This document shows, in pieces, positions 1 through 64,000 of a stretch of DNA of 64,000 bases (the stretch's first letter is position 1; each line of letters opens with the position of its first letter). The notes under the pieces are model-generated. The model did no database searches and had not been told where the DNA came from. It saw nothing but the letters and a program-made list of their open reading frames with translations. Position numbers and translations under genes: made by a program. The DNA comes from Geitlerinema sp. BBD 1991-9 (GTDB taxonomy: Bacteria > Cyanobacteriota > Cyanobacteriia > Cyanobacteriales > Geitlerinemataceae): NCBI GenBank assembly GCA_001657325.1, contig LWRO01000005.1, forward strand, positions 248,001-312,000, written 5' to 3'.

Positions 1-971
1 GTTGTTTGCAAGTCCTTCTCGAGGGGTCGAACGTTCCCAAGCAAAAGAAAACGGTCGACTTCGTGCGAGAGGGAATGCTCAAACTCGAGATCGACTCGAT
101 CGAACGGGTCAAAGTTTACGGCCGACAAGTCGGTCAAGAACATCCCGTTTGGCAACAGGAGATCGTCCTAAAAGACGATTTTCCCGAGAGTTTACCGAGT
201 TCGACTCCGCCGGATCTCGCCCATCAAGCCGTACCGGTTGACGAACTCGCCAGCGAAAGTCTTCTTCCCAACGATCTCCTTGAAGGTCGCCCAGGCGAAG
301 GGGCCGATCTATCGGAAATGGACTTTCCCGAGGCTCCTCCCGATGCTGAGGCGTTTTTGAACGAGGGTCTGGGGGAGGAATATGCAGAAGACTATGCAGA
401 GGAGGAATACGGCGACGATCGCGAAGACCTCGAACCTGAAGGTGAAGGGTTTGAAGAGGAGTCGATGGAGCGTTTCGACGAGTTTGAGGACGCTGAGGAC
501 GCTGAGGCGGACGAGCCAGACCCTTCAACGAAACCGAAATCTTCTCTCGGTCTGCTTCTGGGGCTGTTGGTAATCGTCGTGTTATGCGGAGGCGGCTACT
601 ACCTCTATACGACCCGACCCGGACTGTTCTCGGCAATTCCCTTTCTCGATCGAGGGAATGGGACGACCCCAGAAACACCGGCATCTGAAGGGACTGAGGC
701 TGACGTGCCAACGGCCGAAACGGTGGAGGAAGAACCGACGCCCGAACCGACCAATCCTTTTTCGGATGCGGTGAAAGCGGCTGAAAATGCTGCGACTAAG
801 GCTCAAACGGCTCAAACGCCCGAACAATGGCAAGAAGTCGCTCAGTCTTGGCGAGCGGCTGCTGACAATATGAAAGCTGTCCCTCAAGATCACCCGCAAT
901 ACAATCTCGCGCAACAAAAGGCACAGGAGTATCAAAAAAACTTCGAGTACGCACAAAAACAAGCGCAATAG
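1..971 (+). CDS. Single-pass membrane protein with acidic linker, 5'-truncated
   Basis: The reading frame is open to the left edge, so the true start lies outside the window; the first in-frame TTG at 6 is probably internal. The visible N-terminal part (to about residue 55) contains KVYGRQVGQEHPVWQQE, which I recognise as a conserved N-terminal module of several cyanobacterial proteins of unknown function. A very acidic low-complexity stretch follows (about residues 65-170, rich in E and D). Then come one hydrophobic segment (about 181-202, LGLLLGLLVIVVLCGGGYY), a Pro/Thr/Glu-rich linker, and a C-terminal helical module (about 248-321) rich in Ala, Gln and Lys with a repeated YNLAQQKAQEYQKN-type ending. 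The likely topology is a cytoplasmic N-terminus, one membrane span and an external helical tail. Function is unknown. The 35-nt gap to the next gene allows co-transcription. Confidence 0.75.
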   Translation, partial: CLQVLLEGSNVPKQKKTVDFVREGMLKLEIDSIERVKVYGRQVGQEHPVWQQEIVLKDDFPESLPSSTPPDLAHQAVPVDELASESLLPNDLLEGRPGEGADLSEMDFPEAPPDAEAFLNEGLGEEYAEDYAEEEYGDDREDLEPEGEGFEEESMERFDEFEDAEDAEADEPDPSTKPKSSLGLLLGLLVIVVLCGGGYYLYTTRPGLFSAIPFLDRGNGTTPETPASEGTEADVPTAETVEEEPTPEPTNPFSDAVKAAENAATKAQTAQTPEQWQEVAQSWRAAADNMKAVPQDHPQYNLAQQKAQEYQKNFEYAQKQAQ

Positions 972-1005
972 TCGTCCTTTTCTCTGCAATATTTTCCAAC
1001 GACCT

Positions 1006-1950
1006 ATGAATCGAGAACGCTCTGACTATCACTGGCTCGATACGGTTGAAGGGTTTTCCCTCATCGGCGCTGTGTTGGGAACGGGGGCGGGTTTTATTTC
1101 CCAACAGGTTATGTATGCTTCTGCCCCCGTCACGTTGGCTTTAGTGATGAATTTTGTCAACCGCCAACGCCACCAACAACGGATACAACAACTGTGCAAC
1201 GAACGAATTGCCAATACACAAGTCGAACTCGAACGCCGGTTTGAAGACCGATTGCAACGCCTGAACGAAGCGTCTATCTCGGCTGGAGACGTTCCGGCGA
1301 CAGCCACCTTCGATACCGTACCGTCAGCCGTTCCCATGCAAGGGTTTCAAATCAGTGCTGTATCGAACTTAGAGCGTCAGATGAAAGACCTGGCGGCTAA
1401 AGTTGCCGCTGTTTCTGGGCAACGGGGTGTGACGGTGGGGGAACAAAACGGATCGGCCAACGTTGCGATCGAATTGCCGCCTACGCTGGAAGAAGAGGAA
1501 CACAACGGTCATCTCAGCCAGTTTTGGCAGGATTACGAGTCTGGGTCTCGATCTTTTGTCGGGATCGACCTTTCGGGTGCGAATTTGTCGGGTTCCCATG
1601 TCTATCTCGACAATATCGATTTGAGTTCGGCAAACCTCGAAGGAACAATTCTGACGGCGATTAATTTGGGAAATGCGACGTTCGATCGAGCGAACCTCAA
1701 AGAGGCGCAATTGGATAATACGAACCTCGCTCGTGCCGATTTGATCGATGCGATCCTGACGGGGGCGAACCTTAAAGGGGCTAACTTACGCGGGGCAAAC
1801 CTTCAACGCGCCGATCTTCAAAATGTCGATCTGTCCTATGCCGATCTCACCCACGCTAACCTAGAAGGGGCGCGACTCGAGAATGCGAAACTCTATCGCA
1901 CGCGCACGGACGGACTCCAAGTCGTACCGTTGGAATCGTTGTCGAGTTAG
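1006..1950 (+). CDS. Pentapeptide-repeat protein with N-terminal hydrophobic segment
   Basis: 314 aa from an ATG. Residues about 16-51 are hydrophobic (LIGAVLGTGAGFISQQVMY and on), enough for one or two membrane-associated helices. A charged, probably coiled-coil stretch follows (about 52-90, with ERRFEDRLQRL), then a linker, and from about residue 184 to 300 a run of A(D/N)LxX pentapeptides (for example LSGANLSGSHV, LKGANLRGANLQRADLQ). Such repeats fold as a right-handed quadrilateral beta helix and are abundant in cyanobacteria, usually with unknown roles. Its stop overlaps the stop of the converging DUF3122 gene by three bases. It may be co-transcribed with the gene on its left. The fold is secure, the function is not. 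Confidence 0.85.
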   Translation: MNRERSDYHWLDTVEGFSLIGAVLGTGAGFISQQVMYASAPVTLALVMNFVNRQRHQQRIQQLCNERIANTQVELERRFEDRLQRLNEASISAGDVPATATFDTVPSAVPMQGFQISAVSNLERQMKDLAAKVAAVSGQRGVTVGEQNGSANVAIELPPTLEEEEHNGHLSQFWQDYESGSRSFVGIDLSGANLSGSHVYLDNIDLSSANLEGTILTAINLGNATFDRANLKEAQLDNTNLARADLIDAILTGANLKGANLRGANLQRADLQNVDLSYADLTHANLEGARLENAKLYRTRTDGLQVVPLESLSS

Positions 1951-2483
1951 CTCACTTCGATCGAGGTTCCCGCCTCGAAAACGAGCGTGCGCCACTCTCG
2001 AACGATGGCAGGTGGAACCGGAATTTCTACGATCCCGCCGTCTGTTAAGGCGAAGGAAAGACGCATGGCTGTATCGTTGTGGAATTGTCGCGCGATCTCG
2101 AAAAGGTCGTATTCGGCAGTACTGTCAGGGAGCGAGCCGCCCTCGAGAGCCATTTCAGAGCAATTGGGGGCTTGCCAGGACTGCCCGGTGGCGGCAAGCA
2201 TGACAAGCGGACTCGATGGCTCGATCGATCGCCCGGGGAACCCTACCACTCGCAGGTGGATAGACTGTATTCGCCCCGCGTCGAGACGTTTGAATAGAAC
2301 GAGCTGCCAACTCGTTGCGGTGGTATCCCGCAGACTTTTCAGCGATCGCACGACGACCGTGCCTTGAGTTGGGTCGGGATAGGTTTGGATGGAAGCGTTT
2401 GCCGTTGTAGGAATCCCCCACCACAACCCCCAACAACACAACACGAGAACGATCGATCGCCACCCTTTCATCCGTGTGGACAT
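1947..2483 (-). CDS. DUF3122 family exported protein
   Basis: 178 aa from the ATG chosen here; in-frame ATGs at 2522 and 2471 are alternatives and none has a clear Shine-Dalgarno site. The N-terminus is a signal peptide: MSTRMKGWRSIVLVLCCWGL followed by a small-residue cleavage region ending ANA. The mature part has IQTYPDPTQGTVVVRSLKSL and WQLVLFKRLDAGRIQSIHLR, which I recognise as the cyanobacterial DUF3122 family. A role in the periplasm or thylakoid lumen is inferred only from the signal peptide. The gene converges on the pentapeptide gene with overlapping stop codons (1947-1949 and 1948-1950). Confidence 0.75.
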   Translation of the reverse strand: MSTRMKGWRSIVLVLCCWGLWWGIPTTANASIQTYPDPTQGTVVVRSLKSLRDTTATSWQLVLFKRLDAGRIQSIHLRVVGFPGRSIEPSSPLVMLAATGQSWQAPNCSEMALEGGSLPDSTAEYDLFEIARQFHNDTAMRLSFALTDGGIVEIPVPPAIVREWRTLVFEAGTSIEVS

Positions 2484-2522
2484 CTTTGAAAAATCTTGCG
2501 TTTTTTCGAGCCTTGCGCTCAT

Positions 2523-2984
2523 CTTAACGCGATTTCAAACCCGCGAACGCTCTTGTTTTTTTGCAAGCCTTAGTGCGATTCTTGACAGACGGGAAAAAGC
2601 CGCAAATACACGACGCAATATCTTTAGTCTTTCATAGACGTTCTTCGTTATCTATAAGAATTCTCATTAAGTGACTCGTTCGGTATCATTTCAAACAGCC
2701 AGTTCGGGACGTAGTATAATATGGGAATAGCTCCTCGATCGTTGCATCTAAGGTGGGTTGCCGTGTTTTCTCACTCGATCGGTGCGTTCTAGAACGAGTT
2801 TCCCTCACCCCTCGCATGGATAACATTCCGTTAACCTGCGAGTGTTAGCTTGAGGGTATATCGAGAGCAGTTTAGTTCTCTCAATTTGATGCGATCGAAT
2901 TGATGAGATCGAACTGTTGCCTAGCGCACCCAAAAGAGTCCGCCTTCAGAATCTCGTCAATTTTTTTGCAGAACGTTCACAGGT
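2523..2984 (+). promoter_or_regulatory. Upstream region of the SLH porin gene
   Basis: 462 bases without a convincing gene. A perfect TATAAT lies at 2715-2720, preceded by weak -35 candidates only (TTTCAA about 20 nt upstream), and followed by a long apparent 5' leader of about 260 nt before the porin start. A long leader is compatible with post-transcriptional control, but I see no recognisable riboswitch or sRNA. Confidence 0.35.
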
Positions 2985-4703
2985 GTGAGAGTGAAAGAAC
3001 GAACGAATCAAACCATTTTGGGATCTCTTCTGCGCGTTTCCCCCGTTCTGGTGGGAATTGCGTCTTTGGCTTGGGCAACTGAAGCCACGGCGAAAGAAGC
3101 AGTGGTTGTAGAACGCGACAAATCCGCTCAAGTCGTCTCGACGACCAAAGGTCTGACGGACGCAAGCGCCCCCGAAGCCTCCCAGCTCGCGCAGACCCTT
3201 TCAGTGGACGAGCTGTCCGCTTACGAGCTGCCCGAGAATCTCGATCAAGTCACGTCGGTTTCGCAACTGTCCGACGTACAGCCGACAGACTGGGCGTTCC
3301 AGGCACTGCAATCCCTGGTCGAACGCTACGGTTGTATCGCCGGTTATCCCGACGGAACCTATCGCGGCAACAGCTTCATGACCCGTTACGAATTTGCTGC
3401 GGGTGTGAACGCTTGTTTGGATCAAATCGTCGCCCTCATCGGTGGCGGTGAGGCCATCGACCCTGAAGACCTGGCAACGATCCGTCGCCTTCAAGAAGAA
3501 TTCGCCGCCGAGCTGGCTGCTCTGCGCGGTCGCGTGGACGGCTTAGAAGCTCGCGTGGCCGAGCTGGAAGCGAACCAGTTCTCCACCACCACCAAACTCA
3601 AAGGTGAAGTGATCTTCGCCGTGTCCGATACCTTCGGGGAAAACGTTGGTGGAACCGATGACGATCCCACGCAAACTCAGTTTGCTTACCGGGCACGTCT
3701 GAACTTCGATACTAGCTTCACCGGACGTGACTTATTGCGGACTCGTCTGCAAGCTCGTAACATCCAAGAGTTCGACGACGGTGTCACTGGAACCGACATG
3801 ACCCGTCTCGGCTTCGATGGCGACTCCGGTAACAGCGTTGACATCGACGACTTGTTCTACCGCTTCCCCTTGGGCGATAACGTTAACGTCTACTTAGCTG
3901 CGAACAACTTTGAAGCTCGTGACTTCATCAACGAAGTCACCCCCCTCGTCAGCAGTGGTAGCGGTGCCGTTTCTCGCTTCGGTCGTCTCAACCCGATCAT
4001 GCGTCAATCTGACAGCGGCGAAGGGATCGGCGTCCAAGCCTCGTTTGGCGACTTACAGGTCGATGTCGGTTACTTAGCAAACGCAGCGAATAACCCCAGC
4101 CTCAAGCGCGGTCTGTTCAACGGCGAATACGGTGCGTTCGCGAACGCCAGCTACGCCATCACCGACGATATCGAAGTCGGTGTGTTCTATCAGCACTACT
4201 ACGCTCCTGGTGGAACGGTTAACTTAACCGGTAGCACCGGAAGCTTGAGCGCTCAAAGTCCTTTCGGCGACCTCGTGGCCACGTCGTCTGACTCCGTGGG
4301 CGGTCAGTTCCTCGTCGGTCTCGGCCCGGTCGATTTTTCCGGCTGGTTGGGCTTCACCTGGGCCCGTGCTGAAAGCGATGGCGATGGCTTTGAAGAAGAC
4401 GACCAAGCTGAAGTGATCAACTACGCTGTGGCGCTTTCCATCCCCGATCTCGGTGGCGATGGCAACTTGGCCGGTATCATCTTCGGTGTTCCGCCTCAAG
4501 CGACTCGCATCGAGCGGTCTAACCCGGCAGTGATTGGGGAAGAAGATGACGATACGTCCTTCCACATCGAAGCCTTCTATCGCTACAAGCTCACCGATAA
4601 TATTGCTATCACGCCTGGTTTCTTTGTCGTAACGGCTCCCGAGCATGATGACGACAATGACGCTCAGTGGGTTGCAACCATCCGGACGACCTTCAAATTC
4701 TAG
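2985..4703 (+). CDS. SLH-domain outer-membrane porin (SomA-type, 'iron uptake porin' family)
   Basis: 572 aa from GTG 2985; a second GTG at 2991 is equally possible. A signal peptide covers roughly residues 1-37 (hydrophobic VLVGIASLAW, then ATEATA). An S-layer-homology domain follows at about residues 95-150 (LSDVQPTDWAFQALQSLVER, GCIAGYPDGTYRGN, MTRYEFAAGV), which in cyanobacterial Som porins binds the pyruvylated peptidoglycan-linked polymer. Residues about 165-199 form a coiled coil (RLQEEFAAELAALRGRVDGL). The rest is an acidic, Gly/Asp-rich beta barrel of the OprB-like type ending in the aromatic signature TFKF. Such porins are abundant and pass small solutes; some relatives are linked to inorganic iron uptake. 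A strong hairpin terminator follows directly. The family is sure, the substrate is not. Confidence 0.92.
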   Translation: MRVKERTNQTILGSLLRVSPVLVGIASLAWATEATAKEAVVVERDKSAQVVSTTKGLTDASAPEASQLAQTLSVDELSAYELPENLDQVTSVSQLSDVQPTDWAFQALQSLVERYGCIAGYPDGTYRGNSFMTRYEFAAGVNACLDQIVALIGGGEAIDPEDLATIRRLQEEFAAELAALRGRVDGLEARVAELEANQFSTTTKLKGEVIFAVSDTFGENVGGTDDDPTQTQFAYRARLNFDTSFTGRDLLRTRLQARNIQEFDDGVTGTDMTRLGFDGDSGNSVDIDDLFYRFPLGDNVNVYLAANNFEARDFINEVTPLVSSGSGAVSRFGRLNPIMRQSDSGEGIGVQASFGDLQVDVGYLANAANNPSLKRGLFNGEYGAFANASYAITDDIEVGVFYQHYYAPGGTVNLTGSTGSLSAQSPFGDLVATSSDSVGGQFLVGLGPVDFSGWLGFTWARAESDGDGFEEDDQAEVINYAVALSIPDLGGDGNLAGIIFGVPPQATRIERSNPAVIGEEDDDTSFHIEAFYRYKLTDNIAITPGFFVVTAPEHDDDNDAQWVATIRTTFKF

Positions 4704-4759
4704 AATTTGAAATCTAGAATTTGAGCCTAGATTGTCGGTCTAAATCGAACAGTCTGTAA

Positions 4760-4810
4760 AACGGAATTACCGAGTTAAGTGTTCTGCACTTGACTCGGTT
4801 CCGTTCTTTA
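4760..4810 (+). terminator. Strong hairpin terminator after the porin gene
   Basis: A 13-bp stem (4769-4781 with 4787-4799, one G-T pair) closes a 5-nt loop TTCTG. The stem continues outward, after a 3-nt bulge, with AACGGA (4760-4765) pairing TCCGTT (4800-4805). The T-tract is short. It also lies downstream of the converging gene at 4867-5349 and could work in both directions. Confidence 0.75.
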
Positions 4811-4866
4811 AGGGGAATTGAAACTTTCTCCAACACTTCAAAAGCCGGAGATCGATCTCGAGATTT

Positions 4867-5349
4867 TCATTCCTCGATCGATTCCTGCGAGTCCTCAGTT
4901 TGTTCGCGATGGGCGAGATTTTGGAGTTTCGAGTAGAGTTCCGATCGATCGATCGATGGAGTAAATCGATCGATTTCCGGTTGCGGAGTTTGACGGCGAG
5001 GCTTGTCTCGGGGGTTAGGGGGGTCGAGTTCTGTGGCAACGGGGATTTCTGGGGTTTCTTCCTCGGGTTCGGGCATTCCCGGTAGTCGATCGCAGACCAA
5101 GCGCTCGAACTCGTAATTAAAGTGTTGGTAGGGACGATCTCGCCGTTGCCAGAGTCGTAGCAATTGTGCCACTGATACTGTTTTGTAACGGCCTTGATAG
5201 AGTGCTTCCAAGACAGCTAAACGCAGCCAACTGGCGGGAACGCACTCACTCCATCGATCGACAAAGGCTTCCGCCGTTTCGTCTCCCAAGTCGAAACTGT
5301 AGTATTCCAACAAGGCAATCGCCTCGATCTCGGCGATATCGCGAGCCAT
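4867..5349 (-). CDS. Conserved cyanobacterial protein of unknown function
   Basis: 160 aa from ATG 5349. The N-terminal two thirds look like a compact helical domain with the recognisable stretches RDIAEIEAIALLEYYSFDLG and VLEALYQGRYKTVSVAQLL followed by LWQRRDRPYQHFNYEFERLV, which recur in cyanobacterial hypothetical proteins. The C-terminal third is Pro/Glu-rich and probably disordered. No signal peptide, membrane segment or catalytic motif is seen. It is the first gene after the porin terminator and is read towards it. No function is proposed. Confidence 0.75.
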   Translation of the reverse strand: MARDIAEIEAIALLEYYSFDLGDETAEAFVDRWSECVPASWLRLAVLEALYQGRYKTVSVAQLLRLWQRRDRPYQHFNYEFERLVCDRLPGMPEPEEETPEIPVATELDPPNPRDKPRRQTPQPEIDRFTPSIDRSELYSKLQNLAHREQTEDSQESIEE

Positions 5350-5457
5350 AAGATTTAGAATTAACGGTTTACGGTTGACGATGGCAACGGCGTGTTCGAT
5401 TTTATCTTATGCAGCTCGAAAATTTACGATGGGTGGTTGACAATTGTGCGTGAAGTT

Positions 5458-7848
5458 CTATCTGACGCAGCGAAGCCCGCCACGCACTTGACAAGCTTCA
5501 GAATCACTAAACGCACCCGTATTACCATTCCAATCGAAATCGCTAATGCGAAACGTCAACGAACCGATTTCTCGTTCGGGGTTGATTTGCAAGACGATAC
5601 CGTGAGTACGGCGACTGTATTCTAAAACGAAATTGGTACTGAAGTTTTCGCCGGTATCGAGGTTGAGCGAGGCCTGAATTCCAAAACGCAGCGGGCCGAA
5701 GAGTTGTTGCGTAAACCCGAGGCGCAGGACTCTACGATCGGCAGTTCGATCGAAGAAAAACGGCGATTCTCCTTCTTGTATCGTTTCCGAATATTCGATG
5801 TTAAATGCAGTGTAGTCCAAGAAATTTCGAGAAAAATGTCCGAACTGTGCTTGAAATCCTGCCGTTCCTCGCAGTGAAATTTCAGAGTCCCCGTTGCTAT
5901 AGAAGCCACCGATTCCACGTGCGCCCAGGTAGAACCGAGCGAACGGGACGACGGGAACGGGTGAAAACCGCAATCCTTCTGTAGCCGTTGCGGGAAGGGC
6001 TTCTCCCTGCCAGACGGTAAAGCCGCGACGCAACACCATACTCCCCTGAAATCGTGTCAGCGTCGCGCGATCGTTGTCACGAATCGGATCGAGTAAGTCC
6101 TGGTCGTCAGTGTCCGCTTCCACCAAATTGACACCGACTTGGTAGTTTAGCGAGATACCCGTCGTCCCCAGAACGAAGGTTGGCGAAGTCAGCACTGCCC
6201 CCACGCTGCTGTGAACCGTTTGAAAACCTAAAGATCCGTTAAAGAGGCGGTTGCGAAAACTATATTCTCCCGTCAGCGTATGGTTGCCAACTTTCTGAGA
6301 CAAGCGAATACTGCTACGAAGGTCGTCATCGGCCTCGAAATCCCCTAAATCGAGGTTAGTCACGCTACCTTCCGCTCGTAAGGTCGTGGTCGGCGAGAGA
6401 ATTGCCCGAAACTCGAGGAGACTCCCGAAGTTCTCAAAGTTCAAAAAGTCTCGTCGATCGTAAGCTTGTTGGAGAAAGTACTGTGGTGCAACGCGCAAGG
6501 ACAAGCGAGGCGTGTTGACGATCGTGAACGTGCGTTGGATGAAGAAGCCACCGCGATCTCGTCCGTCAAAACCGAATTCTAACAGCGGCTGTTGTCGTTC
6601 TCGCCGATCGATGATGTAGCGACGCTTGAGAATTGGGAGCGCCAAACCATCGTCGAACACCAAGCGAGGGCGACTTAACAGCAGCTCGTCTCGTAGGGGG
6701 TCGATGGGGGTCAACGTGGCACGATTGGCACGAATTTCCAATTCGGGGGGAGAAAACGGATCGTTGGTAATCCGCACGTTCGTTCCTTCCCAACCGTTCG
6801 GTGTAAACTCGACCTGTTCGGCGGCAAAGCGAAAGCTGTTGATCGTCCCACCTCCTGCGGCGTCTTGATAGCCCCGTCCGGCACCGAAGCCGATGTTAAA
6901 TCCGCCGCTGCTTGTCACCCGCAGGGGTTGCGCTCGTGCGACTCGATCGCTTTGGGGCGCATCGGCGAGTCCTTCAGCGGCAAGATCGACGGGAAGAAGT
7001 GTGGTAGCGGGAGCGGGAACAGCTGTCGGGGCGTTTTGAGGTGTGGCTTGAGATAAGCGCGTCAGGCTGCTAATTGCACCCTCTGCTTGCTCGACGGTAC
7101 CGATTTCCTGAACGAAGTTATAGCGAAACGATTCGCCGCGCAGTACTTGTCCTGGCTGTGTCAGGGCAACGTTGCCTTCTGCTCGGGCCATGCGCGTGAG
7201 TAAGTTAACTTGCAGCCAATCTGCATCGATGACCGTATCGCGATAGCGCATGACAACGTTCCCGATGGCGGTAAAAATCTGACGGCTTCGATCGAATGTT
7301 TGATAGTCCGCCGTGACTTCCAGGGGGGTTTCCAATTCCAACGGCTCTTGCAGGTTTGAGCCATCGATTTCCTGCGTATCGCTGACCGGTGGCTTATCTT
7401 CAAGAGTCTCGTTAGAATCAGGATCGAGATCGGGAATTTCTTCCGGCTCGAGGTCGAGATCGGGAACTTCTTCCGAGTCGAGGTCGAGATTGGGAACTTC
7501 TTCCGAGTCGAGGTCGAGATCGGGAACTTCTTCCGAGTCGAGGTCAAAATTTTGCGTTGCGGGTGCTCGATCGATTTCCCTCGCTACGAGTAACGAGTTT
7601 TTATCCTTCGCCGATCTCGACGGTAGTAATTCACGGGATGCCGGCGCCATCCAGTCCATATCCGGTGCAATTGGCGAGGGCGGGGTGATTGACGGTGAGT
7701 CGAGCGGGAAGTCGATCGCATCTGTTTCTTCCCACAGCACTCGTTCTTTGGAAGGAGAAGACGACAAATAGGGAGGTTCCGCCAGTTGTTTCGACGGAAC
7801 GACCTGCACGATCGGCGGCGGTTCGGGGGGCTGCACCGGATAGGTCAT
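5458..7848 (-). CDS. DUF3769 protein, LptD-like outer-membrane LPS-assembly candidate
   Basis: 796 aa from ATG 7848, chosen because the resulting start MTYPVQPPEPPPIVQ matches what I recall of the family. The frame stays open to 7926, and those 26 extra residues contain a weakly hydrophobic LFHFIRLSIFS. Domains: a Pro-rich N-terminus; an acidic 10-residue tandem repeat (about residues 101-150, DLDSEEVPDL units); an OstA/LptA-like segment (about 180-235, QIFTAIGNVVMRYRDTVIDA and GNVALTQPGQ); then a long beta-barrel region to the C-terminus with many alternating strands. DUF3769 proteins are considered cyanobacterial counterparts of LptD, which inserts LPS into the outer membrane. No classical signal peptide is visible from the chosen start, which is odd for an outer-membrane protein. 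psbI lies upstream on the same strand. Confidence 0.85.
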   Translation of the reverse strand: MTYPVQPPEPPPIVQVVPSKQLAEPPYLSSSPSKERVLWEETDAIDFPLDSPSITPPSPIAPDMDWMAPASRELLPSRSAKDKNSLLVAREIDRAPATQNFDLDSEEVPDLDLDSEEVPNLDLDSEEVPDLDLEPEEIPDLDPDSNETLEDKPPVSDTQEIDGSNLQEPLELETPLEVTADYQTFDRSRQIFTAIGNVVMRYRDTVIDADWLQVNLLTRMARAEGNVALTQPGQVLRGESFRYNFVQEIGTVEQAEGAISSLTRLSQATPQNAPTAVPAPATTLLPVDLAAEGLADAPQSDRVARAQPLRVTSSGGFNIGFGAGRGYQDAAGGGTINSFRFAAEQVEFTPNGWEGTNVRITNDPFSPPELEIRANRATLTPIDPLRDELLLSRPRLVFDDGLALPILKRRYIIDRRERQQPLLEFGFDGRDRGGFFIQRTFTIVNTPRLSLRVAPQYFLQQAYDRRDFLNFENFGSLLEFRAILSPTTTLRAEGSVTNLDLGDFEADDDLRSSIRLSQKVGNHTLTGEYSFRNRLFNGSLGFQTVHSSVGAVLTSPTFVLGTTGISLNYQVGVNLVEADTDDQDLLDPIRDNDRATLTRFQGSMVLRRGFTVWQGEALPATATEGLRFSPVPVVPFARFYLGARGIGGFYSNGDSEISLRGTAGFQAQFGHFSRNFLDYTAFNIEYSETIQEGESPFFFDRTADRRVLRLGFTQQLFGPLRFGIQASLNLDTGENFSTNFVLEYSRRTHGIVLQINPEREIGSLTFRISDFDWNGNTGAFSDSEACQVRGGLRCVR
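7430..7550 (-). repeat. 30-bp minisatellite coding for acidic decapeptides
   Basis: Within the DUF3769 gene, about four copies of a 30-bp unit (containing GGAACTTCTTCCGAGTCGAG on the plus strand) lie head to tail. They encode DLDSEEVPDL, DLDSEEVPNL and diverged copies. The three central units are almost identical at DNA level, which suggests recent expansion. The unit is a multiple of three, so copy-number change would keep the reading frame. Confidence 0.85.
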
Positions 7849-7986
7849 CGTTGAGAAAATCGAGAGCCGAATGAAATGGAAGAGACGCGATCGAGCATGG
7901 TACTCGCCCATGACCCGACATAGCAAGCGGGGGTACGGTAAACCGCCCCCCGCCTGTTGTTCGATCGAGTGTTACCGGATTCAGAA

Positions 7987-8103
7987 TTATTCCAAGTCCC
8001 GACGGCCGGGGTTCCGCGAGGGGTCACTGGATAAGAATCCAAAGATAAACAGGAGAACGAAAAATGCAACAACGATGTAAACCGTGACTTTCAGGGCTAA
8101 CAT
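7987..8103 (-). CDS. psbI: Photosystem II reaction centre protein I
   Basis: 38 aa from ATG 8103: [20 protein letters not shown], then [17 protein letters not shown]. Length, the single membrane span and the SSDPxRNPGRxDLE tail are those of PsbI, a one-helix subunit next to D1 and CP43 that supports PSII assembly and stability in the thylakoid membrane. The frame is open further upstream, but GGAG about nine bases before ATG 8103 and the exact family length fix this start. The gene stands alone, upstream of and co-directional with the DUF3769 gene, and divergent from the histidine kinase. Confidence 0.97.
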
Positions 8104-8389
8104 ACTCGATTGCTCCAAAATATTGTCAAAAAGCTTTTCCTGGTTTTCCGAGATCGTAAAACCGAACCGAGTACACATTATAGCTTATCGATCCGTGACG
8201 AAATCTTTCCCGGATTCTAGAGTTGTCGGTAAATTGTGGATTGCCCCCGAACTTGACAGGGCCAATGTACAGTCTCCTAGGGAAATCGATCCTGAAAAAC
8301 TTACTTAGAAATCGTTTCCATCGTGGACGAGCCGGAAGAGGCGCGTATAGTTGAGAAAGAAAAAAAGCTCGTGTCTTCAACAGGAAGGT

Positions 8390-10450
8390 ATGTCTGTCTT
8401 TTCTAGAGCGAGACGGCGATTCGGGCTGCGCGTAGTCGCCCTGGCAGCAGTCTATGCAGCGGTTACGATGTTTCTTGCATTTTTCCCCAACGACATCGTG
8501 CGAGCGTCGCTAGTCGGATTGCCAACAGGAATCGCTCTGGCAGCGCTCCTTCTCGACAGCCGATCGTTGTGGCCGGGCGTTTTTCTCGGAGCGATTTTGG
8601 GCAGTCTGTTTCACGACGTATCGGGAGAAATGGTTCTGGGGTGGGCAGTTAGCCAAACCCTACAAGCCTGGTTGGGCGCAACACTTCTCGAAAGTGTCGG
8701 GTTTCGTCCGTCCCTGGAAAGGCTGCGCGATGTGGGAAGCCTGATTGTCTTTGGTGGTATTGCGGCAACGTTCGTCAGTACAACCCTCGATACCATGATG
8801 GTCGCTTGGGTGGAACGCAGCGATCGACCGCTATTTTGGAGTCTTTGGTGGACGCTGTGGATTGGCAAAGCCACGGGTGTCGCAACGGTGACCCCCGCCT
8901 GTTTAGCAGTCGTCGAGCGCAGTCGCGACGTTCGCGCTCGAGGAAGTATTACCAATCGGAAATGGTACGTTGCGGAAATCGTTGCCTTGCTGTTACTCAG
9001 CTTACTCGTCGGATGGATCGTATTTTGTTCGCGCACGCGCATCCATCACTACGATTTGCCGTTAGAATATTTGCCCTTTCCCATTTTGATGTGGACGGCG
9101 TTACGCTTTGGCAAGCGAGGGGCCGTTTTAATCAACTTAACGATCGCCGCAATGGCCGTTTGGGGAATTGCTCGTAATAGCAGTCCGTTTTTAAGACAAC
9201 TAGACGGTACGACCCTTTCCCCGCCGACGCAAGCGATCTTATCGTTACAGCTATTCATGGCAGTTACGGCGATCGCGTCGCTGGTGCTGGCCACCGCTGT
9301 AGCGGGACGACAATGGGCAGAAATCTCGCTCAAACAAAGTCGGGCGCGACTGTCGAATGCCCAGCGTATCGCTCAGTTGGGTAACTGGGATTTCGATCGA
9401 GCCACACAACAAACTCACTGGTCCGATCAAATGTACGAGATTTTAGGGTGTATGCCCGGTGCGTTTCCCCCGTCGCGAGAAGCACTCGTGCAGTTCGTCC
9501 ATCCCGAGGATCGATCGAGTGTCGAAGTGGCTTACTCGAACACGCTTCTCAAACGCAAGCCGTTTTGCCTCGATTACCGCATTCACTTGAAAACGGGGGA
9601 AGAACGAATCGTGCGCGAACGGGCGGAAGCGCGAGATCTATACGCCATCGGTACGCTTCAGGACGTGACGGAGTTGAAGCGATCGGAGGAGCTGCGTCAG
9701 GCGAAGGAAGAGGCAGAAGCCGCCAACCGAGCGAAGAGTGCTTTTCTTGCCAATATGAGCCACGAACTGCGAACACCGCTCAACGCGATTATCGGATACA
9801 GCGAACTATTACAGGAAGAAGTTTCCGATCTCGGCGATCCGGAACTGGTGGAAGACGTGCGCCGCATTCACGGGGCGGGGCGACATTTACTCTCGGTTAT
9901 CGGCGATATTTTAGATATTTCCAAAATTGAAGCCGGTCGCCTCGATATGGATATCGAAATTTTAAACGTGTATCCCTTGGTTGAAGAAATCACGGCAACG
10001 GTACAACCGCTGGCGGCCACCAATGGGAACGCCCTACAGCTACATTGTGCTGAGAACGTTGGGAACGTCCTTGCTGACGCGGGGCGGGTGCGACAGATTT
10101 TACTGAATTTGCTGGGCAATGCGGCTAAATTCACCCATGGCGGTACGATTCGTCTCGAGGTGGATTCGATCGACTCGAAGATCTGTTTTAAGGTAACCGA
10201 TACGGGCATTGGCATCGCACCGGAAGAACTCGATCGAATCTTTCAACCGTTTACGCAGGCTGATACGTCGAGTACGCGACAACACGGCGGGACGGGACTG
10301 GGGTTGGCCATCGCTCGCAAGTTTGCAGAAATCATGGGGGGGACAATTTGGGTTGACAGTGAAAAAGGCAAAGGTTCCATTTTCGTGCTGGAGTTACCCG
10401 AATGTTCTGACGACGAGGCTAATTTTTCTTCATTGTTGGATGAAGCGTAG
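8390..10450 (+). CDS. MASE1-PAS hybrid-type sensor histidine kinase
   Basis: 686 aa from ATG 8390; the frame opens at a TTG at 8351, but AGGAAGG at 8382-8388 favours the ATG although the spacing is short. Residues about 1-310 are a multi-span integral-membrane sensor domain of the MASE1 type (for example [32 protein letters not shown]). A PAS domain follows (about 322-440, [24 protein letters not shown]), then HisKA with [20 protein letters not shown] (phospho-acceptor His458), and HATPase_c with N-box [27 protein letters not shown] and [13 protein letters not shown]. No receiver domain is attached and no response regulator is adjacent, so the partner is unknown. The MASE1 ligand is not predictable. 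Confidence 0.92.
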
Positions 10451-10562
10451 AGTATAGAGCTTGGCGTGTTACCCCCAAGAGGAGAAATGAACGATCTCCT
10501 CATCCCTTCAGCTATGCGACAATATCTTCAGGCATCTCTACCTGCTGCGTTTGAGGGAAATT

Positions 10563-11951
10563 ATGACATTACTGCAAACGTCGTCTTCCGCTGCCGAACT
10601 CGTTCGAGCGCAGCGTGCGTTTTTCGCAACGGGAAAAACCCAAGACGTTCGCTTTCGCCTCGAACAACTCAACCGCCTCAAACAAGCCATCCTCGATCGA
10701 ACGGACGAGATCGTCGCTGCGGTTCGTGCGGATTTGCGCCGCCCGGAGTTTGAAGCGTATTTTGAAATTGCCTCGATCGCAGAGGTGAGCTATGCCATCA
10801 AACACCTAAAATCCTGGGTGAAACCGAAGCGCGTTCCGACCTCTCTCGAACAGTTTCCTGCCAGGGCGCGCATCTATCCCGAACCGCTGGGCGTGGTGTT
10901 AATTGTCGCACCGTGGAACTATCCGTTTCAACTGACGATGAGTCCGTTAGTCGGAGCGATCGCGGCGGGAAATTGCACGATTCTCAAACCATCGGAGATT
11001 TCGCCTCATACGTCGGCGGTGGTGACGAAACTGATCGAATCGACGTTCGATCGAGAGTATATTGCTTGTGTTGAAGGAGGTGTCGAAGCCAGTCAAGACC
11101 TCCTCGAACAGCGGTTCGATCGAATCTTCTTCACGGGAGGAACCCGCATCGGTCAGATTGTGATGGAGGCGGCGGCGAAACACTTAACCCCCGTCACGCT
11201 GGAACTCGGCGGGAAAAGTCCCTGTGTCGTCGATGCAGATGTGAATCTCGATGTCGCGGCGAAACGGATTACCTGGGGAAAATTCGTGAACGCCGGACAA
11301 ACTTGTGTTGCGCCGGATTATTTGTTGGTCGATCGACGGGTTAAACCGCAATTGCTCGATCTCATTCGGCATTACGTGAAGGAATTTTACGGTGACCGTC
11401 CCGCCAGCAGTTCCGATCTCGCTCGCATGATTAGCGAACGACATTTCGATCGCGTGGCTTCTTTCCTCGATTGTGGCAACGTTGTCGTCGGCGGACACGT
11501 CGATCGCGTCGATCGATATATTGCCCCGACTGTCCTCGATAACATCACCTGGGACGATGCGGTGATGCAAGAGGAAATCTTCGGGCCGATTTTACCGATT
11601 CTGTCCTACGACACCCTCGACGAAGCGATCGATCGCATTAACGAACGCCCCAAACCTCTGGCGCTTTACGTCTTCTCGAACGACAAAGCCACGCAACGGC
11701 GCGTGTTATCCGAAACCTCTTCTGGGGGCGCTTGCGTCAACGATACCATCATGCACTTAGCGGTCACTGACTTACCCTTTGGCGGCGTGGGAACGAGCGG
11801 GATGGGCAGCTACCACGGGAAAGCCAGTTTCGACACGTTCTCCCACTTTAAAAGTGTTCTCCATAAAGGCTTGTGGTTCGATCTCGACTGGCGTTACGCA
11901 CCCTATACGGATGGCAAACTCAATTTATTAAAACGAATTGTAAAAGGTTGA
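10563..11951 (+). CDS. Aldehyde dehydrogenase (ALDH3-like)
   Basis: 462 aa from ATG 10563, preceded by GAGGGA; the frame can be extended to a TTG at 10551. The protein carries the NAD(P)-dependent aldehyde dehydrogenase fold: LGVVLIVAPWNYPFQLTMSP, FTGGTRIGQIVMEAA, general base Glu214 in LELGGKSP, catalytic Cys248 in NAGQTCVAPDYLL, and the C-terminal PFGGVGTSGMGSYHGK. The short length without an N-terminal extension, and the Pro-Trp-Asn-Tyr-Pro motif, fit the ALDH3 class that oxidises fatty or other medium/long-chain aldehydes. In cyanobacteria such enzymes turn fatty aldehydes into acids. The substrate is inferred. It converges with tetR, 12 nt apart. Confidence 0.93.
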   Translation: MTLLQTSSSAAELVRAQRAFFATGKTQDVRFRLEQLNRLKQAILDRTDEIVAAVRADLRRPEFEAYFEIASIAEVSYAIKHLKSWVKPKRVPTSLEQFPARARIYPEPLGVVLIVAPWNYPFQLTMSPLVGAIAAGNCTILKPSEISPHTSAVVTKLIESTFDREYIACVEGGVEASQDLLEQRFDRIFFTGGTRIGQIVMEAAAKHLTPVTLELGGKSPCVVDADVNLDVAAKRITWGKFVNAGQTCVAPDYLLVDRRVKPQLLDLIRHYVKEFYGDRPASSSDLARMISERHFDRVASFLDCGNVVVGGHVDRVDRYIAPTVLDNITWDDAVMQEEIFGPILPILSYDTLDEAIDRINERPKPLALYVFSNDKATQRRVLSETSSGGACVNDTIMHLAVTDLPFGGVGTSGMGSYHGKASFDTFSHFKSVLHKGLWFDLDWRYAPYTDGKLNLLKRIVKG

Positions 11952-11963
11952 TCTATTGTCACA

Positions 11964-12599
11964 CTATACCTTTTTTGTCAAGAGATTTGACAGTCCTTCT
12001 GAGAGTGTCTGTGTCGTGAAACGGGCGATCGATTCGATCTCGTGGGTTTCGGAGATCGGAAGTTGACCGTCGATCGCTAACATCGCGAGTCCGTGAACCA
12101 ACGACCACGCCACCCAAGCGAGTTTTACCGGATCGCCGGGACGGATTTTCTCCGCGTTCTGTCCGGCGATGACGAGATCGACCAACACCTGAAAGGCTTG
12201 TTGGCTGGCGTTTTGTAACGACGGATATCGGGATCGATCGATCGCCCCAGAACCGAACATGACGCGGTAATATTCGGGTCGATCGAAAGCGTATTTTACA
12301 TAAGCGATACCGCTAGCTTGCAAGCGTTCCAAGGAGCAATCTGCGGTTGTTTCAAGCCGGTTTTGCAACGCTGTGGTCAACGCTTGCGTCAAGCCGAGAA
12401 ATCCCTCTTCCGCCACTGCTGCGAGGAGAGCTTCTTTATCGGCAAAATGTCGATAAGAGGCTGAATGCGACACGCCGACGCGCCGCGCCACTTCCCGCAA
12501 CGACAGGCTGTTGACTCCTTTTTCCGCAATGGTTTCGATCGCTGTATCGATTAAGGCTTGGCGGAGATTCCCGTGGTGATAGGTTTTTGACGCACTCAT
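11964..12599 (-). CDS. TetR/AcrR-family transcriptional regulator
   Basis: 211 aa from ATG 12599. The N-terminal helix-turn-helix is clear: RQALIDTAIETIAEKGVNSL, then SLREVARRVGVSHSASYRHF and DKEALLAAVAEEG. The C-terminal part (about residues 75-205) is an all-helical ligand-binding and dimer domain of the WHG-like kind. It is divergent from the FAD-dependent oxidoreductase at 12832. The shared intergenic region holds two near-identical dyads over the promoter of that gene, so this regulator most likely represses it. The inducing ligand is unknown; a hydrophobic metabolite is a reasonable guess given both neighbours (aldehyde dehydrogenase and a carotenoid-type oxidoreductase). Confidence 0.93.
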   Translation of the reverse strand: MSASKTYHHGNLRQALIDTAIETIAEKGVNSLSLREVARRVGVSHSASYRHFADKEALLAAVAEEGFLGLTQALTTALQNRLETTADCSLERLQASGIAYVKYAFDRPEYYRVMFGSGAIDRSRYPSLQNASQQAFQVLVDLVIAGQNAEKIRPGDPVKLAWVAWSLVHGLAMLAIDGQLPISETHEIESIARFTTQTLSEGLSNLLTKKV

Positions 12600-12638
12600 T
12601 TTGACTTACTCATCTTGACACACGCATCAACGATCGAA

Positions 12639-12697
12639 CACTCGAAACCCCACCCCTCCTCCCCTAGCTAAGGGGAGGAGGGGTGGGGTTTCGAGTG
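12639..12697. repeat. Near-perfect 27-bp inverted repeat
   Basis: Arms 12639-12665 and 12671-12697 are exactly complementary around a 5-nt centre AGCTA, giving a very stable hairpin rich in C-runs on one strand and G-runs on the other. The core (CCCCACCCCTCC and CTTAGCT-like centre) resembles the dispersed MITE-like element at 14484, 14602 and 54835. It lies between the tetR start and the dyads of the divergent gene and may insulate the two transcription units. Confidence 0.8.
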
Positions 12698-12736
12698 CAA
12701 CAGTGAGATGCACCTCACTCGAACGAACTTCAATTT

Positions 12737-12792
12737 CATATGTTGACAATGGTAACATATGAGCTATACTTAAATGTAGACACTGGAAACAT
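12737..12792 (+). promoter_or_regulatory. Promoter with two operator-like dyads
   Basis: A good sigma-70 promoter reads towards the FAD oxidoreductase: TTGACA at 12743-12748, 16-nt spacer, TATACT at 12765-12770. A dyad CATATGTT/AACATATG (12737-12761) covers the -35 box. Its core ATGTTGACAATGGTAACAT (12740-12758) recurs as ATGTAGACACTGGAAACAT at 12774-12792, identical at 16 of 19 positions and exactly 34 bp downstream, just past the -10 box. Two such sites flanking the -10 region would be an effective repressor target. That TetR at 11964-12599 binds them is inferred from position. Confidence 0.72.
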
Positions 12793-12831
12793 ACAGATCG
12801 GTGTTATCGAATTCTTCTCAGGAGAAAAACG

Positions 12832-14478
12832 ATGTCCAGCCTCGATCGCACTCCCCAAAATCTACGCGAACGAACGACGAACCACTACGACGCAATCCTG
12901 ATTGGTTCTGGAATGGGAGCGTTAACCGTCGCCAGTCTCCTCACGCAACTTCGCAACAAGCGCGTTTTAGTATTAGAGCGTCACTTCAAAGCAGGCGGAT
13001 TCACGCACGCCTTCAAACGTCGATCGTTTCATTGGGATGTGGGACTTCACTATGTCGGACAGATGGGTGAAACCACTCCGTTGCGAAAGCTATTCAACTT
13101 AATTACTCGTCACGGCGTGCAATGGAATAAAATGCCCGAACCCTTTGAAAAATTTGTTTATCCAGGGTTTCAATTCGATTTATACGGCGACGACAGTTTA
13201 TCTAAAGATAAAACTCGATTTCAAGCCGATCTAATCGCGCGGTTCCCCGATGAAAAAGATGCCATTCAACGCTATTTTCGAGATATCTCGAAAGCGTCGC
13301 AGGCGTTATGGTGGCACGTGATGCGACGCAACGGTTCGTTACCCTTTAAACTACTCGGTTGGTGGAATAAATTGTGGAATCCCATTTCCCTAAAGTTAAC
13401 GACACGGGAATATCTCGATCGACAGTTTAAAAACCCCGATCTTAAAACTTTACTCGTCTCCCAATGGGGAGATTACGGCGTTCCGCCTAGCCAAAGTCCC
13501 TTCGCTATTCACGCAACGATCGTTCGACATTACCTTGAAGGCGGTTACTATCCCGTTGGCGGTGCGGGAAAAATTGCAGAAAGCGTGGTTTCGATCGTCA
13601 AAGAACGGGGTGGAGAGATTTTACTCGATCGAGAAGTGACTGAAATTTTAATCGAGAACGATCGAGCTGTGGGCGTTCGGGTACGAAACTTGAAAAACAA
13701 CTCGATCGAAAACTATTACGCCTCGATCGTCATTTCTAACGCAGGTGCAGCAACCACCTATCTCAAACTCATTCCCGAAACCTATCCCATTACCTTTCGT
13801 GAAGCGTTGCGTCAGTTCCTCAAACAGCATCCCCCCGCAACCAACATCACGCTATATCTCGGATTGTCAGGCGATCCTCGTCAGTTGGGTTTCCAAGGTG
13901 AAAATCACTGGATTTACGAAGATACCAACCACGATGAAATTTATACCCGTCGTCGTGAGTGGATTGAAACGGGAAATCCCCCACAAGCCTATCTTTCATT
14001 TCCGTCTCTTAAAGATCCGAATGCAACAGCTCACACCGCAGAAATTATCACCCGGGTAGATTACGATTCTTTCGCAAAATGGCGAGAACAGCCTTGGTTG
14101 AATCGAGATGAGGCTTATCGGGAGTTAAAAGATCGCATGAGTCAGCAATTAATCGATTTAATCGATCGACACTATCCCGGCTTTGCCGATCTCGTCACCT
14201 ATCACGAACTCTCAACACCCCTGACAAACGAACATTTTACGAGTCATATCGGAGGAGGAATTTACGGACTTCCTGCTGTTACCGAACGGTTTGAGCCTCA
14301 AAATGCTAAATGGACGAACCCTGAAACACCCGTAAAAGGATTGTATTTAACGGGAGTTGATATTTTCATGGGTGGAATTACCCCAGCTGCCATGGCAGGC
14401 GTTATCACCTTAAGTCGTATTCCCGAAGGAATATCGATTCCCGAAACGTTCGCGAAAGCATTTCGATTAGGGAAATAA
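12832..14478 (+). CDS. FAD-dependent oxidoreductase, CrtISO / retinol-saturase-like
   Basis: 548 aa from ATG 12832, with CAGGAGA about ten bases upstream. The N-terminus has the dinucleotide-binding motif DAILIGSGMGALTVASLL (about residues 22-39) followed by VLVLERHFKAGGFTHAFKRR, and the C-terminus has the FAD-binding end GLYLTGVDIFMGGITPAAMA. This is the phytoene-desaturase superfamily, nearest in appearance to carotenoid isomerase (CrtISO) and all-trans-retinol saturase. The conserved YPVGGAGKIAESVV segment is typical. The substrate is probably a polyene or isoprenoid lipid, but the divergent TetR control argues for an inducible accessory role rather than core carotenoid synthesis. Confidence 0.85.
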   Translation: MSSLDRTPQNLRERTTNHYDAILIGSGMGALTVASLLTQLRNKRVLVLERHFKAGGFTHAFKRRSFHWDVGLHYVGQMGETTPLRKLFNLITRHGVQWNKMPEPFEKFVYPGFQFDLYGDDSLSKDKTRFQADLIARFPDEKDAIQRYFRDISKASQALWWHVMRRNGSLPFKLLGWWNKLWNPISLKLTTREYLDRQFKNPDLKTLLVSQWGDYGVPPSQSPFAIHATIVRHYLEGGYYPVGGAGKIAESVVSIVKERGGEILLDREVTEILIENDRAVGVRVRNLKNNSIENYYASIVISNAGAATTYLKLIPETYPITFREALRQFLKQHPPATNITLYLGLSGDPRQLGFQGENHWIYEDTNHDEIYTRRREWIETGNPPQAYLSFPSLKDPNATAHTAEIITRVDYDSFAKWREQPWLNRDEAYRELKDRMSQQLIDLIDRHYPGFADLVTYHELSTPLTNEHFTSHIGGGIYGLPAVTERFEPQNAKWTNPETPVKGLYLTGVDIFMGGITPAAMAGVITLSRIPEGISIPETFAKAFRLGK

Positions 14479-14483
14479 TATGG

Positions 14484-14730
14484 GTGTATCTCAATTTCGG
14501 AGAAAGACCCCTCCGCCTTCGGCACCTCCCCTTAACCAGGGGAGGATGGGTGGGGTTTCGATCGTAAAATTGAGATACTATTTTATTTCGAGTCTTGTCG
14601 GGTGTATCTCAATTTCGGAGAAAGACCCCTCCGCCTTCGGCACCTCCCCTTAACCAGGGGAGGATGGGTGGGGTTTCGATCGCAAAATTGAGATACACTC
14701 AATAATATTTTATTTCGAGTCTTGTCGGGC
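14484..14730. repeat. Tandem pair of ~95-bp MITE-like elements
   Basis: Two almost identical units, 14484-14578 and 14602-14698. Each begins GTGTATCTCAATTTC, ends with the complementary AAATTGAGATAC, and has an inner hairpin CCTCCCCT/AGGGGAGG followed by GGATGGGTGGGGTTTCGATC. Each unit is followed by the same TATTTTATTTCGAGTCTTGT stretch (ending about 14601 and 14729), so the duplication covers element plus flank. The second copy has about eight extra bases at its right edge. A third, diverged copy is at 54835-54931. Terminal inverted repeats without any transposase gene fit a non-autonomous element. Confidence 0.85.
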
Positions 14731-14875
14731 GGGGGAATCAAATTTAAATATGAATAGCAAAACAACACTAGATGTTAATGCACCCTACACCTCAAAGCAC
14801 TCTGGCATACCGATCGAGAATTTGGTAGCATGAAGATAAACTAAACATCTTATATCAAGTAATTTCACGATCGCG

Positions 14876-15100
14876 ATGACTAATTTATTAAATCGTATCA
14901 CTCAAGAGCCGGGTCAGTGTGGCGGTCATCCTTGTATTCGAGGAATGCGGATTCGTGTCACTGATGTCTTAGAAATGCTTGCTGAAAATGTTAGTGTTGC
15001 AGAAGTTTTAGAGGATTTCACTGATTTAGAGCTTGCCGATATCCAAGCTTGCTTGCTGTTTACAGCACGACGAACTGATTTCCCCAGACTTACAGCATGA
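14876..15100 (+). CDS. DUF433 protein, VapB-like antitoxin
   Basis: 74 aa from ATG 14876. The sequence RITQEPGQCGGHPCIRGMRI followed by RVTDVLEMLAENVSVAEVLE and DFTDLELADIQACLLF is typical of DUF433, a small helical DNA-binding-type family. It usually sits directly upstream of a DUF5615 (PIN-like) toxin gene in cyanobacteria. Here the stop overlaps the start of such a gene (ATGA at 15097-15100), but that partner is truncated. It may persist as a solitary antitoxin or regulator. Confidence 0.85.
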   Translation: MTNLLNRITQEPGQCGGHPCIRGMRIRVTDVLEMLAENVSVAEVLEDFTDLELADIQACLLFTARRTDFPRLTA

Positions 15101-15210
15101 ATCTTTGGATTGATGCTCAATTGCCACCAACACTTGCAACTTGGTTGACCGACAATTTTGATTTGAAAGCCACAGCTATAGCAATAAGCCATCTGGTATC
15201 TAATCGCTAA
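15097..15210 (+). pseudogene. Truncated DUF5615 PIN-like toxin
   Basis: The frame starts with an ATG overlapping the antitoxin stop and encodes 37 residues, MNLWIDAQLPPTLATWLTDN and then FDLKATAIAISHLVSNR. The first half matches the N-terminus of DUF5615 proteins, including the acidic residue in LWIDAQLPP. Full members run to about 100-115 residues with further acidic residues; here a stop comes right after the first third and AT-rich sequence without homology follows (15211-15313). The toxin should be inactive. It is too short for most gene finders and would be missed. Confidence 0.75.
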
Positions 15211-15313
15211 AAAAATTAAAGAGTAAAATTTTTCTTGAGCGAACAAGCTTAATTGCATTAATTTAAAAAAATCGATCTTAAAATTAATTAAATCGCATTT
15301 TTTAACAATTTCA

Positions 15314-16288
15314 ATGTACCGTTTTTCGTTTTACCCCTATCGCCGACAATTTTGTCAACCCCTCCGAACCCATCACGGAGCTTGGAACACTCGGGAGGGA
15401 ATTATTCTAAAACTTACGGATAAAGCTGGAAACATCGGACTCGGAGAAATTGCGCCTCTTCCCTGGTTCGGTTCTGAAACGATCGAACAGGCGATTAAAC
15501 TCTGTCATCAGCTTCCTAAACAAATTGATGAAACCAAGATTTTTGCAATTCCCAACAGGTTCCCCGCGTCGCAGTTTGCCTTTGAGTCAGCGTTGTCTTC
15601 TGTGACAGAAAACTCGCACTCAAAAACACGCTTAAAAACCTTACTCAATACATTTCCCAACAGTCAGCTTTTACCGACGGGAAAAGCTGTTTTATCATTG
15701 TTTGATTTTCAAAAGAAAGAGTTAGAGAGTCGCTTTGATGAGAAGCAAACCTTTAAATGGAAAATTGGCGTAACGGATATTAAGACTGAATTACAATGGT
15801 TCGATCGATTGCTTCAATTGCTCCCACCCCACGCCAAACTTCGCCTCGATGCAAATGGTGGCTTAACCTGGGAAACCGCCAATCGCTGGTTAGCTGCTTG
15901 CGAGGGAAAATCGATCGAATTCCTCGAACAGCCTCTTCCCATCGATCGATTCGATGAAATGCTCAAATTACAGGAACGTTACACCACATCGATCGCGCTC
16001 GATGAATCCGTTGCGACGCTCGCACAGATGGAAACTTGCATCGATCGCGGTTGGCGTGGCCTTTTCGTCGTGAAAGCATCGATCGTGGGTTCTCCTGCTC
16101 AATTACGCCAACTGTGCAAAACTCACCATCTCGATACCGTGTTTTCTTCAGTTTTTGAAACCCGCATCGGGAGAGAATCGGCGTTGAAACTGGCGGCTGA
16201 GTTACAAAGGGTTCCTCGTGCGGTAGGATTTGGAATCGAACATTGGTTTGCAGAAGACGACGAAACCGTTTTACGGCAAATATGGTAG
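15314..16288 (+). CDS. menC: o-Succinylbenzoate synthase
   Basis: 324 aa from ATG 15314. This is an enolase-superfamily dehydratase that converts SHCHC to o-succinylbenzoate in menaquinone/phylloquinone synthesis, cytoplasmic. Visible motifs: the capping-domain start FSFYPYRRQFCQPLRTHHGA with REGIILKL and GLGEIAPLPWFG; FKWKIGVTDIKTE with the catalytic Lys; metal ligands in LRLDANGGLTW and LEQPLPIDRFDE; IALDESVATL; and the second Lys in LFVVKASIVGSP. It overlaps menE by seven bases, which confirms the pathway assignment. In cyanobacteria the product quinone is phylloquinone, the A1 cofactor of photosystem I. Confidence 0.95.
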   Translation: MYRFSFYPYRRQFCQPLRTHHGAWNTREGIILKLTDKAGNIGLGEIAPLPWFGSETIEQAIKLCHQLPKQIDETKIFAIPNRFPASQFAFESALSSVTENSHSKTRLKTLLNTFPNSQLLPTGKAVLSLFDFQKKELESRFDEKQTFKWKIGVTDIKTELQWFDRLLQLLPPHAKLRLDANGGLTWETANRWLAACEGKSIEFLEQPLPIDRFDEMLKLQERYTTSIALDESVATLAQMETCIDRGWRGLFVVKASIVGSPAQLRQLCKTHHLDTVFSSVFETRIGRESALKLAAELQRVPRAVGFGIEHWFAEDDETVLRQIW

Positions 16289-17706
16289 ATCCTTTCAAGC
16301 TATTTCAGCAGCGTCGCGATGAATCTTGGTTAATTGGGGAAGGAGTCGATCGAGATCGGTTTTCGGACATCGTCGATCGATCCTTAGAAGAACTCCAGCA
16401 GTTCGATCGTGCGCCGACGGTGCTACTCTGCGAATCCGATCCAGTCAAATTTTTAGCAAGATTTCTCGCCGCTTGTATTGCGGAAGTTCCCGTATTTTTG
16501 GGGAATCCCAACTGGCGAGATATGGAATGGCAGCAAGTTCGAGAAATGGCTGTTTTCGATCGCGTTTGGGGAACTGTTACTTCCGAGCAAAGTCTTCCAA
16601 ACCAATCGACTTCTAGTTCACTCGAAAATCAATTTAACCCAAAACAAAATTATATCATTATTTCGACGGGCGGATCGTCGGGAAAAATTAAATTTGTCGT
16701 TCATACTTGGGAAACACTCTGTACGTCAGTTGAAGGATTTCAACAGCATTTCAATCTCGATTCAGTCAACTGTTGCTGTACGCTTCCTTTATTTCACGTT
16801 AGCGGATTGATGCAATTCGTTCGATCGTTTGTTACTGGAGGCACTTTAGCCATTTTTTCTTACAAATCGATCGAGCTGGGGAAACTGCCCGATCTCGAAC
16901 CTGAAGCATTTTGGATTTCCCTCGTTCCCACCCAATTACAACGGCTGCTACACACTCAAAAAACGATCGATTGGCTCTCTCGATTTCAAGGAATTTTGCT
17001 CGGTGGCGCACCCGCTTGGCAGAGCTTGCTAGACAAAGCGAGACGAAATGGCCTTCCAGTCGCGCTAACGTATGGCATGACAGAAACAGCTTCTCAAGTT
17101 GTCACCTTGCCTCCACAAGAGTTTTTGAAGGGCAATTTCAGTAGTGGCCAAGTCTTACCCCATGCAGAAGTTTCGATTTGCAACGAGTGCGGGAAGACTT
17201 TACCGACTGGAGAAGTCGGATCGATCGAAATTCGGGCAAAATCTTTGATGTTAGGATATTACGATTCCGATTCAAAAAAACGATTCGATCGAAGACAATC
17301 AATCCACTTGCTTGGCGAAAAAGGGCAAGGAAACGTACTTAAAACCGACGATCTCGGCTATTTCGACGATCGAGGATTTCTTCACGTTCTCGGACGCAAC
17401 AGCCAAAAGATTATTACCGGGGGTGAAAACGTCTTTCCGATCGAAGTCGAAAACGCGATTCGATCGAGTGCGTTGGTTCGCGATGTCTGCGTTATCGGTT
17501 TACCCGATTCCGAATGGGGACAAATTGTCGCGGCGGTTTACGTTCCCCAACCCAATGTCACACCAGAACAGCTCAAACGCCATCTCTCTCGAAGCCTCTG
17601 CGCGTACAAACACCCGAAACGCTGGATTGTAACCCACGCACTCCCGAGAAACGAGCGCGGGAAAGTCGATCTCTTAGCAGTGCGAGCGCTTGCAGAAAGC
17701 GATTAA
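16282..17706 (+). CDS. menE: o-Succinylbenzoate-CoA ligase
   Basis: 474 aa from ATG 16282, which overlaps the end of menC (stop at 16286-16288). The frame is open further upstream but that part lies inside menC. It is an adenylate-forming enzyme: phosphate-binding IISTGGSSGKIKFVVHTWET, adenine-binding LTYGMTETASQVV, the hinge aspartate in LKTDDLGYFDDRGFLHVLGR, and the C-terminal NSQKIITGGENVFPIEVE and PRNERGKVDLLA with the late lysine. It activates o-succinylbenzoate with ATP and CoA, the step after MenC. Length is slightly below the usual AMP-ligase size, normal for MenE. Confidence 0.93.
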   Translation: MVDPFKLFQQRRDESWLIGEGVDRDRFSDIVDRSLEELQQFDRAPTVLLCESDPVKFLARFLAACIAEVPVFLGNPNWRDMEWQQVREMAVFDRVWGTVTSEQSLPNQSTSSSLENQFNPKQNYIIISTGGSSGKIKFVVHTWETLCTSVEGFQQHFNLDSVNCCCTLPLFHVSGLMQFVRSFVTGGTLAIFSYKSIELGKLPDLEPEAFWISLVPTQLQRLLHTQKTIDWLSRFQGILLGGAPAWQSLLDKARRNGLPVALTYGMTETASQVVTLPPQEFLKGNFSSGQVLPHAEVSICNECGKTLPTGEVGSIEIRAKSLMLGYYDSDSKKRFDRRQSIHLLGEKGQGNVLKTDDLGYFDDRGFLHVLGRNSQKIITGGENVFPIEVENAIRSSALVRDVCVIGLPDSEWGQIVAAVYVPQPNVTPEQLKRHLSRSLCAYKHPKRWIVTHALPRNERGKVDLLAVRALAESD

Positions 17707-17749
17707 AATTGAAAAGATTGCCAGCATTGAGATATGACGAGGAACTGCT

Positions 17750-18169
17750 GTGAAGTCCAACGACCCTAACATTACCCAACTGCAATTTTCTGGCTTGAGT
17801 TTCTGGCTGACCCTCCTACTCGTCGTCTTTTTCCTCAGTGCGGTGGGGTTGGGGTGGTTGGTGAAGTCGATCGTGATTCTGTTCGCGTTGATTCCCCTCA
17901 TCGGACTCGTGGCACTGTTTGGGGTTCAATGGTGGATCGGTCGCAGTCTCGTGCGCGATCGATGCCCCGTGTGCGGCTTTGAAATGGCGGGATTGCAGCA
18001 GCAAGAGCTGATTCAATGTCCGAATTGCGGCGAAACCCTGAAAATTGAGGACGGACGGTTTCAACGATCTGCGCCGCCGGGAACGATCGACGTACAAGCG
18101 ATCGACGTGTCCTCGAAAGCGCTCGGCGAATCACAATCGACGGCAAACTACGACGATCGAGCGAATTAA
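17750..18169 (+). CDS. Small membrane protein with a CxxC zinc ribbon
   Basis: 139 aa from GTG 17750, with GAGG eight to eleven bases upstream. Two adjacent hydrophobic segments (about residues 17-38 and 40-64, for example FWLTLLLVVFFLSAVGLGWL) are followed by a zinc-ribbon-like pair DRCPVCGFEM and IQCPNCGETL, then a hydrophilic tail. The four cysteines are ideally placed for one metal ion on the cytoplasmic side. I know this arrangement from cyanobacterial proteins of unknown function. It is upstream of and co-directional with the DsbA-like lipoprotein gene (57-nt gap), so a link to redox or metal handling is possible but not shown. Confidence 0.75.
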   Translation: MKSNDPNITQLQFSGLSFWLTLLLVVFFLSAVGLGWLVKSIVILFALIPLIGLVALFGVQWWIGRSLVRDRCPVCGFEMAGLQQQELIQCPNCGETLKIEDGRFQRSAPPGTIDVQAIDVSSKALGESQSTANYDDRAN

Positions 18170-18226
18170 ATCGAGCAAATTAATGAGAAACGATCGCTGT
18201 TAACGATTGGAACTGAGAGTTTTTTT

Positions 18227-19033
18227 ATGAATGCGAACGCTTTGTGGACGGGTTGGTGGACTGGGTTGAAATCGTCGCATCGATCGATCTGGCTGTTGGG
18301 AGTCTTGCTAGCATGTTTGACGTTGAGCAGTTGCTCGAGTCCCGCTCGATCGAGCGATTCTCAGGTTTCTGTTCCTGAAGACTTAGAAGAACAAGTCCTG
18401 CAGGTGATTCGCGACAATCCAGAAGTCATTCTCGAATCGGTTCAGGCCTACCAACAACAGCAACAGGACGAGAAACAGCAGGCGCGTCAAGCCTTCCTGC
18501 AAAAAATGGTGGAAGATCCGGCTTTCGTCATTGGCGACTCTCCGGTGAAGGGTGCAGACGCTCGCGAGATCGTCATGTTGGAATTCTCGGATTTTGAATG
18601 TCCGTTCTGCGCGCGGGCCCACTCGACCGTCAAAGAATTTATGGCGAAATACGGCGATCGCGTGACTTTGACATACAAGCACCTTCCTCTCGTTGCGATT
18701 CACCAACAAGCACTCCCCGCATCTCGCGCCGCCTGGGCCGCACAGCAACAAGAGAAATTCTGGGAATATTACGACGCACTGTTTGAAAATCAAGATCGAC
18801 TCGGCGACGAGCTGTACGTTGAAATCGCGACAGATTTAGACCTCGACCTCGAGCAGTTCGATCGAGATCGCAACAGTGACGAAGCCTTACGCGCCATTCA
18901 AAAAGACCTCGAAATGGCCGACGAATTGGGACTGTCGGGAACGCCCGCCTTTTTCATCAACGGGGAAGCCATTTCGGGGGCTGTGGACTTGTCGGAATTT
19001 GAGGCCGCCCTCGATCGAGCAACGTCCCGCTAA
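18227..19033 (+). CDS. DsbA-family thioredoxin-fold lipoprotein
   Basis: 268 aa from ATG 18227. The N-terminus is a lipoprotein signal: hydrophobic SIWLLGVLLACLTLSS with a lipobox ending at Cys36 (LSSC). After a helical Gln-rich stretch, the thioredoxin-fold domain begins with EIVMLEFSDFECPFC, giving a CPFC active site (Cys125 and Cys128), and contains the cis-proline loop LGLSGTPAFFINGEAISGAV. This is the DsbA/BdbD-like oxidoreductase class that introduces or rearranges disulfides outside the cytoplasm, membrane-anchored here. No VKOR/DsbB partner is nearby. The family is sure; the direction of the redox reaction is inferred. Confidence 0.9.
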   Translation: MNANALWTGWWTGLKSSHRSIWLLGVLLACLTLSSCSSPARSSDSQVSVPEDLEEQVLQVIRDNPEVILESVQAYQQQQQDEKQQARQAFLQKMVEDPAFVIGDSPVKGADAREIVMLEFSDFECPFCARAHSTVKEFMAKYGDRVTLTYKHLPLVAIHQQALPASRAAWAAQQQEKFWEYYDALFENQDRLGDELYVEIATDLDLDLEQFDRDRNSDEALRAIQKDLEMADELGLSGTPAFFINGEAISGAVDLSEFEAALDRATSR

Positions 19034-19107
19034 CCCGCCCTGACTCTCACCGGCCGGTCGAGCGAACTCGAAAAATTCGCTTTTTCTTTAGACCCACTTT
19101 ATCCAAC

Positions 19108-19148
19108 GGCGATCCCGCTCCGCTCGTCAGGCTTTGAACGGGATCGCC
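19108..19148. repeat. 10-bp inverted repeat after the DsbA-like gene
   Basis: GGCGATCCCG (19108-19117) pairs perfectly with CGGGATCGCC (19139-19148) around a 21-nt loop. There is no T-run immediately after it, so terminator function is uncertain; it lies between the lipoprotein gene and sphR. Confidence 0.5.
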
Positions 19149-19230
19149 ACCTGACAAGCTCTACTCATACATTTTTTAATTATCTTGTCAAGAGATGTTC
19201 GGATGAGCAAAATTGATATATGAATAAGGT

Positions 19231-19250
19231 GGCTCTTAACATCTAGATTA
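19231..19250 (+). promoter_or_regulatory. Possible weak Pho box before sphR
   Basis: CTTAACAT about 20 bases before the sphR start is one mismatch from the cyanobacterial Pho-box unit CTTAACCT. A poorer match, GATTACCT, follows at the expected 11-nt period. This would fit autoregulation of the phosphate two-component genes, but two units with one weak is thin evidence. Confidence 0.3.
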
Positions 19251-19257
19251 CCTAGTT

Positions 19258-20010
19258 ATGCTTTCCCTCGAGTCAATGCCGAATCGCGCTCAACCCGAAA
19301 TCGGCCAAGCCAACCGCATTCTCGTGGTTGAAGATGAAGATCTCATCCGAGAAATGGTCACGCTCGCTTTAGAGGACGAGGGATATCAGGTCAAAACCGC
19401 AACGGACGGTCAGATGGCTCTGACCTTTCTCCACGACCCGCACTTACAACCTGGGGAATTTCCGTTCGACTTGATCGTTTTAGATATCATGCTCCCCCAG
19501 GTGAACGGTCTCGATCTGTGTCGGTTGCTACGACAGCAGGGCAATCCCGTCCCTATTTTGATTCTCAGCGCCAAAGGGAGCGAAACCGATCGCGTTTTAG
19601 GCTTAGAAGTCGGTGCGGACGACTATCTGACCAAGCCGTTCAGTATGCGAGAGTTGGTGGCTCGCTGTCGCGCGTTGCTTCGCCGCCATCGTTTTGGCTT
19701 TGCGACACAACCGACGGTGTTGCAGTTCGGCGAGTTAGTGCTGTATCCGCAGCAGTGTCGCGTGTTGGCACGCGGTGAAGAAGTGAACCTCGCTCCGAAG
19801 GAATTCCGCCTACTGGAGCTGTTTATGAAGTCTCCCCGTCGCGTGTGGTCGCGGGAGCAACTGCTCGATCGCGTTTGGGGTTTCGATTTTGTTGGCGATA
19901 GTAAAACTGTGGACGTTCACATTCGCTGGCTTCGCGAAAAACTCGAAGAAGATCCTAGTAGTCCGAAATACATCATCACCGTTCGCGGCTTCGGCTATCG
20001 TTTAGGCTAG
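19258..20010 (+). CDS. sphR: OmpR-family response regulator of the phosphate regulon
   Basis: 250 aa from ATG 19258 (an internal ATG seven codons later is possible). The receiver domain shows ILVVEDEDLIREMVTLAL, the phospho-acceptor Asp76 in LIVLDIMLPQVNGLDLCR, and the Lys of DDYLTKPFSMREL. The winged-helix output domain has VNLAPKEFRLLELFMKSPRR and VDVHIRWLREKLEEDP, typical of PhoB/OmpR. The gene is 29 nt upstream of a small histidine kinase and 1.4 kb upstream of phoU, the arrangement of sphR-sphS-phoU in cyanobacteria. It activates phosphate-starvation genes by binding Pho boxes. The symbol rests on this context. Confidence 0.88.
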   Translation: MLSLESMPNRAQPEIGQANRILVVEDEDLIREMVTLALEDEGYQVKTATDGQMALTFLHDPHLQPGEFPFDLIVLDIMLPQVNGLDLCRLLRQQGNPVPILILSAKGSETDRVLGLEVGADDYLTKPFSMRELVARCRALLRRHRFGFATQPTVLQFGELVLYPQQCRVLARGEEVNLAPKEFRLLELFMKSPRRVWSREQLLDRVWGFDFVGDSKTVDVHIRWLREKLEEDPSSPKYIITVRGFGYRLG

Positions 20011-20038
20011 AGACGAACAGTTCGGCAACCTCAAACTT

Positions 20039-21322
20039 ATGTCGGCGATTGTGGCGTTTTTCTTGGGACTGGCCGTTGGAGGAGGGATGTGTTTCTGGCA
20101 ACGCACGCGGCAACGCCGAAATTGGCACTTTCTCCTCCAAGATCTGCCATCTGACGTGACCGAGGTTGCCCTGTCGCCGCAATCGCAGCTACGGATCGCG
20201 ATCGATCGACTCAATCAAGAGCAGCAGGAACTCGAACAAACGGTTCAAAGCTGGCAGCACGTACTTCAATTCGCCCCGTTCGGCTATTTACAAGTCGATG
20301 AAGAAAACCATTTGGTTTGGTACAACCGCGAGGCTCGATCGATGTTGAAAATTCAGCAGCCATCGCCGGACGTAGAACGGGTGTTATTGGAAGTCGTGCG
20401 CTCTTACGAACTCGATCGACTCATCGAACAAACCCGCGACGACAATCGATCGCTTCAGCAAGAATGGCAGTTTTATCCGGCTTCTTTGGATGCCGAAGAA
20501 CTCGAAGCGCAACAAGGACAAACCCTAAAAGCGTATAGTCTTCCCCTGGCTGGAGGTCAGGTTGGGGTGTTTTTTGAAAACCGCCAACCCCTCGTGGATT
20601 TGATGCAGTCGCACAATCGTTGGGTTTCAGATTTAGCTCACGAACTGCGAACGCCGTTGACTTCGATTCAGTTGGTGGTGGAAACGTCGATCGATCGACT
20701 CGAACCACCCGTGAAAACTTGGGTGGAGCGATTACTCCCGGAAGTTCAACGTCTGATTCACTTGGTACAAGACTGGTTAGAGTTGACCCATTTAGAAGCG
20801 AATCGATCGCTGCAAACACAACCGCTCCAACTCAACCCCTTGGTGATGTCGGTTTGGCAAACCCTCGAACCCCTCGCCAACCGCAAACACGTCCGCCTCG
20901 CCTATCGCGAACCTCGATCGATTTGGATCGACGGCGACGAATCGCGCTTGTACCGGGTTTTTCTAAATTTACTCGATAACGCCGTTCGTTACAGCCCCGA
21001 AGGCAGTGCGATTCGCGTCGAAGTCGAACAGCTAGAAAACGGCGATCGCGTCCGCGTTCACGTTATCGATTGTGGGTGTGGATTTGCTACAGCGGATTTA
21101 CCCCACGTGTTCGATCGACTCTATCGCGGCGATCCGGGACGGAGTCACGTGCAATCCAACGGACAAGCCCCCACCACCACCAGTGGAAGCGGTTTGGGGC
21201 TGGCGATCGTCAAACAAATCGTTCTCGCTCACGGCGGGACGATTTCGGCACAAAATCATCCCGAAACCAAAGGTGCGTGGCTTCGGATCTGCCTGCCTGT
21301 AGCCGAGGCCACACCCTCTTAA
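20039..21322 (+). CDS. sphS: Phosphate-sensing histidine kinase
   Basis: 427 aa from ATG 20039. One N-terminal hydrophobic anchor (about residues 2-18, IVAFFLGLAVGGGMCFW) is followed by a PAS-like domain (about 70-190, LQFAPFGYLQVDEENHLVWY), HisKA with SDLAHELRTPLTSIQLVVET (His201), and HATPase_c with NLLDNAVRYSP, DCGCGFATADLPHVFDRLYR and GSGLGLAIVKQIVLAHGG. A kinase with a single short anchor and no periplasmic loop is characteristic of PhoR/SphS, which reads phosphate through the transporter complex and PhoU. The order sphR-sphS-phoU supports this. Confidence 0.9.
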   Translation: MSAIVAFFLGLAVGGGMCFWQRTRQRRNWHFLLQDLPSDVTEVALSPQSQLRIAIDRLNQEQQELEQTVQSWQHVLQFAPFGYLQVDEENHLVWYNREARSMLKIQQPSPDVERVLLEVVRSYELDRLIEQTRDDNRSLQQEWQFYPASLDAEELEAQQGQTLKAYSLPLAGGQVGVFFENRQPLVDLMQSHNRWVSDLAHELRTPLTSIQLVVETSIDRLEPPVKTWVERLLPEVQRLIHLVQDWLELTHLEANRSLQTQPLQLNPLVMSVWQTLEPLANRKHVRLAYREPRSIWIDGDESRLYRVFLNLLDNAVRYSPEGSAIRVEVEQLENGDRVRVHVIDCGCGFATADLPHVFDRLYRGDPGRSHVQSNGQAPTTTSGSGLGLAIVKQIVLAHGGTISAQNHPETKGAWLRICLPVAEATPS

Positions 21323-21457
21323 AATGTGATGAAATTTTGACAAGTCGTTGCAATTCCCGAGGTAAAATCCCACATCGATCGTCGCTCGATCGATGCGATT
21401 TTAGAAAACTTGCTCCACAATAGAAGCGTGAGCATCGCATCGGTCGTGTAACCTCGG

Positions 21458-22123
21458 GTGAATCCTTCCTCAAAACTCCAAGCCAACCGCCAATACTTCC
21501 AACGGGAACTCAAACGCCTACGGCAAGACGTTTTGCGAATGGGGGCGTTGGTCGAACACGCCTTTCGGACGAGCCATCGCGCACTGTTCGATCGAGACTT
21601 GTCTGCAGCCGAGCGTTTGGCTGCCATTGACAAGCAGATCGATCGGTTCTACCGTCAAATCGAATCCGACAGCATCATGCTGTTAACCCTCCAAGCACCC
21701 GTCGCACAAGACTGTCGCGTTCTCGGCGCGTTCATGCAACTGGTTCGGGATCTCGAGCGTATCGGCGACTACGCCAAGGATTTAGGCGAAATTGCGGTCA
21801 AAATCTTTCCCTATCCCCCCCTCGACTGTATGCCCGAAATCGAGCGGATGTCCCACGAAGCCCAGGCGATGTTAGCCATGAGCCTGATCTCGCTGGTCGA
21901 TCTCAATCCCGAGGCGGGAAACCAAATGAAGGAAAAAGACACCACCGTCGATGACGCCTACGACCGACTCTACAACCGCCTCGCGTGTCAACGAGATTAT
22001 CCCGGCATTCTCGAACCCGTTCTACTCGTGACCCTGGCCATCCGCCACCTCGAACGCATGGCCGACCACGCCACCAACATCGGGCAGCGCGTGACTTATA
22101 TCGTGACCGGTCACCGAGGTTAA
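21458..22123 (+). CDS. phoU: Phosphate signalling protein PhoU
   Basis: 221 aa from GTG 21458, normal size for PhoU. The two-repeat three-helix-bundle architecture is visible through paired motifs: an N-terminal half with FQRELKRLRQDVLRMGALVE and QLVRDLERIGDYAKDLGEIA, and a C-terminal half with VTLAIRHLERMADHATNIGQ. The ERIGDYA and ERMADHA clusters are the metal-binding signatures. PhoU links the Pst transporter to SphS and keeps the kinase off when phosphate is plentiful. No pst genes lie in the window. The gene follows sphS in the same direction (135-nt gap). Confidence 0.95.
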   Translation: MNPSSKLQANRQYFQRELKRLRQDVLRMGALVEHAFRTSHRALFDRDLSAAERLAAIDKQIDRFYRQIESDSIMLLTLQAPVAQDCRVLGAFMQLVRDLERIGDYAKDLGEIAVKIFPYPPLDCMPEIERMSHEAQAMLAMSLISLVDLNPEAGNQMKEKDTTVDDAYDRLYNRLACQRDYPGILEPVLLVTLAIRHLERMADHATNIGQRVTYIVTGHRG

Positions 22124-22165
22124 AGCCTGGGTCGTCGCGAATACAACTGAGGAATTCTGCCCGCC

Positions 22166-23272
22166 TTACGTCAGCACTAAGTTATCGCGATGAACGACGG
22201 TTTCCGGCGTGCGATAACCGAGGATTTCAGGAATTTTATCGGACTGACAACCACAAATTTTGTGTAAGTCGATACTGTTATAATTCACAATGCCTCGACC
22301 GATTTCACGACCGTCGAGATCGCATAGGGTTACAGCATCGGAAACCTGGAAATCGCCGCCGATCTTCACGATTCCCGCAGCAAGCAGCGACTTGCCACCT
22401 TCGCAGATCGCCTTGACTGCCCCTGCATCGAGATATAGTTGACCTTGAGGGACTAAACCGTAAGCAATCCAGCGTTTGCGAGCGTTACCCGTCTGGTCGA
22501 GCGGTTCGAAGTGGGTGCCGATCTCTTCTCCCTCCAGCACCAACTCGATGTTTTTCGGGGTTTTCCCCGAGGTAATGACGGTACGAATGCCGCTGGACGT
22601 GGCAATGCGAGCGGCGGAAATCTTGGTTTGCATTCCCCCCGTTCCCCAACCGCTGCGCGACGTTCCCGCATCGAGATGGATTAAGTCGTCGGGGTGCGCG
22701 ACGCGATCGATCGGCCGAGCGTTGGGGTCGCGGTTGGGATCGGCTGAATAGAGTCGATCGACATCGGTGAGCAAAAACAGCCAATCCGCTTCGATCGAAC
22801 TGGCGACGAGTGCGCTGAGGGTATCGTTATCGCCGAATTTGAGTTCGTCCGTGGCGATGGTGTCGTTTTCGTTGACGATAGGAATCACGCCGAGGCGCAA
22901 CAGTTCTTTGAACGTGTTGTAAGCGTTCACGTAACTCCCCCGCTGCATGAGATCTTTTCGGGTGAGGAGAACTTGGGCGATCGGCTGTTGCAAGGTGGTA
23001 AACAGATCGTCGTACACGCGCATCAAACGACCTTGTCCGACTGCAGCCACGGCTTGTTTAGTCACCAACCGTCGAGGTCGATCGTTCAGTCCCAGCCGAG
23101 CGCATCCAACCCCCACAGCACCGGAGGACACGAGAACGACGCGATGTCCTCGGCGGCGCAAGTGCGTGAGGGTTTCGACGAGACTCGCGATCGTTGAAAG
23201 GGACAAATCGCCGGTTTGAGACCGTGTCAGGCTAGAAGTCCCGATTTTGACGACGAGGGTTTGAGATTCCAT
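22166..23272 (-). CDS. proB: Glutamate 5-kinase with PUA domain
   Basis: 368 aa from ATG 23272. The amino-acid-kinase domain (about residues 1-255) has [48 protein letters not shown] and [21 protein letters not shown]-terminal PUA domain (about 275-360) ends in [20 protein letters not shown]. The enzyme phosphorylates glutamate, the first and feedback-controlled step of proline synthesis. Length is as in E. coli ProB. proA is not adjacent. It converges on phoU (42-nt gap). Confidence 0.96.
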
Positions 23273-23439
23273 AGATGTTGGGAGGCCAGAGCCGATGCGC
23301 TCGAGGTTCGAGTTTTGAGGGTTGAGATTCGATGAATTTTATCGCAAACGCACCTCATCGTCGATCGATCTGAGGAACCTCTTACATCGGTCGTCGAGCA
23401 AAAGACTGCGATCTCGTTTCCAGTCCCATTCGATCGAAC

Positions 23440-23943
23440 CTAAACCTCTTCGTCCTCCGGCAAATGTCCCTGAATCACCATCACCGAACAGGAGGCTTGG
23501 TGTAAAACGTAGTTGCTGACGCTCCCGAGAAACACTTCTTTCAATCCTCGATTTCCCCGTCGTCCTAATACGATGAGATCGGCCTCCCAACTTCTCGCAA
23601 TATCGCAAATCCAAGATCCCGGATCGCCAAACTTACTCTCTGAACTGACAGAAACACCTTTTTCTTCAGCTTGCTTGCAATAGGTTTGCAGCATCTTTTC
23701 AACGCGATCGGTTTCTTTTTTGAGGTGTTCTTGCTGCAACTCGAACATCATTTTACTGCTCGATAGATCGATGCCAATTCCAGTTCCCATCAGCGGAACC
23801 GCTTCACTAACGCGCTGCATCGTCGTACAATGAAAAATCCGAAGTGCTGCACCTTCGTGAATCGCTGTATTCAAAGCGTGTTGAAACACTTTTGGGGCAG
23901 ATGAAGAATCGTCTACTGCAACGAGAATTCTTTTAAAACTCAT
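23440..23943 (-). CDS. Universal stress protein (UspA family)
   Basis: 167 aa from ATG 23943; GGAG about eleven bases upstream supports it, and a GTG four codons earlier is possible. MSFKRILVAVDDSSSAPKVF is the usual Usp start. The ATP-binding signature is present as LGRRGNRGLKEVFLGSVSNY followed by VLHQASCSVMVIQ (the G-x2-G-x9-G-S/T pattern), so it is probably an ATP-binding type. Usp proteins are cytoplasmic stress modulators without a single defined reaction. The gene lies between proB and the ADP-ribosylglycohydrolase gene on the same strand, but the gaps are large enough for separate promoters. Confidence 0.9.
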   Translation of the reverse strand: MSFKRILVAVDDSSSAPKVFQHALNTAIHEGAALRIFHCTTMQRVSEAVPLMGTGIGIDLSSSKMMFELQQEHLKKETDRVEKMLQTYCKQAEEKGVSVSSESKFGDPGSWICDIARSWEADLIVLGRRGNRGLKEVFLGSVSNYVLHQASCSVMVIQGHLPEDEEV

Positions 23944-24083
23944 CCTTAAATTCACTCCGTTCTTTTTTAATAATGTTTCTTGAAGGTCGAAGTTCGAGCT
24001 GCTCTAAAACCACTCGTCTTCGATCTCTGCTTCGATCTTACCGAAAAGAAATCACAAAATATATTGCTTTTTGTTTCGATGTT

Positions 24084-25034
24084 TTATTTCAAGAAATCGA
24101 AATCCATCGATGCTTCTAGGCGCTTGGCGAGGTCTATAATATCGTCTTTACGGGCGATCGAATTGACCCAAGCTTTAGGAATAGCGTTGAAGCCATAGTA
24201 CAATCCCGCAAGTCCCCCGGTAATTGCCGCGATGGTGTCGGTATCGTTGCCTAAATTCACCGCTTGGAGAACTGCCTCGGCGTAGTTGTCGGTGGAGAGA
24301 AAGCACCATAAAGCCGCTTCGAGGCTGTGAACGACATACCCAGTCGAGATAATTTCATCGATGGAGAGAGTGGTGATGTCGTTCCAGATTCGATCGAAAT
24401 GATGCCGTTCTTCAACGAAGGGCGGTTTGCTGTAATAGGACTCGACCAGGTTCAATCCCATTTCGTAGGACGTTTTCGGATCGACTCGATCGAGCAGTCC
24501 CGCTGCAATGCTAACGTAAATGCCACAAGCCATTTGACTGCGGGGGTGGGCGTGGGTGATAGCGGAAACCTGATGGACTCGATCGAGAAAAACGGGGGTG
24601 TTGACGGATTCGGCGTAATACACCATGGGTAAAATCCGCATCAGGGAACCATTCCCGTTGCTGCGTTCGCCCGTTTCCCCCGATTCTGTCGGCGAAACGC
24701 CCCGCATCAGTTTACCGAGCGCTCGCGTGGTCGAACCGCCAATATCAAAGACTTCTCCGTGGGGCGTCCAAATCTCGGCCGTAAACCACTGACAGAATTT
24801 TTGGGAGATCGTATCGAGGGAAAAGTCTTCGCACAATGCCTCAGCGAGACATAATGTCAGAGAACTATCATCCGACCAAGTACCCGGTGGCTGATTGTAC
24901 GTGCCATAACCCCGCATATCGGTTACGGGATCGTCACCCCGTTCGGCTCTCGTCGTGAACTCCACTGGCACGCCCAGCGCATCCCCGACACAAACACCCA
25001 TTAAGCCAGACAGGACAGCAGATCGATCGCTCAT
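24084..25034 (-). CDS. ADP-ribosylglycohydrolase family protein
   Basis: 316 aa from ATG 25034 (a start five codons upstream is possible). Family motifs: GLMGVCVGDALGVPVEFTTR, TWSDDSSLTLCLAEALCED (metal-binding Ser/Thr-Asp-Asp), RSNGNGSLMRILPMVYYAES, and the C-terminal NLGNDTDTIAAITGGLAGLY with the second metal-binding Asp-Thr-Asp. These two-magnesium enzymes remove ADP-ribose from proteins or other acceptors. DraG, which reactivates nitrogenase reductase, is the best-known relative. No ADP-ribosyltransferase or nitrogenase gene is in view, so the substrate cannot be named. Confidence 0.92.
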   Translation of the reverse strand: MSDRSAVLSGLMGVCVGDALGVPVEFTTRAERGDDPVTDMRGYGTYNQPPGTWSDDSSLTLCLAEALCEDFSLDTISQKFCQWFTAEIWTPHGEVFDIGGSTTRALGKLMRGVSPTESGETGERSNGNGSLMRILPMVYYAESVNTPVFLDRVHQVSAITHAHPRSQMACGIYVSIAAGLLDRVDPKTSYEMGLNLVESYYSKPPFVEERHHFDRIWNDITTLSIDEIISTGYVVHSLEAALWCFLSTDNYAEAVLQAVNLGNDTDTIAAITGGLAGLYYGFNAIPKAWVNSIARKDDIIDLAKRLEASMDFDFLK

Positions 25035-25468
25035 GGCTTTCCAAATCAATGCCTCGTAACCCTATTCTATGCGTTCGTTACACTCACACTCACGCGGGTG
25101 GCGATGAGATGGTGAGGCGGTGGGAAGATGAGGCCGTGGAGAGATAAATACCGCTCAACTGCTATCTCTTATCACTCTTCGCTTTTCACGTTGCACCCTT
25201 CACTGAAAAGTTAGGGCTTGCTCTTGATATAGAATTGCGGTATTAATGAAAATAGATTTCAATAGAGCAATTGCAGTGCTTCATTCGATCGTGTAAATAT
25301 CCTTGCAATCGATATATTGAGCGCTATGATTTTTATGAATTTTTAAACCTTTTTGAAAATCTTTGTAAATTAAAATCACCAAAAGGCTATATTGTGATAA
25401 ATTGTCTCATTGGATAGAATCTTAGATGAGAATTTCTATGAACTACTGAGTATAGGAGATATATACAG
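25035..25468 (+). promoter_or_regulatory. Upstream region of the feo locus with a possible Fur site
   Basis: About 430 bases without a gene, AT-rich in the right half. A dyad-like TAATGAAAATAGATTTCAAT (25244-25263; TGAAA and TTTCA arms) could be a Fur box, as expected for ferrous-iron genes, but it matches the consensus only partly. A clear AGGAG precedes the feoA1 start. Confidence 0.3.
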
Positions 25469-26047
25469 ATGCCAAGCCAGTACAAAACACGAGGTCGTTG
25501 CCAATCGTCTCATCGGGGATGGGGGTTTACGTTCGTGGGGGGTAACGTCGAACGCGCCGAACCCTCGAAAAAGACCTCCGTTACCGATACGACCTTTCCC
25601 CTGTGCGAAGCCCAGGTGGGCGATCGATTGTGGGTTGTCGAATCGATCGGGGGCACTCGATCGCATGAAGTCCACGTCGGGGACGAACTGCACGTCATCA
25701 ATCTCACGAAAAGCGGTTCAGTCATTGTCGAGATCGGCGGAGATCGAATTGGCTTGTGCGCCCGTCGGACTCAATCGACCCTCGTATCTCGCGATCCGAA
25801 AGTCACAGCAGATTTGCAACCCCTCCGAGACTTAAAAGTCGGCTCTCGAGGGCGCATTTTCAGCTACGACTGTTCCCGTAAGGGCTATCGAAAACGTTTG
25901 CTGGCGATGGGACTCACCCCAGGCACTGAGTTTAAGGTCACTCGCTACGCTCCTCTCGGCGATCCCATCGAAATTCAAGTGCGCGGGTTTAATCTCAGCC
26001 TGCGAAAAGACGATGCAGATGCCTTAGTGGTTGAAAGCGTTCGATAA
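25469..26047 (+). CDS. feoA: FeoA-type protein with two FeoA domains (copy 1)
   Basis: 192 aa from ATG 25469 with AGGAG upstream. FeoA proteins are normally about 75-85 residues; this one has two SH3-like FeoA domains. The first (about residues 46-110) has FPLCEAQVGDRLWVVESIGG but lacks the usual RRLxxMGL core. The second (about 118-190) is canonical: LRDLKVGSRGRIFSYDCSRK, YRKRLLAMGLTPGTEFKVTR, PLGDPIEIQVRGFNLSLRKD. A basic N-terminal leader with RGWGFTFVGGN also occurs in the second copy. FeoA binds FeoB in the membrane and supports Fe(II) uptake. Nearby feoA2, feoB and feoC make the assignment safe. Confidence 0.88.
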   Translation: MPSQYKTRGRCQSSHRGWGFTFVGGNVERAEPSKKTSVTDTTFPLCEAQVGDRLWVVESIGGTRSHEVHVGDELHVINLTKSGSVIVEIGGDRIGLCARRTQSTLVSRDPKVTADLQPLRDLKVGSRGRIFSYDCSRKGYRKRLLAMGLTPGTEFKVTRYAPLGDPIEIQVRGFNLSLRKDDADALVVESVR

Positions 26048-26228
26048 CCTCGCTGCACGACAGCTCGTCGCACGATCGACACTCCAACGACTAACTCCAT
26101 GTCAGTAACTCAGACTTCAGACGGGCCAATCTTCCGTTTTCAGGCGTTCCGCCTCAACCCCACCGTCGATCTCGCCCCGTTTTTCCCACACCGATCGATG
26201 TACAGTCACGACCCTTGAGGAAATTGTT

Positions 26229-26843
26229 ATGAACCGATACCCAACAGACCGCGAATGCTGTGGAGAACGCCCGAGACGGGGATGGAAATTTACGTTTCTC
26301 GGTGACGTAAACGAGGAAAACGGCTCGATCGAAGCCTCGAGCGTCCCCGCGCCACTGGACGGCTTTGCACTGTCCGAAGCTAGCGTCGGCGATCGATTGT
26401 GGATCGTCAGCTTGACCCGACAATGCGGCTTCAAACGCCTGCACGGTATGGGATTAGCTCGCGGCGTCGAATTGCAAGTCCTCAGCAAAATGCCCAGCGG
26501 TTCCGTTGTCGTGGCCGTCCGCGACGAGCGCTTGGGACTCAACGCTGGTATTGCGAGTCAAACCTTCGTGTCAAAATCGAAACCCAAAATGTCACCTATG
26601 GATACCTCAACTCGTAAATCGCTCAAAGACTTTGCCACCGGAGCAAAAGGAAAAGTCCTCGGCTACGAATCAGCAACCGGATCGTACAAAAGGAAATTGC
26701 TGGCCATGGGACTGACCCCCGGAACTGAATTTACCGTCAATCGCCACGCCCCCCTCGGCGATCCGGTTGAAATCTGCGTTCGAGGATTCAGTTTGAGTCT
26801 GCGAAAAGCTGAAGCGGAATCCCTTGTTGTCGAAGAAGTGTAA
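26229..26843 (+). CDS. feoA: FeoA-type protein with two FeoA domains (copy 2)
   Basis: 204 aa from ATG 26229. It is organised like the first copy: leader RRGWKFTFLGDVNEENGS, first FeoA domain (about residues 46-118, SEASVGDRLWIVSLTRQCGF, KRLHGMGLARGVELQVLSKM), second domain (about 130-204, YKRKLLAMGLTPGTEFTVNR, PLGDPVEICVRGFSLSLRKA). In this copy both domains keep the RLxxMGL core, while in copy 1 only the second does. The two genes look like an old tandem duplication. FeoB starts 17 nt after this stop, so translation of the two is probably coupled. Confidence 0.9.
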   Translation: MNRYPTDRECCGERPRRGWKFTFLGDVNEENGSIEASSVPAPLDGFALSEASVGDRLWIVSLTRQCGFKRLHGMGLARGVELQVLSKMPSGSVVVAVRDERLGLNAGIASQTFVSKSKPKMSPMDTSTRKSLKDFATGAKGKVLGYESATGSYKRKLLAMGLTPGTEFTVNRHAPLGDPVEICVRGFSLSLRKAEAESLVVEEV

Positions 26844-26859
26844 GGTTAACAGCGAACAA

Positions 26860-29196
26860 ATGACTCAGAAAACCATTGCCTTGGTGGGTAATCCCAACTG
26901 TGGGAAAACCACCTTGTTTAATGCCTTTACCGGGACGAACCAACGCACGGGAAACTGGCCGGGGGTGACCGTCGATCGAAAAGAGGGCGAATACCAACAC
27001 AACGGGCTTAAAATTACCATCGTCGATCTCCCCGGTGTTTACGCCCTCGACGCAGAAGACGGCGATGCGGGACTCGACGAACAAATCGCCCGAGATTATT
27101 TAATGTCGGAACAAGCCGACCTGACGGTGAATATCGTCGATGCCTCCAACCTCGAGCGCAACCTGTATTTGACGACGCAGATTTTAGAAATGCGCCTTCC
27201 GATGTTGGTTGCGCTGAACATGATCGATATCGCGAAAGAACGTGGTGTCTCGATCGATCCGGTTGAGTTGTCGAAGCGATTGGGATGTCCGGTGATTCCC
27301 CTCGTCGCGTCCCGAGGTGAAGGCGTAACAACTTTAGGCGATGCCATCGAACGAGGATTGCAAGATTTAGCCGTTCCGCCCACTTACGTCGCGTATCCCG
27401 CCGTCGTCGAAGATGCCATTGGCGAACTCGTTCCGTTTATTGAAGAGCGTCGCCCCAATGCCCCAGTCGATCCCCGCTGGACGGCGTTGAAGCTTTTGGA
27501 ATACGAAGATTCCGTCGCTCCGGACCTACAAGGACGAGAACTCGATCTCATCGTCGTTCCCCATCGTCGCAAAATTCGGCAAGTTCTCGGAGAAGATCTG
27601 GATTTGATCGTCGCCGACAGCCGTTATGGATTCATCCATCAAGTGACGGAGGGAACGCTCGATCGAACCCGAGAAGTCAGTACGACCCTTTCCGATCGCA
27701 TCGATCGCATCGTCCTCAATCGCTGGTTGGGAATTCCCGTTTTCCTGCTGGTGATGTATCTGATGTTTTTGTTCTCCATTAACATCAGCAGCGCCTTTAT
27801 CGACTTTTTCGACATTCTCGCCGGAACGATTTTCGTCGATGGCTTGGCGAATCTGATGGAAAGCTTTAACGCTCCGAATTGGTCGATCGCGCTTTTAGCT
27901 GACGGAGCTGGCGGCGGGATTCAAACGGTGGCGACATTTATTCCCGTCATCGGTTTCATGTTCCTGTTTCTAGCCTTTCTCGAAGATTCCGGGTATATGG
28001 CGCGGGCCGCGTTCGTCATGGATCGATTCATGCGCTTCGTGGGACTTCCCGGTAAATCTTTCGTACCGATGTTGGTGGGATTTGGCTGTAACGTTCCGGC
28101 GATCATGGCGGCGCGAACGCTGGAAAACCGGCGAGATCGTCTGATGACGATTATGATGAATCCCTTCATGTCCTGTGGCGCGAGACTGCCCGTATACGCG
28201 CTCTTTGCGGCGGCGTTCTTCCCCATCGGCGGACAAAACCTCGTATTCGGATTGTATCTTTTGGGAATTGTCGCCGCGATTCTCACGGGATTGATTCTGA
28301 AAAACACGCTCCTCAAAGGCGAATCTTCCCCGTTCGTCATGGAATTACCGCCCTATCACTTACCGACGGCGAAGGGGATCTTGCTGAGAACCTGGGATCG
28401 GTTGAAAGCATTCATCGCAAAGGCGGGGAAAGTCATCATCTTAATGGTGATGGTGTTGGGTTTGTTGAATTCGATCGGAACTGACGGTTCGATCGGCAAC
28501 CAAGACAGCCAGAATTCTATTCTCAGCGCCACCAGTCAAGCCATTACTCCTATCTTTTCACCGATGGGTCTCCGCCAAGAAAACTGGCCGGCGACTGTGG
28601 GCATTTTCACCGGTGTATTTGCCAAAGAAGCGATGGTGGGTTCCCTCGATGCGATCTACGGTCAAATTGCCTCAGAAGAAGCTGTCACCACCGAGGAAGT
28701 TGAGGAAGAAGCGTTTGATTTCTGGGGCAACATCGGCGAAGCTTTTGCCAGCATTCCTGCTAACTTAGCGGAAATTCCCGGTGCGCTGCTCGATCCGTTC
28801 GGTTTGAACGTTGGAGAAGTGCAAGATACAGAAACCGCTGCTGAAGAACAGGAAGTCGCCCTGGGAACCTTCGGTCAGATGGTTCAGCGTTTCGACGGAA
28901 AAGTTGGAGCGTTTGCGTATCTGCTGTTTGTCTTACTGTATTTCCCCTGTGTGTCGGCAACAGCAGCCGTATACCGAGAAACGAACTGGCGTTGGACGCT
29001 ATTTGCTGCCTTGTGGACGACGGGCTTAGCCTACTGGGTGGCGACGATGTTCTATCAAGTGGCAACGTTCTCAAGACATCCCGGTTCTTCGACCGGGTGG
29101 ATTGTCGCCATGTTAGCCGTGATGGGGGCAACGTTGGGCGTACTGTGGAATTTGCGGCCGACCCGTCGCAAAGCTCAACAGCTCTCCGGTACTTAA
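26860..29196 (+). CDS. feoB: Ferrous iron transporter FeoB
   Basis: 778 aa from ATG 26860; the frame opens further upstream only inside feoA2. The N-terminal G domain shows G1 IALVGNPNCGKTTLFNAFTG, G2 in GNWPGVTVDRKEG, G3 VDLPGVYAL, and G4-like ALNMIDIAKERG. The membrane part has the two gate motifs, for example EDSGYMARAAFVMDRFMR, LVGFGCNVPAIMAARTLENR and FMSCGARLPVYALFAAAFFP. An acidic insertion (about residues 608-670, EEAVTTEEVEEEAFDFWG) is present between late membrane spans, as in many FeoBs. It imports Fe(II) across the cytoplasmic membrane. Confidence 0.97.
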   Translation: MTQKTIALVGNPNCGKTTLFNAFTGTNQRTGNWPGVTVDRKEGEYQHNGLKITIVDLPGVYALDAEDGDAGLDEQIARDYLMSEQADLTVNIVDASNLERNLYLTTQILEMRLPMLVALNMIDIAKERGVSIDPVELSKRLGCPVIPLVASRGEGVTTLGDAIERGLQDLAVPPTYVAYPAVVEDAIGELVPFIEERRPNAPVDPRWTALKLLEYEDSVAPDLQGRELDLIVVPHRRKIRQVLGEDLDLIVADSRYGFIHQVTEGTLDRTREVSTTLSDRIDRIVLNRWLGIPVFLLVMYLMFLFSINISSAFIDFFDILAGTIFVDGLANLMESFNAPNWSIALLADGAGGGIQTVATFIPVIGFMFLFLAFLEDSGYMARAAFVMDRFMRFVGLPGKSFVPMLVGFGCNVPAIMAARTLENRRDRLMTIMMNPFMSCGARLPVYALFAAAFFPIGGQNLVFGLYLLGIVAAILTGLILKNTLLKGESSPFVMELPPYHLPTAKGILLRTWDRLKAFIAKAGKVIILMVMVLGLLNSIGTDGSIGNQDSQNSILSATSQAITPIFSPMGLRQENWPATVGIFTGVFAKEAMVGSLDAIYGQIASEEAVTTEEVEEEAFDFWGNIGEAFASIPANLAEIPGALLDPFGLNVGEVQDTETAAEEQEVALGTFGQMVQRFDGKVGAFAYLLFVLLYFPCVSATAAVYRETNWRWTLFAALWTTGLAYWVATMFYQVATFSRHPGSSTGWIVAMLAVMGATLGVLWNLRPTRRKAQQLSGT

Positions 29197-29207
29197 AACT
29201 TTGCGAA

Positions 29208-29237
29208 GGTAGAGACGTTACAAACAGCGTCTCTACC
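29208..29237 (+). terminator. GTAGAG-type hairpin after feoB
   Basis: GGTAGAGACG (29208-29217) pairs perfectly with CGTCTCTACC (29228-29237) around a 10-nt loop, 12 nt after the feoB stop. No T-run follows. It belongs to a set of GTAGAG hairpins at gene ends in this window (also 43513, 50991, 54752). Confidence 0.6.
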
Positions 29238-29352
29238 ACACTCTTGAAGTCTAGATTTTCGATTCGCCGCTTCAACAATGAAATGCCATTGATTGAGCTT
29301 TGGGAGGGGGAGACTTCACCGGCTGAATCTCAAGACTGTAAAAATCGTTGTC

Positions 29353-29417
29353 GGTGCGTTACGCGGGCATCTAATTCATCTCGACTTCAACCGAATTTTG
29401 TAGCCCGCTAACACACC
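29353..29417. repeat. MITE-like palindromic element
   Basis: GGTGCGTTACGCGGGC (29353-29368) and GCCCGCTAACACACC (29403-29417) are imperfect inverted repeats around about 34 bases, followed by CTACACCTCA. This resembles the small GGTGCGTTA...TAACGCACC elements scattered in cyanobacterial genomes. A related piece, GCACCCTACACCTCA, lies near 14780. It sits between feoB and feoC in the 350-base gap; the rest of that gap shows only AT-rich sequence before feoC. Confidence 0.6.
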
Positions 29418-29546
29418 CTACACCTCATGTTTTGGCAAAAATGAGTCCACCCGGACTTACCTCTACAGCATTTTTTTAACTTATATCTTTTGGGTAATTC
29501 TAGTCCCAATATATTCTGAGTTTATCGAATTAGAGGTTGTTTCTTG

Positions 29547-29768
29547 ATGATTTTACGCGATTTACAAACGTATTTAAAAGAACGAGGAAAAGTTCCTTTA
29601 TCGGAAATTGCCATGCATTTCAGAATGGATGGAAAAGCGCTCCAGCCCATGTTAGAAAAGCTCGTTCGGAAAGGTCGAGTGCGCCAACTGCCTGGTGTCA
29701 GTAGTTGTGGAGAGTGTTGTAAGTGCGATCCGGCGTTACTGGAAGTTTACGAGTGGGTAGAACAGTAG
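29547..29768 (+). CDS. feoC: FeoC-like [Fe-S]-dependent regulator
   Basis: 73 aa from ATG 29547, with GAGG ten bases upstream; a TTG one codon earlier is less likely. A small winged-helix domain (MILRDLQTYLKERGKVPLSE, IAMHFRMDGKALQPMLEKLV) is followed by a cysteine loop SSCGECCKCDP, matching the Cys pattern of FeoC, which binds an oxygen-sensitive iron-sulfur cluster and modulates FeoB. Position at the end of the feo locus agrees. It is separated from feoB by 350 bases including a hairpin and a small repeat element, so it probably has its own promoter. Confidence 0.88.
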   Translation: MILRDLQTYLKERGKVPLSEIAMHFRMDGKALQPMLEKLVRKGRVRQLPGVSSCGECCKCDPALLEVYEWVEQ

Positions 29769-29954
29769 ATCGAGTTCGGGAAGGACACATTTTTTCGATC
29801 GACATCCTTTTGGAACGAACTCGGAGGCAGTGAGCGAGAGTTCAGACAGTATCAAAAAGTCTGATGGCGAATTGTCCCACTCTGCCGCTTAGCCTCTTCA
29901 GATAAATAGATAAACGCACGACGACTCCAGCCCAACTGCTCGCCTCACAATCCG

Positions 29955-32267
29955 TTAACCGTCCTCGTTTTGCGACACGGGACAATTCCTTTGGCTGCTC
30001 TCTTCGAGTAACTCAAAACCGGCTTGTTGAAATTTCGACCATTCAACCCAACCCTGAAAACCTTCGTTAGACTCGTTCGGCGCATCGATCGAATCGCACG
30101 AATGCAGTTCCAGCCAGATTTGAGAGCGATTCCCTTCGCGGCGATTTTGAACCACCTGTCCCACTCGCACGACACGTTCGGGTTGTAGGTCGAACGAGAG
30201 GATTGGCGCGTCACTGCGGGGGCGAGTTCGGAGGACGAGAGAAGATTGCAAGCGGACGATCGTACCCGAGTCGGGAACAGGCCGTTCGCCAGGTTCGGGA
30301 AACAGCGTATTTTCTGGTTGAGGTGTCGAGGTCGAAGGTGGCGTATCGGGGCGATCTGATAAACCTCGATCGGCGAATCCGAGTCGGCCGACGTGATAGA
30401 CGATCGAGCCAGCAATACCGATCGACAATGCCATCACGATGGCCGCACCAATGGGACTGTACGAGGAACGCGGTGTCGGCGGCGACAGAAATTCGGTCGA
30501 ACTGGTGTTATCGTCTTCCTGTCGCGAGAGCGTGACGGTTTCGTTATTGTCAGCTTTCGGTAAGTTGTCAAAGCAGGCGAGGAGTGCTTTCGACGAAAAC
30601 TCAACCCCTGCTTTCGGGCGCACGCGCACCCGCACGAGGGCAACCGTCACGTTATCGTGGCCGTTGTGAGTGTTGGCAATTTCGACCAGGCGTACGGCGA
30701 CACTTTGAAGGTCAAGATCGCCTCGATCCTCTAAAAGCGGTTGAATTTCGCTGTGCCAAGACTGTTCGACGCGATCGTAATCGCTCAACCCGTCCGAACA
30801 GAGCAAACAGATACAGTCTTCGTCAATGACAAAGCGGTTGATGGTGGGATGGAGGTTGTACGACGGCCCCATGCCCAGCGCTTGAATTAACGACCCGGCT
30901 GCGGTTTGTTGGAGGGCCTCGCGATAGAACGCATAGCCGAGGCGGACTTCCCGCGTGGCCACGTCGTCGTCGAGGGTGATGGGATAGCAACCGTAACGGG
31001 AAATCAGGTAAGCGCGACTGTCGCCGATGTGCGTGACGTAAAGGTCTCGATCGATCGTCATCGCCATCACGAGAGTCGTCCCCATTCGCTGGCGGCCGTG
31101 CCGTTGTTCGAGGTTGTTTCGATCGCCGATCGTATCGTTCGCTTCAAAAATCGCGTGTTTGACCGACGACACCAGTTCCAGGCGCGTGCGAGCGGCGATC
31201 GAGGAATGGCGACGAGAGGACAACCGAGGCCGTTCGCGATCGCGGACGGCGGCCGAGTTACTATTTGAAACGCGGCTCGTTCCTGGCATCGCATCGCGCA
31301 GGTTGCGCTCGACAATGTGAATGGCGAGGTTCGAGGCGATATCTCCCCCTTCGTGGCCGCCGACCCCGTCACAGACGATGGCCAGGGTCTGGTTCGACGA
31401 TTCCGTGACGTTCCCGGCAACGGGATAACAGGCATCTTCGTTACGAGCGCGACTCGGGCCGCGATCGGAAAGGGTCGCCGTTTGGGTTTGATACTGGTAG
31501 CTACGAGATACGAGATCGAGGGCACGATCGAGGACGAGGAAGAGTTGCTCGATCGTCGCGATCTGACCTTGACACAGAGACGCACAAAGTCGATCGAGGA
31601 AATCTTGCAACGCGGGCGCACTGTTGTTAATCCAGCGCGACCACAGTTGACCGAGTTGCGATAAAGTCGGCGGGGTACTATCGTAAGACAAATCCGACAA
31701 GCGCACGAAGCCCCCTTCAACCCGAAGCCGTTCTAAATCGAGCAAACTCGACCCTACCCCTTCTTGCACGAAGGGTTCCCATAACTGGGCGATCTGCCAG
31801 AGCCAATTGAGTTGTCGTAAGGGGTCGGCCTCAGTCCAGGATCGATCGAGGCTCGGTTGCAATTCCCAACACCCCAAAGACGTTTCCCGAATGGGGGCGT
31901 TTTCAAGCAGCCAAACGGTCTGTCCTTTAAGCTGTGAAGGTGCGCCTGCGCGACCGTACACTTGGGGAAGATGCCAGCGATAGGGAAACAACCGCAGATA
32001 AGGTTCGAGCGCTTTAGGTACCATTTCCGGTAGATCTGGAAACAGCCCCGGCCGCGTGTCGAGAACAATGCGAGACCCTTTAAGCAAATATCGATCGCCC
32101 CACAGCTCGCCCAACTGAGCTTCCTGGATATCGTCCTCCAAGGAAATCGCCCACAGATAGCGCTTGGGTAAGGCGGTGCGACAGATTTGGCAAAACTCGT
32201 GTTTTTCCAGGTTGGTCGCCTGACAGGTTGGGTTGGGACAATACAGCTTTGCCGATGATTCGTGCAT
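29955..32267 (-). CDS. PP2C-type protein phosphatase with zinc-ribbon N-terminus and SH3-like tail
   Basis: 770 aa from ATG 32267. The N-terminus is a zinc ribbon (LYCPNPTCQATNLEKHEFCQ, then ICRTALPKRY). About residues 40-260 look like a degenerate kinase-like or adaptor region. The PP2C domain (about 268-550) has SDRGPSRARNEDACYPV, LAIVCDGVGGHEGGDIASNL, VTHIGDSRAYLI, CLLCSDGLSDYD and HNGHDNVTVALV, so all metal-binding aspartates are present. A single membrane span follows (about 597-617, IGAAIVMALSIGIAGSIVYH), then an SH3-type domain (about 660-750, TIVRLQSSLVLRTRPRSDAP). It is a manganese/magnesium-dependent Ser/Thr phosphatase anchored to the membrane. Its targets are unknown. Confidence 0.9.
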   Translation of the reverse strand: MHESSAKLYCPNPTCQATNLEKHEFCQICRTALPKRYLWAISLEDDIQEAQLGELWGDRYLLKGSRIVLDTRPGLFPDLPEMVPKALEPYLRLFPYRWHLPQVYGRAGAPSQLKGQTVWLLENAPIRETSLGCWELQPSLDRSWTEADPLRQLNWLWQIAQLWEPFVQEGVGSSLLDLERLRVEGGFVRLSDLSYDSTPPTLSQLGQLWSRWINNSAPALQDFLDRLCASLCQGQIATIEQLFLVLDRALDLVSRSYQYQTQTATLSDRGPSRARNEDACYPVAGNVTESSNQTLAIVCDGVGGHEGGDIASNLAIHIVERNLRDAMPGTSRVSNSNSAAVRDRERPRLSSRRHSSIAARTRLELVSSVKHAIFEANDTIGDRNNLEQRHGRQRMGTTLVMAMTIDRDLYVTHIGDSRAYLISRYGCYPITLDDDVATREVRLGYAFYREALQQTAAGSLIQALGMGPSYNLHPTINRFVIDEDCICLLCSDGLSDYDRVEQSWHSEIQPLLEDRGDLDLQSVAVRLVEIANTHNGHDNVTVALVRVRVRPKAGVEFSSKALLACFDNLPKADNNETVTLSRQEDDNTSSTEFLSPPTPRSSYSPIGAAIVMALSIGIAGSIVYHVGRLGFADRGLSDRPDTPPSTSTPQPENTLFPEPGERPVPDSGTIVRLQSSLVLRTRPRSDAPILSFDLQPERVVRVGQVVQNRREGNRSQIWLELHSCDSIDAPNESNEGFQGWVEWSKFQQAGFELLEESSQRNCPVSQNEDG

Positions 32268-32989
32268 GGGGGATTGTCAGGGGCAATAGGAATTCAGCGG
32301 TTGTCGAGCGAACGACCCGTGGTTTTCGCCAGACACCGATTCCCGTTCGCTGAAAGGAAACCCCTGGATCGGAATTTCCGAACCGTGAGTTGCCTTGAAC
32401 GCAAGCTGCGAACGATCGAGCCGCTTAACCATTTTGACTTACTCTGCAATCAGTCTGATACCCGGGTCGAAGGTTTTCAGAATTGTTGTCGAGATTTTTG
32501 GGGGTTTTCTCGATCGTCATTTCCCAAGGAGAGATAACAAGTACGTCCCATCCCATCCACTCCATCGGTTGTTGGAGACTCGGTTTTCCGCCGAACGATG
32601 CCCTGATTCGATTCACTGGCGAAGATGTGAAGCAACCCCAAAGGATTGACCGACGCCAAAATTGGTGTGTAGAACCCCAAGCCTTGGCTCGAGCAGTGGT
32701 TTCACTTCGACAGTTCGTCAGTCGTTGCAAGTGGTCGTTCGGTGCGTGAGACCGACTTCCACTTTCAGTACGCTGTTTGAGTCAGTGTTACGCTAATTAT
32801 AATTCGTGTCAGTCCACTCCCCCACTTGTGGCACGTGGCACTGCACCCTCGTGACATTTCTGTAGGAATTTCTCCGATCCGATCTCTGGCGTCGGGAAGT
32901 TCCAAAATCGTCTCAACAGTCAGTCCAAATAGTTAGCCCAGCGCCAATGTTGGATAACTTCAACGGTTGAAAAGGGAACGGCAGGGATT
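32268..32989. other. Intergenic region, no gene seen
   Basis: 722 bases between the divergent starts of the PP2C gene and the gene at 32990. Several short frames exist, but their compositions are Arg/Ser-rich and unlike proteins. I see no tRNA, repeat or clear promoter. It must contain the promoters of both flanking genes. Confidence 0.5.
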
Positions 32990-33514
32990 ATGGAATCGAA
33001 ACGGATATGGCAATACGGTAGCACTCACCCCGACAACGCCGAGAATTTAGAAACGATCCGTCGGTGGTGGGGCAATCTCGACGGACAACCGATCGTCTGG
33101 CAACAGCGTTTAATTCCCGATAGTGGCAATCCAGACGAATTGGATTGGGAATTGCAACGGTTCGACGATCGATTTACGCTGACGGCCCCAGAACTCAAAG
33201 GCATTACGATTTACTGGCGAAAACCGGAGGAACGGGACGCACATAACATTACCGCTCGCCAAATCGAATTAGACGAAGCTCGGCAGCAACTCTATATCTA
33301 CTCGAAAGCACAACCGAACGTCGTGTTGCGGGTCGCGTTACCGTCGGTCGCGTATGAGTCGATCGAGTTGAAACCGTCACATTTGAGGTGCGTGACGGGA
33401 GAGGGTAAGGCAGTACTCGTATTTCGCGATGAGTCTCAGTTGCTCGAAGTGAAGGTGAAGTTAGACACACTGGCTTGGGAGCAACTTCAGCAGCAACTTT
33501 CCCCCCCGAACTAG
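32990..33514 (+). CDS. Uncharacterised protein
   Basis: 174 aa from ATG 32990 with a modest AGGGA just before it. The composition is that of a soluble, mostly beta protein: IWQYGSTHPDNAENLETIRR, WQQRLIPDSG, FTLTAPELKGITIYWRKPEE, QLYIYSKAQPNVVLRVALPS, KAVLVFRDESQLLEVKVKLD. No signal peptide, membrane span or known motif is seen. I do not recognise the family. Coding is supported by length, base composition and a clean stop. It converges on the short gene at 33530-33793 with a 15-nt gap. Confidence 0.7.
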   Translation: MESKRIWQYGSTHPDNAENLETIRRWWGNLDGQPIVWQQRLIPDSGNPDELDWELQRFDDRFTLTAPELKGITIYWRKPEERDAHNITARQIELDEARQQLYIYSKAQPNVVLRVALPSVAYESIELKPSHLRCVTGEGKAVLVFRDESQLLEVKVKLDTLAWEQLQQQLSPPN

Positions 33515-33529
33515 CGGCGAGGCAGGGGT

Positions 33530-33793
33530 TCAATCTACAATTTTTTCAAGTAATGCCGTCCAAGCGTGAGTGGTGTCGAGATACTCTTCGATCTCGACTA
33601 CTCGATAACAGACGGTTCCCGTACCATCGGGTAGCAAGAGAACGTCCCCGGATTTCGGGAGACGGCAGGTACTGGTCAAGTAGGCACTTTGACCGTTATC
33701 GGTCGCCTCGAAGATGTAATCCTCGATCGGGGAGTAGCAAGTGTAGTCGTGAGTTCGCGATTGCGGACGACGACCACCAAACAGCCAATTCAT
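33530..33793 (-). CDS. Small uncharacterised protein
   Basis: 87 aa from ATG 33793; the frame extends 19 codons upstream to 33850, but MNWLFGGRRPQSRTHDYTCY looks like a natural start. The rest, DYIFEATDNGQSAYLTSTCR, LPKSGDVLLLPDGTGTVCYR and VVEIEEYLDTTHAWTALLEK, reads like a small beta domain similar to short cyanobacterial proteins I have seen without a function. No membrane span. Confidence 0.6.
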   Translation of the reverse strand: MNWLFGGRRPQSRTHDYTCYSPIEDYIFEATDNGQSAYLTSTCRLPKSGDVLLLPDGTGTVCYRVVEIEEYLDTTHAWTALLEKIVD

Positions 33794-34120
33794 GGCAGTT
33801 TCCAAAGTAGCACTGACGAGAAACACGGGTCGTGCGTCTGAGTGGGACAAAGTATTCAGTCGGAGTGCTTAGTCAGATGGTTGAGTCCAACGGTCTGCCG
33901 ACCGGACTTGAGTTTTAGCGTGATTTACACGCTCGATGCCAGAAGTTGGGCCAAATCTCCCGTTCGATCTGAGTCAGTTCAAAACGGTTGACAACGGATA
34001 GGAACCTGGATTGGGGAGGGGAGAAATAAGTTCCCACGACCGGGAAAGGTCGTTCCCTAGGTTTCTTAATTGGAAACTTTTCTCTCTTAAATCTTACCAA
34101 CTCGATCGAAGGTTGAGAGA
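33794..34120. other. Intergenic region, one weak hairpin
   Basis: 327 bases. ACGACC (34036-34041) pairs GGTCGT (34048-34053) within a longer imperfect dyad; it could be a weak terminator or operator. Nothing else is recognised. Confidence 0.4.
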
Positions 34121-35266
34121 TTATTTTAAGATAGTTTTCTTTTTAACGATTTCGTTCGGGGCGAGGGTCTTTGACGATCGAGGGTAGTGTTGGACTTGCC
34201 CGGTTCGCGGGTCGAACGCAAACATGCGATCGAGGGGAAATCTAACCCAGACTCGATCGCCTGGATTGAGAGGTTGAGTCGGTGCGATGAAAAAGTTCAA
34301 GATCGCCAGCATCTCGTCTTCCGCTGAGGAGACAATCGCTCGCACGAGAGTTTCTCGTCCCAAGGGTTCGACGATACTCACGCACACGGGAAAGTGTCCG
34401 GTGTCTGCATCGGCGATCTCCACGTCTTCGGGACGAATACCCAGCTCAACACGCTGTCCCGGTTTTAAACCTTGCCAGTCCGGTAGTGGGGGAAACGGCT
34501 GACGAGCGATCTCGAATTGCGTCCCGTCGTAAGTTCCATCGAGGAGGTTCATGGGTGGACTGCCGAGAAACGACGCGACCATGCGGTTGCTGGGGCGAGC
34601 GTACAGCTCGAGAGGGGTTCCGATTTGCTGAATGCGTCCCCCATCGAGTACGACAATTCGATCGGCTAGGGTCATCGCTTCAACGCGATCGTGGGTAACG
34701 TAAATTGTCGTTACTCGGAATTGCTGGTGGAGTTCTTTTAACTGCGCTCGCATTTCGTCTCGCAGTTGTGCGTCGAGATTACTGAGGGGTTCGTCGAGCA
34801 GGAAAACCTGGGGTTCGCGGACGATCGCCCGTCCGAGTGCGACACGCTGCTGCTGGCCGCCCGAGAGTTGTTTGGGTTTTCGATCGAGCAAGGAGGCGAG
34901 ATCGAGTCCCTTCGCCACGCGCTCGACACGATCTCGGATGGTATTTCGATCGACACCTCGCATTCGCAAGCCAAACGACAAGTTATCCGCAACGGTCATG
35001 TGGGGATAAAGGGCGTAGTTTTGAAAGACCATCGCCACATCTCGCTGACGGGCCGGAAGTCGGTTGACGCAGGTGTCGCCAATGTAAACGTTGCCCGACG
35101 TGGCGGTGTCCAATCCCGCAATCGTCCGCAAAATCGTCGATTTGCCGCAGCCCGACGGCCCGATCAGAACCCAAAACTCGCCATCGGGAATTTCAAACGT
35201 AATATTCTCGATGGCTGTGACGTGCTGAAATCGCCGTGTAATGCTTTCTAAGCTGACAGTTGCCAT
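34121..35266 (-). CDS. ABC transporter ATP-binding protein, MalK/UgpC type
   Basis: 381 aa from ATG 35266; the frame is open for 47 more codons but MATVSLESITRRFQHVTAIE is the family start. Walker A GPSGCGKST (residues 36-44), Q-loop MVFQNYALYPHMTV, signature LSGGQQQRVALGRAI, Walker B VFLLDEPLSNLD and switch His in TIYVTHDRVEAM are all intact. The C-terminal third (about 235-381) is the TOBE-type regulatory domain of CUT1 sugar importers (GIRPEDVEIADADTG). It should energise uptake of a sugar, glucosylglycerol or glycerol phosphate. No permease or binding protein is nearby, and one ATPase often serves several such systems. Confidence 0.92.
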   Translation of the reverse strand: MATVSLESITRRFQHVTAIENITFEIPDGEFWVLIGPSGCGKSTILRTIAGLDTATSGNVYIGDTCVNRLPARQRDVAMVFQNYALYPHMTVADNLSFGLRMRGVDRNTIRDRVERVAKGLDLASLLDRKPKQLSGGQQQRVALGRAIVREPQVFLLDEPLSNLDAQLRDEMRAQLKELHQQFRVTTIYVTHDRVEAMTLADRIVVLDGGRIQQIGTPLELYARPSNRMVASFLGSPPMNLLDGTYDGTQFEIARQPFPPLPDWQGLKPGQRVELGIRPEDVEIADADTGHFPVCVSIVEPLGRETLVRAIVSSAEDEMLAILNFFIAPTQPLNPGDRVWVRFPLDRMFAFDPRTGQVQHYPRSSKTLAPNEIVKKKTILK

Positions 35267-35741
35267 GGATTGCGATGAGTATTTTTCATACACCTGGTCA
35301 AGCGTGAGGTGTGTCGATCGTTCGATCGATATCGCGGATCGATCGTAGCACGTTCGACTTGCCGATTCCGTTCGCTTCTGGCACGAAAGCGAACCCTCGA
35401 TCGTCAAACTTCAACGTCCAGACGATGTCTAAACTCGATCGCATAGTCCAACCCATGCCAACAAAATCATCAACGTGTTCCACTTCAGACTGGCTTCGAT
35501 GGAAGTTCCAGTTGAATTCTCGCCGCTCGAATCGCTAGATCTCGAGAAAATTCGCAAAACTTCGCCATATTGCAATTCGCGATGACCAGCCAGGACGGAA
35601 TTTGCTGGGCGAGTATGTCAAGATAGGGGGCAGCAGGCCTCAAAAAACCCTGCAGTACGAGCGATAAACGAATCGCGACTGGTGACTGGTGACTGGTGAC
35701 TGGTGACTGGTGACTGCTCAAAAAACCCTACAGTACGAGCG
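35267..35741. other. Intergenic region with duplicated start segment
   Basis: 475 bases between the ABC ATPase (minus strand) and the glycosyltransferase (plus strand). The right end holds the heptanucleotide repeat described separately. About 36 bases around the glycosyltransferase start (35718-35753) have a near copy at 35640-35675. No gene is seen. Confidence 0.5.
35677..35715. repeat. Heptanucleotide tandem repeat (GACTGGT)n
   Basis: Five perfect copies of GACTGGT (35677-35711) followed by a degenerate GACTGCT. This is a short tandemly repeated repetitive sequence of the kind known in cyanobacteria. It is flanked by two copies of a segment containing AAAAAACCCT, CAGTACGAGCGAT and ACGAATC (35640-35675 and 35718-35753); in the left copy the ATG of the glycosyltransferase reads ATA. 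Confidence 0.9.
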
Positions 35742-36662
35742 ATGGACGAATCTGCGTATCTTTCGGTATCCGTGGTGATTCCCGTTTACAACGATGCCGA
35801 ACGGTTACAGAAATGTCTCCGCGCCCTCGAGCAACAGACCTATCCTCGCGATCGAATCGAGGTTATCGTGGTGGATAACAACTCTGACGATCCTCAAAAG
35901 ACCGAGCAGGTGGTTAAAGCCTTCGAGAATGTCAGACTGGTTTGCGAACCCACGCCCGGATCTTACGCCGCTCGCAATCGAGGCATTGCCCAGGTTCGCC
36001 ACGAGGTTGTCGCATTTACGGATTCTGACTGTATCCCCGCGCCCAACTGGATCGAAAACGGCGTGCGTCACCTCAACGAAACACCCAACTGCGGTTTAGT
36101 GGCCGGACGTGTCGAACTCTTTTTCAGAAACCCTAAAAAACGCTCGGCTGTGGAGCTGTATGAAAGTATCACGGCGTTTCCCCAGCAAGAATTTCTCGAA
36201 CAGCTCAAGGGAGGTGCAACGGCTAACGTGTTTACCACTCAAGCGGTTCTCGATCGCGTTGGCAGCTTTAATCCCCAATTGAAGTCCTTTGGTGATATGG
36301 ATTTAGGAAAGCGAATTTTTGAAGCCGGATACGCGCAGGTTTACGCTGAAGATACATGGGTGGCACATCCCGCTCGCTATACCTTCTCCCAAATTAGCCA
36401 ACATAGTATACGGGTGGCTGGAGGCGTTTACGATCGCTTTGTGGGTAGCCAACCATCGCCCTCAGAGCGCGATCGAGTTCTAGCGATCGTGTTGCGCGAT
36501 GACGGGATTTTATTGTGGAAGCGCGTGATGCGGGCCCTCCATGATTCTCGGCTCAAAGGGTGGTGTCAACGGTTACACGTGTGTGTCGTGGCTGGCTGGG
36601 TTTTCGGGGTCAGTGTTTTTGAAAAACTTCGGTTGCGATTCGGCGGTACGTCTACTCGTTAA
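35742..36662 (+). CDS. Family 2 glycosyltransferase
   Basis: 306 aa from ATG 35742, giving MDESAYLSVSVVIPVYNDAE; the open frame upstream runs through the heptanucleotide repeat and is unlikely to be translated. GT-A motifs: VSVVIPVYNDAERLQKCLRA, VIVVDNNSDD, PGSYAARNRGIAQV, the DxD-type FTDSDCIPAP, and the acceptor-side FGDMDLGKRIFEAGY. There is no strong membrane span except a weakly hydrophobic C-terminus. It transfers a sugar from a nucleotide donor to a glycan or lipid. The downstream sulfotransferase and fucosyltransferase-like genes suggest a shared role in surface polysaccharide. Confidence 0.9.
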   Translation: MDESAYLSVSVVIPVYNDAERLQKCLRALEQQTYPRDRIEVIVVDNNSDDPQKTEQVVKAFENVRLVCEPTPGSYAARNRGIAQVRHEVVAFTDSDCIPAPNWIENGVRHLNETPNCGLVAGRVELFFRNPKKRSAVELYESITAFPQQEFLEQLKGGATANVFTTQAVLDRVGSFNPQLKSFGDMDLGKRIFEAGYAQVYAEDTWVAHPARYTFSQISQHSIRVAGGVYDRFVGSQPSPSERDRVLAIVLRDDGILLWKRVMRALHDSRLKGWCQRLHVCVVAGWVFGVSVFEKLRLRFGGTSTR

Positions 36663-36825
36663 TCTTCGATCGCCAATTCAAAAATGAAACGAAACGTCAA
36701 AAATTTAATCTGGACGAATGAGGTAACTGGATAAAAAATACCGAACGTGAAAAGCTTTCATCTTGGCGGAGTTTAGGCAATTCCTTAATTAAACCTACTA
36801 TCATTTAAATTCGATCGAAACCATT

Positions 36826-38304
36826 ATGTTAGATACTTTTATGTGCAAGCCGCTTCAAAAGCGTGGAATAAAATTAAAACTGGTTTTGTATCGTATCGGC
36901 ATCAAGTTACACGTCGCTCGATCGAGCTTGTATTTTGAAATTGCCAAGCTCTACACTGAACTCGGACAACTTGATTCTGCAATTGCTGCATACCGACATC
37001 ATCTTCAACACAACCCCAAAAACGCTTATACCTATCACGTCATCGGAGACCTTCTAACACAACAGCAAAAGTGGTCAGAAGCTGAAGTCGCCTATCGAAA
37101 AGCGATCGAACTCAATCCGGACTTTTTCTGGTCTCATCAAAAACTCGCCGACGTCTTGCACCAGCAACAAAAGTGGTCGGAAGCTGAAGTCGTCTATCGA
37201 AAGGCGATCGAACTCAATCCGAAATTTTTCTGGTCTCATCAAAAACTCGCTGACATCTTGCACCAGCAACAAAAGTGGTCGGAAGCTGAAGTTGTCTATC
37301 GAAAGGCGATCGAACTCAATTCAGAATTTTTTTGGTCTCATCAAAAACTCGCTGATGTGTTGCGCCAGCAAAAAAATTGGTCGGAAGCTGAAGCCGCCTA
37401 TCGAAAGGCGATCGCCCTTGACAGCGATCGCTTTCAATCTTATGTCGGACTCGGAGAAGCCCTGAGCCAGCAAGAAAAACTCGACGAAATCGTTCCCGTT
37501 TACAAAACAGCCAATCGTTTGCGAGTTAAACGACACTTTCCTCAGTTGAGTTCGGAGATCGATCGAAATTGTTGGCAGCCTAGACCCAATTTTATCGCGA
37601 TCGGCTGTCAAAAAGGAGGAACGACGTCTTTATTTTACTATCTCGAACAACATCCTCAAGTGCTACTTTCCGTTAAAAAAGAAATTCATTTTTGGTCGAT
37701 CGAGTACGAGCGAGGATTAGAGTGGTATTTATCTCACTTTCCCCCTTTGCCACCTGACAGTTCAATTATCACAGGAGAGGCCAGCACGACATATTTAAAC
37801 TTTCCGGAATCTGCTGAACGGCTCGTGAAATTTTTTCCAGACACCCCAATTATTGTTCTGTTTAGAAATCCGGTCGATCGAGCAATTTCTCACTATCACC
37901 ATTGGGTGAAAATCGGACTAGAATCTCGATCGCTAGAAGAAGCGATCGAGGAACAAATGAGTGACTTTAAAATCCAAGCAGGAGGGTGGAATTCAAGCAA
38001 TAGCTATGTCGCTAGAGGGGTTTATGTAAAACTCATCGAGCCTTGGCTAGAACGGTTTCAAGACAAAATTTTAATTCTGTCAAGCGAATCGTTCTATCGA
38101 GATACAGATCGAGAACTCGATCGAGTACGTCAGTTTTTAAATCTCCCTCCTTTTACATTTAAGACTCAAAAAATCTATAATAGTGGATCGTATTCATTGG
38201 AAAACATGAAAATTCGAGAACGTCTCGAACGATTTTACGAGCCATACAATCGAGAACTCGAAACCTTACTAAATTTCTCTTTCAACTGGGATCGATCGAC
38301 GTGA
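36826..38304 (+). CDS. TPR-sulfotransferase fusion
   Basis: 492 aa from ATG 36826. Residues about 40-230 are tetratricopeptide repeats. Four consecutive 34-residue units (nt 37061-37460) are nearly identical, each like QQQKWSEAEVVYRKAIELNP then FFWSHQKLADVL. From about residue 253 a sulfotransferase domain begins: FIAIGCQKGGTTSLFYYLEQ with the 5'-phosphosulfate loop, KKEIHFWSIEYERG, and the 3'-phosphate-binding VLFRNPVDRAISHYHHWVKI, as in heparan-sulfate N-deacetylase/sulfotransferase-like proteins. It would move sulfate from PAPS to a carbohydrate or peptide. The TPR part probably binds the substrate or partner. Confidence 0.9.
   Translation: MLDTFMCKPLQKRGIKLKLVLYRIGIKLHVARSSLYFEIAKLYTELGQLDSAIAAYRHHLQHNPKNAYTYHVIGDLLTQQQKWSEAEVAYRKAIELNPDFFWSHQKLADVLHQQQKWSEAEVVYRKAIELNPKFFWSHQKLADILHQQQKWSEAEVVYRKAIELNSEFFWSHQKLADVLRQQKNWSEAEAAYRKAIALDSDRFQSYVGLGEALSQQEKLDEIVPVYKTANRLRVKRHFPQLSSEIDRNCWQPRPNFIAIGCQKGGTTSLFYYLEQHPQVLLSVKKEIHFWSIEYERGLEWYLSHFPPLPPDSSIITGEASTTYLNFPESAERLVKFFPDTPIIVLFRNPVDRAISHYHHWVKIGLESRSLEEAIEEQMSDFKIQAGGWNSSNSYVARGVYVKLIEPWLERFQDKILILSSESFYRDTDRELDRVRQFLNLPPFTFKTQKIYNSGSYSLENMKIRERLERFYEPYNRELETLLNFSFNWDRST
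37061..37460 (+). repeat. Four 102-bp tandem repeats coding TPR units
   Basis: The units recur with an exact period of 102 bp (anchor AAAAGTGG at 37067, 37169 and 37271; AAAATTGG in the fourth). The middle units differ at only a few positions, so they were homogenised or duplicated recently. Confidence 0.9.
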
Positions 38305-38425
38305 TTTAAGTGGAGTAAAATTAATTAAAATACTCTCTTTCTTACAAGATATCAACTTGTTTTTATGTAGATTTTTTATTTGCAACACTGCTGTTTTTCG
38401 TTCGTCCATCTTATTGCCTAAACCG

Positions 38426-39604
38426 ATGAAATCGCCTTGGAATTGGTCGCAACTCAACGCAAACCGACAATTGTTACAACAGGGGATTATGCCGTGGCAG
38501 ATCGATCGAACGGCTACCTTTTGGGAAAACCTGGCCCTCAGACTTCTCGAGCGCGATTGTGAAGATGCTGCTTTTGCGGCCTTTCTTCGGGCTGCTCGTA
38601 CCGAACCGACTCGCGAATGGCTCGGTCTCTTTCAATTGTGGCGCATTATCGAACGGCATCACGGCGAGTCGGGGTTTACTTGGGGAGAAACGGCGATCGA
38701 CACTTTTAAGCAACTCGCCCAACAGCATCCTGGAGATCGCACTTGCGCTCTCAACCTCGCCGAAGCCCTGAGTCGAACTGGCAATTTCGAGGCGGCGCGT
38801 CCCTGGTATCGTCAAGCCTGTCAGAGCAGTCTCGAGTCCGAACGTCCCGATCTCGCTCAACTCCCGCGCACCCAGACTCCCGTACCTCATTTTACGGTCA
38901 TCGGCGTTATGAGAAGCGGAACCACTGCTCTCTATCAGTACCTCAGCCAACATCCCCAAATTTTTCCCACTGCACGTAAGGAAATTCACTTTTGGTCTTG
39001 GAGATACGGACGGGGACTCGACTGGTATCTCGCCCACTTCCCCGAACTTCCCGAATCGGGTGACTACATCACCGGAGAAGCCAGTCCGAGCTACTTTCCA
39101 CACCGCAAGGCTCCTCAGCGGATGTTTGACGCTTACCCGAACATGAAGCTCGTTGCGATCTTTCGCAATCCAGTCGATCGAACCATCTCCCACTACTATC
39201 ACGCCCGTCGCCACCATACGGAAACGCGCTCGCTGCAAGAAGCCTTACGAATACATCGAGATCGATTCGATCGAGGGGACTACAAACCCAACGAAAATAA
39301 CAATTACTTCGCCTCTAGTCTCTACGCTGTCGCTCTCGAGCGCTGGCTGCAAGTTTTTCCTCGCGATCGACTCCACGTCATCTTCAGCGAAGATCTGTTT
39401 CAAAACCCTCAAGATACGCTCGATCGACTCTGTGACTTTCTCGGTATACCCACTTACTCGATCGAAGCGTCAGTTAACCCAAACCCCGGTGGTTACGATG
39501 CGATCGATTCGACACTCCGCCGCGAACTCAGCGAGTACTTTATCCCGTATAACCAAAAACTTGCCGATCTGCTTCAGTGTCCCGTTCCCTTTGCTCCTCC
39601 TTAA
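38426..39604 (+). CDS. Sulfotransferase with helical N-terminal domain
   Basis: 392 aa from ATG 38426 (MKSPWNWSQLNANRQLLQQG); the frame is open upstream to 38357 but that extension is not protein-like. An N-terminal helical, TPR-like region (about residues 20-145, for example CALNLAEALSRTGNFEAARP) precedes the sulfotransferase domain: FTVIGVMRSGTTALYQYLSQ from about residue 154, ARKEIHFWSWRYGRGLDWYL, and VAIFRNPVDRTISHYYHARR. It shares its plan and many motifs with the preceding gene, from which it lies 122 bases away, so the pair probably arose by duplication. The acceptor is unknown. Confidence 0.9.
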   Translation: MKSPWNWSQLNANRQLLQQGIMPWQIDRTATFWENLALRLLERDCEDAAFAAFLRAARTEPTREWLGLFQLWRIIERHHGESGFTWGETAIDTFKQLAQQHPGDRTCALNLAEALSRTGNFEAARPWYRQACQSSLESERPDLAQLPRTQTPVPHFTVIGVMRSGTTALYQYLSQHPQIFPTARKEIHFWSWRYGRGLDWYLAHFPELPESGDYITGEASPSYFPHRKAPQRMFDAYPNMKLVAIFRNPVDRTISHYYHARRHHTETRSLQEALRIHRDRFDRGDYKPNENNNYFASSLYAVALERWLQVFPRDRLHVIFSEDLFQNPQDTLDRLCDFLGIPTYSIEASVNPNPGGYDAIDSTLRRELSEYFIPYNQKLADLLQCPVPFAPP

Positions 39605-39938
39605 CTGACTGTAGTTTGCGATATCGATACGTATCGAGCAAACTAAAATTGCTTTTTTTCGATCGCTTTTCCTTTTTTGTAAATATTTTGGAATGCAGTC
39701 AATTGATTGGCTTTTTGACCGACCGAAGCCATCGAACATTTCACTGACGTTGAAGTATTGTATAGCTAACAATATTTTTAAAGTCTATACTTGAGTTCAG
39801 CTCGTATATCGTTAAAAAATATTTATAAAAAATAACTCAAGGGATAGAAAAACCAACATCAATCCATAGAAATGACTTGTATAAAATCAAGCTTTAACTC
39901 AGATCCAAAAAAACTAACTCACATGATGTGTTTTAAAA
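39605..39938. other. AT-rich intergenic region
   Basis: 334 bases, clearly more AT-rich than the surrounding genes and with few CGATCG sites, contiguous with the similarly AT-rich gene at 39939. No gene or structured element is recognised. Confidence 0.45.
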
Positions 39939-41021
39939 ATGCCTGAAAAACTAATTTACATTTATGTCTTGATTCTTATCGCTCGTCAAGCAATTGTTGC
40001 GATCTTTTGGCGATATTTGCAACCTCGAAAAATTTATATTCGGGATTGGCGAGGGCGTTTGGGCAATAACCTTATTCAGATTGCTCATGCTATATTTTTA
40101 GCGAGAAAAACAGGTGCAAGCATTTTGGCTCCACCGCATTCGAGTTTAAAGCTATCGAGTCGTGAAATCGGAATTCAAATTTATGACATCCCAACCTTAT
40201 CGCGTAGAAATGTTTTAGAAAAAATTGCATCTTTAAAAAATGGGAAATACAAGCCCATTCTAAAAAATTTAGTTGGATACTATCAACCTCCAGTTTCTTC
40301 GAGATTGTCTTTGCTTGATGGAGCAATTGTCAGAGACTTTTTCTACAACTACGATTTACTTCCCTGGAACCGAGATTTAACATTAAGAGATTATCGAGAA
40401 ATTTATAAAAACCATTTATTCTATAGTATTGATTTTCATCAAACACAAGCTAAAATACCCGATCGAACCCTAGTTATTCATATGCGTTCGGGTGATATTT
40501 TCCGTGAAAAGCCTCATCGAGGATTGACACAGCCCCCACTCAGCTTCTATCTCAAAGTTATTGAAAATTCTCAGCCTCAAAGCATTTTAATTGTAACGCA
40601 AGATACTTTAAATCCTTGTATCGATCGACTCAAACAGCTTTTTCCCGACCAGGTCGAAATCCAGTCTTCTTCACTTCCAAATGATATTGGCACAATTTTA
40701 CTTGCTCAGAACCTCGTCCTGTCTCATAGCACCTTTGCGCTCGGCTTGGCTTTTGCTGCTCCACACCTAAAACATTTATATTTACCCAGATTAAAAGTGC
40801 GGCTTAGTTACGAGAGAGTTAAGTTTTGGCCGGCTCTAACTCAGCTTTTTTATCAGGGAGATCGTCCAATTCAAAAAGGAGCCAAAGATCTAGACTTCAA
40901 GCTCACCTCTGCCCTAATTAAAAATTATATCCAAGTCGGAAACTGGAGAAACGAAGTGCAGCAGCAACAGGTGATGCTCGAACATCCTATAGAAAACGTT
41001 GTGCTTCAGCGTTGGAATTAA
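39939..41021 (+). CDS. Fucosyltransferase-like glycosyltransferase
   Basis: 360 aa from ATG 39939. A hydrophobic N-terminus (about residues 4-27, LIYIYVLILIARQAIVAIFW) may anchor it to the membrane. IRDWRGRLGNNLIQIAHAIF and, later, LVIHMRSGDIFREKPHRG resemble the donor-binding GGLGNQLFQ and HIRRGD motifs of alpha-1,2/alpha-1,6 fucosyltransferases (GT11/GT23-like), and LLAQNLVLSHSTFALGLAFA resembles their third conserved block. I therefore call it a GT11-like sugar transferase, with the sugar undecided. The gene is more AT-rich than its neighbours, with fewer CGATCG palindromes, suggesting later arrival by transfer. Confidence 0.65.
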   Translation: MPEKLIYIYVLILIARQAIVAIFWRYLQPRKIYIRDWRGRLGNNLIQIAHAIFLARKTGASILAPPHSSLKLSSREIGIQIYDIPTLSRRNVLEKIASLKNGKYKPILKNLVGYYQPPVSSRLSLLDGAIVRDFFYNYDLLPWNRDLTLRDYREIYKNHLFYSIDFHQTQAKIPDRTLVIHMRSGDIFREKPHRGLTQPPLSFYLKVIENSQPQSILIVTQDTLNPCIDRLKQLFPDQVEIQSSSLPNDIGTILLAQNLVLSHSTFALGLAFAAPHLKHLYLPRLKVRLSYERVKFWPALTQLFYQGDRPIQKGAKDLDFKLTSALIKNYIQVGNWRNEVQQQQVMLEHPIENVVLQRWN

Positions 41022-41414
41022 ACTAGATGCGTCTAAATGCATCAATTCCGAACTCCAAAATTTAGATGAATACGAGCGACGATCTCGACGCTAATATCTC
41101 TTTTCTAACATCTCTGTTTTGCCAAGTTTCCAAGATCGCAGCCAGCGGATAACAGACAAGAGTCGGAGGTTGTCGCACTGCAAACCTTGAATAACGCTCG
41201 ATCGATAACCCAACGGACTCGAGTCGGTATTGCTTCTCCGGCGCAATGCTTCGATCTCCAAGCGTTGTCTGTAGAACAGATCGAGAAGCCTCTCGCTCTC
41301 AAGCGTCGATACGGAAATCCGTATCCCTCGGTGACGGCGATCCACCAAGGGCATTTGCCCTCGATCGCCGAAGATCGATAGTTAAGCAATCTTGATGTAA
41401 CTGAGCTGGTAGCA
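41022..41414 (+). promoter_or_regulatory. Upstream region of htpG
   Basis: 393 bases. I looked for a CIRCE element (TTAGCACTC with its inverted copy) and did not find one. No other recognised regulatory site and no convincing gene. Confidence 0.35.
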
Positions 41415-43397
41415 ATGACCGTCCTCGAGAAAGGCAATATCACAATCCATACCGAGAACATCTTCCCGATTATTAAGAAATCTCTCTACTCCGCACACGA
41501 GATTTTCTTACGGGAACTCGTATCCAACGCGGTAGATGCCATCGAGAAGTTAAAAATGGTGGCATTTGCTGGGGAATACGACGGTGACACGGACAATCCT
41601 AAAATTACCATTACCGTCGATAAGGATAAGAAAACCCTATCGATCGGCGACAACGGTATTGGCATGACTGCCGAAGAGGTGAAAAAATATATCAACCAAG
41701 TTGCCTTTTCCAGTGCCGAAGAATTCGTGCAAAAATACCAAGGCGGCGCAGACCAGCCGATTATCGGACACTTCGGTCTCGGCTTTTATTCGTCCTTCAT
41801 TGTCGCCAAAACGGTTGAAATCGACACGCTGTCTTATAAAGAAGGTGCGCAAGCCGTTCACTGGATCTGTGACGGATCGCCGGAATTCGAGTTAACAGAT
41901 TCCAATCGAACGGAACAGGGAACGACGATTACGCTGACGCTCCAAGATGAAGAAATCGAATACTTAGAAAGCGCTCGCATTCGCCAACTGGTGAAAACTT
42001 ACTGCGACTTCATGCCGGTTCCCATCGAATTCGAGGAAGAAGTCATCAACCGTCAGAAAGCACCCTGGCGACAGTCGCCCAGCGAACTCACTGAAGAAGA
42101 TTACTTAGATTTTTACCGCTATCTCTATCCGTTTCAAGACGAGCCGCTGCTGTGGGTTCACCTGAAAACGGACTATCCGTTCGACATTAACGGAATTCTC
42201 TATTTCCCTAAACTCAAGCCGGATGTTGACGTAACTCAGGGCAATATTAAACTGTTCTGCAATCAGGTTTTTGTCAGCGACCACTGCGAAGATATCGTTC
42301 CCAAATTCTTGATGCCGATGCGGGGGATTATCGACAGTCCTGACATTCCCCTCAACGTGTCTCGTTCGGCACTACAGGTCGATCGAAAGGTTCGCAAGAT
42401 TGCCGACTTCATCGCGAAAAAAGTCGCCGATCGACTCAAAGGACTCTACAAGGAAGAACCGGCGAAATACGTCCAATGCTGGCAGGATTTGGGAACCTTC
42501 GTCAAGTTCGGTTACATCAACGACGAGAAGTTTAAAAAGCACGTCGAGGATTTGATGATCTACCGTACCACTGCCAAGTTGGGTGGCAGCAGCGAGGACG
42601 AACCGTCGGTGCAAGTGGAGACGGAAGGTGGCGACGCTTGGCAAGACGTTTCGGTGAAGGGTGGACTCGTCTACGACGGCCAATCCTACACGACTCTCGA
42701 CGAATACCTCGAGCGGAATCAAAAACAGCACGAAAACCGGGTTTACTACTGCACCGATGCGGCGACGCAAGCTACCTATGTGGAACTGCACCAGAGTCAG
42801 GGATTGGAAGTGCTGTATCTCGATTCGTTCATCGACACTCACTTTATTGGGTATCTCGAGCGAGATCGATCGGAGGTTAAATTCTCGCGGGTGGACTCGG
42901 AACTCGACGAAAATCTCGTCAGCCAGGATAAAGATACGGAAATTGTCGATCCCAAGACGAACCAAACCCGCAGCGAACAGATTAAAGCGTTGTTCGAGCA
43001 GGCGTTGAACAATCCCAAACTGACGATTCGCACCGAAGCGCTCAAATCCGACGATCCGGCGGGAACCCCTCCGGCGATGGTGTTACTTCCCGAAGCGTTG
43101 CGTCGCCTGCGGGATATGACGGCGTTGCTGCAACAGGAAAAAGCTGATTTCCCCGAGGAACACGTTTTAGTGGTGAATACGGCACACCCGATGATTCAGA
43201 ATTTAGCGGCGCTAAGTCAAGGATCGATCGTGGGAGTGGAAGGTGCGTCACCGTCAGCGGAACTGACAAACCTCATCTGTCATCACGTTTACGATTTGGC
43301 GTTGATGTCCCAAAAAGGCTTCGATGCAGAGGGAATGAAACAATTCGTAACTCGATCGAGCCAAGTGTTGACGCAATTAACCGATAAGGCCAAGTAG
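41415..43397 (+). CDS. htpG: Hsp90-family chaperone HtpG
   Basis: 660 aa from ATG 41415. The GHKL ATPase domain shows YSAHEIFLRELVSNAVDAIE, ITVDKDKKTLSIGDNGIGMT and IGHFGLGFYSSFIVA. The middle domain carries LPLNVSR-type catalytic loop IPLNVSRSALQVDRKVRKIA. The C-terminal dimerisation domain runs to the end. It is a cytosolic dimeric ATP-dependent chaperone; in cyanobacteria HtpG protects against heat, cold and oxidative stress and contacts phycobilisome linkers. Length is typical. It is monocistronic, with a strong terminator about 120 bases downstream. Confidence 0.97.
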   Translation: MTVLEKGNITIHTENIFPIIKKSLYSAHEIFLRELVSNAVDAIEKLKMVAFAGEYDGDTDNPKITITVDKDKKTLSIGDNGIGMTAEEVKKYINQVAFSSAEEFVQKYQGGADQPIIGHFGLGFYSSFIVAKTVEIDTLSYKEGAQAVHWICDGSPEFELTDSNRTEQGTTITLTLQDEEIEYLESARIRQLVKTYCDFMPVPIEFEEEVINRQKAPWRQSPSELTEEDYLDFYRYLYPFQDEPLLWVHLKTDYPFDINGILYFPKLKPDVDVTQGNIKLFCNQVFVSDHCEDIVPKFLMPMRGIIDSPDIPLNVSRSALQVDRKVRKIADFIAKKVADRLKGLYKEEPAKYVQCWQDLGTFVKFGYINDEKFKKHVEDLMIYRTTAKLGGSSEDEPSVQVETEGGDAWQDVSVKGGLVYDGQSYTTLDEYLERNQKQHENRVYYCTDAATQATYVELHQSQGLEVLYLDSFIDTHFIGYLERDRSEVKFSRVDSELDENLVSQDKDTEIVDPKTNQTRSEQIKALFEQALNNPKLTIRTEALKSDDPAGTPPAMVLLPEALRRLRDMTALLQQEKADFPEEHVLVVNTAHPMIQNLAALSQGSIVGVEGASPSAELTNLICHHVYDLALMSQKGFDAEGMKQFVTRSSQVLTQLTDKAK

Positions 43398-43512
43398 CAC
43401 CTTTCCCGAGATTTCTCTGGGTAAAGGCGTGAAAGTAAAGGTGTAAAATTCACACTCTCCCCCTCGGGCAAGATTGGGCGCCTTTAGTCCGCGTTTGACT
43501 CAATCTCGCGAC

Positions 43513-43556
43513 CCTGTAGAGACGTGCTGAGGACGTGCGTTTCTACAGGTTTTTTT
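43513..43556 (+). terminator. Intrinsic terminator after htpG
   Basis: CCTGTAGA (43513-43520) pairs TCTACAGG (43542-43549), extended inward by GACG/CGTT, then seven Ts (43550-43556). It has both hairpin and T-run and is the best rho-independent terminator among the GTAGAG hairpins. Confidence 0.85.
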
Positions 43557-43601
43557 CGGTAACATACGGGGAAGGACTTTCTCACACCACTCATCGGGAC
43601 T

Positions 43602-45842
43602 ATGTCACATCCGCTCTACGTTGCATTTATTTGGCACCAACACCAACCGCTTTACAAAAGTCGTGCAGCGAGTACCCCCGACTCAGAGCAGTATCGTCTT
43701 CCGTGGGTGCGACTTCATGGGACGAAAGACTATCTCGACCTAGTTTTGATGTTGGAGAAGTTCCCGACGTTGCATCAGACGGTGAATTTAGTTCCGTCGC
43801 TGATTTTGCAACTCGACGATTATGTTGAGGGAAAAGCCCTCGATCCCTATCTAAAACTGCTGATCTCGCCGCTCGATCGACTGGAATTCAAAGACAAACA
43901 CTTCATTCTCGAACGGTTCTTCGACGCGAACCACCACACCCTGATCGATCCCCATCCTCGCTATCGAGAACTGTTCGAGCAGCGTCATGAGAAGGGCATT
44001 GCTTGGTGTTTGGAACACTGGCAGGATGCCGATTACGGGGATTTGTTGGCGTGGCATAATTTGGCGTGGATCGATCCGCTGTTTTGGGACGATCCCGATA
44101 TCGCTCGGTGGTTGGAAAAGGGCAGAGATTTTACGCTGAGCGATCGACAGCGAATTTTGTCCAAGCAACGAGAGATTATCGCTCGTATCGTCCCGCAACA
44201 TCGGAAAATGCAGGAGTCGGGACAGTTAGAGGTGATGACGAGTCCTTACACTCACCCGATTTTGCCCCTGTTAGCCGATACGAATTCGGGGCGCGTAGCC
44301 GTTCCAGATATGGCACTTCCGCAAAATCGTTTTTTGTGGCAAGGGGATATTTCGCAACATTTGCATCGCGCTTGGAAGCTCTATTGCGAGCGATTCGGAC
44401 AGGAACCGCGCGGGTTGTGGCCGTCGGAACAGTCGGTGAGTCCGACGATTTTACCGGATATTGCCAAGCAGGGATTTAACTGGATTTGTTCGGACGAGGC
44501 GGTTCTCGGTTGGACGCTGCGTCACTTCTTCCATCGCGACAGTACGGGGAACGTGTTAGAACCCGAGTTGTTGTACCGTCCTTATCGGCTGCATACGTCG
44601 GCGGGGGATCTGTCGATCGTGTTCCGCGATCACCGTCTGTCCGATCTCATCGGTTTTACTTACGGTGCGATGAATCCTAAGGAAGCAGCGGCGGATTTGG
44701 TAGGACATTTGACTTCGATCGCTCGATCGTTGAAATCCCATCAAGATGAAGGAACGTTAGAACGGCCTTGGCTGGTGACGATCGCCCTCGACGGCGAAAA
44801 CTGTTGGGAGTTTTATCAGCAAGATGGGAAACCGTTCTTAGAGGCGCTTTATCGAACGCTCAGCCATCATCACGGTTTGAAGTTGGTGACGGTGTCAGAA
44901 TTCCTCGATCGATTCCCGCCGACGGAAACTCTCCCCAGCGAGAAACTGCACAGTGGCTCTTGGGTTGATGGCAGTTTTACCACTTGGATTGGCGATCCGG
45001 TGAAAAATAAAGCTTGGGATCTGCTCTATCACGCGCGTCAAACCTTGGCGAAACACCCGGAAGCCACAGAAGAAGTCAACCCCGAAGCGTGGGAAGCCTT
45101 GTATGCAGCAGAAGGTTCGGATTGGTTCTGGTGGTTTGGGGAAGGTCACAGTTCCGAACACGATGCGATTTTCGATCGACTGTTTCGAGAGCACCTCGCC
45201 GCACTCTATCACGCGCTGAACGAACCGATTCCCGAGGCTGTTCAACATCCCCTGGAAGCGCATGACAAGAAAGGGGATATGCGTCCGCAGAGTTTTATTC
45301 ATCCCATTATCGATGGGGTGGGAGACGAACACGACTGGGATCGTGCCGGACGCATTGAAGTCGGAGGCGCACGAGGTACCATGCACCGCAGTAGTCCCGT
45401 TCAACGGCTTTGGTACGGGTTAGATCACTTGAATTTCTATTTGCGCCTCGATTTTAAGGCGGGAACGGAACCGGGAAAAAACTGTCCGTCAGAATTGCAC
45501 CTGTTGTGGTACTACCCCAATCGTCCGATGCCCACGAGTCCAGCCCCCTTGTACGATTTGCCCGATAAAGCACCGTTGAATTATCGTTTTGCGACACATT
45601 TAGAGGTCGATTTGATCGGTGAGTCGTTTCAAATGAAGCAGGCGACGGTGGACGATCGATGGCGTATTAGCAACAGTCGCGTAAAGGTTGCAATTGATAA
45701 GTGTTTGGAAATCGCGGTGCCTTGGGTCGATTTGCCAACCGAACCGGATTGGAATTTACATTTGATTGCCGTCCTGGCAGAGGATGAGAAGTTTCACGAT
45801 TACATTCCCGAGGAGGGGTTGATTCCGTTAGAAATGCCGTAA
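43602..45842 (+). CDS. Glycoside hydrolase family 57 protein (alpha-glucan-active)
   Basis: 746 aa from ATG 43602. GH57 motifs are clear: YVAFIWHQHQPLY (motif 1), GLWPSEQSVSP (motif 2), GFNWICSDEAVLGW (motif 3, region of the catalytic nucleophile) and VTIALDGENCWEFYQ (motif 4 with the catalytic acid Asp). About 300 C-terminal residues form an accessory, beta-rich domain (RSSPVQRLWYGLDHLNFYLR). GH57 enzymes act on alpha-glucans as amylopullulanase, 4-alpha-glucanotransferase or branching enzyme. The specificity cannot be decided here. In a cyanobacterium the natural substrate is glycogen. Confidence 0.92.
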   Translation: MSHPLYVAFIWHQHQPLYKSRAASTPDSEQYRLPWVRLHGTKDYLDLVLMLEKFPTLHQTVNLVPSLILQLDDYVEGKALDPYLKLLISPLDRLEFKDKHFILERFFDANHHTLIDPHPRYRELFEQRHEKGIAWCLEHWQDADYGDLLAWHNLAWIDPLFWDDPDIARWLEKGRDFTLSDRQRILSKQREIIARIVPQHRKMQESGQLEVMTSPYTHPILPLLADTNSGRVAVPDMALPQNRFLWQGDISQHLHRAWKLYCERFGQEPRGLWPSEQSVSPTILPDIAKQGFNWICSDEAVLGWTLRHFFHRDSTGNVLEPELLYRPYRLHTSAGDLSIVFRDHRLSDLIGFTYGAMNPKEAAADLVGHLTSIARSLKSHQDEGTLERPWLVTIALDGENCWEFYQQDGKPFLEALYRTLSHHHGLKLVTVSEFLDRFPPTETLPSEKLHSGSWVDGSFTTWIGDPVKNKAWDLLYHARQTLAKHPEATEEVNPEAWEALYAAEGSDWFWWFGEGHSSEHDAIFDRLFREHLAALYHALNEPIPEAVQHPLEAHDKKGDMRPQSFIHPIIDGVGDEHDWDRAGRIEVGGARGTMHRSSPVQRLWYGLDHLNFYLRLDFKAGTEPGKNCPSELHLLWYYPNRPMPTSPAPLYDLPDKAPLNYRFATHLEVDLIGESFQMKQATVDDRWRISNSRVKVAIDKCLEIAVPWVDLPTEPDWNLHLIAVLAEDEKFHDYIPEEGLIPLEMP

Positions 45843-45855
45843 TTCGGAAAGGAGA

Positions 45856-45890
45856 AATCGGGGGGCGGTGAGAATCCGTCCCGATTTTTT
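45856..45890 (+). terminator. Intrinsic terminator after the GH57 gene
   Basis: AATCGGG (45856-45862) pairs CCCGATT (45880-45886), with inner G/C pairing, and is followed by a T-run, 14 nt after the stop. The remaining bases to 46197 show no gene or repeat. Confidence 0.85.
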
Positions 45891-46197
45891 GCAATCGTTT
45901 TTTGACGGCGATCTTCCTGAATGAATTGCCGATAAGATTGTGCCGATTTTCTCCCTCGATCGATTGATTGTCGCTACCCGAAAATCAATCGATTTGCCAA
46001 TGGTTCCTAAACTCGGCGTTCTTTCAAGTTGCTACAAACGATCGATCTACAACAATTTAAGATCGAGATCTCCATGGCTAACGATTGAGGTCAGAAACGG
46101 ACATACATCTTTCGGAAAAGCCCCAGCGGCCCGTCCGTCTGCTGCACTGAAGGGTTAGATACAGAAAAAATGCTGTCCCATCGTTTTTAAATCGTTT

Positions 46198-47652
46198 TCA
46201 AACAATTGTACGCAGTTGTAAAGCCGCATCATTGAGATGATGTGTTCCCTCCTTCACCTGACTAATACCACTAGCGGTCTCTTGAGCGGTTTGATTCAGG
46301 TGGGCCATAGCCGTCAGTATCTGTTGAATCGCAGCTGCTTGCTCCTTAGCATTGAAGGAAATTTGTTGACTGTTGAGTGCCACGTTATTGACAGCATCTG
46401 TGACACCTGAAAAAGCTCGGGCCGTCTCTTCTGTAATGCGCACGCTCTCCTTCACCGTCTTTGTTCCTTCATCGGTGGCCGAGATCGTCGTATCGAGTGC
46501 AGTTTGGATGTCCTCGACCAGATCGTTAATTTTCTCTGCCGAGTTTTTGCTTCGATCGGCGAGCTTACGAATTTCACCCGATACAACGGCAAAACCCTTA
46601 CCATGTTCGCCCGCTCGCACTGCTTCTACAGCCGCATTGAGGGCTAACATATTGGTTTGGTTTGCCAAGTCACTCACCAAGCTAGAAATGTTGCCAATCT
46701 GGCTAGTCTGTTCGCTCAAACGCAGGATTTGGTCTGCAATCGCAACGACTTTATCCTGTAAAGTTGCCATCCCTTGAAGCGTCCGCTCGACTGCTTGGAT
46801 TCCCCCTTCTGAGAGATTCAGGGCTTCTTTCGCCCCAGCAGCTGCAGCTTCTGCCTGTTGCGCAGATTGTCGAGAAGAAGCTCCTAACTCATCCATTGTT
46901 GTACTGGTTTCACTGGCAACAGCAGCCTGTTGTTGAGCAATCCGTTCCTGCTGCTCCACACTCGCGGCAATTTCGCTGGAAGAACTGTTGATTTGATTCG
47001 CAGTTAGAGTAATCGGCTGAATGACTTCACGACCGATAAAGATGAGAACGAGAAGGCTCAACATGATAGCGCTAAACGTTCCTCCCACACTGACTAAAGT
47101 CGCCAGTCGAGTAACATCTTCCATCTCAGAAGTGCGCTCGATTAATAATCTTTCTTCTATCTGGATCGCCGCATCAATGGCCGCTCGAACCTCATCCATT
47201 TTGCGTTTGCCTTCTCCCGTTGCAAATTGAGCCGCAAGTTCTTCCTCTTTACCCTCCCGCTTGAGCTGAATCCTCAATTCTAGTTCCTCAAGTTTGAGGT
47301 CGATCAGTTGTTGTAATGTGTCAAGATTTTCCTGTTGAATTGGGTTGTCGCTGGTTAGCTCTCGAATCTTCGCAACTAGACTATTGACATCTTCTCTTCC
47401 CTGGGTGTAAGGTTCCAGAAAATTCTCGCGAGCGGTCACCAGAAAACCCCGTTGTCCAGTTTCGGTATCCACCACAGACTTTTCCAGATCTTTTAGGTTG
47501 CCGATAACATTATATGTATGGCTGACCCAGCCGTTGGTTTCATTCAGTTTCTTCATCGTCGCCCAAGAGATGACTCCAATTGCCGCCATAAGTGTTAGGG
47601 TAATACCAAAGCCAATCCGTATTACCGGTTCGAGTTTTATTTTGCGTGCCAT
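46198..47652 (-). CDS. Methyl-accepting chemotaxis-type receptor with CHASE3 domain
   Basis: 484 aa from ATG 47652. Two membrane spans (about residues 10-30, [19 protein letters not shown], and about 187-208, [20 protein letters not shown]) enclose a CHASE3-like four-helix sensor (about 35-180, [20 protein letters not shown]). The cytoplasmic part has only a short linker instead of a full HAMP and then a methyl-accepting signalling hairpin with the tip [40 protein letters not shown]. Such receptors in cyanobacteria can drive phototaxis/pilus motility or hormogonium movement. No cheA/cheW/cheY genes are near, so it is an orphan receptor. Confidence 0.93.
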
Positions 47653-48862
47653 TGCTTCATTTTGAATTGAGGATATACACTATAGAACCCCCCTCATAAT
47701 GACGACTATAGCAGATTTAACTGATTTTCAAGAGCCAATTTTGTAAACAAAACAATAAGATATATTGATTTTTTAAAATAGGCAATAGAGTCCAAGATTT
47801 TAAAATCAATCAACAGAAGAGCAACACTTTGATTGTTTTTTTGTTGATTTCGATGCTCGAGAAACAAAAAAAGTATCGATCTCCTATGCTTAACTATGCA
47901 ATTTTTTGTTTTTGAACGGAATATTGCCGCAAAAATTCTTGAATGGCTCTCTTGGAATTGTGGTGTAATTGGGTTGATTGCGATACCAAGATCGGCGTAG
48001 GGGCGAACGGCCGTTCGCCAAAGATTTTGCAACGTCATAAACTCTACTTATTTCCCTAACTCTAACGAGAATTCTTGAATTTGCAAAAAATCACAAAAGA
48101 AACCAAGAAGCGCCGATTCAAAAAGTCAATCTTTTGTTACCAAACACTCGTCAGGCATTGAGACTGTAAAGCCTGTCGTTGTTTTTAAAACTCAAGATCG
48201 GCAAATTGATTACAGCGCTTTCAATTTTTTAAAACAGGGGTTGTTTTGGGAAAAGACTTCACTGGTAATGGAAAGAATACGGTCGGTTTTGTCAGCCAGT
48301 GACGAAGCCAAGACTTTCAGCCAAAACGGTTATTGCTTTGCGATCGTGCTTCCTCGCCAGAAGCCGCTCCTCTAATATTAGAAGAACGATCGACGCTGCC
48401 ACATCGCCATCGGAAGCGGAGCTTGGGGATGTTCGGGCCTAGTATGAGGCTTAGTGGTGGACACGACACTCCTGCTGGAATTGGGAATTTTACCGAGATC
48501 GGCGAGCGAAACGATCCTAGCTCGATCGATTTGGCACAATAGAACTATCGGTCAACGTCCCCGATCGTCTTCAGATCGTGTCGAAATTCGAGACTTTGGC
48601 GTATACCAACTGTGTGGTGGAGGTTGCACCGGTTCGGACAGTGGTTCGATCGAACGGCAAAACGCCTCTCCGTGTTGCTCCCACTTATCCGAGTCTCGAC
48701 ATCCCGAGATCGTTACTTACAGATCTCCTTCACGATCTACGCGATTAAATCCCGATAATCTTGCAGTTTTGCACGATCCCGACGGGAAGGTTAATATAAA
48801 TTAACATAGACGCTCATAAAACCGAAAAAAACCGCCCATAAGAACGAGGAGGAATAGCCCCG
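47653..48862. other. 1.2-kb intergenic region upstream of ftsH
   Basis: Largest non-coding stretch outside the CRISPR. The left half (about 47700-48150) is AT-rich; the right half (about 48330-48780) returns to CGATCG-rich, gene-like composition with two overlapping short frames (48333-48542, 48454-48804) that resemble no family I know. AGGAGG at 48847-48852 is the ftsH ribosome-binding site. A decayed gene or a long regulated 5' leader are both possible. Confidence 0.4.
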
Positions 48863-50707
48863 GTGAACAAACGGTGGAGAAATGCAGGGTTGTACGCACT
48901 GTTGGCGATCGTCGTTATCGCGTTAGCGACGGCGTTCTTCGACCAACAGCCCCAAGCCCGAAAAACAGCAAAATACAGCGATTTTATCCATGCGGTCGAA
49001 TCCGGCGAAGTTGAAGGAACGGTGAACTTGAGTGCAGATCGCACTCAAGCAATCTACACCGATCCTGATGGTAGCGGTAAAGTCGTCGTGAACCTGCCCA
49101 ACGATCCTCAACTGATCGATATCCTCACCGATAACGGTTTAGACGTTCGGGTCACGCCACAAAGCGACGATGGCTTCTGGTTCCGGGCGCTCAGCAGCTT
49201 GTTCTTCCCGATCTTGTTGCTCGTCGGTTTGTTTTTCCTGTTGCGCCGCGCTCAAGCCGGGCCGGGAAGCCAAGCGATGAACTTCGGCAAGTCGAAAGCA
49301 CGGGTGCAAATGGAACCCCAAACTCAAGTCACTTTCGGGGATGTGGCAGGTATCGAACAAGCCAAACTCGAACTGACTGAGGTGGTAGACTTCCTGAAAA
49401 ACGCCGATCGATTCACGGCTGTCGGTGCGAAAATCCCCAAAGGGGTGCTGCTCGTCGGACCGCCGGGAACGGGTAAAACGCTGTTAGCGCGTGCCGTGGC
49501 TGGGGAAGCTGGCGTTCCCTTCTTTTCTATCTCCGGTTCTGAATTTGTGGAGATGTTTGTCGGGGTTGGTGCTTCTCGCGTCCGCGACTTGTTCGAGCAA
49601 GCCAAACAAAACGCCCCTTGTATCGTCTTCATTGACGAGATCGATGCCGTTGGTCGCCAGCGGGGTGCTGGGTTAGGCGGTGGTAACGACGAACGGGAAC
49701 AAACCCTCAACCAACTTCTGACGGAAATGGACGGGTTTGAAGGCAACACCGGTATTATCATTATTGCTGCGACGAACCGTCCCGACGTGCTGGATGCGGC
49801 TTTGATGCGTCCCGGCCGCTTCGATCGACAAGTGGTCGTCGATCGACCCGATTATGCCGGACGCCTGGAAATCCTGAACGTTCACGCTCGCGGCAAAACC
49901 CTTTCCAAAGATGTGGATTTGGAAAAAATTGCCCGTCGTACACCTGGGTTTACGGGTGCTGACTTGTCCAATTTGCTCAACGAGGCGGCGATTCTGGCAG
50001 CACGGCGCAACTTGACGGAAATCTCGATGGATGAGGTGAACGACGCGATCGATCGCGTTCTCGCAGGTCCCGAGAAGAAAGACCGCGTCATGAGCGAGAA
50101 ACGCAAAACCCTCGTTGCCTATCACGAAGCCGGACACGCCCTCGTCGGTGCGCTGATGCCCGATTACGACCCGGTGCAAAAAATCAGCATCATCCCTCGC
50201 GGTGCTGCGGGGGGTTTGACGTGGTTCACGCCGAGTGAAGATCGCATGGATTCGGGTCTGTACTCGCGTTCGTACCTGCAAAACCAAATGGCCGTTGCCC
50301 TTGGCGGTCGCATTGCTGAAGAAATCGTCTTCGGTGAAGAAGAAGTGACCACGGGTGCGTCGAACGATTTGCAACAGGTCGCTCGGGTCGCACGTCAGAT
50401 GGTGACGCGCTTCGGAATGAGCGATCGATTGGGCCCTGTCGCCCTCGGCCGTCAGCAGGGCAATATGTTCCTCGGTCGCGAAATCGCTGCCGAACGGGAC
50501 TTTTCGGAAGAGACAGCCGCCGCCATTGACGAAGAGGTGAGCAAGTTAGTTGACGAAGCTTACACTCGCGCCAAACAGGTGCTGCTCGGAAATCGCTCGG
50601 TTCTCGATCGACTGGCGGATATGTTAGTCGAGAAAGAAACCGTCGATGCAGATGAACTTCAAGACCTCTTGGCTGAAAGTGACGTGAAAATGGCAGCAAT
50701 TGTTTAG
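48863..50707 (+). CDS. ftsH: ATP-dependent zinc metalloprotease FtsH
   Basis: 614 aa from GTG 48863 with AGGAGG ten bases upstream. Two N-terminal membrane spans (about residues 9-27 and 112-128, [18 protein letters not shown]) flank a lumenal/periplasmic domain. The AAA domain has Walker A GPPGTGKT (199-206), Walker [15 protein letters not shown] and the pore/second-region-of-homology [20 protein letters not shown]. The protease domain has the zinc site HEAGH (His421-His425). Cyanobacteria have several FtsH paralogues that degrade damaged D1 and other membrane proteins as hetero-hexamers. Which paralogue this is cannot be told from the sequence alone. Confidence 0.97.
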
Positions 50708-50990
50708 AGGTGAGATCTAAGCCCTGAGTCAAATGTTCTGTAAGAACACAAGAAATTCGACCTTCGTTTCTTGCAGAAGATATCTAAAGTGAACTTGATT
50801 TTCGATCGGGGAGGTTCCAGACAATAGGAATCGCCCCGATTTGATAGGAGAGGGATAATTTCGGGTTCGAGTCGATCTCAAACAAAAGTCGGTTTTCCTC
50901 GGTACGATTTTCACAGACGAGCCGTCTGTTCTCGGTAGTGGGAAACCATCGATCCGAAATCCACTTCTCAAATCAGTGAATAAAATTGCC

Positions 50991-51026
50991 CCCGTAGAGT
51001 CCTTGCATGCAAGGACTCTACGGGGT
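50991..51026. terminator. Perfect 36-bp palindrome, bidirectional terminator
   Basis: CCCCGTAGAGTCCTTGCA (50991-51008) is followed directly by its exact reverse complement (51009-51026). It lies between the converging ftsH and terD genes (stop-to-stop region 50708-51131), where a terminator for both strands is expected. It belongs to the GTAGAG hairpin family. Nothing else is recognised in the 424-base gap. Confidence 0.75.
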
Positions 51027-51131
51027 TTCAGTCGAACGGACAAAAACACCCTTTCGGAATCCGATTCCGTATGATTTGAGAAAGACCGAGAACGAAACTA
51101 ATAGCTTCCCGATGCTGAAGCTCGATATTCG

Positions 51132-51734
51132 CTAGTTGTAAAAGTTGACCAGTTCCCCGAGTCCGCTGACTTTCACGCCTTCACCGACGGCTGCCATATT
51201 CCAACCACCGTTATGTCGGTAAATTTCGGCGACGATCGTGCCGGTCATCCCTTGGTATTCAGTACCGGATAGATCGTAGCGGGCGAGTTCTTTCTGGTTC
51301 GATCGATCGACCAGACGAATAAAGGCGTTTTGAACTTGTCCGAAATCTTGTTTTCGCTTGACACAATCGTAAATGTTAACCGTGAAGATAAGCGTTGTAA
51401 TTTCTGAGGGGATTTTAGATAAGTCGATGGTGATTTGTTCGTCGTCTCCTTCTCCGGCTCCGGTTAGGTTGTCCCCCAGATGCTCGATCGAACCGGAGTG
51501 GTGGGTGAGATTGCCAAAGTAAACGACATTGCCTAAATCTTCAACTTTGCCGTTACGATCGAGACAAATGACGGACGCATCTAAGTCAATGTCTTGAGCT
51601 TTAGTGAAATTGTCCGAGGAAGCCTTCTTCGAGCGATCGACGACATCCCATCCGAGTCCGCACAGAAGTTGGGTTAGTCCTGGCGATGCTTCGGCAAGAG
51701 AAATACTTTCTCCTTTATGCAGCTGAATTCCCAT
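51132..51734 (-). CDS. terD: TerD-family calcium-binding stress protein
   Basis: 200 aa from ATG 51734, giving the standard start MGIQLHKGESISLAEASPGL. Family motifs: GLGWDVVDRSKKASS, FTKAQDIDLDASVICLDRNG, VVYFGNLTHHSGSIEHLGDN, LTGAGEGDDEQITIDLSKIP, and the C-terminal GWNMAAVGEGVKVSGLGELV. The acidic loops bind calcium in characterised members. TerD proteins belong to the tellurite/stress-response family; the role in cyanobacteria is poorly defined. No other ter genes are adjacent. Confidence 0.93.
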   Translation of the reverse strand: MGIQLHKGESISLAEASPGLTQLLCGLGWDVVDRSKKASSDNFTKAQDIDLDASVICLDRNGKVEDLGNVVYFGNLTHHSGSIEHLGDNLTGAGEGDDEQITIDLSKIPSEITTLIFTVNIYDCVKRKQDFGQVQNAFIRLVDRSNQKELARYDLSGTEYQGMTGTIVAEIYRHNGGWNMAAVGEGVKVSGLGELVNFYN

Positions 51735-52229
51735 GATTGTGACCTCTTTGCTGTAGCAATCGAGTCGTGAAGCCCTATCTTTCATTAAACCAGTTTCGCT
51801 GGCCGGACGGAGAGCAGATAGGAAATTTCGATTCGATCGCGTTTAGAGCCAACGAGACGGAGATCGATTGGGTCTGGGAAACAAACGGGTGCAAACGAAA
51901 TTTGCAATTCGATCGCCAAGTTCTATCCTGCCTCAAACCGGGTTGCCATCTATCCCAGGGGCGAGCTGACATCGTTAGCGTTTCAGAACCACTCGATGCC
52001 GTCTCGCAAACTGCATACAGAATCTGGTTCAGTCAATCCTCCGGGATATTCTCTCTCTCCTCATTTCGATCGGCAAGGACTCGACAGAATTTTGCACGAT
52101 CTCGGGACACAGTCGGTCAACAAGCCGAGGCTAACAGAATGTCAGTTCAAATCGGGAGATTGCGATCGTATTGCCATATTTCCCCTCTCAAGAGGTGGAG
52201 AAAGCGCTCAAAGCACAATTCAAAATGTA
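51735..52229. other. Intergenic region, no gene seen
   Basis: 495 bases upstream of terD and downstream of the GAF-PAS gene. A plus-strand frame spans 51767-52342, but it overlaps the GAF-PAS gene and its product is Arg/Ser/Phe-rich without family resemblance, so I do not call it. Confidence 0.45.
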
Positions 52230-53237
52230 TTATCGGTCTACTAATCTCACCGTTCCCACAATTGCCGGTTTCCCGTAGAATTTCGTTCTGTTTCCTTCAA
52301 TTTCGAGATCGATTTGCTCCTCGTATTTCGTTTGACCTTTAAAAGTACACGCAAACCCTTTTACATGACCGCGAAAACATCGATCGAGGGCCTCGAAAAT
52401 CTGAGTCCTCGATTCCGAGGCGGCCAGGTCGAACATCGAATCGAGGGCAACGAGTTCTTCAAAAGAATAGTGAAAAATTTCTGCAAATCGAGGGTTGACA
52501 TAGAGAAACTTACCGTTCGCGGTGACGATGTAAAGTCCAGTGAAAGCTAAATCCCCTGTCGAGGACGTTCGATCGTGTGTGGGAACGGTTGGCGTGTCCA
52601 GGGGAGTACTCACCTCATTGTCCGGTGGTAGCACTTCGCATCGCAGGTGGACGTTATCGAGGGCGAGCGCCACGACTTCCGCCAAGTTTTCGACATACTT
52701 CACGACCGATCTTTCGTTGAAATGTCCCGGTGCAGAGTGCATCAGTGTCAGCACGCCGAGCAGTCTTCGTCCTTTGGAAAGGGGAACGCACAACGCCGAA
52801 CGCACTTGATAGGGTTCATAGGGCAAGGTCAACCATCGATCGTCCGTCAGTGTATCTTCTACGAGTCCGATACAGCGATGCTGAATCACCCAACCCGCCA
52901 GTCCGCGATCGAGAACTTGGCCGATCAGCGTGCGCTTCAACTCGCGCATCGTAGCCCCTCGTGCCAAAATACTTTCCGTGACGACCCCGTTGTCGTCGAG
53001 TAGAAAAATACTACTTTCTTCAGCCTCCGTCATCTGTCCGAACAGTTGCACCACAGTCAAACACGCCGATTTAATCGCGAGATGACCTTTCGATGCTTGT
53101 TGAGTCGCATTAATACGAGCGATCAGTTCGTGTTGCACGTCGATCGTCGTTTGCAAAGCTTGAAAATCTGTTAGCTCTCGCTCTAAGGCATCGAGTTGAG
53201 TCGTGCCGTCTTTTGGGGTTCGATCGGGATAGTTCAT
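52230..53237 (-). CDS. GAF-PAS sensory protein without output domain
   Basis: 335 aa from ATG 53237 (MNYPDRTPKDGTTQLDALER); the frame extends 22 codons further but would overlap the upstream region of purB. A short coiled coil precedes a GAF domain (about residues 48-195, CLTVVQLFGQMTEAEESSIF, ALCVPLSKGRRLLGVLTLMH). A PAS domain follows (about 228-335, FTGLYIVTANGKFLYVNPRF, AEIFHYSFEELVALDSMFDL). The protein ends after the PAS; no kinase, GGDEF, phosphatase or DNA-binding domain is present. It lacks the conserved chromophore Cys pattern of phytochrome-like GAFs. It may act by binding a partner. It is divergent from purB. Confidence 0.85.
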   Translation of the reverse strand: MNYPDRTPKDGTTQLDALERELTDFQALQTTIDVQHELIARINATQQASKGHLAIKSACLTVVQLFGQMTEAEESSIFLLDDNGVVTESILARGATMRELKRTLIGQVLDRGLAGWVIQHRCIGLVEDTLTDDRWLTLPYEPYQVRSALCVPLSKGRRLLGVLTLMHSAPGHFNERSVVKYVENLAEVVALALDNVHLRCEVLPPDNEVSTPLDTPTVPTHDRTSSTGDLAFTGLYIVTANGKFLYVNPRFAEIFHYSFEELVALDSMFDLAASESRTQIFEALDRCFRGHVKGFACTFKGQTKYEEQIDLEIEGNRTKFYGKPAIVGTVRLVDR

Positions 53238-53404
53238 CTTAAACCTCGGGTATGTCTGCACCAACTGTTGTTCGCTCGTGCGAGGCACAAAGTTCGCCCC
53301 CACAGCGCAAACGAAAAACTTGGGAATACAAATTTATTTAAAGGACGATCGGGCGAGTTAAGCCGCCGTACTACAATATTACGGTTGTGATGCATTGATG
53401 GTGG

Positions 53405-54703
53405 ATGTCGATCGAACGTTACACGCTCCCTGAAATGGGAGATCTTTGGACCGATCGTTATAAGTATCGGACTTGGTTACAGGTTGAAATTGCAGTTTGT
53501 GAAGCCCAAGCAGAATTGGGGTATATTCCGTCGGACGCAGTTGATGAAATTAAAGCGAAAGCTGACTTCGACCCCAAACGAATTCTCGAAATCGAGGCTG
53601 AAGTCCGCCATGACGTGATTGCTTTTCTGACGAACGTTAACGAGTACGTCGGCGAGGCGGGCCGCTACATCCACCTCGGAATGACGAGCTCGGATATGTT
53701 AGATACGGCGCTGGCTTTACAAATGGTTTCCAGCCTCGACGTTCTCCTCAAGCGCCTCGAAGATGCGATTCAAGCGATTCGCTATCAAGCACAACAGCAT
53801 CGCAACACCGTGATGGTCGGACGATCTCACGGCATCCACGCGGAACCGATTACGTTTGGTTTTAAATTGGCGGGTTGGCTGGCGGAGATGTTGCGCCACC
53901 GAGATCGATTGGTGAACTTGCGAAAATATATCGCGGTTGGGAAGATTTCTGGTGCTGTCGGAACTTACGCCAACATCGACCCCCGCGTTGAAGCACTGGC
54001 GTGTCAGAAGTTAGGCTTGGAGCCGGATACTGCTTCGACACAGGTGATCTCTCGCGATCGACACGCGGAATTCGTACAGCATTTGGCGTTGTTATCCGCC
54101 TCCCTCGAACGCTTTTCTGTAGAAATTCGTAACCTCCAGCGCACAGACGTGCTGGAAGTCGAGGAATATTTCTCGAAGGGTCAAAAAGGCTCGTCGGCAA
54201 TGCCCCACAAGCGCAATCCCATTCGATCGGAACGGCTTTCGGGGTTGGCGAGAATCGTGCGCGGCAATGCCGTTGCTGCGTTGGAAAACGTTGCGCTGTG
54301 GCACGAACGGGATATTTCGCACAGTTCCGTCGAACGGATGATCTTACCCGATTCCTGCACGGTGGTTCACTTCATGTTGCACGAGTTCACGGGTTTGATC
54401 AAACACTTGTTGGTGTATCCCGAGAACATGGTGCGAAATATGAACCTCTACGGGGGGGTGATTTTCAGTCAGCGCGTGTTGCTGGCTTTGGTGAATAAGG
54501 GATTGACGCGCGAGGACGCTTACGCCATCGTTCAATCCTGCGCTCACGAAGCCTGGAACCAACCTAACGGTGATTTCCGCAAGTTAATTACTCACGATCC
54601 CCGCGTGAAGCAACATCTCTCGATCGGGGAAATTGACGATTGCTTCGATCCCAAACATCACTTGCAGAACTTGGATGAAGTTTATCAACGCTTGAATATT
54701 TAA
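53405..54703 (+). CDS. purB: Adenylosuccinate lyase
   Basis: 432 aa from ATG 53405 (MSIERYTLPEMGDLWTDRYK). Fumarase-superfamily signatures: HLGMTSSDMLDTALALQM, VMVGRSHGIHAEPITFGFKL, and the flexible catalytic loop KGSSAMPHKRNPIRSERLSG. The enzyme acts twice in purine synthesis, splitting SAICAR to AICAR and adenylosuccinate to AMP. Length is typical of the shorter B. subtilis-like form. It is followed by a GTAGAG hairpin and a MITE-like element. Confidence 0.97.
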   Translation: MSIERYTLPEMGDLWTDRYKYRTWLQVEIAVCEAQAELGYIPSDAVDEIKAKADFDPKRILEIEAEVRHDVIAFLTNVNEYVGEAGRYIHLGMTSSDMLDTALALQMVSSLDVLLKRLEDAIQAIRYQAQQHRNTVMVGRSHGIHAEPITFGFKLAGWLAEMLRHRDRLVNLRKYIAVGKISGAVGTYANIDPRVEALACQKLGLEPDTASTQVISRDRHAEFVQHLALLSASLERFSVEIRNLQRTDVLEVEEYFSKGQKGSSAMPHKRNPIRSERLSGLARIVRGNAVAALENVALWHERDISHSSVERMILPDSCTVVHFMLHEFTGLIKHLLVYPENMVRNMNLYGGVIFSQRVLLALVNKGLTREDAYAIVQSCAHEAWNQPNGDFRKLITHDPRVKQHLSIGEIDDCFDPKHHLQNLDEVYQRLNI

Positions 54704-54751
54704 GCGTTAGCGAGATCCGGGTTCGTGCCATCAAATCGATCGAGAAAAGCA

Positions 54752-54783
54752 CCGTAGAGCTCTGTTTTTTGAGGACTCTACGG
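54752..54783 (+). terminator. GTAGAG-type hairpin after purB
   Basis: CCGTAGAG (54752-54759) pairs CTCTACGG (54776-54783); the loop contains a six-T run. It is about 50 nt after the purB stop. Confidence 0.6.
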
Positions 54784-54834
54784 GCTGTTAAGGTATTGAT
54801 GAAAAACGGGTGTAGGAACAGCTTTAGAAATCGA

Positions 54835-54931
54835 GTGCATCTCAATTTCGTAGAATGACCCCTCTGCCTTCGGCACCTCCCCTTAGCCAGGGGAGGATGG
54901 GTGGGGTTTCGATCGCAGAAGTGAGATTTAC
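54835..54931. repeat. Third copy of the MITE-like element
   Basis: Starts GTGCATCTCAATTTCG and ends with AGTGAGATTTAC, with the same inner CCTCCCCT/AGGGGAGG hairpin and GGATGGGTGGGGTTTCGATC as the tandem pair at 14484-14698. Several substitutions show it is an older or separately evolved copy. It sits between the converging purB and argS. Confidence 0.85.
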
Positions 54932-54946
54932 CCTAGAAATCGGAGA

Positions 54947-56701
54947 TTACATCCGTTCTAAGACTTGAATTCCTAACAACGACAGACCCTGTTTCAAGGT
55001 GCGGGCACTCAAATCGCATAACATCAAACGTGAAGTTCGGAACGGTTCCTCCGCTTGCAAGACTGAGCATCGATCGTAAAACTGGTTAAATTTCTGACTC
55101 AATTCAAACAAATATTGACACAGACGGTTCGGTAACAAATCAGCTGCAACTTCAGCGAGAATATCGGGTAAGCTCAGCAAGTGTTTTGCTAATACGAATT
55201 CAGAGTTTTCTCGGAGTTCGATCGAGACATTTTCGAGATTCTGAAAATCGATATTCCCCTTGCGACCGATCCCTTGAACGCGCACGTAGGCGTAAAGTAA
55301 ATAAGGCGCGGTGTTGCCTTGCAGCGCAAGCATTTTGTCGTAACTAAAGATGTAGTTACTGGTACGGTTTTGACTGAGATCGGCGTATTTGACCGCACTG
55401 AGTCCAACCACGGTGGCGACGTGTTCGATGAAGTCTGCGTTTTCGTGGCGATCTTCTTCTTCGAGGCGTTTTTCCAAATCGAGACGAGATCGATCGATCG
55501 CCTCGTTGAGTAAATCCTTCAAACGAACCGTTTCACCCGATCTCGTTTTGAATTTCTTTCCGTCTTCCCCTTGTACTAAGCCAAACGGAACGTGAACGGC
55601 TTCTACATCTTCGGGTAGCAATCCGGCCCGTTTCGCCACTTGAAAAACTTGGTCGAAATGGGTACTTTGTCCCGCATCGACCACGTAGGCGATCCGTTTT
55701 GCACCGTCTTCGCGAATTCGATATCGCAAAGCGGCTAAGTCCGTTGTGGCGTAATTGTAGCCGCCGTCAGACTTTTGGATAATGAGGGGTTGAGGGTTGC
55801 CTTCTTTATTCTTGTAGCCTTCGAGAAAAACGCATTGCGCCCCTTGGTCTTCCACGAGCAACCCTTGTTTGTCTAAATCTTCGACCACTTGGGGTAATAG
55901 GTCGTTATAAAACGATTCGCCGCGTTCGGTAAGTTTGATATCGAGTCGATCGTAGATTTTTTGAAATTCACGTCGAGATTGTTCGCAAAGTAAGCCCCAG
56001 GCTTGATGAGTTTCGGGATCGCCAGATTGCAATGTAACGACTGTATTACGGGCAGTTGTTTGAAACTCGGCATCTTCATCGAAGCGAACTTTCGCTTTTT
56101 TATAAAATGCCACTAAATCGCCGATATCGAGTGCGTCAGGTTGGGTGAGTGCGTCGGGATAGGCTTCGCGCAGGTAGGTAATTAACATCCCAAATTGCGT
56201 TCCCCAGTCGCCGACGTGGTTGAGGCGCAGAACGTCGTGACCTTGGAATTCGAGAACGCGGGCGATCGCGTCGCCGACGATCGTCGATCGAAGGTGTCCC
56301 ACGTGCATTTCTTTAGCAATGTTGGGACTGGAAAAATCGACGATGACTTTTTGCGGGTGTTCGACCGGTTCGACGCCGAGTCGATCGCTGGCGTACATCT
56401 GTTGGAGCTTCGATTGCAGAAATTGGGGTTTCAATCGCAGGTTGATGAAACCGGGGCCGGCGATTTCGGGGGGTTCGCAGAGGTCGGAAACCTCGAGTCG
56501 ATCGATAATTTGTTGGGCGATGTCTCGGGGTTTTTGTTTGAGGCGTTTCGCCAAAGACATGGCGACGTTAGCTTGGTAATCGCCGAACTTGGGATTGTTG
56601 GTGGGGACGATGAGGGGATCGGTTCCCGCGAGATCGTCGCCGAATGCAGCAACGAGCGATCGATCGAACCGAGTACGAAGCTGTTCGAGGATGGAGGACA
56701 T
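54947..56701 (-). CDS. argS: Arginyl-tRNA synthetase
   Basis: 584 aa from ATG 56701. An N-terminal Add-1 domain (about residues 1-110) precedes the class I core with [20 protein letters not shown] (HIGH motif as HVGH), [14 protein letters not shown], and the degenerate KMSKS region [20 protein letters not shown]. The C-terminal anticodon-binding helical domain ends with [18 protein letters not shown], the family ending. It charges tRNA-Arg. It lies 17 nt downstream of adk on the same strand, so the two are probably co-transcribed. Confidence 0.97.
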
Positions 56702-56718
56702 GGACGGTAGAGTATCGA

Positions 56719-57279
56719 TTACAAATGTTTGGCCTTGAGTCGATCGAGCAAATCCTGTTGGATGTCTTCAACGAGGCGGTTTGCGTCGATACGTAGGAGT
56801 TTATGGCGCGGTTCGTAGTATTCGGTGATCGGAATCGTGCGCTGGTGGAATAGGTCGATTCGCCGTCGCACGATTTCGGGTGCGTCGTCTTCCCGAGATC
56901 GATCGAGCGATCGCTGCATCAGAATGGGAACGGGTGCATCTAACCAGATGGCCCAATCGAGTTCTTGGCCGAGATCGTGGAGCAGGAAATCGAGTTCTTC
57001 GGCTTGAAAGGCGGTGCGGGGATAGCCGTCGAGGAGCCAGCCGTCTCGAGCGTCTGCTTCCGTCAGACGATGGCGAATGAGTTCGATCGTAATCGGGTCG
57101 GGGACGAGTTCGCCTTTTTCAACGTAGGGAGCAGCTTGGCGGCCGAGTTCGGTATCTGTGGCAATGGCGTTACGAAAAATTTCCCCAGTGGCGATCCAGG
57201 GAATACTCAAGTTTTCGCACAACATCCTGCCTTGCGTGCCTTTTCCGGCACCGGGGCCGCCTAGAATGACCAGTCTCAC
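56719..57279 (-). CDS. adk: Adenylate kinase (short-lid type)
   Basis: 186 aa from ATG 57279. The P-loop is [20 protein letters not shown], followed by the AMP-binding [14 protein letters not shown] and [33 protein letters not shown], and a short LID with [20 protein letters not shown]. Bacterial long-lid enzymes are about 215 residues with a zinc or H-bond LID; this one has the short LID common in cyanobacteria, which often have a second copy elsewhere. It balances AMP, ADP and ATP. It is upstream of argS. Confidence 0.94.
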
Positions 57280-57431
57280 AAATTCTCTCCTACGCTAGAC
57301 GAATCCGAATATTTCCAAGGAATGTACGTCCCCGTCAAGTATACAATCGATTTCGCGACTCGATCGATGAGGGGCGTTCTCGCGATATCCTAATATGTTC
57401 GTGGGTCTTTTCTCGAAACACTCTTGTAGCC

Positions 57432-58013
57432 GTGATTAAAAACGATACCTGGATTTCTCAGAAAGCGGCAGAGGGGATGATTGCCCCCTTTGAACCGAAA
57501 CAAATTCGCCGCGTTAACGATCTTCCCGTTATTTCCTACGGGTTGAGCAGTTTTGGATACGACATTCGCTTATCGCCAGCGGAGTTCCGAATTTTTCGCC
57601 ACATTCCCGGAACGGTGGTCGATCCGAAAAATTTCAACCCTGAAAATTTAGAGCCAACCAAGCTCTCGACAGATGAAAACGGTACGTATTTCGTACTTCC
57701 CGCTCATTCCTATGGGTTGGGGGTTGCTCTGGAAAAACTGGATATTCCCGATACAATTACAGTGATTTGTATTGGCAAAAGCACTTATGCACGATGTGGG
57801 ATTATTGCGAATTTGACCCCGGCTGAGGCGGCGTGGAAAGGTCATTTAACCCTCGAGTTTTCTAATTCGTCGAGTGCAGATTGTCGAATTTATGCGAATG
57901 AGGGTGTGGTGCAGCTCCTCTTTTTTGAGGGCGAGCCTTGTTCGGTCAGTTATGAGGATCGTCGCGGGAAATATCAGGATCAAGGTGAACGGGTGACGCT
58001 GGCACGGGTTTGA
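57432..58013 (+). CDS. dcd: dCTP deaminase
   Basis: 193 aa from GTG 57432. Trimeric dUTPase-fold motifs: VISYGLSSFGYDIRLSPAEF, FVLPAHSYGLGVALEKLDIP, VICIGKSTYARCGIIANLTP and the catalytic Glu region WKGHLTLEFSNSSSADCRIY, ending in SYEDRRGKYQDQGERVTLAR. It deaminates dCTP to dUTP for thymidylate synthesis. It is divergent from adk. The CRISPR leader begins within about 100 bases of its stop. Confidence 0.95.
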   Translation: MIKNDTWISQKAAEGMIAPFEPKQIRRVNDLPVISYGLSSFGYDIRLSPAEFRIFRHIPGTVVDPKNFNPENLEPTKLSTDENGTYFVLPAHSYGLGVALEKLDIPDTITVICIGKSTYARCGIIANLTPAEAAWKGHLTLEFSNSSSADCRIYANEGVVQLLFFEGEPCSVSYEDRRGKYQDQGERVTLARV

Positions 58014-58285
58014 TGGGTGTTAACTCGTCATAATTTTGCGCGGAGGGGTGGGTGTTTGAGGGCGGGGGCATGAAAAATGGGCTGGATGGCTGATGGGGCA
58101 TGGGTTTGGAGAGATCGACCTTAAAAGGCGATCCGCGCAACTGCTGAAATGCTTGTGGGACAAGGGTTCTCGCAGTTCTGCAAGCGAGCGAGAATTGTGT
58201 TTTTCGCTCGATCGATGCTATTATCAGGGGTGTCCGCGCAACTGCACATTGAAAACTGCATAGGAACAGGTTTTCAGATCGAGAA
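58014..58285 (+). promoter_or_regulatory. CRISPR leader with promoter
   Basis: 272 bases between dcd and the first repeat. A promoter reads into the array: TTGTGT (58195-58200), 18-nt spacer, TATTAT (58219-58224). An inverted repeat TTCTCGC/GCGAGAA (58167-58173, 58188-58194) lies just before it. The 13-mer TCCGCGCAACTGC occurs twice, at 58132-58144 and 58233-58245, exactly 101 bases apart, and could be a recognition site for the adaptation machinery. This places the leader on the left, agreeing with the orientation in which the repeat ends in ATTGAAAC. Confidence 0.75.
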
Positions 58286-59385
58286 GTCTAAATCCGATAA
58301 AATCCCTTTTAGGATTTATTATCTTTTTAAATTAGGTCAGCAAGCCTCTGACCTCGTCTAAATCCGATAAAATCCCTTTTAGGATTTATTATATCACTGG
58401 AGACTTCTCCCTCTATTGGGTTCCTAGTCTAAATCCGATAAAATCCCTTTTAGGATTTATTATAAAAGATTTTTAGATGAGGAATAGTCAGCGAGTTGAT
58501 CTGCTGGAGCGTCTAAATCCGATAAAATCCCTTTTAGGATTTATTATATCTTCATACCAATTAATATAAACATTTAGGATACGGTCTAAATCCGATAAAA
58601 TCCCTTTTAGGATTTATTATGCAGTTTCTTATGGAAGAAAGGGTGATTCAATCTATCGTCTAAATCCGATAAAATCCCTTTTAGGATTTATTATATTTGA
58701 GAAGCTATGTCAGGGATTTCGACATCTAATTGTCTAAATCCGATAAAATCCCTTTTAGGATTTATTATCTGCAACCTAGAAAAATAAATGTCTTATTTAG
58801 AAGTCTAAATCCGATAAAATCCCTTTTAGGATTTATTATTTCGCCGGGAGAGCCGTTGGCGGTGTGGCGGACGAAGTCTAAATCCGATAAAATCCCTTTT
58901 AGGATTTATTATGACCGACCGACAGGCGATCGCGATTCAACTCAGCGTCTAAATCCGATAAAATCCCTTTTAGGATTTATTATTTGTGTTTTTACTTTTG
59001 TTAGATTAGGGTTTATAACTCGTCTAAATCCGATAAAATCCCTTTTAGGATTTATTATTGGACATCTCGGCTTTAAGGTAATCATTGACTCTTGTCTAAA
59101 TCCGATAAAATCCCTTTTAGGATTTATTATTGCAAGATAAAGGACATTAAAGATCCTCAAAACCGCGTCTAAATCCGATAAAATCCCTTTTAGGATTTAT
59201 TATGAAAAACCGTGGTTCAATCATCACTTTCCTCTTCTTGTCTAAATCCGATAAAATCCCTTTTAGGATTTATTATTGTGCTATGACATGTGCTATCTTT
59301 TTCTTACCCTTGAAAAGCTGATTGTCTAAATCCGATAAAATCCCTTTTAGGATTTATTATTGTGCTATGACACCACTTCTCCTTA
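58286..59385 (+). CRISPR. Leader-proximal CRISPR block with a variant repeat handle (15 repeats, 15 spacers)
   Basis: Fifteen identical 37-nt repeats, starting at 58286, 58356, 58427, 58511, 58584, 58658, 58732, 58803, 58876, 58947, 59022, 59094, 59167, 59240 and 59324. Each begins GTCTAAATCCGATAAAATCC, continues CTTTTAGG, and ends ATTTATTAT. The first 28 bases equal those of the downstream block; the last nine differ completely. Spacers are 33-38 nt except spacer 3 (47 nt), spacer 14 (47 nt) and spacer 15 (25 nt). The hairpin survives: AAATCC pairs GGATTT around CTTTTA. No cas genes are in the window, so the subtype is open; the downstream repeat type is common with subtypes I-D and III in cyanobacteria. 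Confidence 0.97.
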
Positions 59386-62300
59386 GTCTAAATCCGATAA
59401 AATCCCTTTTAGGGATTGAAACGTGAATAATAAAATATCATCCCATCAATGGTATCACGTCTAAATCCGATAAAATCCCTTTTAGGGATTGAAACAGTGT
59501 AATTACCGGGGGCGTTAGTAAGTACTGCCCCCTGTCTAAATCCGATAAAATCCCTTTTAGGGATTGAAACATGTGGTTGCAGTCTCCCATGATTCCAACT
59601 ACAAAGTCTAAATCCGATAAAATCCCTTTTAGGGATTGAAACAAAAATGTAATTATCAGTGACGCTACGGCTAAAGGTCTAAATCCGATAAAATCCCTTT
59701 TAGGGATTGAAACACCCGGTTAGGTTGTGTCAAACTATGCTTGTCACAAGTCTAAATCCGATAAAATCCCTTTTAGGGATTGAAACATTACAACAGGTAG
59801 AGGATGGCCTGAGGGGGGATACGGGTCTAAATCCGATAAAATCCCTTTTAGGGATTGAAACTTCTAAATCAATCCCACTTGTACGCCAATCCATGAGTCT
59901 AAATCCGATAAAATCCCTTTTAGGGATTGAAACGGCAAACAACCTGTCAATACAGGGGAGCGACGCAAGGTAAGGTCTAAATCCGATAAAATCCCTTTTA
60001 GGGATTGAAACTAGCATAATTTCTACTAACATATACATAAGAACGTCTAAATCCGATAAAATCCCTTTTAGGGATTGAAACCTCTAGGCGGATAATGCAC
60101 ATCAGAGATCAAATCCCGTCTAAATTCGATAAAATCCCTTTTAGGGATTGAAACCTCAGGAGATGGGGGCTCAGCCTGTGTATTTGAGTCTAAATCCGAT
60201 AAAATCCCTTTTAGGGATTGAAACCTTCCCTTTGTTTCTATACCCAATATAGATCGGTGTCTAAATCCGATAAAATCCCTTTTAGGGATTGAAACGCTCT
60301 ACCTTAGAATCAAAAACTAATCCTTGTGAGGAAGAGTCTAAATCCGATAAAATCCCTTTTAGGGATTGAAACTTAGGTAATATTAAGAAGCTCTGCCATC
60401 ATTGGAATGTCTAAATCCGATAAAATCCCTTTTAGGGATTGAAACTTTAGTTGCATCCATTTTTAGTCCTTCCCATTTAGTCTAAATCCGATAAAATCCC
60501 TTTTAGGGATTGAAACCCCACTTCCCGGTATTAAGGAGGGCATTCTTTACTTCGTCTAAATCCGATAAAATCCCTTTTAGGGATTGAAACTGGCAAGATT
60601 TCGATCGGGGATACACTCGGAACCTCGTCTAAATCCGATAAAATCCCTTTTAGGGATTGAAACTACAAATACTATAAGACTGTGTTACATTATATGTGTG
60701 TCTAAATCCGATAAAATCCCTTTTAGGGATTGAAACACTACAGTGGTAGGCAATTAAATATCATGGTTAAAGTCTAAATCCGATAAAATCCCTTTTAGGG
60801 ATTGAAACAACGCCTTTTGGAAGGCGGCGGCAAAAGTAAACGAGTGTCTAAATCCGATAAAATCCCTTTTAGGGATTGAAACAAACCTTGGAAGGCTACA
60901 CGATAACTTAAACCTTTAGTCTAAATCCGATAAAATCCCTTTTAGGGATTGAAACGTTAGACAGCTTGTCCTTGTTTCTTGTTTTTGCCCGTCTAAATCC
61001 GATAAAATCCCTTTTAGGGATTGAAACGAAAGATGCTCCAACTGTTCCTACTGACATCCCGCCTGTCTAAATCCGATAAAATCCCTTTTAGGGATTGAAA
61101 CTTATAGTTATAAAAACTTATCTAACCCATAGGATAAAGTCTAAATCCGATAAAATCCCTTTTAGGGATTGAAACCTCGGATTTCACCGTTGTCTTTAAG
61201 TTTCACGAAACTGTCTAAATCCGATAAAATCCCTTTTAGGGATTGAAACACGTCAAGCATCACCATGTATTTCTTCTTACTGCTAGTCTAAATCCGATAA
61301 AATCCCTTTTAGGGATTGAAACATATTCCTAAAGGATACATAAAATTAAACTATAAAGTCTAAATCCGATAAAATCCCTTTTAGGGATTGAAACTAGTAG
61401 CTACGAAGATTTAGATTCAGCTTATGAAAGTCTAAATCCGATAAAATCCCTTTTAGGGATTGAAACTGTTGCCTGATAATCTTCAATAGCCTTTTTAATC
61501 CTGTCTAAATCCGATAAAATCCCTTTTAGGGATTGAAACCTTTTTCTGTTTCACCTTCCACCCATCTTTTCCTGTCTAAATCCGATAAAATCCCTTTTAG
61601 GGATTGAAACGAGCCATAGCGTGGCTGTGGGCGACTCCATTGAAAGTCTAAATCCGATAAAATCCCTTTTAGGGATTGAAACCCTTTATTTTGGTTCTAG
61701 AAATAATACCTATTGCATTAGTGTCTAAATCCGATAAAATCCCTTTTAGGGATTGAAACTCATTTTCTGGAATTAAGTACATATTGGATTACTGTCTAAA
61801 TCCGATAAAATCCCTTTTAGGGATTGAAACATGTATTTAATAAGTGTGGCTAATAGGTTAAATAAAGTCTAAATCCGATAAAATCCCTTTTAGGGATTGA
61901 AACTCAATAGTTGGATCGTAACTGTAATCTATTCTATAGTGTCTAAATCCGATAAAATCCCTTTTAGGGATTGAAACACGGGAAGTTGCATTTTTTCCGC
62001 CCATTCGTTTACGTCTAAATCCGATAAAATCCCTTTTAGGGATTGAAACATGATGAGGTGGATTTTCAATCATTAGATGGTGCGGGTTGTCTAAATCCGA
62101 TAAAATCCCTTTTAGGGATTGAAACCTGACGGGGTAGCTAACAGGTTATTCAATGCAAAGTCTAAATCCGATAAAATCCCTTTTAGGGATTGAAACATTA
62201 TTGCCCTATTTCTAGGTAAAATATCTTGTAGAGTCTAAATCCGATAAAATCCCTTTTAGGGATTGAAACCAATAGACTAATTATTGTTATTGTAACATTG

Positions 62301-64000
62301 ACAAGTCTAAATCCGATAAAATCCCTTTTAGGGATTGAAACGGCATCGTCAGCTACTACTTCTCTCCAAAGGTATCGTCTAAATCCGATAAAATCCCTTT
62401 TAGGGATTGAAACCTCAAGACCTAGTATAGTTAGATTAACCGATTCAGTGTCTAAATCCGATAAAATCCCTTTTAGGGATTGAAACACTATCCCCAAGCA
62501 TCCGAAATACAGAGAGCATAGTCTAAATCCGATAAAATCCCTTTTAGGGATTGAAACAGCTGTGATAGTATAATCTTCACCCAGAGGATACCAAGTCTAA
62601 ATCCGATAAAATCCCTTTTAGGGATTGAAACTGAATCAAGTTGGAATTCTTGCCAAAACCCTGTATAGTCTAAATCCGATAAAATCCCTTTTAGGGATTG
62701 AAACCTAGATTTACGAATGCTTCCTCTTGGTAGACGTGTCTAAATCCGATAAAATCCCTTTTAGGGATTGAAACTTTGCATCGCGAAGTTAAGAGATACT
62801 CTGACGATGTCTAAATCCGATAAAATCCCTTTTAGGGATTGAAACCTCTTAGAGTTAATAGATACTGATGAAAAATTGGGTCTAAATCCGATAAAATCCC
62901 TTTTAGGGATTGAAACCTGGTGGAGGTTGCGGATAGTCGATATCAATCCCTGTCTAAATCCGATAAAATCCCTTTTAGGGATTGAAACATAAGCGATCAT
63001 GTCCTCTAAGCTACTGTAAATGGCTTGTCTAAATCCGATAAAATCCCTTTTAGGGATTGAAACTTGAGTCAATTCCTTAAGAAAGTTCAAACACCTGGAA
63101 CGTCTAAATCCGATAAAATCCCTTTTAGGGATTGAAACTATAAAGATGATAGATACTTTAATGATGTCTTAAAGTCTAAATCCGATAAAATCCCTTTTAG
63201 GGATTGAAACATCGACGATGTCGATCCGTGGACTTTGGAAGTGTCGGTGTCTAAATCCGATAAAATCCCTTTTAGGGATTGAAACCTCTCTCGCCACCAC
63301 ACTTGGGGACGCTTACATCGTTCCTCAAGTCTAAATCCGATAAAATCCCTTTTAGGGATTGAAACCCTTCAATTGACGAAGACCCCTCCCAACAGACCCC
63401 GTCTAAATCCGATAAAATCCCTTTTAGGGATTGAAACCGATACTTTTTCGAGGTTCTCCCCGAAAGCGTTGGTCTAAATCCGATAAAATCCCTTTTAGGG
63501 ATTGAAACATGTAAAGTTGGGTTGACACCCTGATGAGGGCTTGAGTCTAAATCCGATAAAATCCCTTTTAGGGATTGAAACTTTGTATCCAAAATAGATC
63601 GGTATAGGGAGGTTGTCAAGTCTAAATCCGATAAAATCCCTTTTAGGGATTGAAACATCTATGTCCATTTTTTGTACCCGTCTCCTTTGTTTAGTCTAAA
63701 TCCGATAAAATCCCTTTTAGGGATTGAAACAAGTTAGAAATACTTTATGGTTCTTTGACTTAAACGTCTAAATCCGATAAAATCCCTTTTAGGGATTGAA
63801 ACGTGATGATTTTCTTAGTCATGGTTGTTTCCTTTTCTTGTCTAAATCCGATAAAATCCCTTTTAGGGATTGAAACAAACATCTGTTTAACAAAAATTTA
63901 ATATTAATCATGTCTAAATCCGATAAAATCCCTTTTAGGGATTGAAACATGGATAGATAAGATAAACTCTTCATCCATATTTGTCTAAATCCGATAAAAT
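59386..64000 (+). CRISPR. Leader-distal CRISPR block with the GATTGAAAC handle (64 repeats, continues past window)
   Basis: Repeats run from 59386 to the right edge, the last (63983) cut off after 18 bases, with 63 complete spacers, mostly 33-40 nt. Each repeat begins GTCTAAATCCGATAAAATCC, continues CTTTTAGG, and ends GATTGAAAC. The stem AATCCC/GGGATT closes the loop TTTTA, and the last eight bases ATTGAAAC match the usual crRNA 5' handle. All copies look identical except the one at 60118-60154, which has C to T at 60126. Spacers are varied, AT-rich on average, and carry pieces of phage-like coding sequence. The trailer end is not in the window. Confidence 0.98.

Follow-up and report, generated by a model that had tools for sequence, protein, structure and literature searches.

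How one CRISPR array can come to carry two kinds of repeat, with a common core and entirely different 3' ends, is the question raised by contig C80 in the draft genome of Geitlerinema sp. BBD 1991-9 (5.98 Mb, 113 contigs). The window, that is the whole 64-kb stretch that was analysed (C80 248001-312000), contains the start of an array at position 58286, from where it runs rightward past the window edge, occupying C80 306286-313626 in all. The 37-nt repeats fall into two blocks, the leader-proximal copies ending in ATTTATTAT and the rest in GATTGAAAC. Judged from the sequence, the 3' end of the repeat in this type I-D array was very probably rewritten by the array's own integration rule, the original tail having been lost and bases of a spacer captured in its place.

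The whole array comprises 100 spacers and 101 repeats, of which 15 are variant and 83 canonical, two carry a point change and one is a palindromic trailer copy. Repeats 1-15 consist of the 28-base core GTCTAAATCCGATAAAATCCCTTTTAGG followed by ATTTATTAT, and the repeats from number 16 onward of the core followed by GATTGAAAC. The variant block extends from 58286 (start of repeat 1) to 59360 (end of repeat 15), and repeat 16 occupies 59386-59422. Exact matches to ATTTATTAT were found 15 times in the window, every one at the end of one of repeats 1-15 (100 shuffles of the window gave a mean of 0.43 matches and a maximum of 3), confirming the initial annotation of two repeat types in one array with an all-or-none switch and 15 identical variants. 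The 28 bases had also been described as shared exactly with 64 downstream repeats; the core is exact in 15/15 variant copies but in 62 of the 63 downstream copies that are complete, with a C-to-T change at core position 9 in the one at 60118, and the 64th downstream repeat is only partial, being cut by the window edge. The features of the locus, in window positions, are as follows.

58056..58285, + strand: CRISPR leader (aligned 230 nt), with identity to the C58 and C89 leaders
58286..59360, + strand: 15 leader-proximal repeats of identical sequence, GTCTAAATCCGATAAAATCCCTTTTAGG + ATTTATTAT (37 nt), and the intervening spacers 1-14
59277..59288, + strand: opening 12 nt of spacer 14, identical to the 12 nt that open the spacer 15 remnant and probably copied in a 49-nt rather than a 37-nt duplication
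59289..59323, + strand: putative true spacer 14, 35 nt (47 - 12 = 35, the commonest length)
59324..59351, + strand: part of repeat 15, putatively a formerly truncated 28-nt repeat without GATTGAAAC
59352..59360, + strand: ATTTATTAT, putative start of the old spacer 15 (nine bases; 9 + 25 = 34) and origin of the new tail
59361..59385, + strand: spacer 15 remnant (25 nt); all others among the 521 spacers parsed in three arrays are longer
59386..64000, + strand: canonical units with repeat end GATTGAAAC, the array continuing to C80 313626

The leader of the C80 array was identical to that of an array on contig C58 at 183/221 aligned positions and to that of an array on contig C89 at 178/225, and all three arrays end, opposite the leader, in a degenerate palindromic repeat. 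Homologous leaders and degenerate terminal repeats at the right-hand end place the C80 leader on the left, and so bear out the location of the variant block on the leader side. The terminal repeat of C80 (313590-313626; L009 8591-8627) is a near-perfect palindrome, GTCTAAATCCGATAA-AATCCC-TTATCGGATTTAGAC, and in the C58 trailer palindrome the outermost base is changed on both arms with pairing kept. The C89 array (L010, reverse strand) consists of 163 canonical repeats that do not differ from one another, two repeats shortened to 28 nt by an internal deletion, and one trailer copy; the same internally deleted repeat, followed by the same spacer, occurs in units 63 and 86, which represent a duplicated unit. 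The C58 array contains 259 identical repeats, differing from the canonical repeat at 2/37 positions, together with one repeat with a point change and one trailer copy. In spacer 251 of this array the last 16 bases are those with which the repeat begins, part of the repeat being duplicated.

The type I-D gene set, cas1d, cas6, csc1, csc2, cas10d (csc3), cas3' and cas2, is found in one operon adjoining the C58 leader, with genes above the NCBIfam cut-offs for TIGR03174, TIGR03159, TIGR03157, TIGR03158, TIGR01877, TIGR04093 and TIGR01573. The genome as a whole has six Cas1 matches (five over cut-off) and three Cas6 matches (two over cut-off), none of which lies on C80 or C89, so that both arrays would most simply be served in trans by the C58 operon. 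The C80 array has the same leader and repeat type as the array at this operon, which in trans fits as its putative machinery. The handle had been discussed in terms of its type III role in self/non-self discrimination; as the array goes with type I-D by leader and repeat, that argument is not directly applicable. Inside the I-D cluster, between cas10d and cas3, there is a nucleotidyltransferase-like gene (C58, L017 9307-9735) which scored below the cut-off of the MntA model and above that of Pfam Polbeta. A Cas1 match at G000:C97 95981-96955 lies within a 797-aa open frame, perhaps coding for a fusion protein.

Two irregular spacers, neither of them mentioned in the initial annotation, are located exactly at the switch. 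Spacer 15, which separates the last variant repeat from the first canonical one, has 25 nt and is the sole spacer under 30 nt among the 521 parsed from the three related arrays of this genome, the next shortest being 30 nt. In related arrays among the matches listed, spacers of 25 nt account for 2/1,585, spacer 15 being one of them, and the commonest lengths are 35 nt (333/1,585) and then 34 nt (282/1,585). The remnant and the nine tail bases together measure 34 nt (25 + 9), the second commonest length, and since this is normal for a spacer, ATTTATTAT is best interpreted as the nine bases with which a former 34-nt spacer began. Spacer 14, with its 47 nt, has the same leading 12 bases as spacer 15, leaving 47 - 12 = 35 nt. 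The variant repeats are all 37 nt (15/15), and spacers 1-13 span 33-47 nt. After the 12 copied bases of spacer 14 (59277-59323) the same eight bases, TGTGCTAT, recur, an unexplained coincidence, and spacer 3 (58464-58510), also 47 nt, has no prefix in common with spacer 4, which is likewise unexplained.

From these lengths we infer the succession of events, and that the I-D system has a ruler. Repeat 15, while it was leader-proximal, would have been without its last nine bases, GATTGAAAC, and 28 nt long. Either the strand transfer on the spacer side would have taken place 28 nt from the leader, nine bases before the usual 37, when the 34-nt spacer 15 was inserted, or a 9-nt deletion would have arisen later in repeat 15; short integration of spacer 15 is slightly preferred, since two acquisitions in a row would be those with errors. 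If Cas1-Cas2 measures a distance of 37 nt from the leader to set the spacer-side cut, the next acquisitions would duplicate the 28 repeat bases together with nine from the start of spacer 15. The first acquisition after the tail loss would have overshot by a further 12 bases (49 nt), giving the 47-nt spacer 14, and ATTTATTAT would then have become hereditary repeat sequence, copied faithfully in 13 further acquisitions, with spacer 15 left with 25 bases. Duplication lengths of 28, 49 and then 13 times 37 rebuild the observed 7,304 bases exactly, which is a consistency check and no independent test, since the pieces are taken from the array itself. The duplication length stays at 37 nt despite the changed repeat end, the presumed exceptions being the two earlier acquisitions (28 and 49 nt).

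The handle had been proposed to have been replaced in one event. It did arise once, in the leader-proximal repeat, but probably not in one step, the old end having been lost and the start of a spacer then taken as repeat. Later acquisitions, 13-14 of them, kept the new tail, and the view that a wholly different 3' end is tolerated in adaptation holds, the length rule being the probable reason. Counting against the capture of spacer bases are the two consecutive acquisition errors (28, then 49), a coincidence left unexplained, the restart of TGTGCTAT in spacer 14 and the 47-nt spacer 3 without a common prefix. A further point against it is that GGATTTA is complementary to the beginning of the repeat itself and also matches the trailer repeat, for which a fold-back mutation could account in part.

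Overshoots such as that proposed for spacer 14 recur in related arrays. The sample consisted of 1,585 spacers from arrays with such repeats in this genome and eleven others of the order, the arrays being blocks among the matches listed rather than every array of those genomes; one block, G116, yielded no usable array. Adjacent spacers with 8-12 leading bases in common were found in 5 of 1,551 pairs among the matches listed, C80 included.

G001, spacers 95/96: 8 bases in common, newer spacer 43 nt, remainder 35
C89, spacers 49/50: 8 bases in common, newer spacer 43 nt, remainder 35
C89, spacers 44/45: 10 bases in common, newer spacer 45 nt, remainder 35
G012, spacers 112/113: 10 bases in common, newer spacer 44 nt, remainder 34
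C80, spacers 14/15 (the switch itself): 12 bases in common, newer spacer 47 nt, remainder 35

The newer spacer is the longer one in 5/5 pairs, and its length minus the common bases is 34 or 35. Among the matches listed, none of the 1,551 adjacent pairs has 6 or 7 leading bases in common, and none of the 12,509 pairs at lags of 2-10 has 8-20 in common (adjacent versus lagged pairs, Fisher P 1.6e-5, the pairs not being independent). One adjacent pair with 37 common bases and 11 lagged pairs with at least 21, which represent identical or near-identical spacers, were set aside. The five pairs suggest that the spacer-side cut occasionally slips outward, by what may be about one helical turn, and the proposed inward slip of nine bases is similar in size to the overshoot of 8-12. 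In the G001:C4 array (L039/L040), the neighbouring spacers 178 and 179 have their last 10 bases in common and the older is 25 nt long, perhaps a leader-side counterpart of the slip.

An all-or-none switch at a single point, in a genome whose arrays have leaders and repeat cores in common, would also be expected if two arrays with different repeat ends had been joined by recombination within the common 28 bases. The tail together with the end of its core has 15 matches in the genome, all in the C80 array, and the search for a second ATTTATTAT array, named beforehand in the initial annotation as the sign of such a fusion, found none in this genome, which argues against it. Recombination in the core would moreover leave full-length spacers on both sides, so that the 25-nt spacer and the 12 common bases are unaccounted for, and a fusion is considered very unlikely. 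Mutation of the last nine bases in place, for example by a fold-back copy of the repeat start (GTCTAAATCC to GGATTTAGAC) which then spread from the first repeat, has in its favour that GGATTTA in the new repeat is complementary to TAAATCC, that the trailer repeats of the three arrays are palindromes of such kind and that the variant repeat folded alone has this long stem. It leaves the remaining TTAT unaccounted for, together with the 25-nt spacer and the normal length of remnant plus tail, and is regarded as very unlikely.

The genome is a draft in 113 contigs and the arrays are repetitive, which would favour an assembly or read error, but a false tail would hardly appear in 15 identical copies. 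The variant units are about 70 nt long with spacers of their own and the junction (repeat 15, remnant and repeat 16) is 99 nt, so that single short reads should cover them; an artefact of this kind appears extremely improbable. The cause is most likely a natural ruler event, and acquisition continued after the switch.

The canonical core AAAATCCCTTNNAGGGATTGAAAC was present in 16/388 genomes of the order, and the order-wide patterns detect only repeats with this core. The core followed by AGG and a base other than G matched in 96/388 genomes, with 17 matches in this genome (15 in the C80 array and two on other contigs) and at most three in any other; the reversed-pattern control gave up to four in one genome, so the counts outside this genome are chance-like. 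With the departure from the canonical end placed later in the tail, there were three single matches, in 2/388 genomes. In the wider genome contigs the core followed by a base other than G had no match and neither had the canonical repeat, own or near genomes possibly being excluded there. Among 14 genomes of the family, the spacer 15 region was found in one, the own genome, and because the genus is represented in the set by this genome alone, there is no ancestral allele for comparison. Exact 20-22-base pieces of spacers 6, 8, 9, 11, 14 and 15 gave no protospacers in viral contigs. Two viral matches to spacer 6, in which 20 bases agree and the sequences then diverge, were rejected as protospacers. 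Against phages, the 34-nt spacer 15 gave weak matches alone (best E 1) and spacer 6 gave none. As neither an ancestral allele nor a protospacer across ATTTATTAT-TGTGC was found, the key join is deduced from lengths.

The predicted 8-nt tag of repeats 1-15 is UUUAUUAU, compared with AUUGAAAC, the usual tag of the array. The variant repeat is predicted to form a shifted six-pair stem, AAAUCC/GGAUUU, of -4.7 kcal/mol, compared with -6.9 kcal/mol for the canonical stem. In the context of the array, the canonical-like stem had a median pair probability of 0.60 in the 15 variants versus 0.945 in 84 canonical repeats, and when the variant repeat was folded alone a competing long stem was the best fold. 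With a weaker stem and a competing fold, processing of the variant crRNAs would be plausible but weaker, and the variant units may be either functional or silent, the two alternatives of the initial annotation. The captured bases re-form the six-pair stem in these predictions, which may be the reason for the survival of the accident; the share of random tails pairing equally well was estimated at 0.8 %, a post hoc figure of little weight. That the newest crRNAs still work with the unrelated tag UUUAUUAU, the I-D complex reading the length of the tag and the hairpin rather than the sequence, so that arrays could swap the handle by capture of spacer bases, is a tentative and rather doubtful proposal.

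For type I-B, I-E and II-A, repeats engineered to carry insertions or deletions are described as having the second cut fixed 8-10 bp past an internal motif; in II-A mutants aberrant cuts also fell eight bases into the spacer, and one II-A repeat block mutant had no integration at the repeat-spacer side (PMC6895254). For type V-A, the repeat-end sequence is stated to matter besides the ruler, and changes in length drastically lower full integration (PMC13034035). The II-A block mutant and the V-A system indicate that a length rule need not be indifferent to the repeat end. The engineered I-B, I-E and II-A systems resemble the proposed C80 case in that the spacer-side cut lies at a fixed distance after a change in the repeat end, but they are laboratory mutants, whereas C80 has a natural type I-D-linked array in which the rewritten end was kept for 13-14 acquisitions.

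A type I-D ruler was not described in the available portions of the literature consulted on rulers; prespacer length is the subject of another partly available paper (PMC10284694). The type I-D system of Synechocystis has spacers of mostly 35 nt, and cleavage by its Cas6d behind the stem-loop gives an 8-nt 5' tag; unlike in the C80 array, no replacement of the tag is described in the available part of the paper (PMC10212523). As with point changes of the first repeat that spread to newer units, the change in C80 was copied into later repeats. An array on contig C7 (L055, reverse strand) has GGAAAT in repeats 1-22, at one end, and GGAAAC in repeats 23-36, apparently a one-base handle change that spread; in C80, in contrast, nine bases changed, with a recognisable source and a shortened spacer. 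The repeat at the C7 switch also has a 6-nt internal deletion. In the titles and abstract openings of the open-licence literature, which are weak evidence, no natural array with a repeat end rewritten from a spacer was recognised. Rulers are already known from engineered repeats, and in terms of these partial sources the natural rewriting of a crRNA handle by one would be the new element.

The C80 array would thus be a natural record of an integrase measuring, in which three duplication lengths (28, 49 and 37) are kept in order; related arrays among the matches listed add repeated overshoots by 8-12 bases, about one helical turn. It suggests that the sequence of the repeat 3' end is dispensable for acquisition in this array, and it offers a route by which repeats and crRNA handles may change abruptly. 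With the two handles present side by side in a single array and cell, the array would also provide a clean test of the handle sequence in interference.
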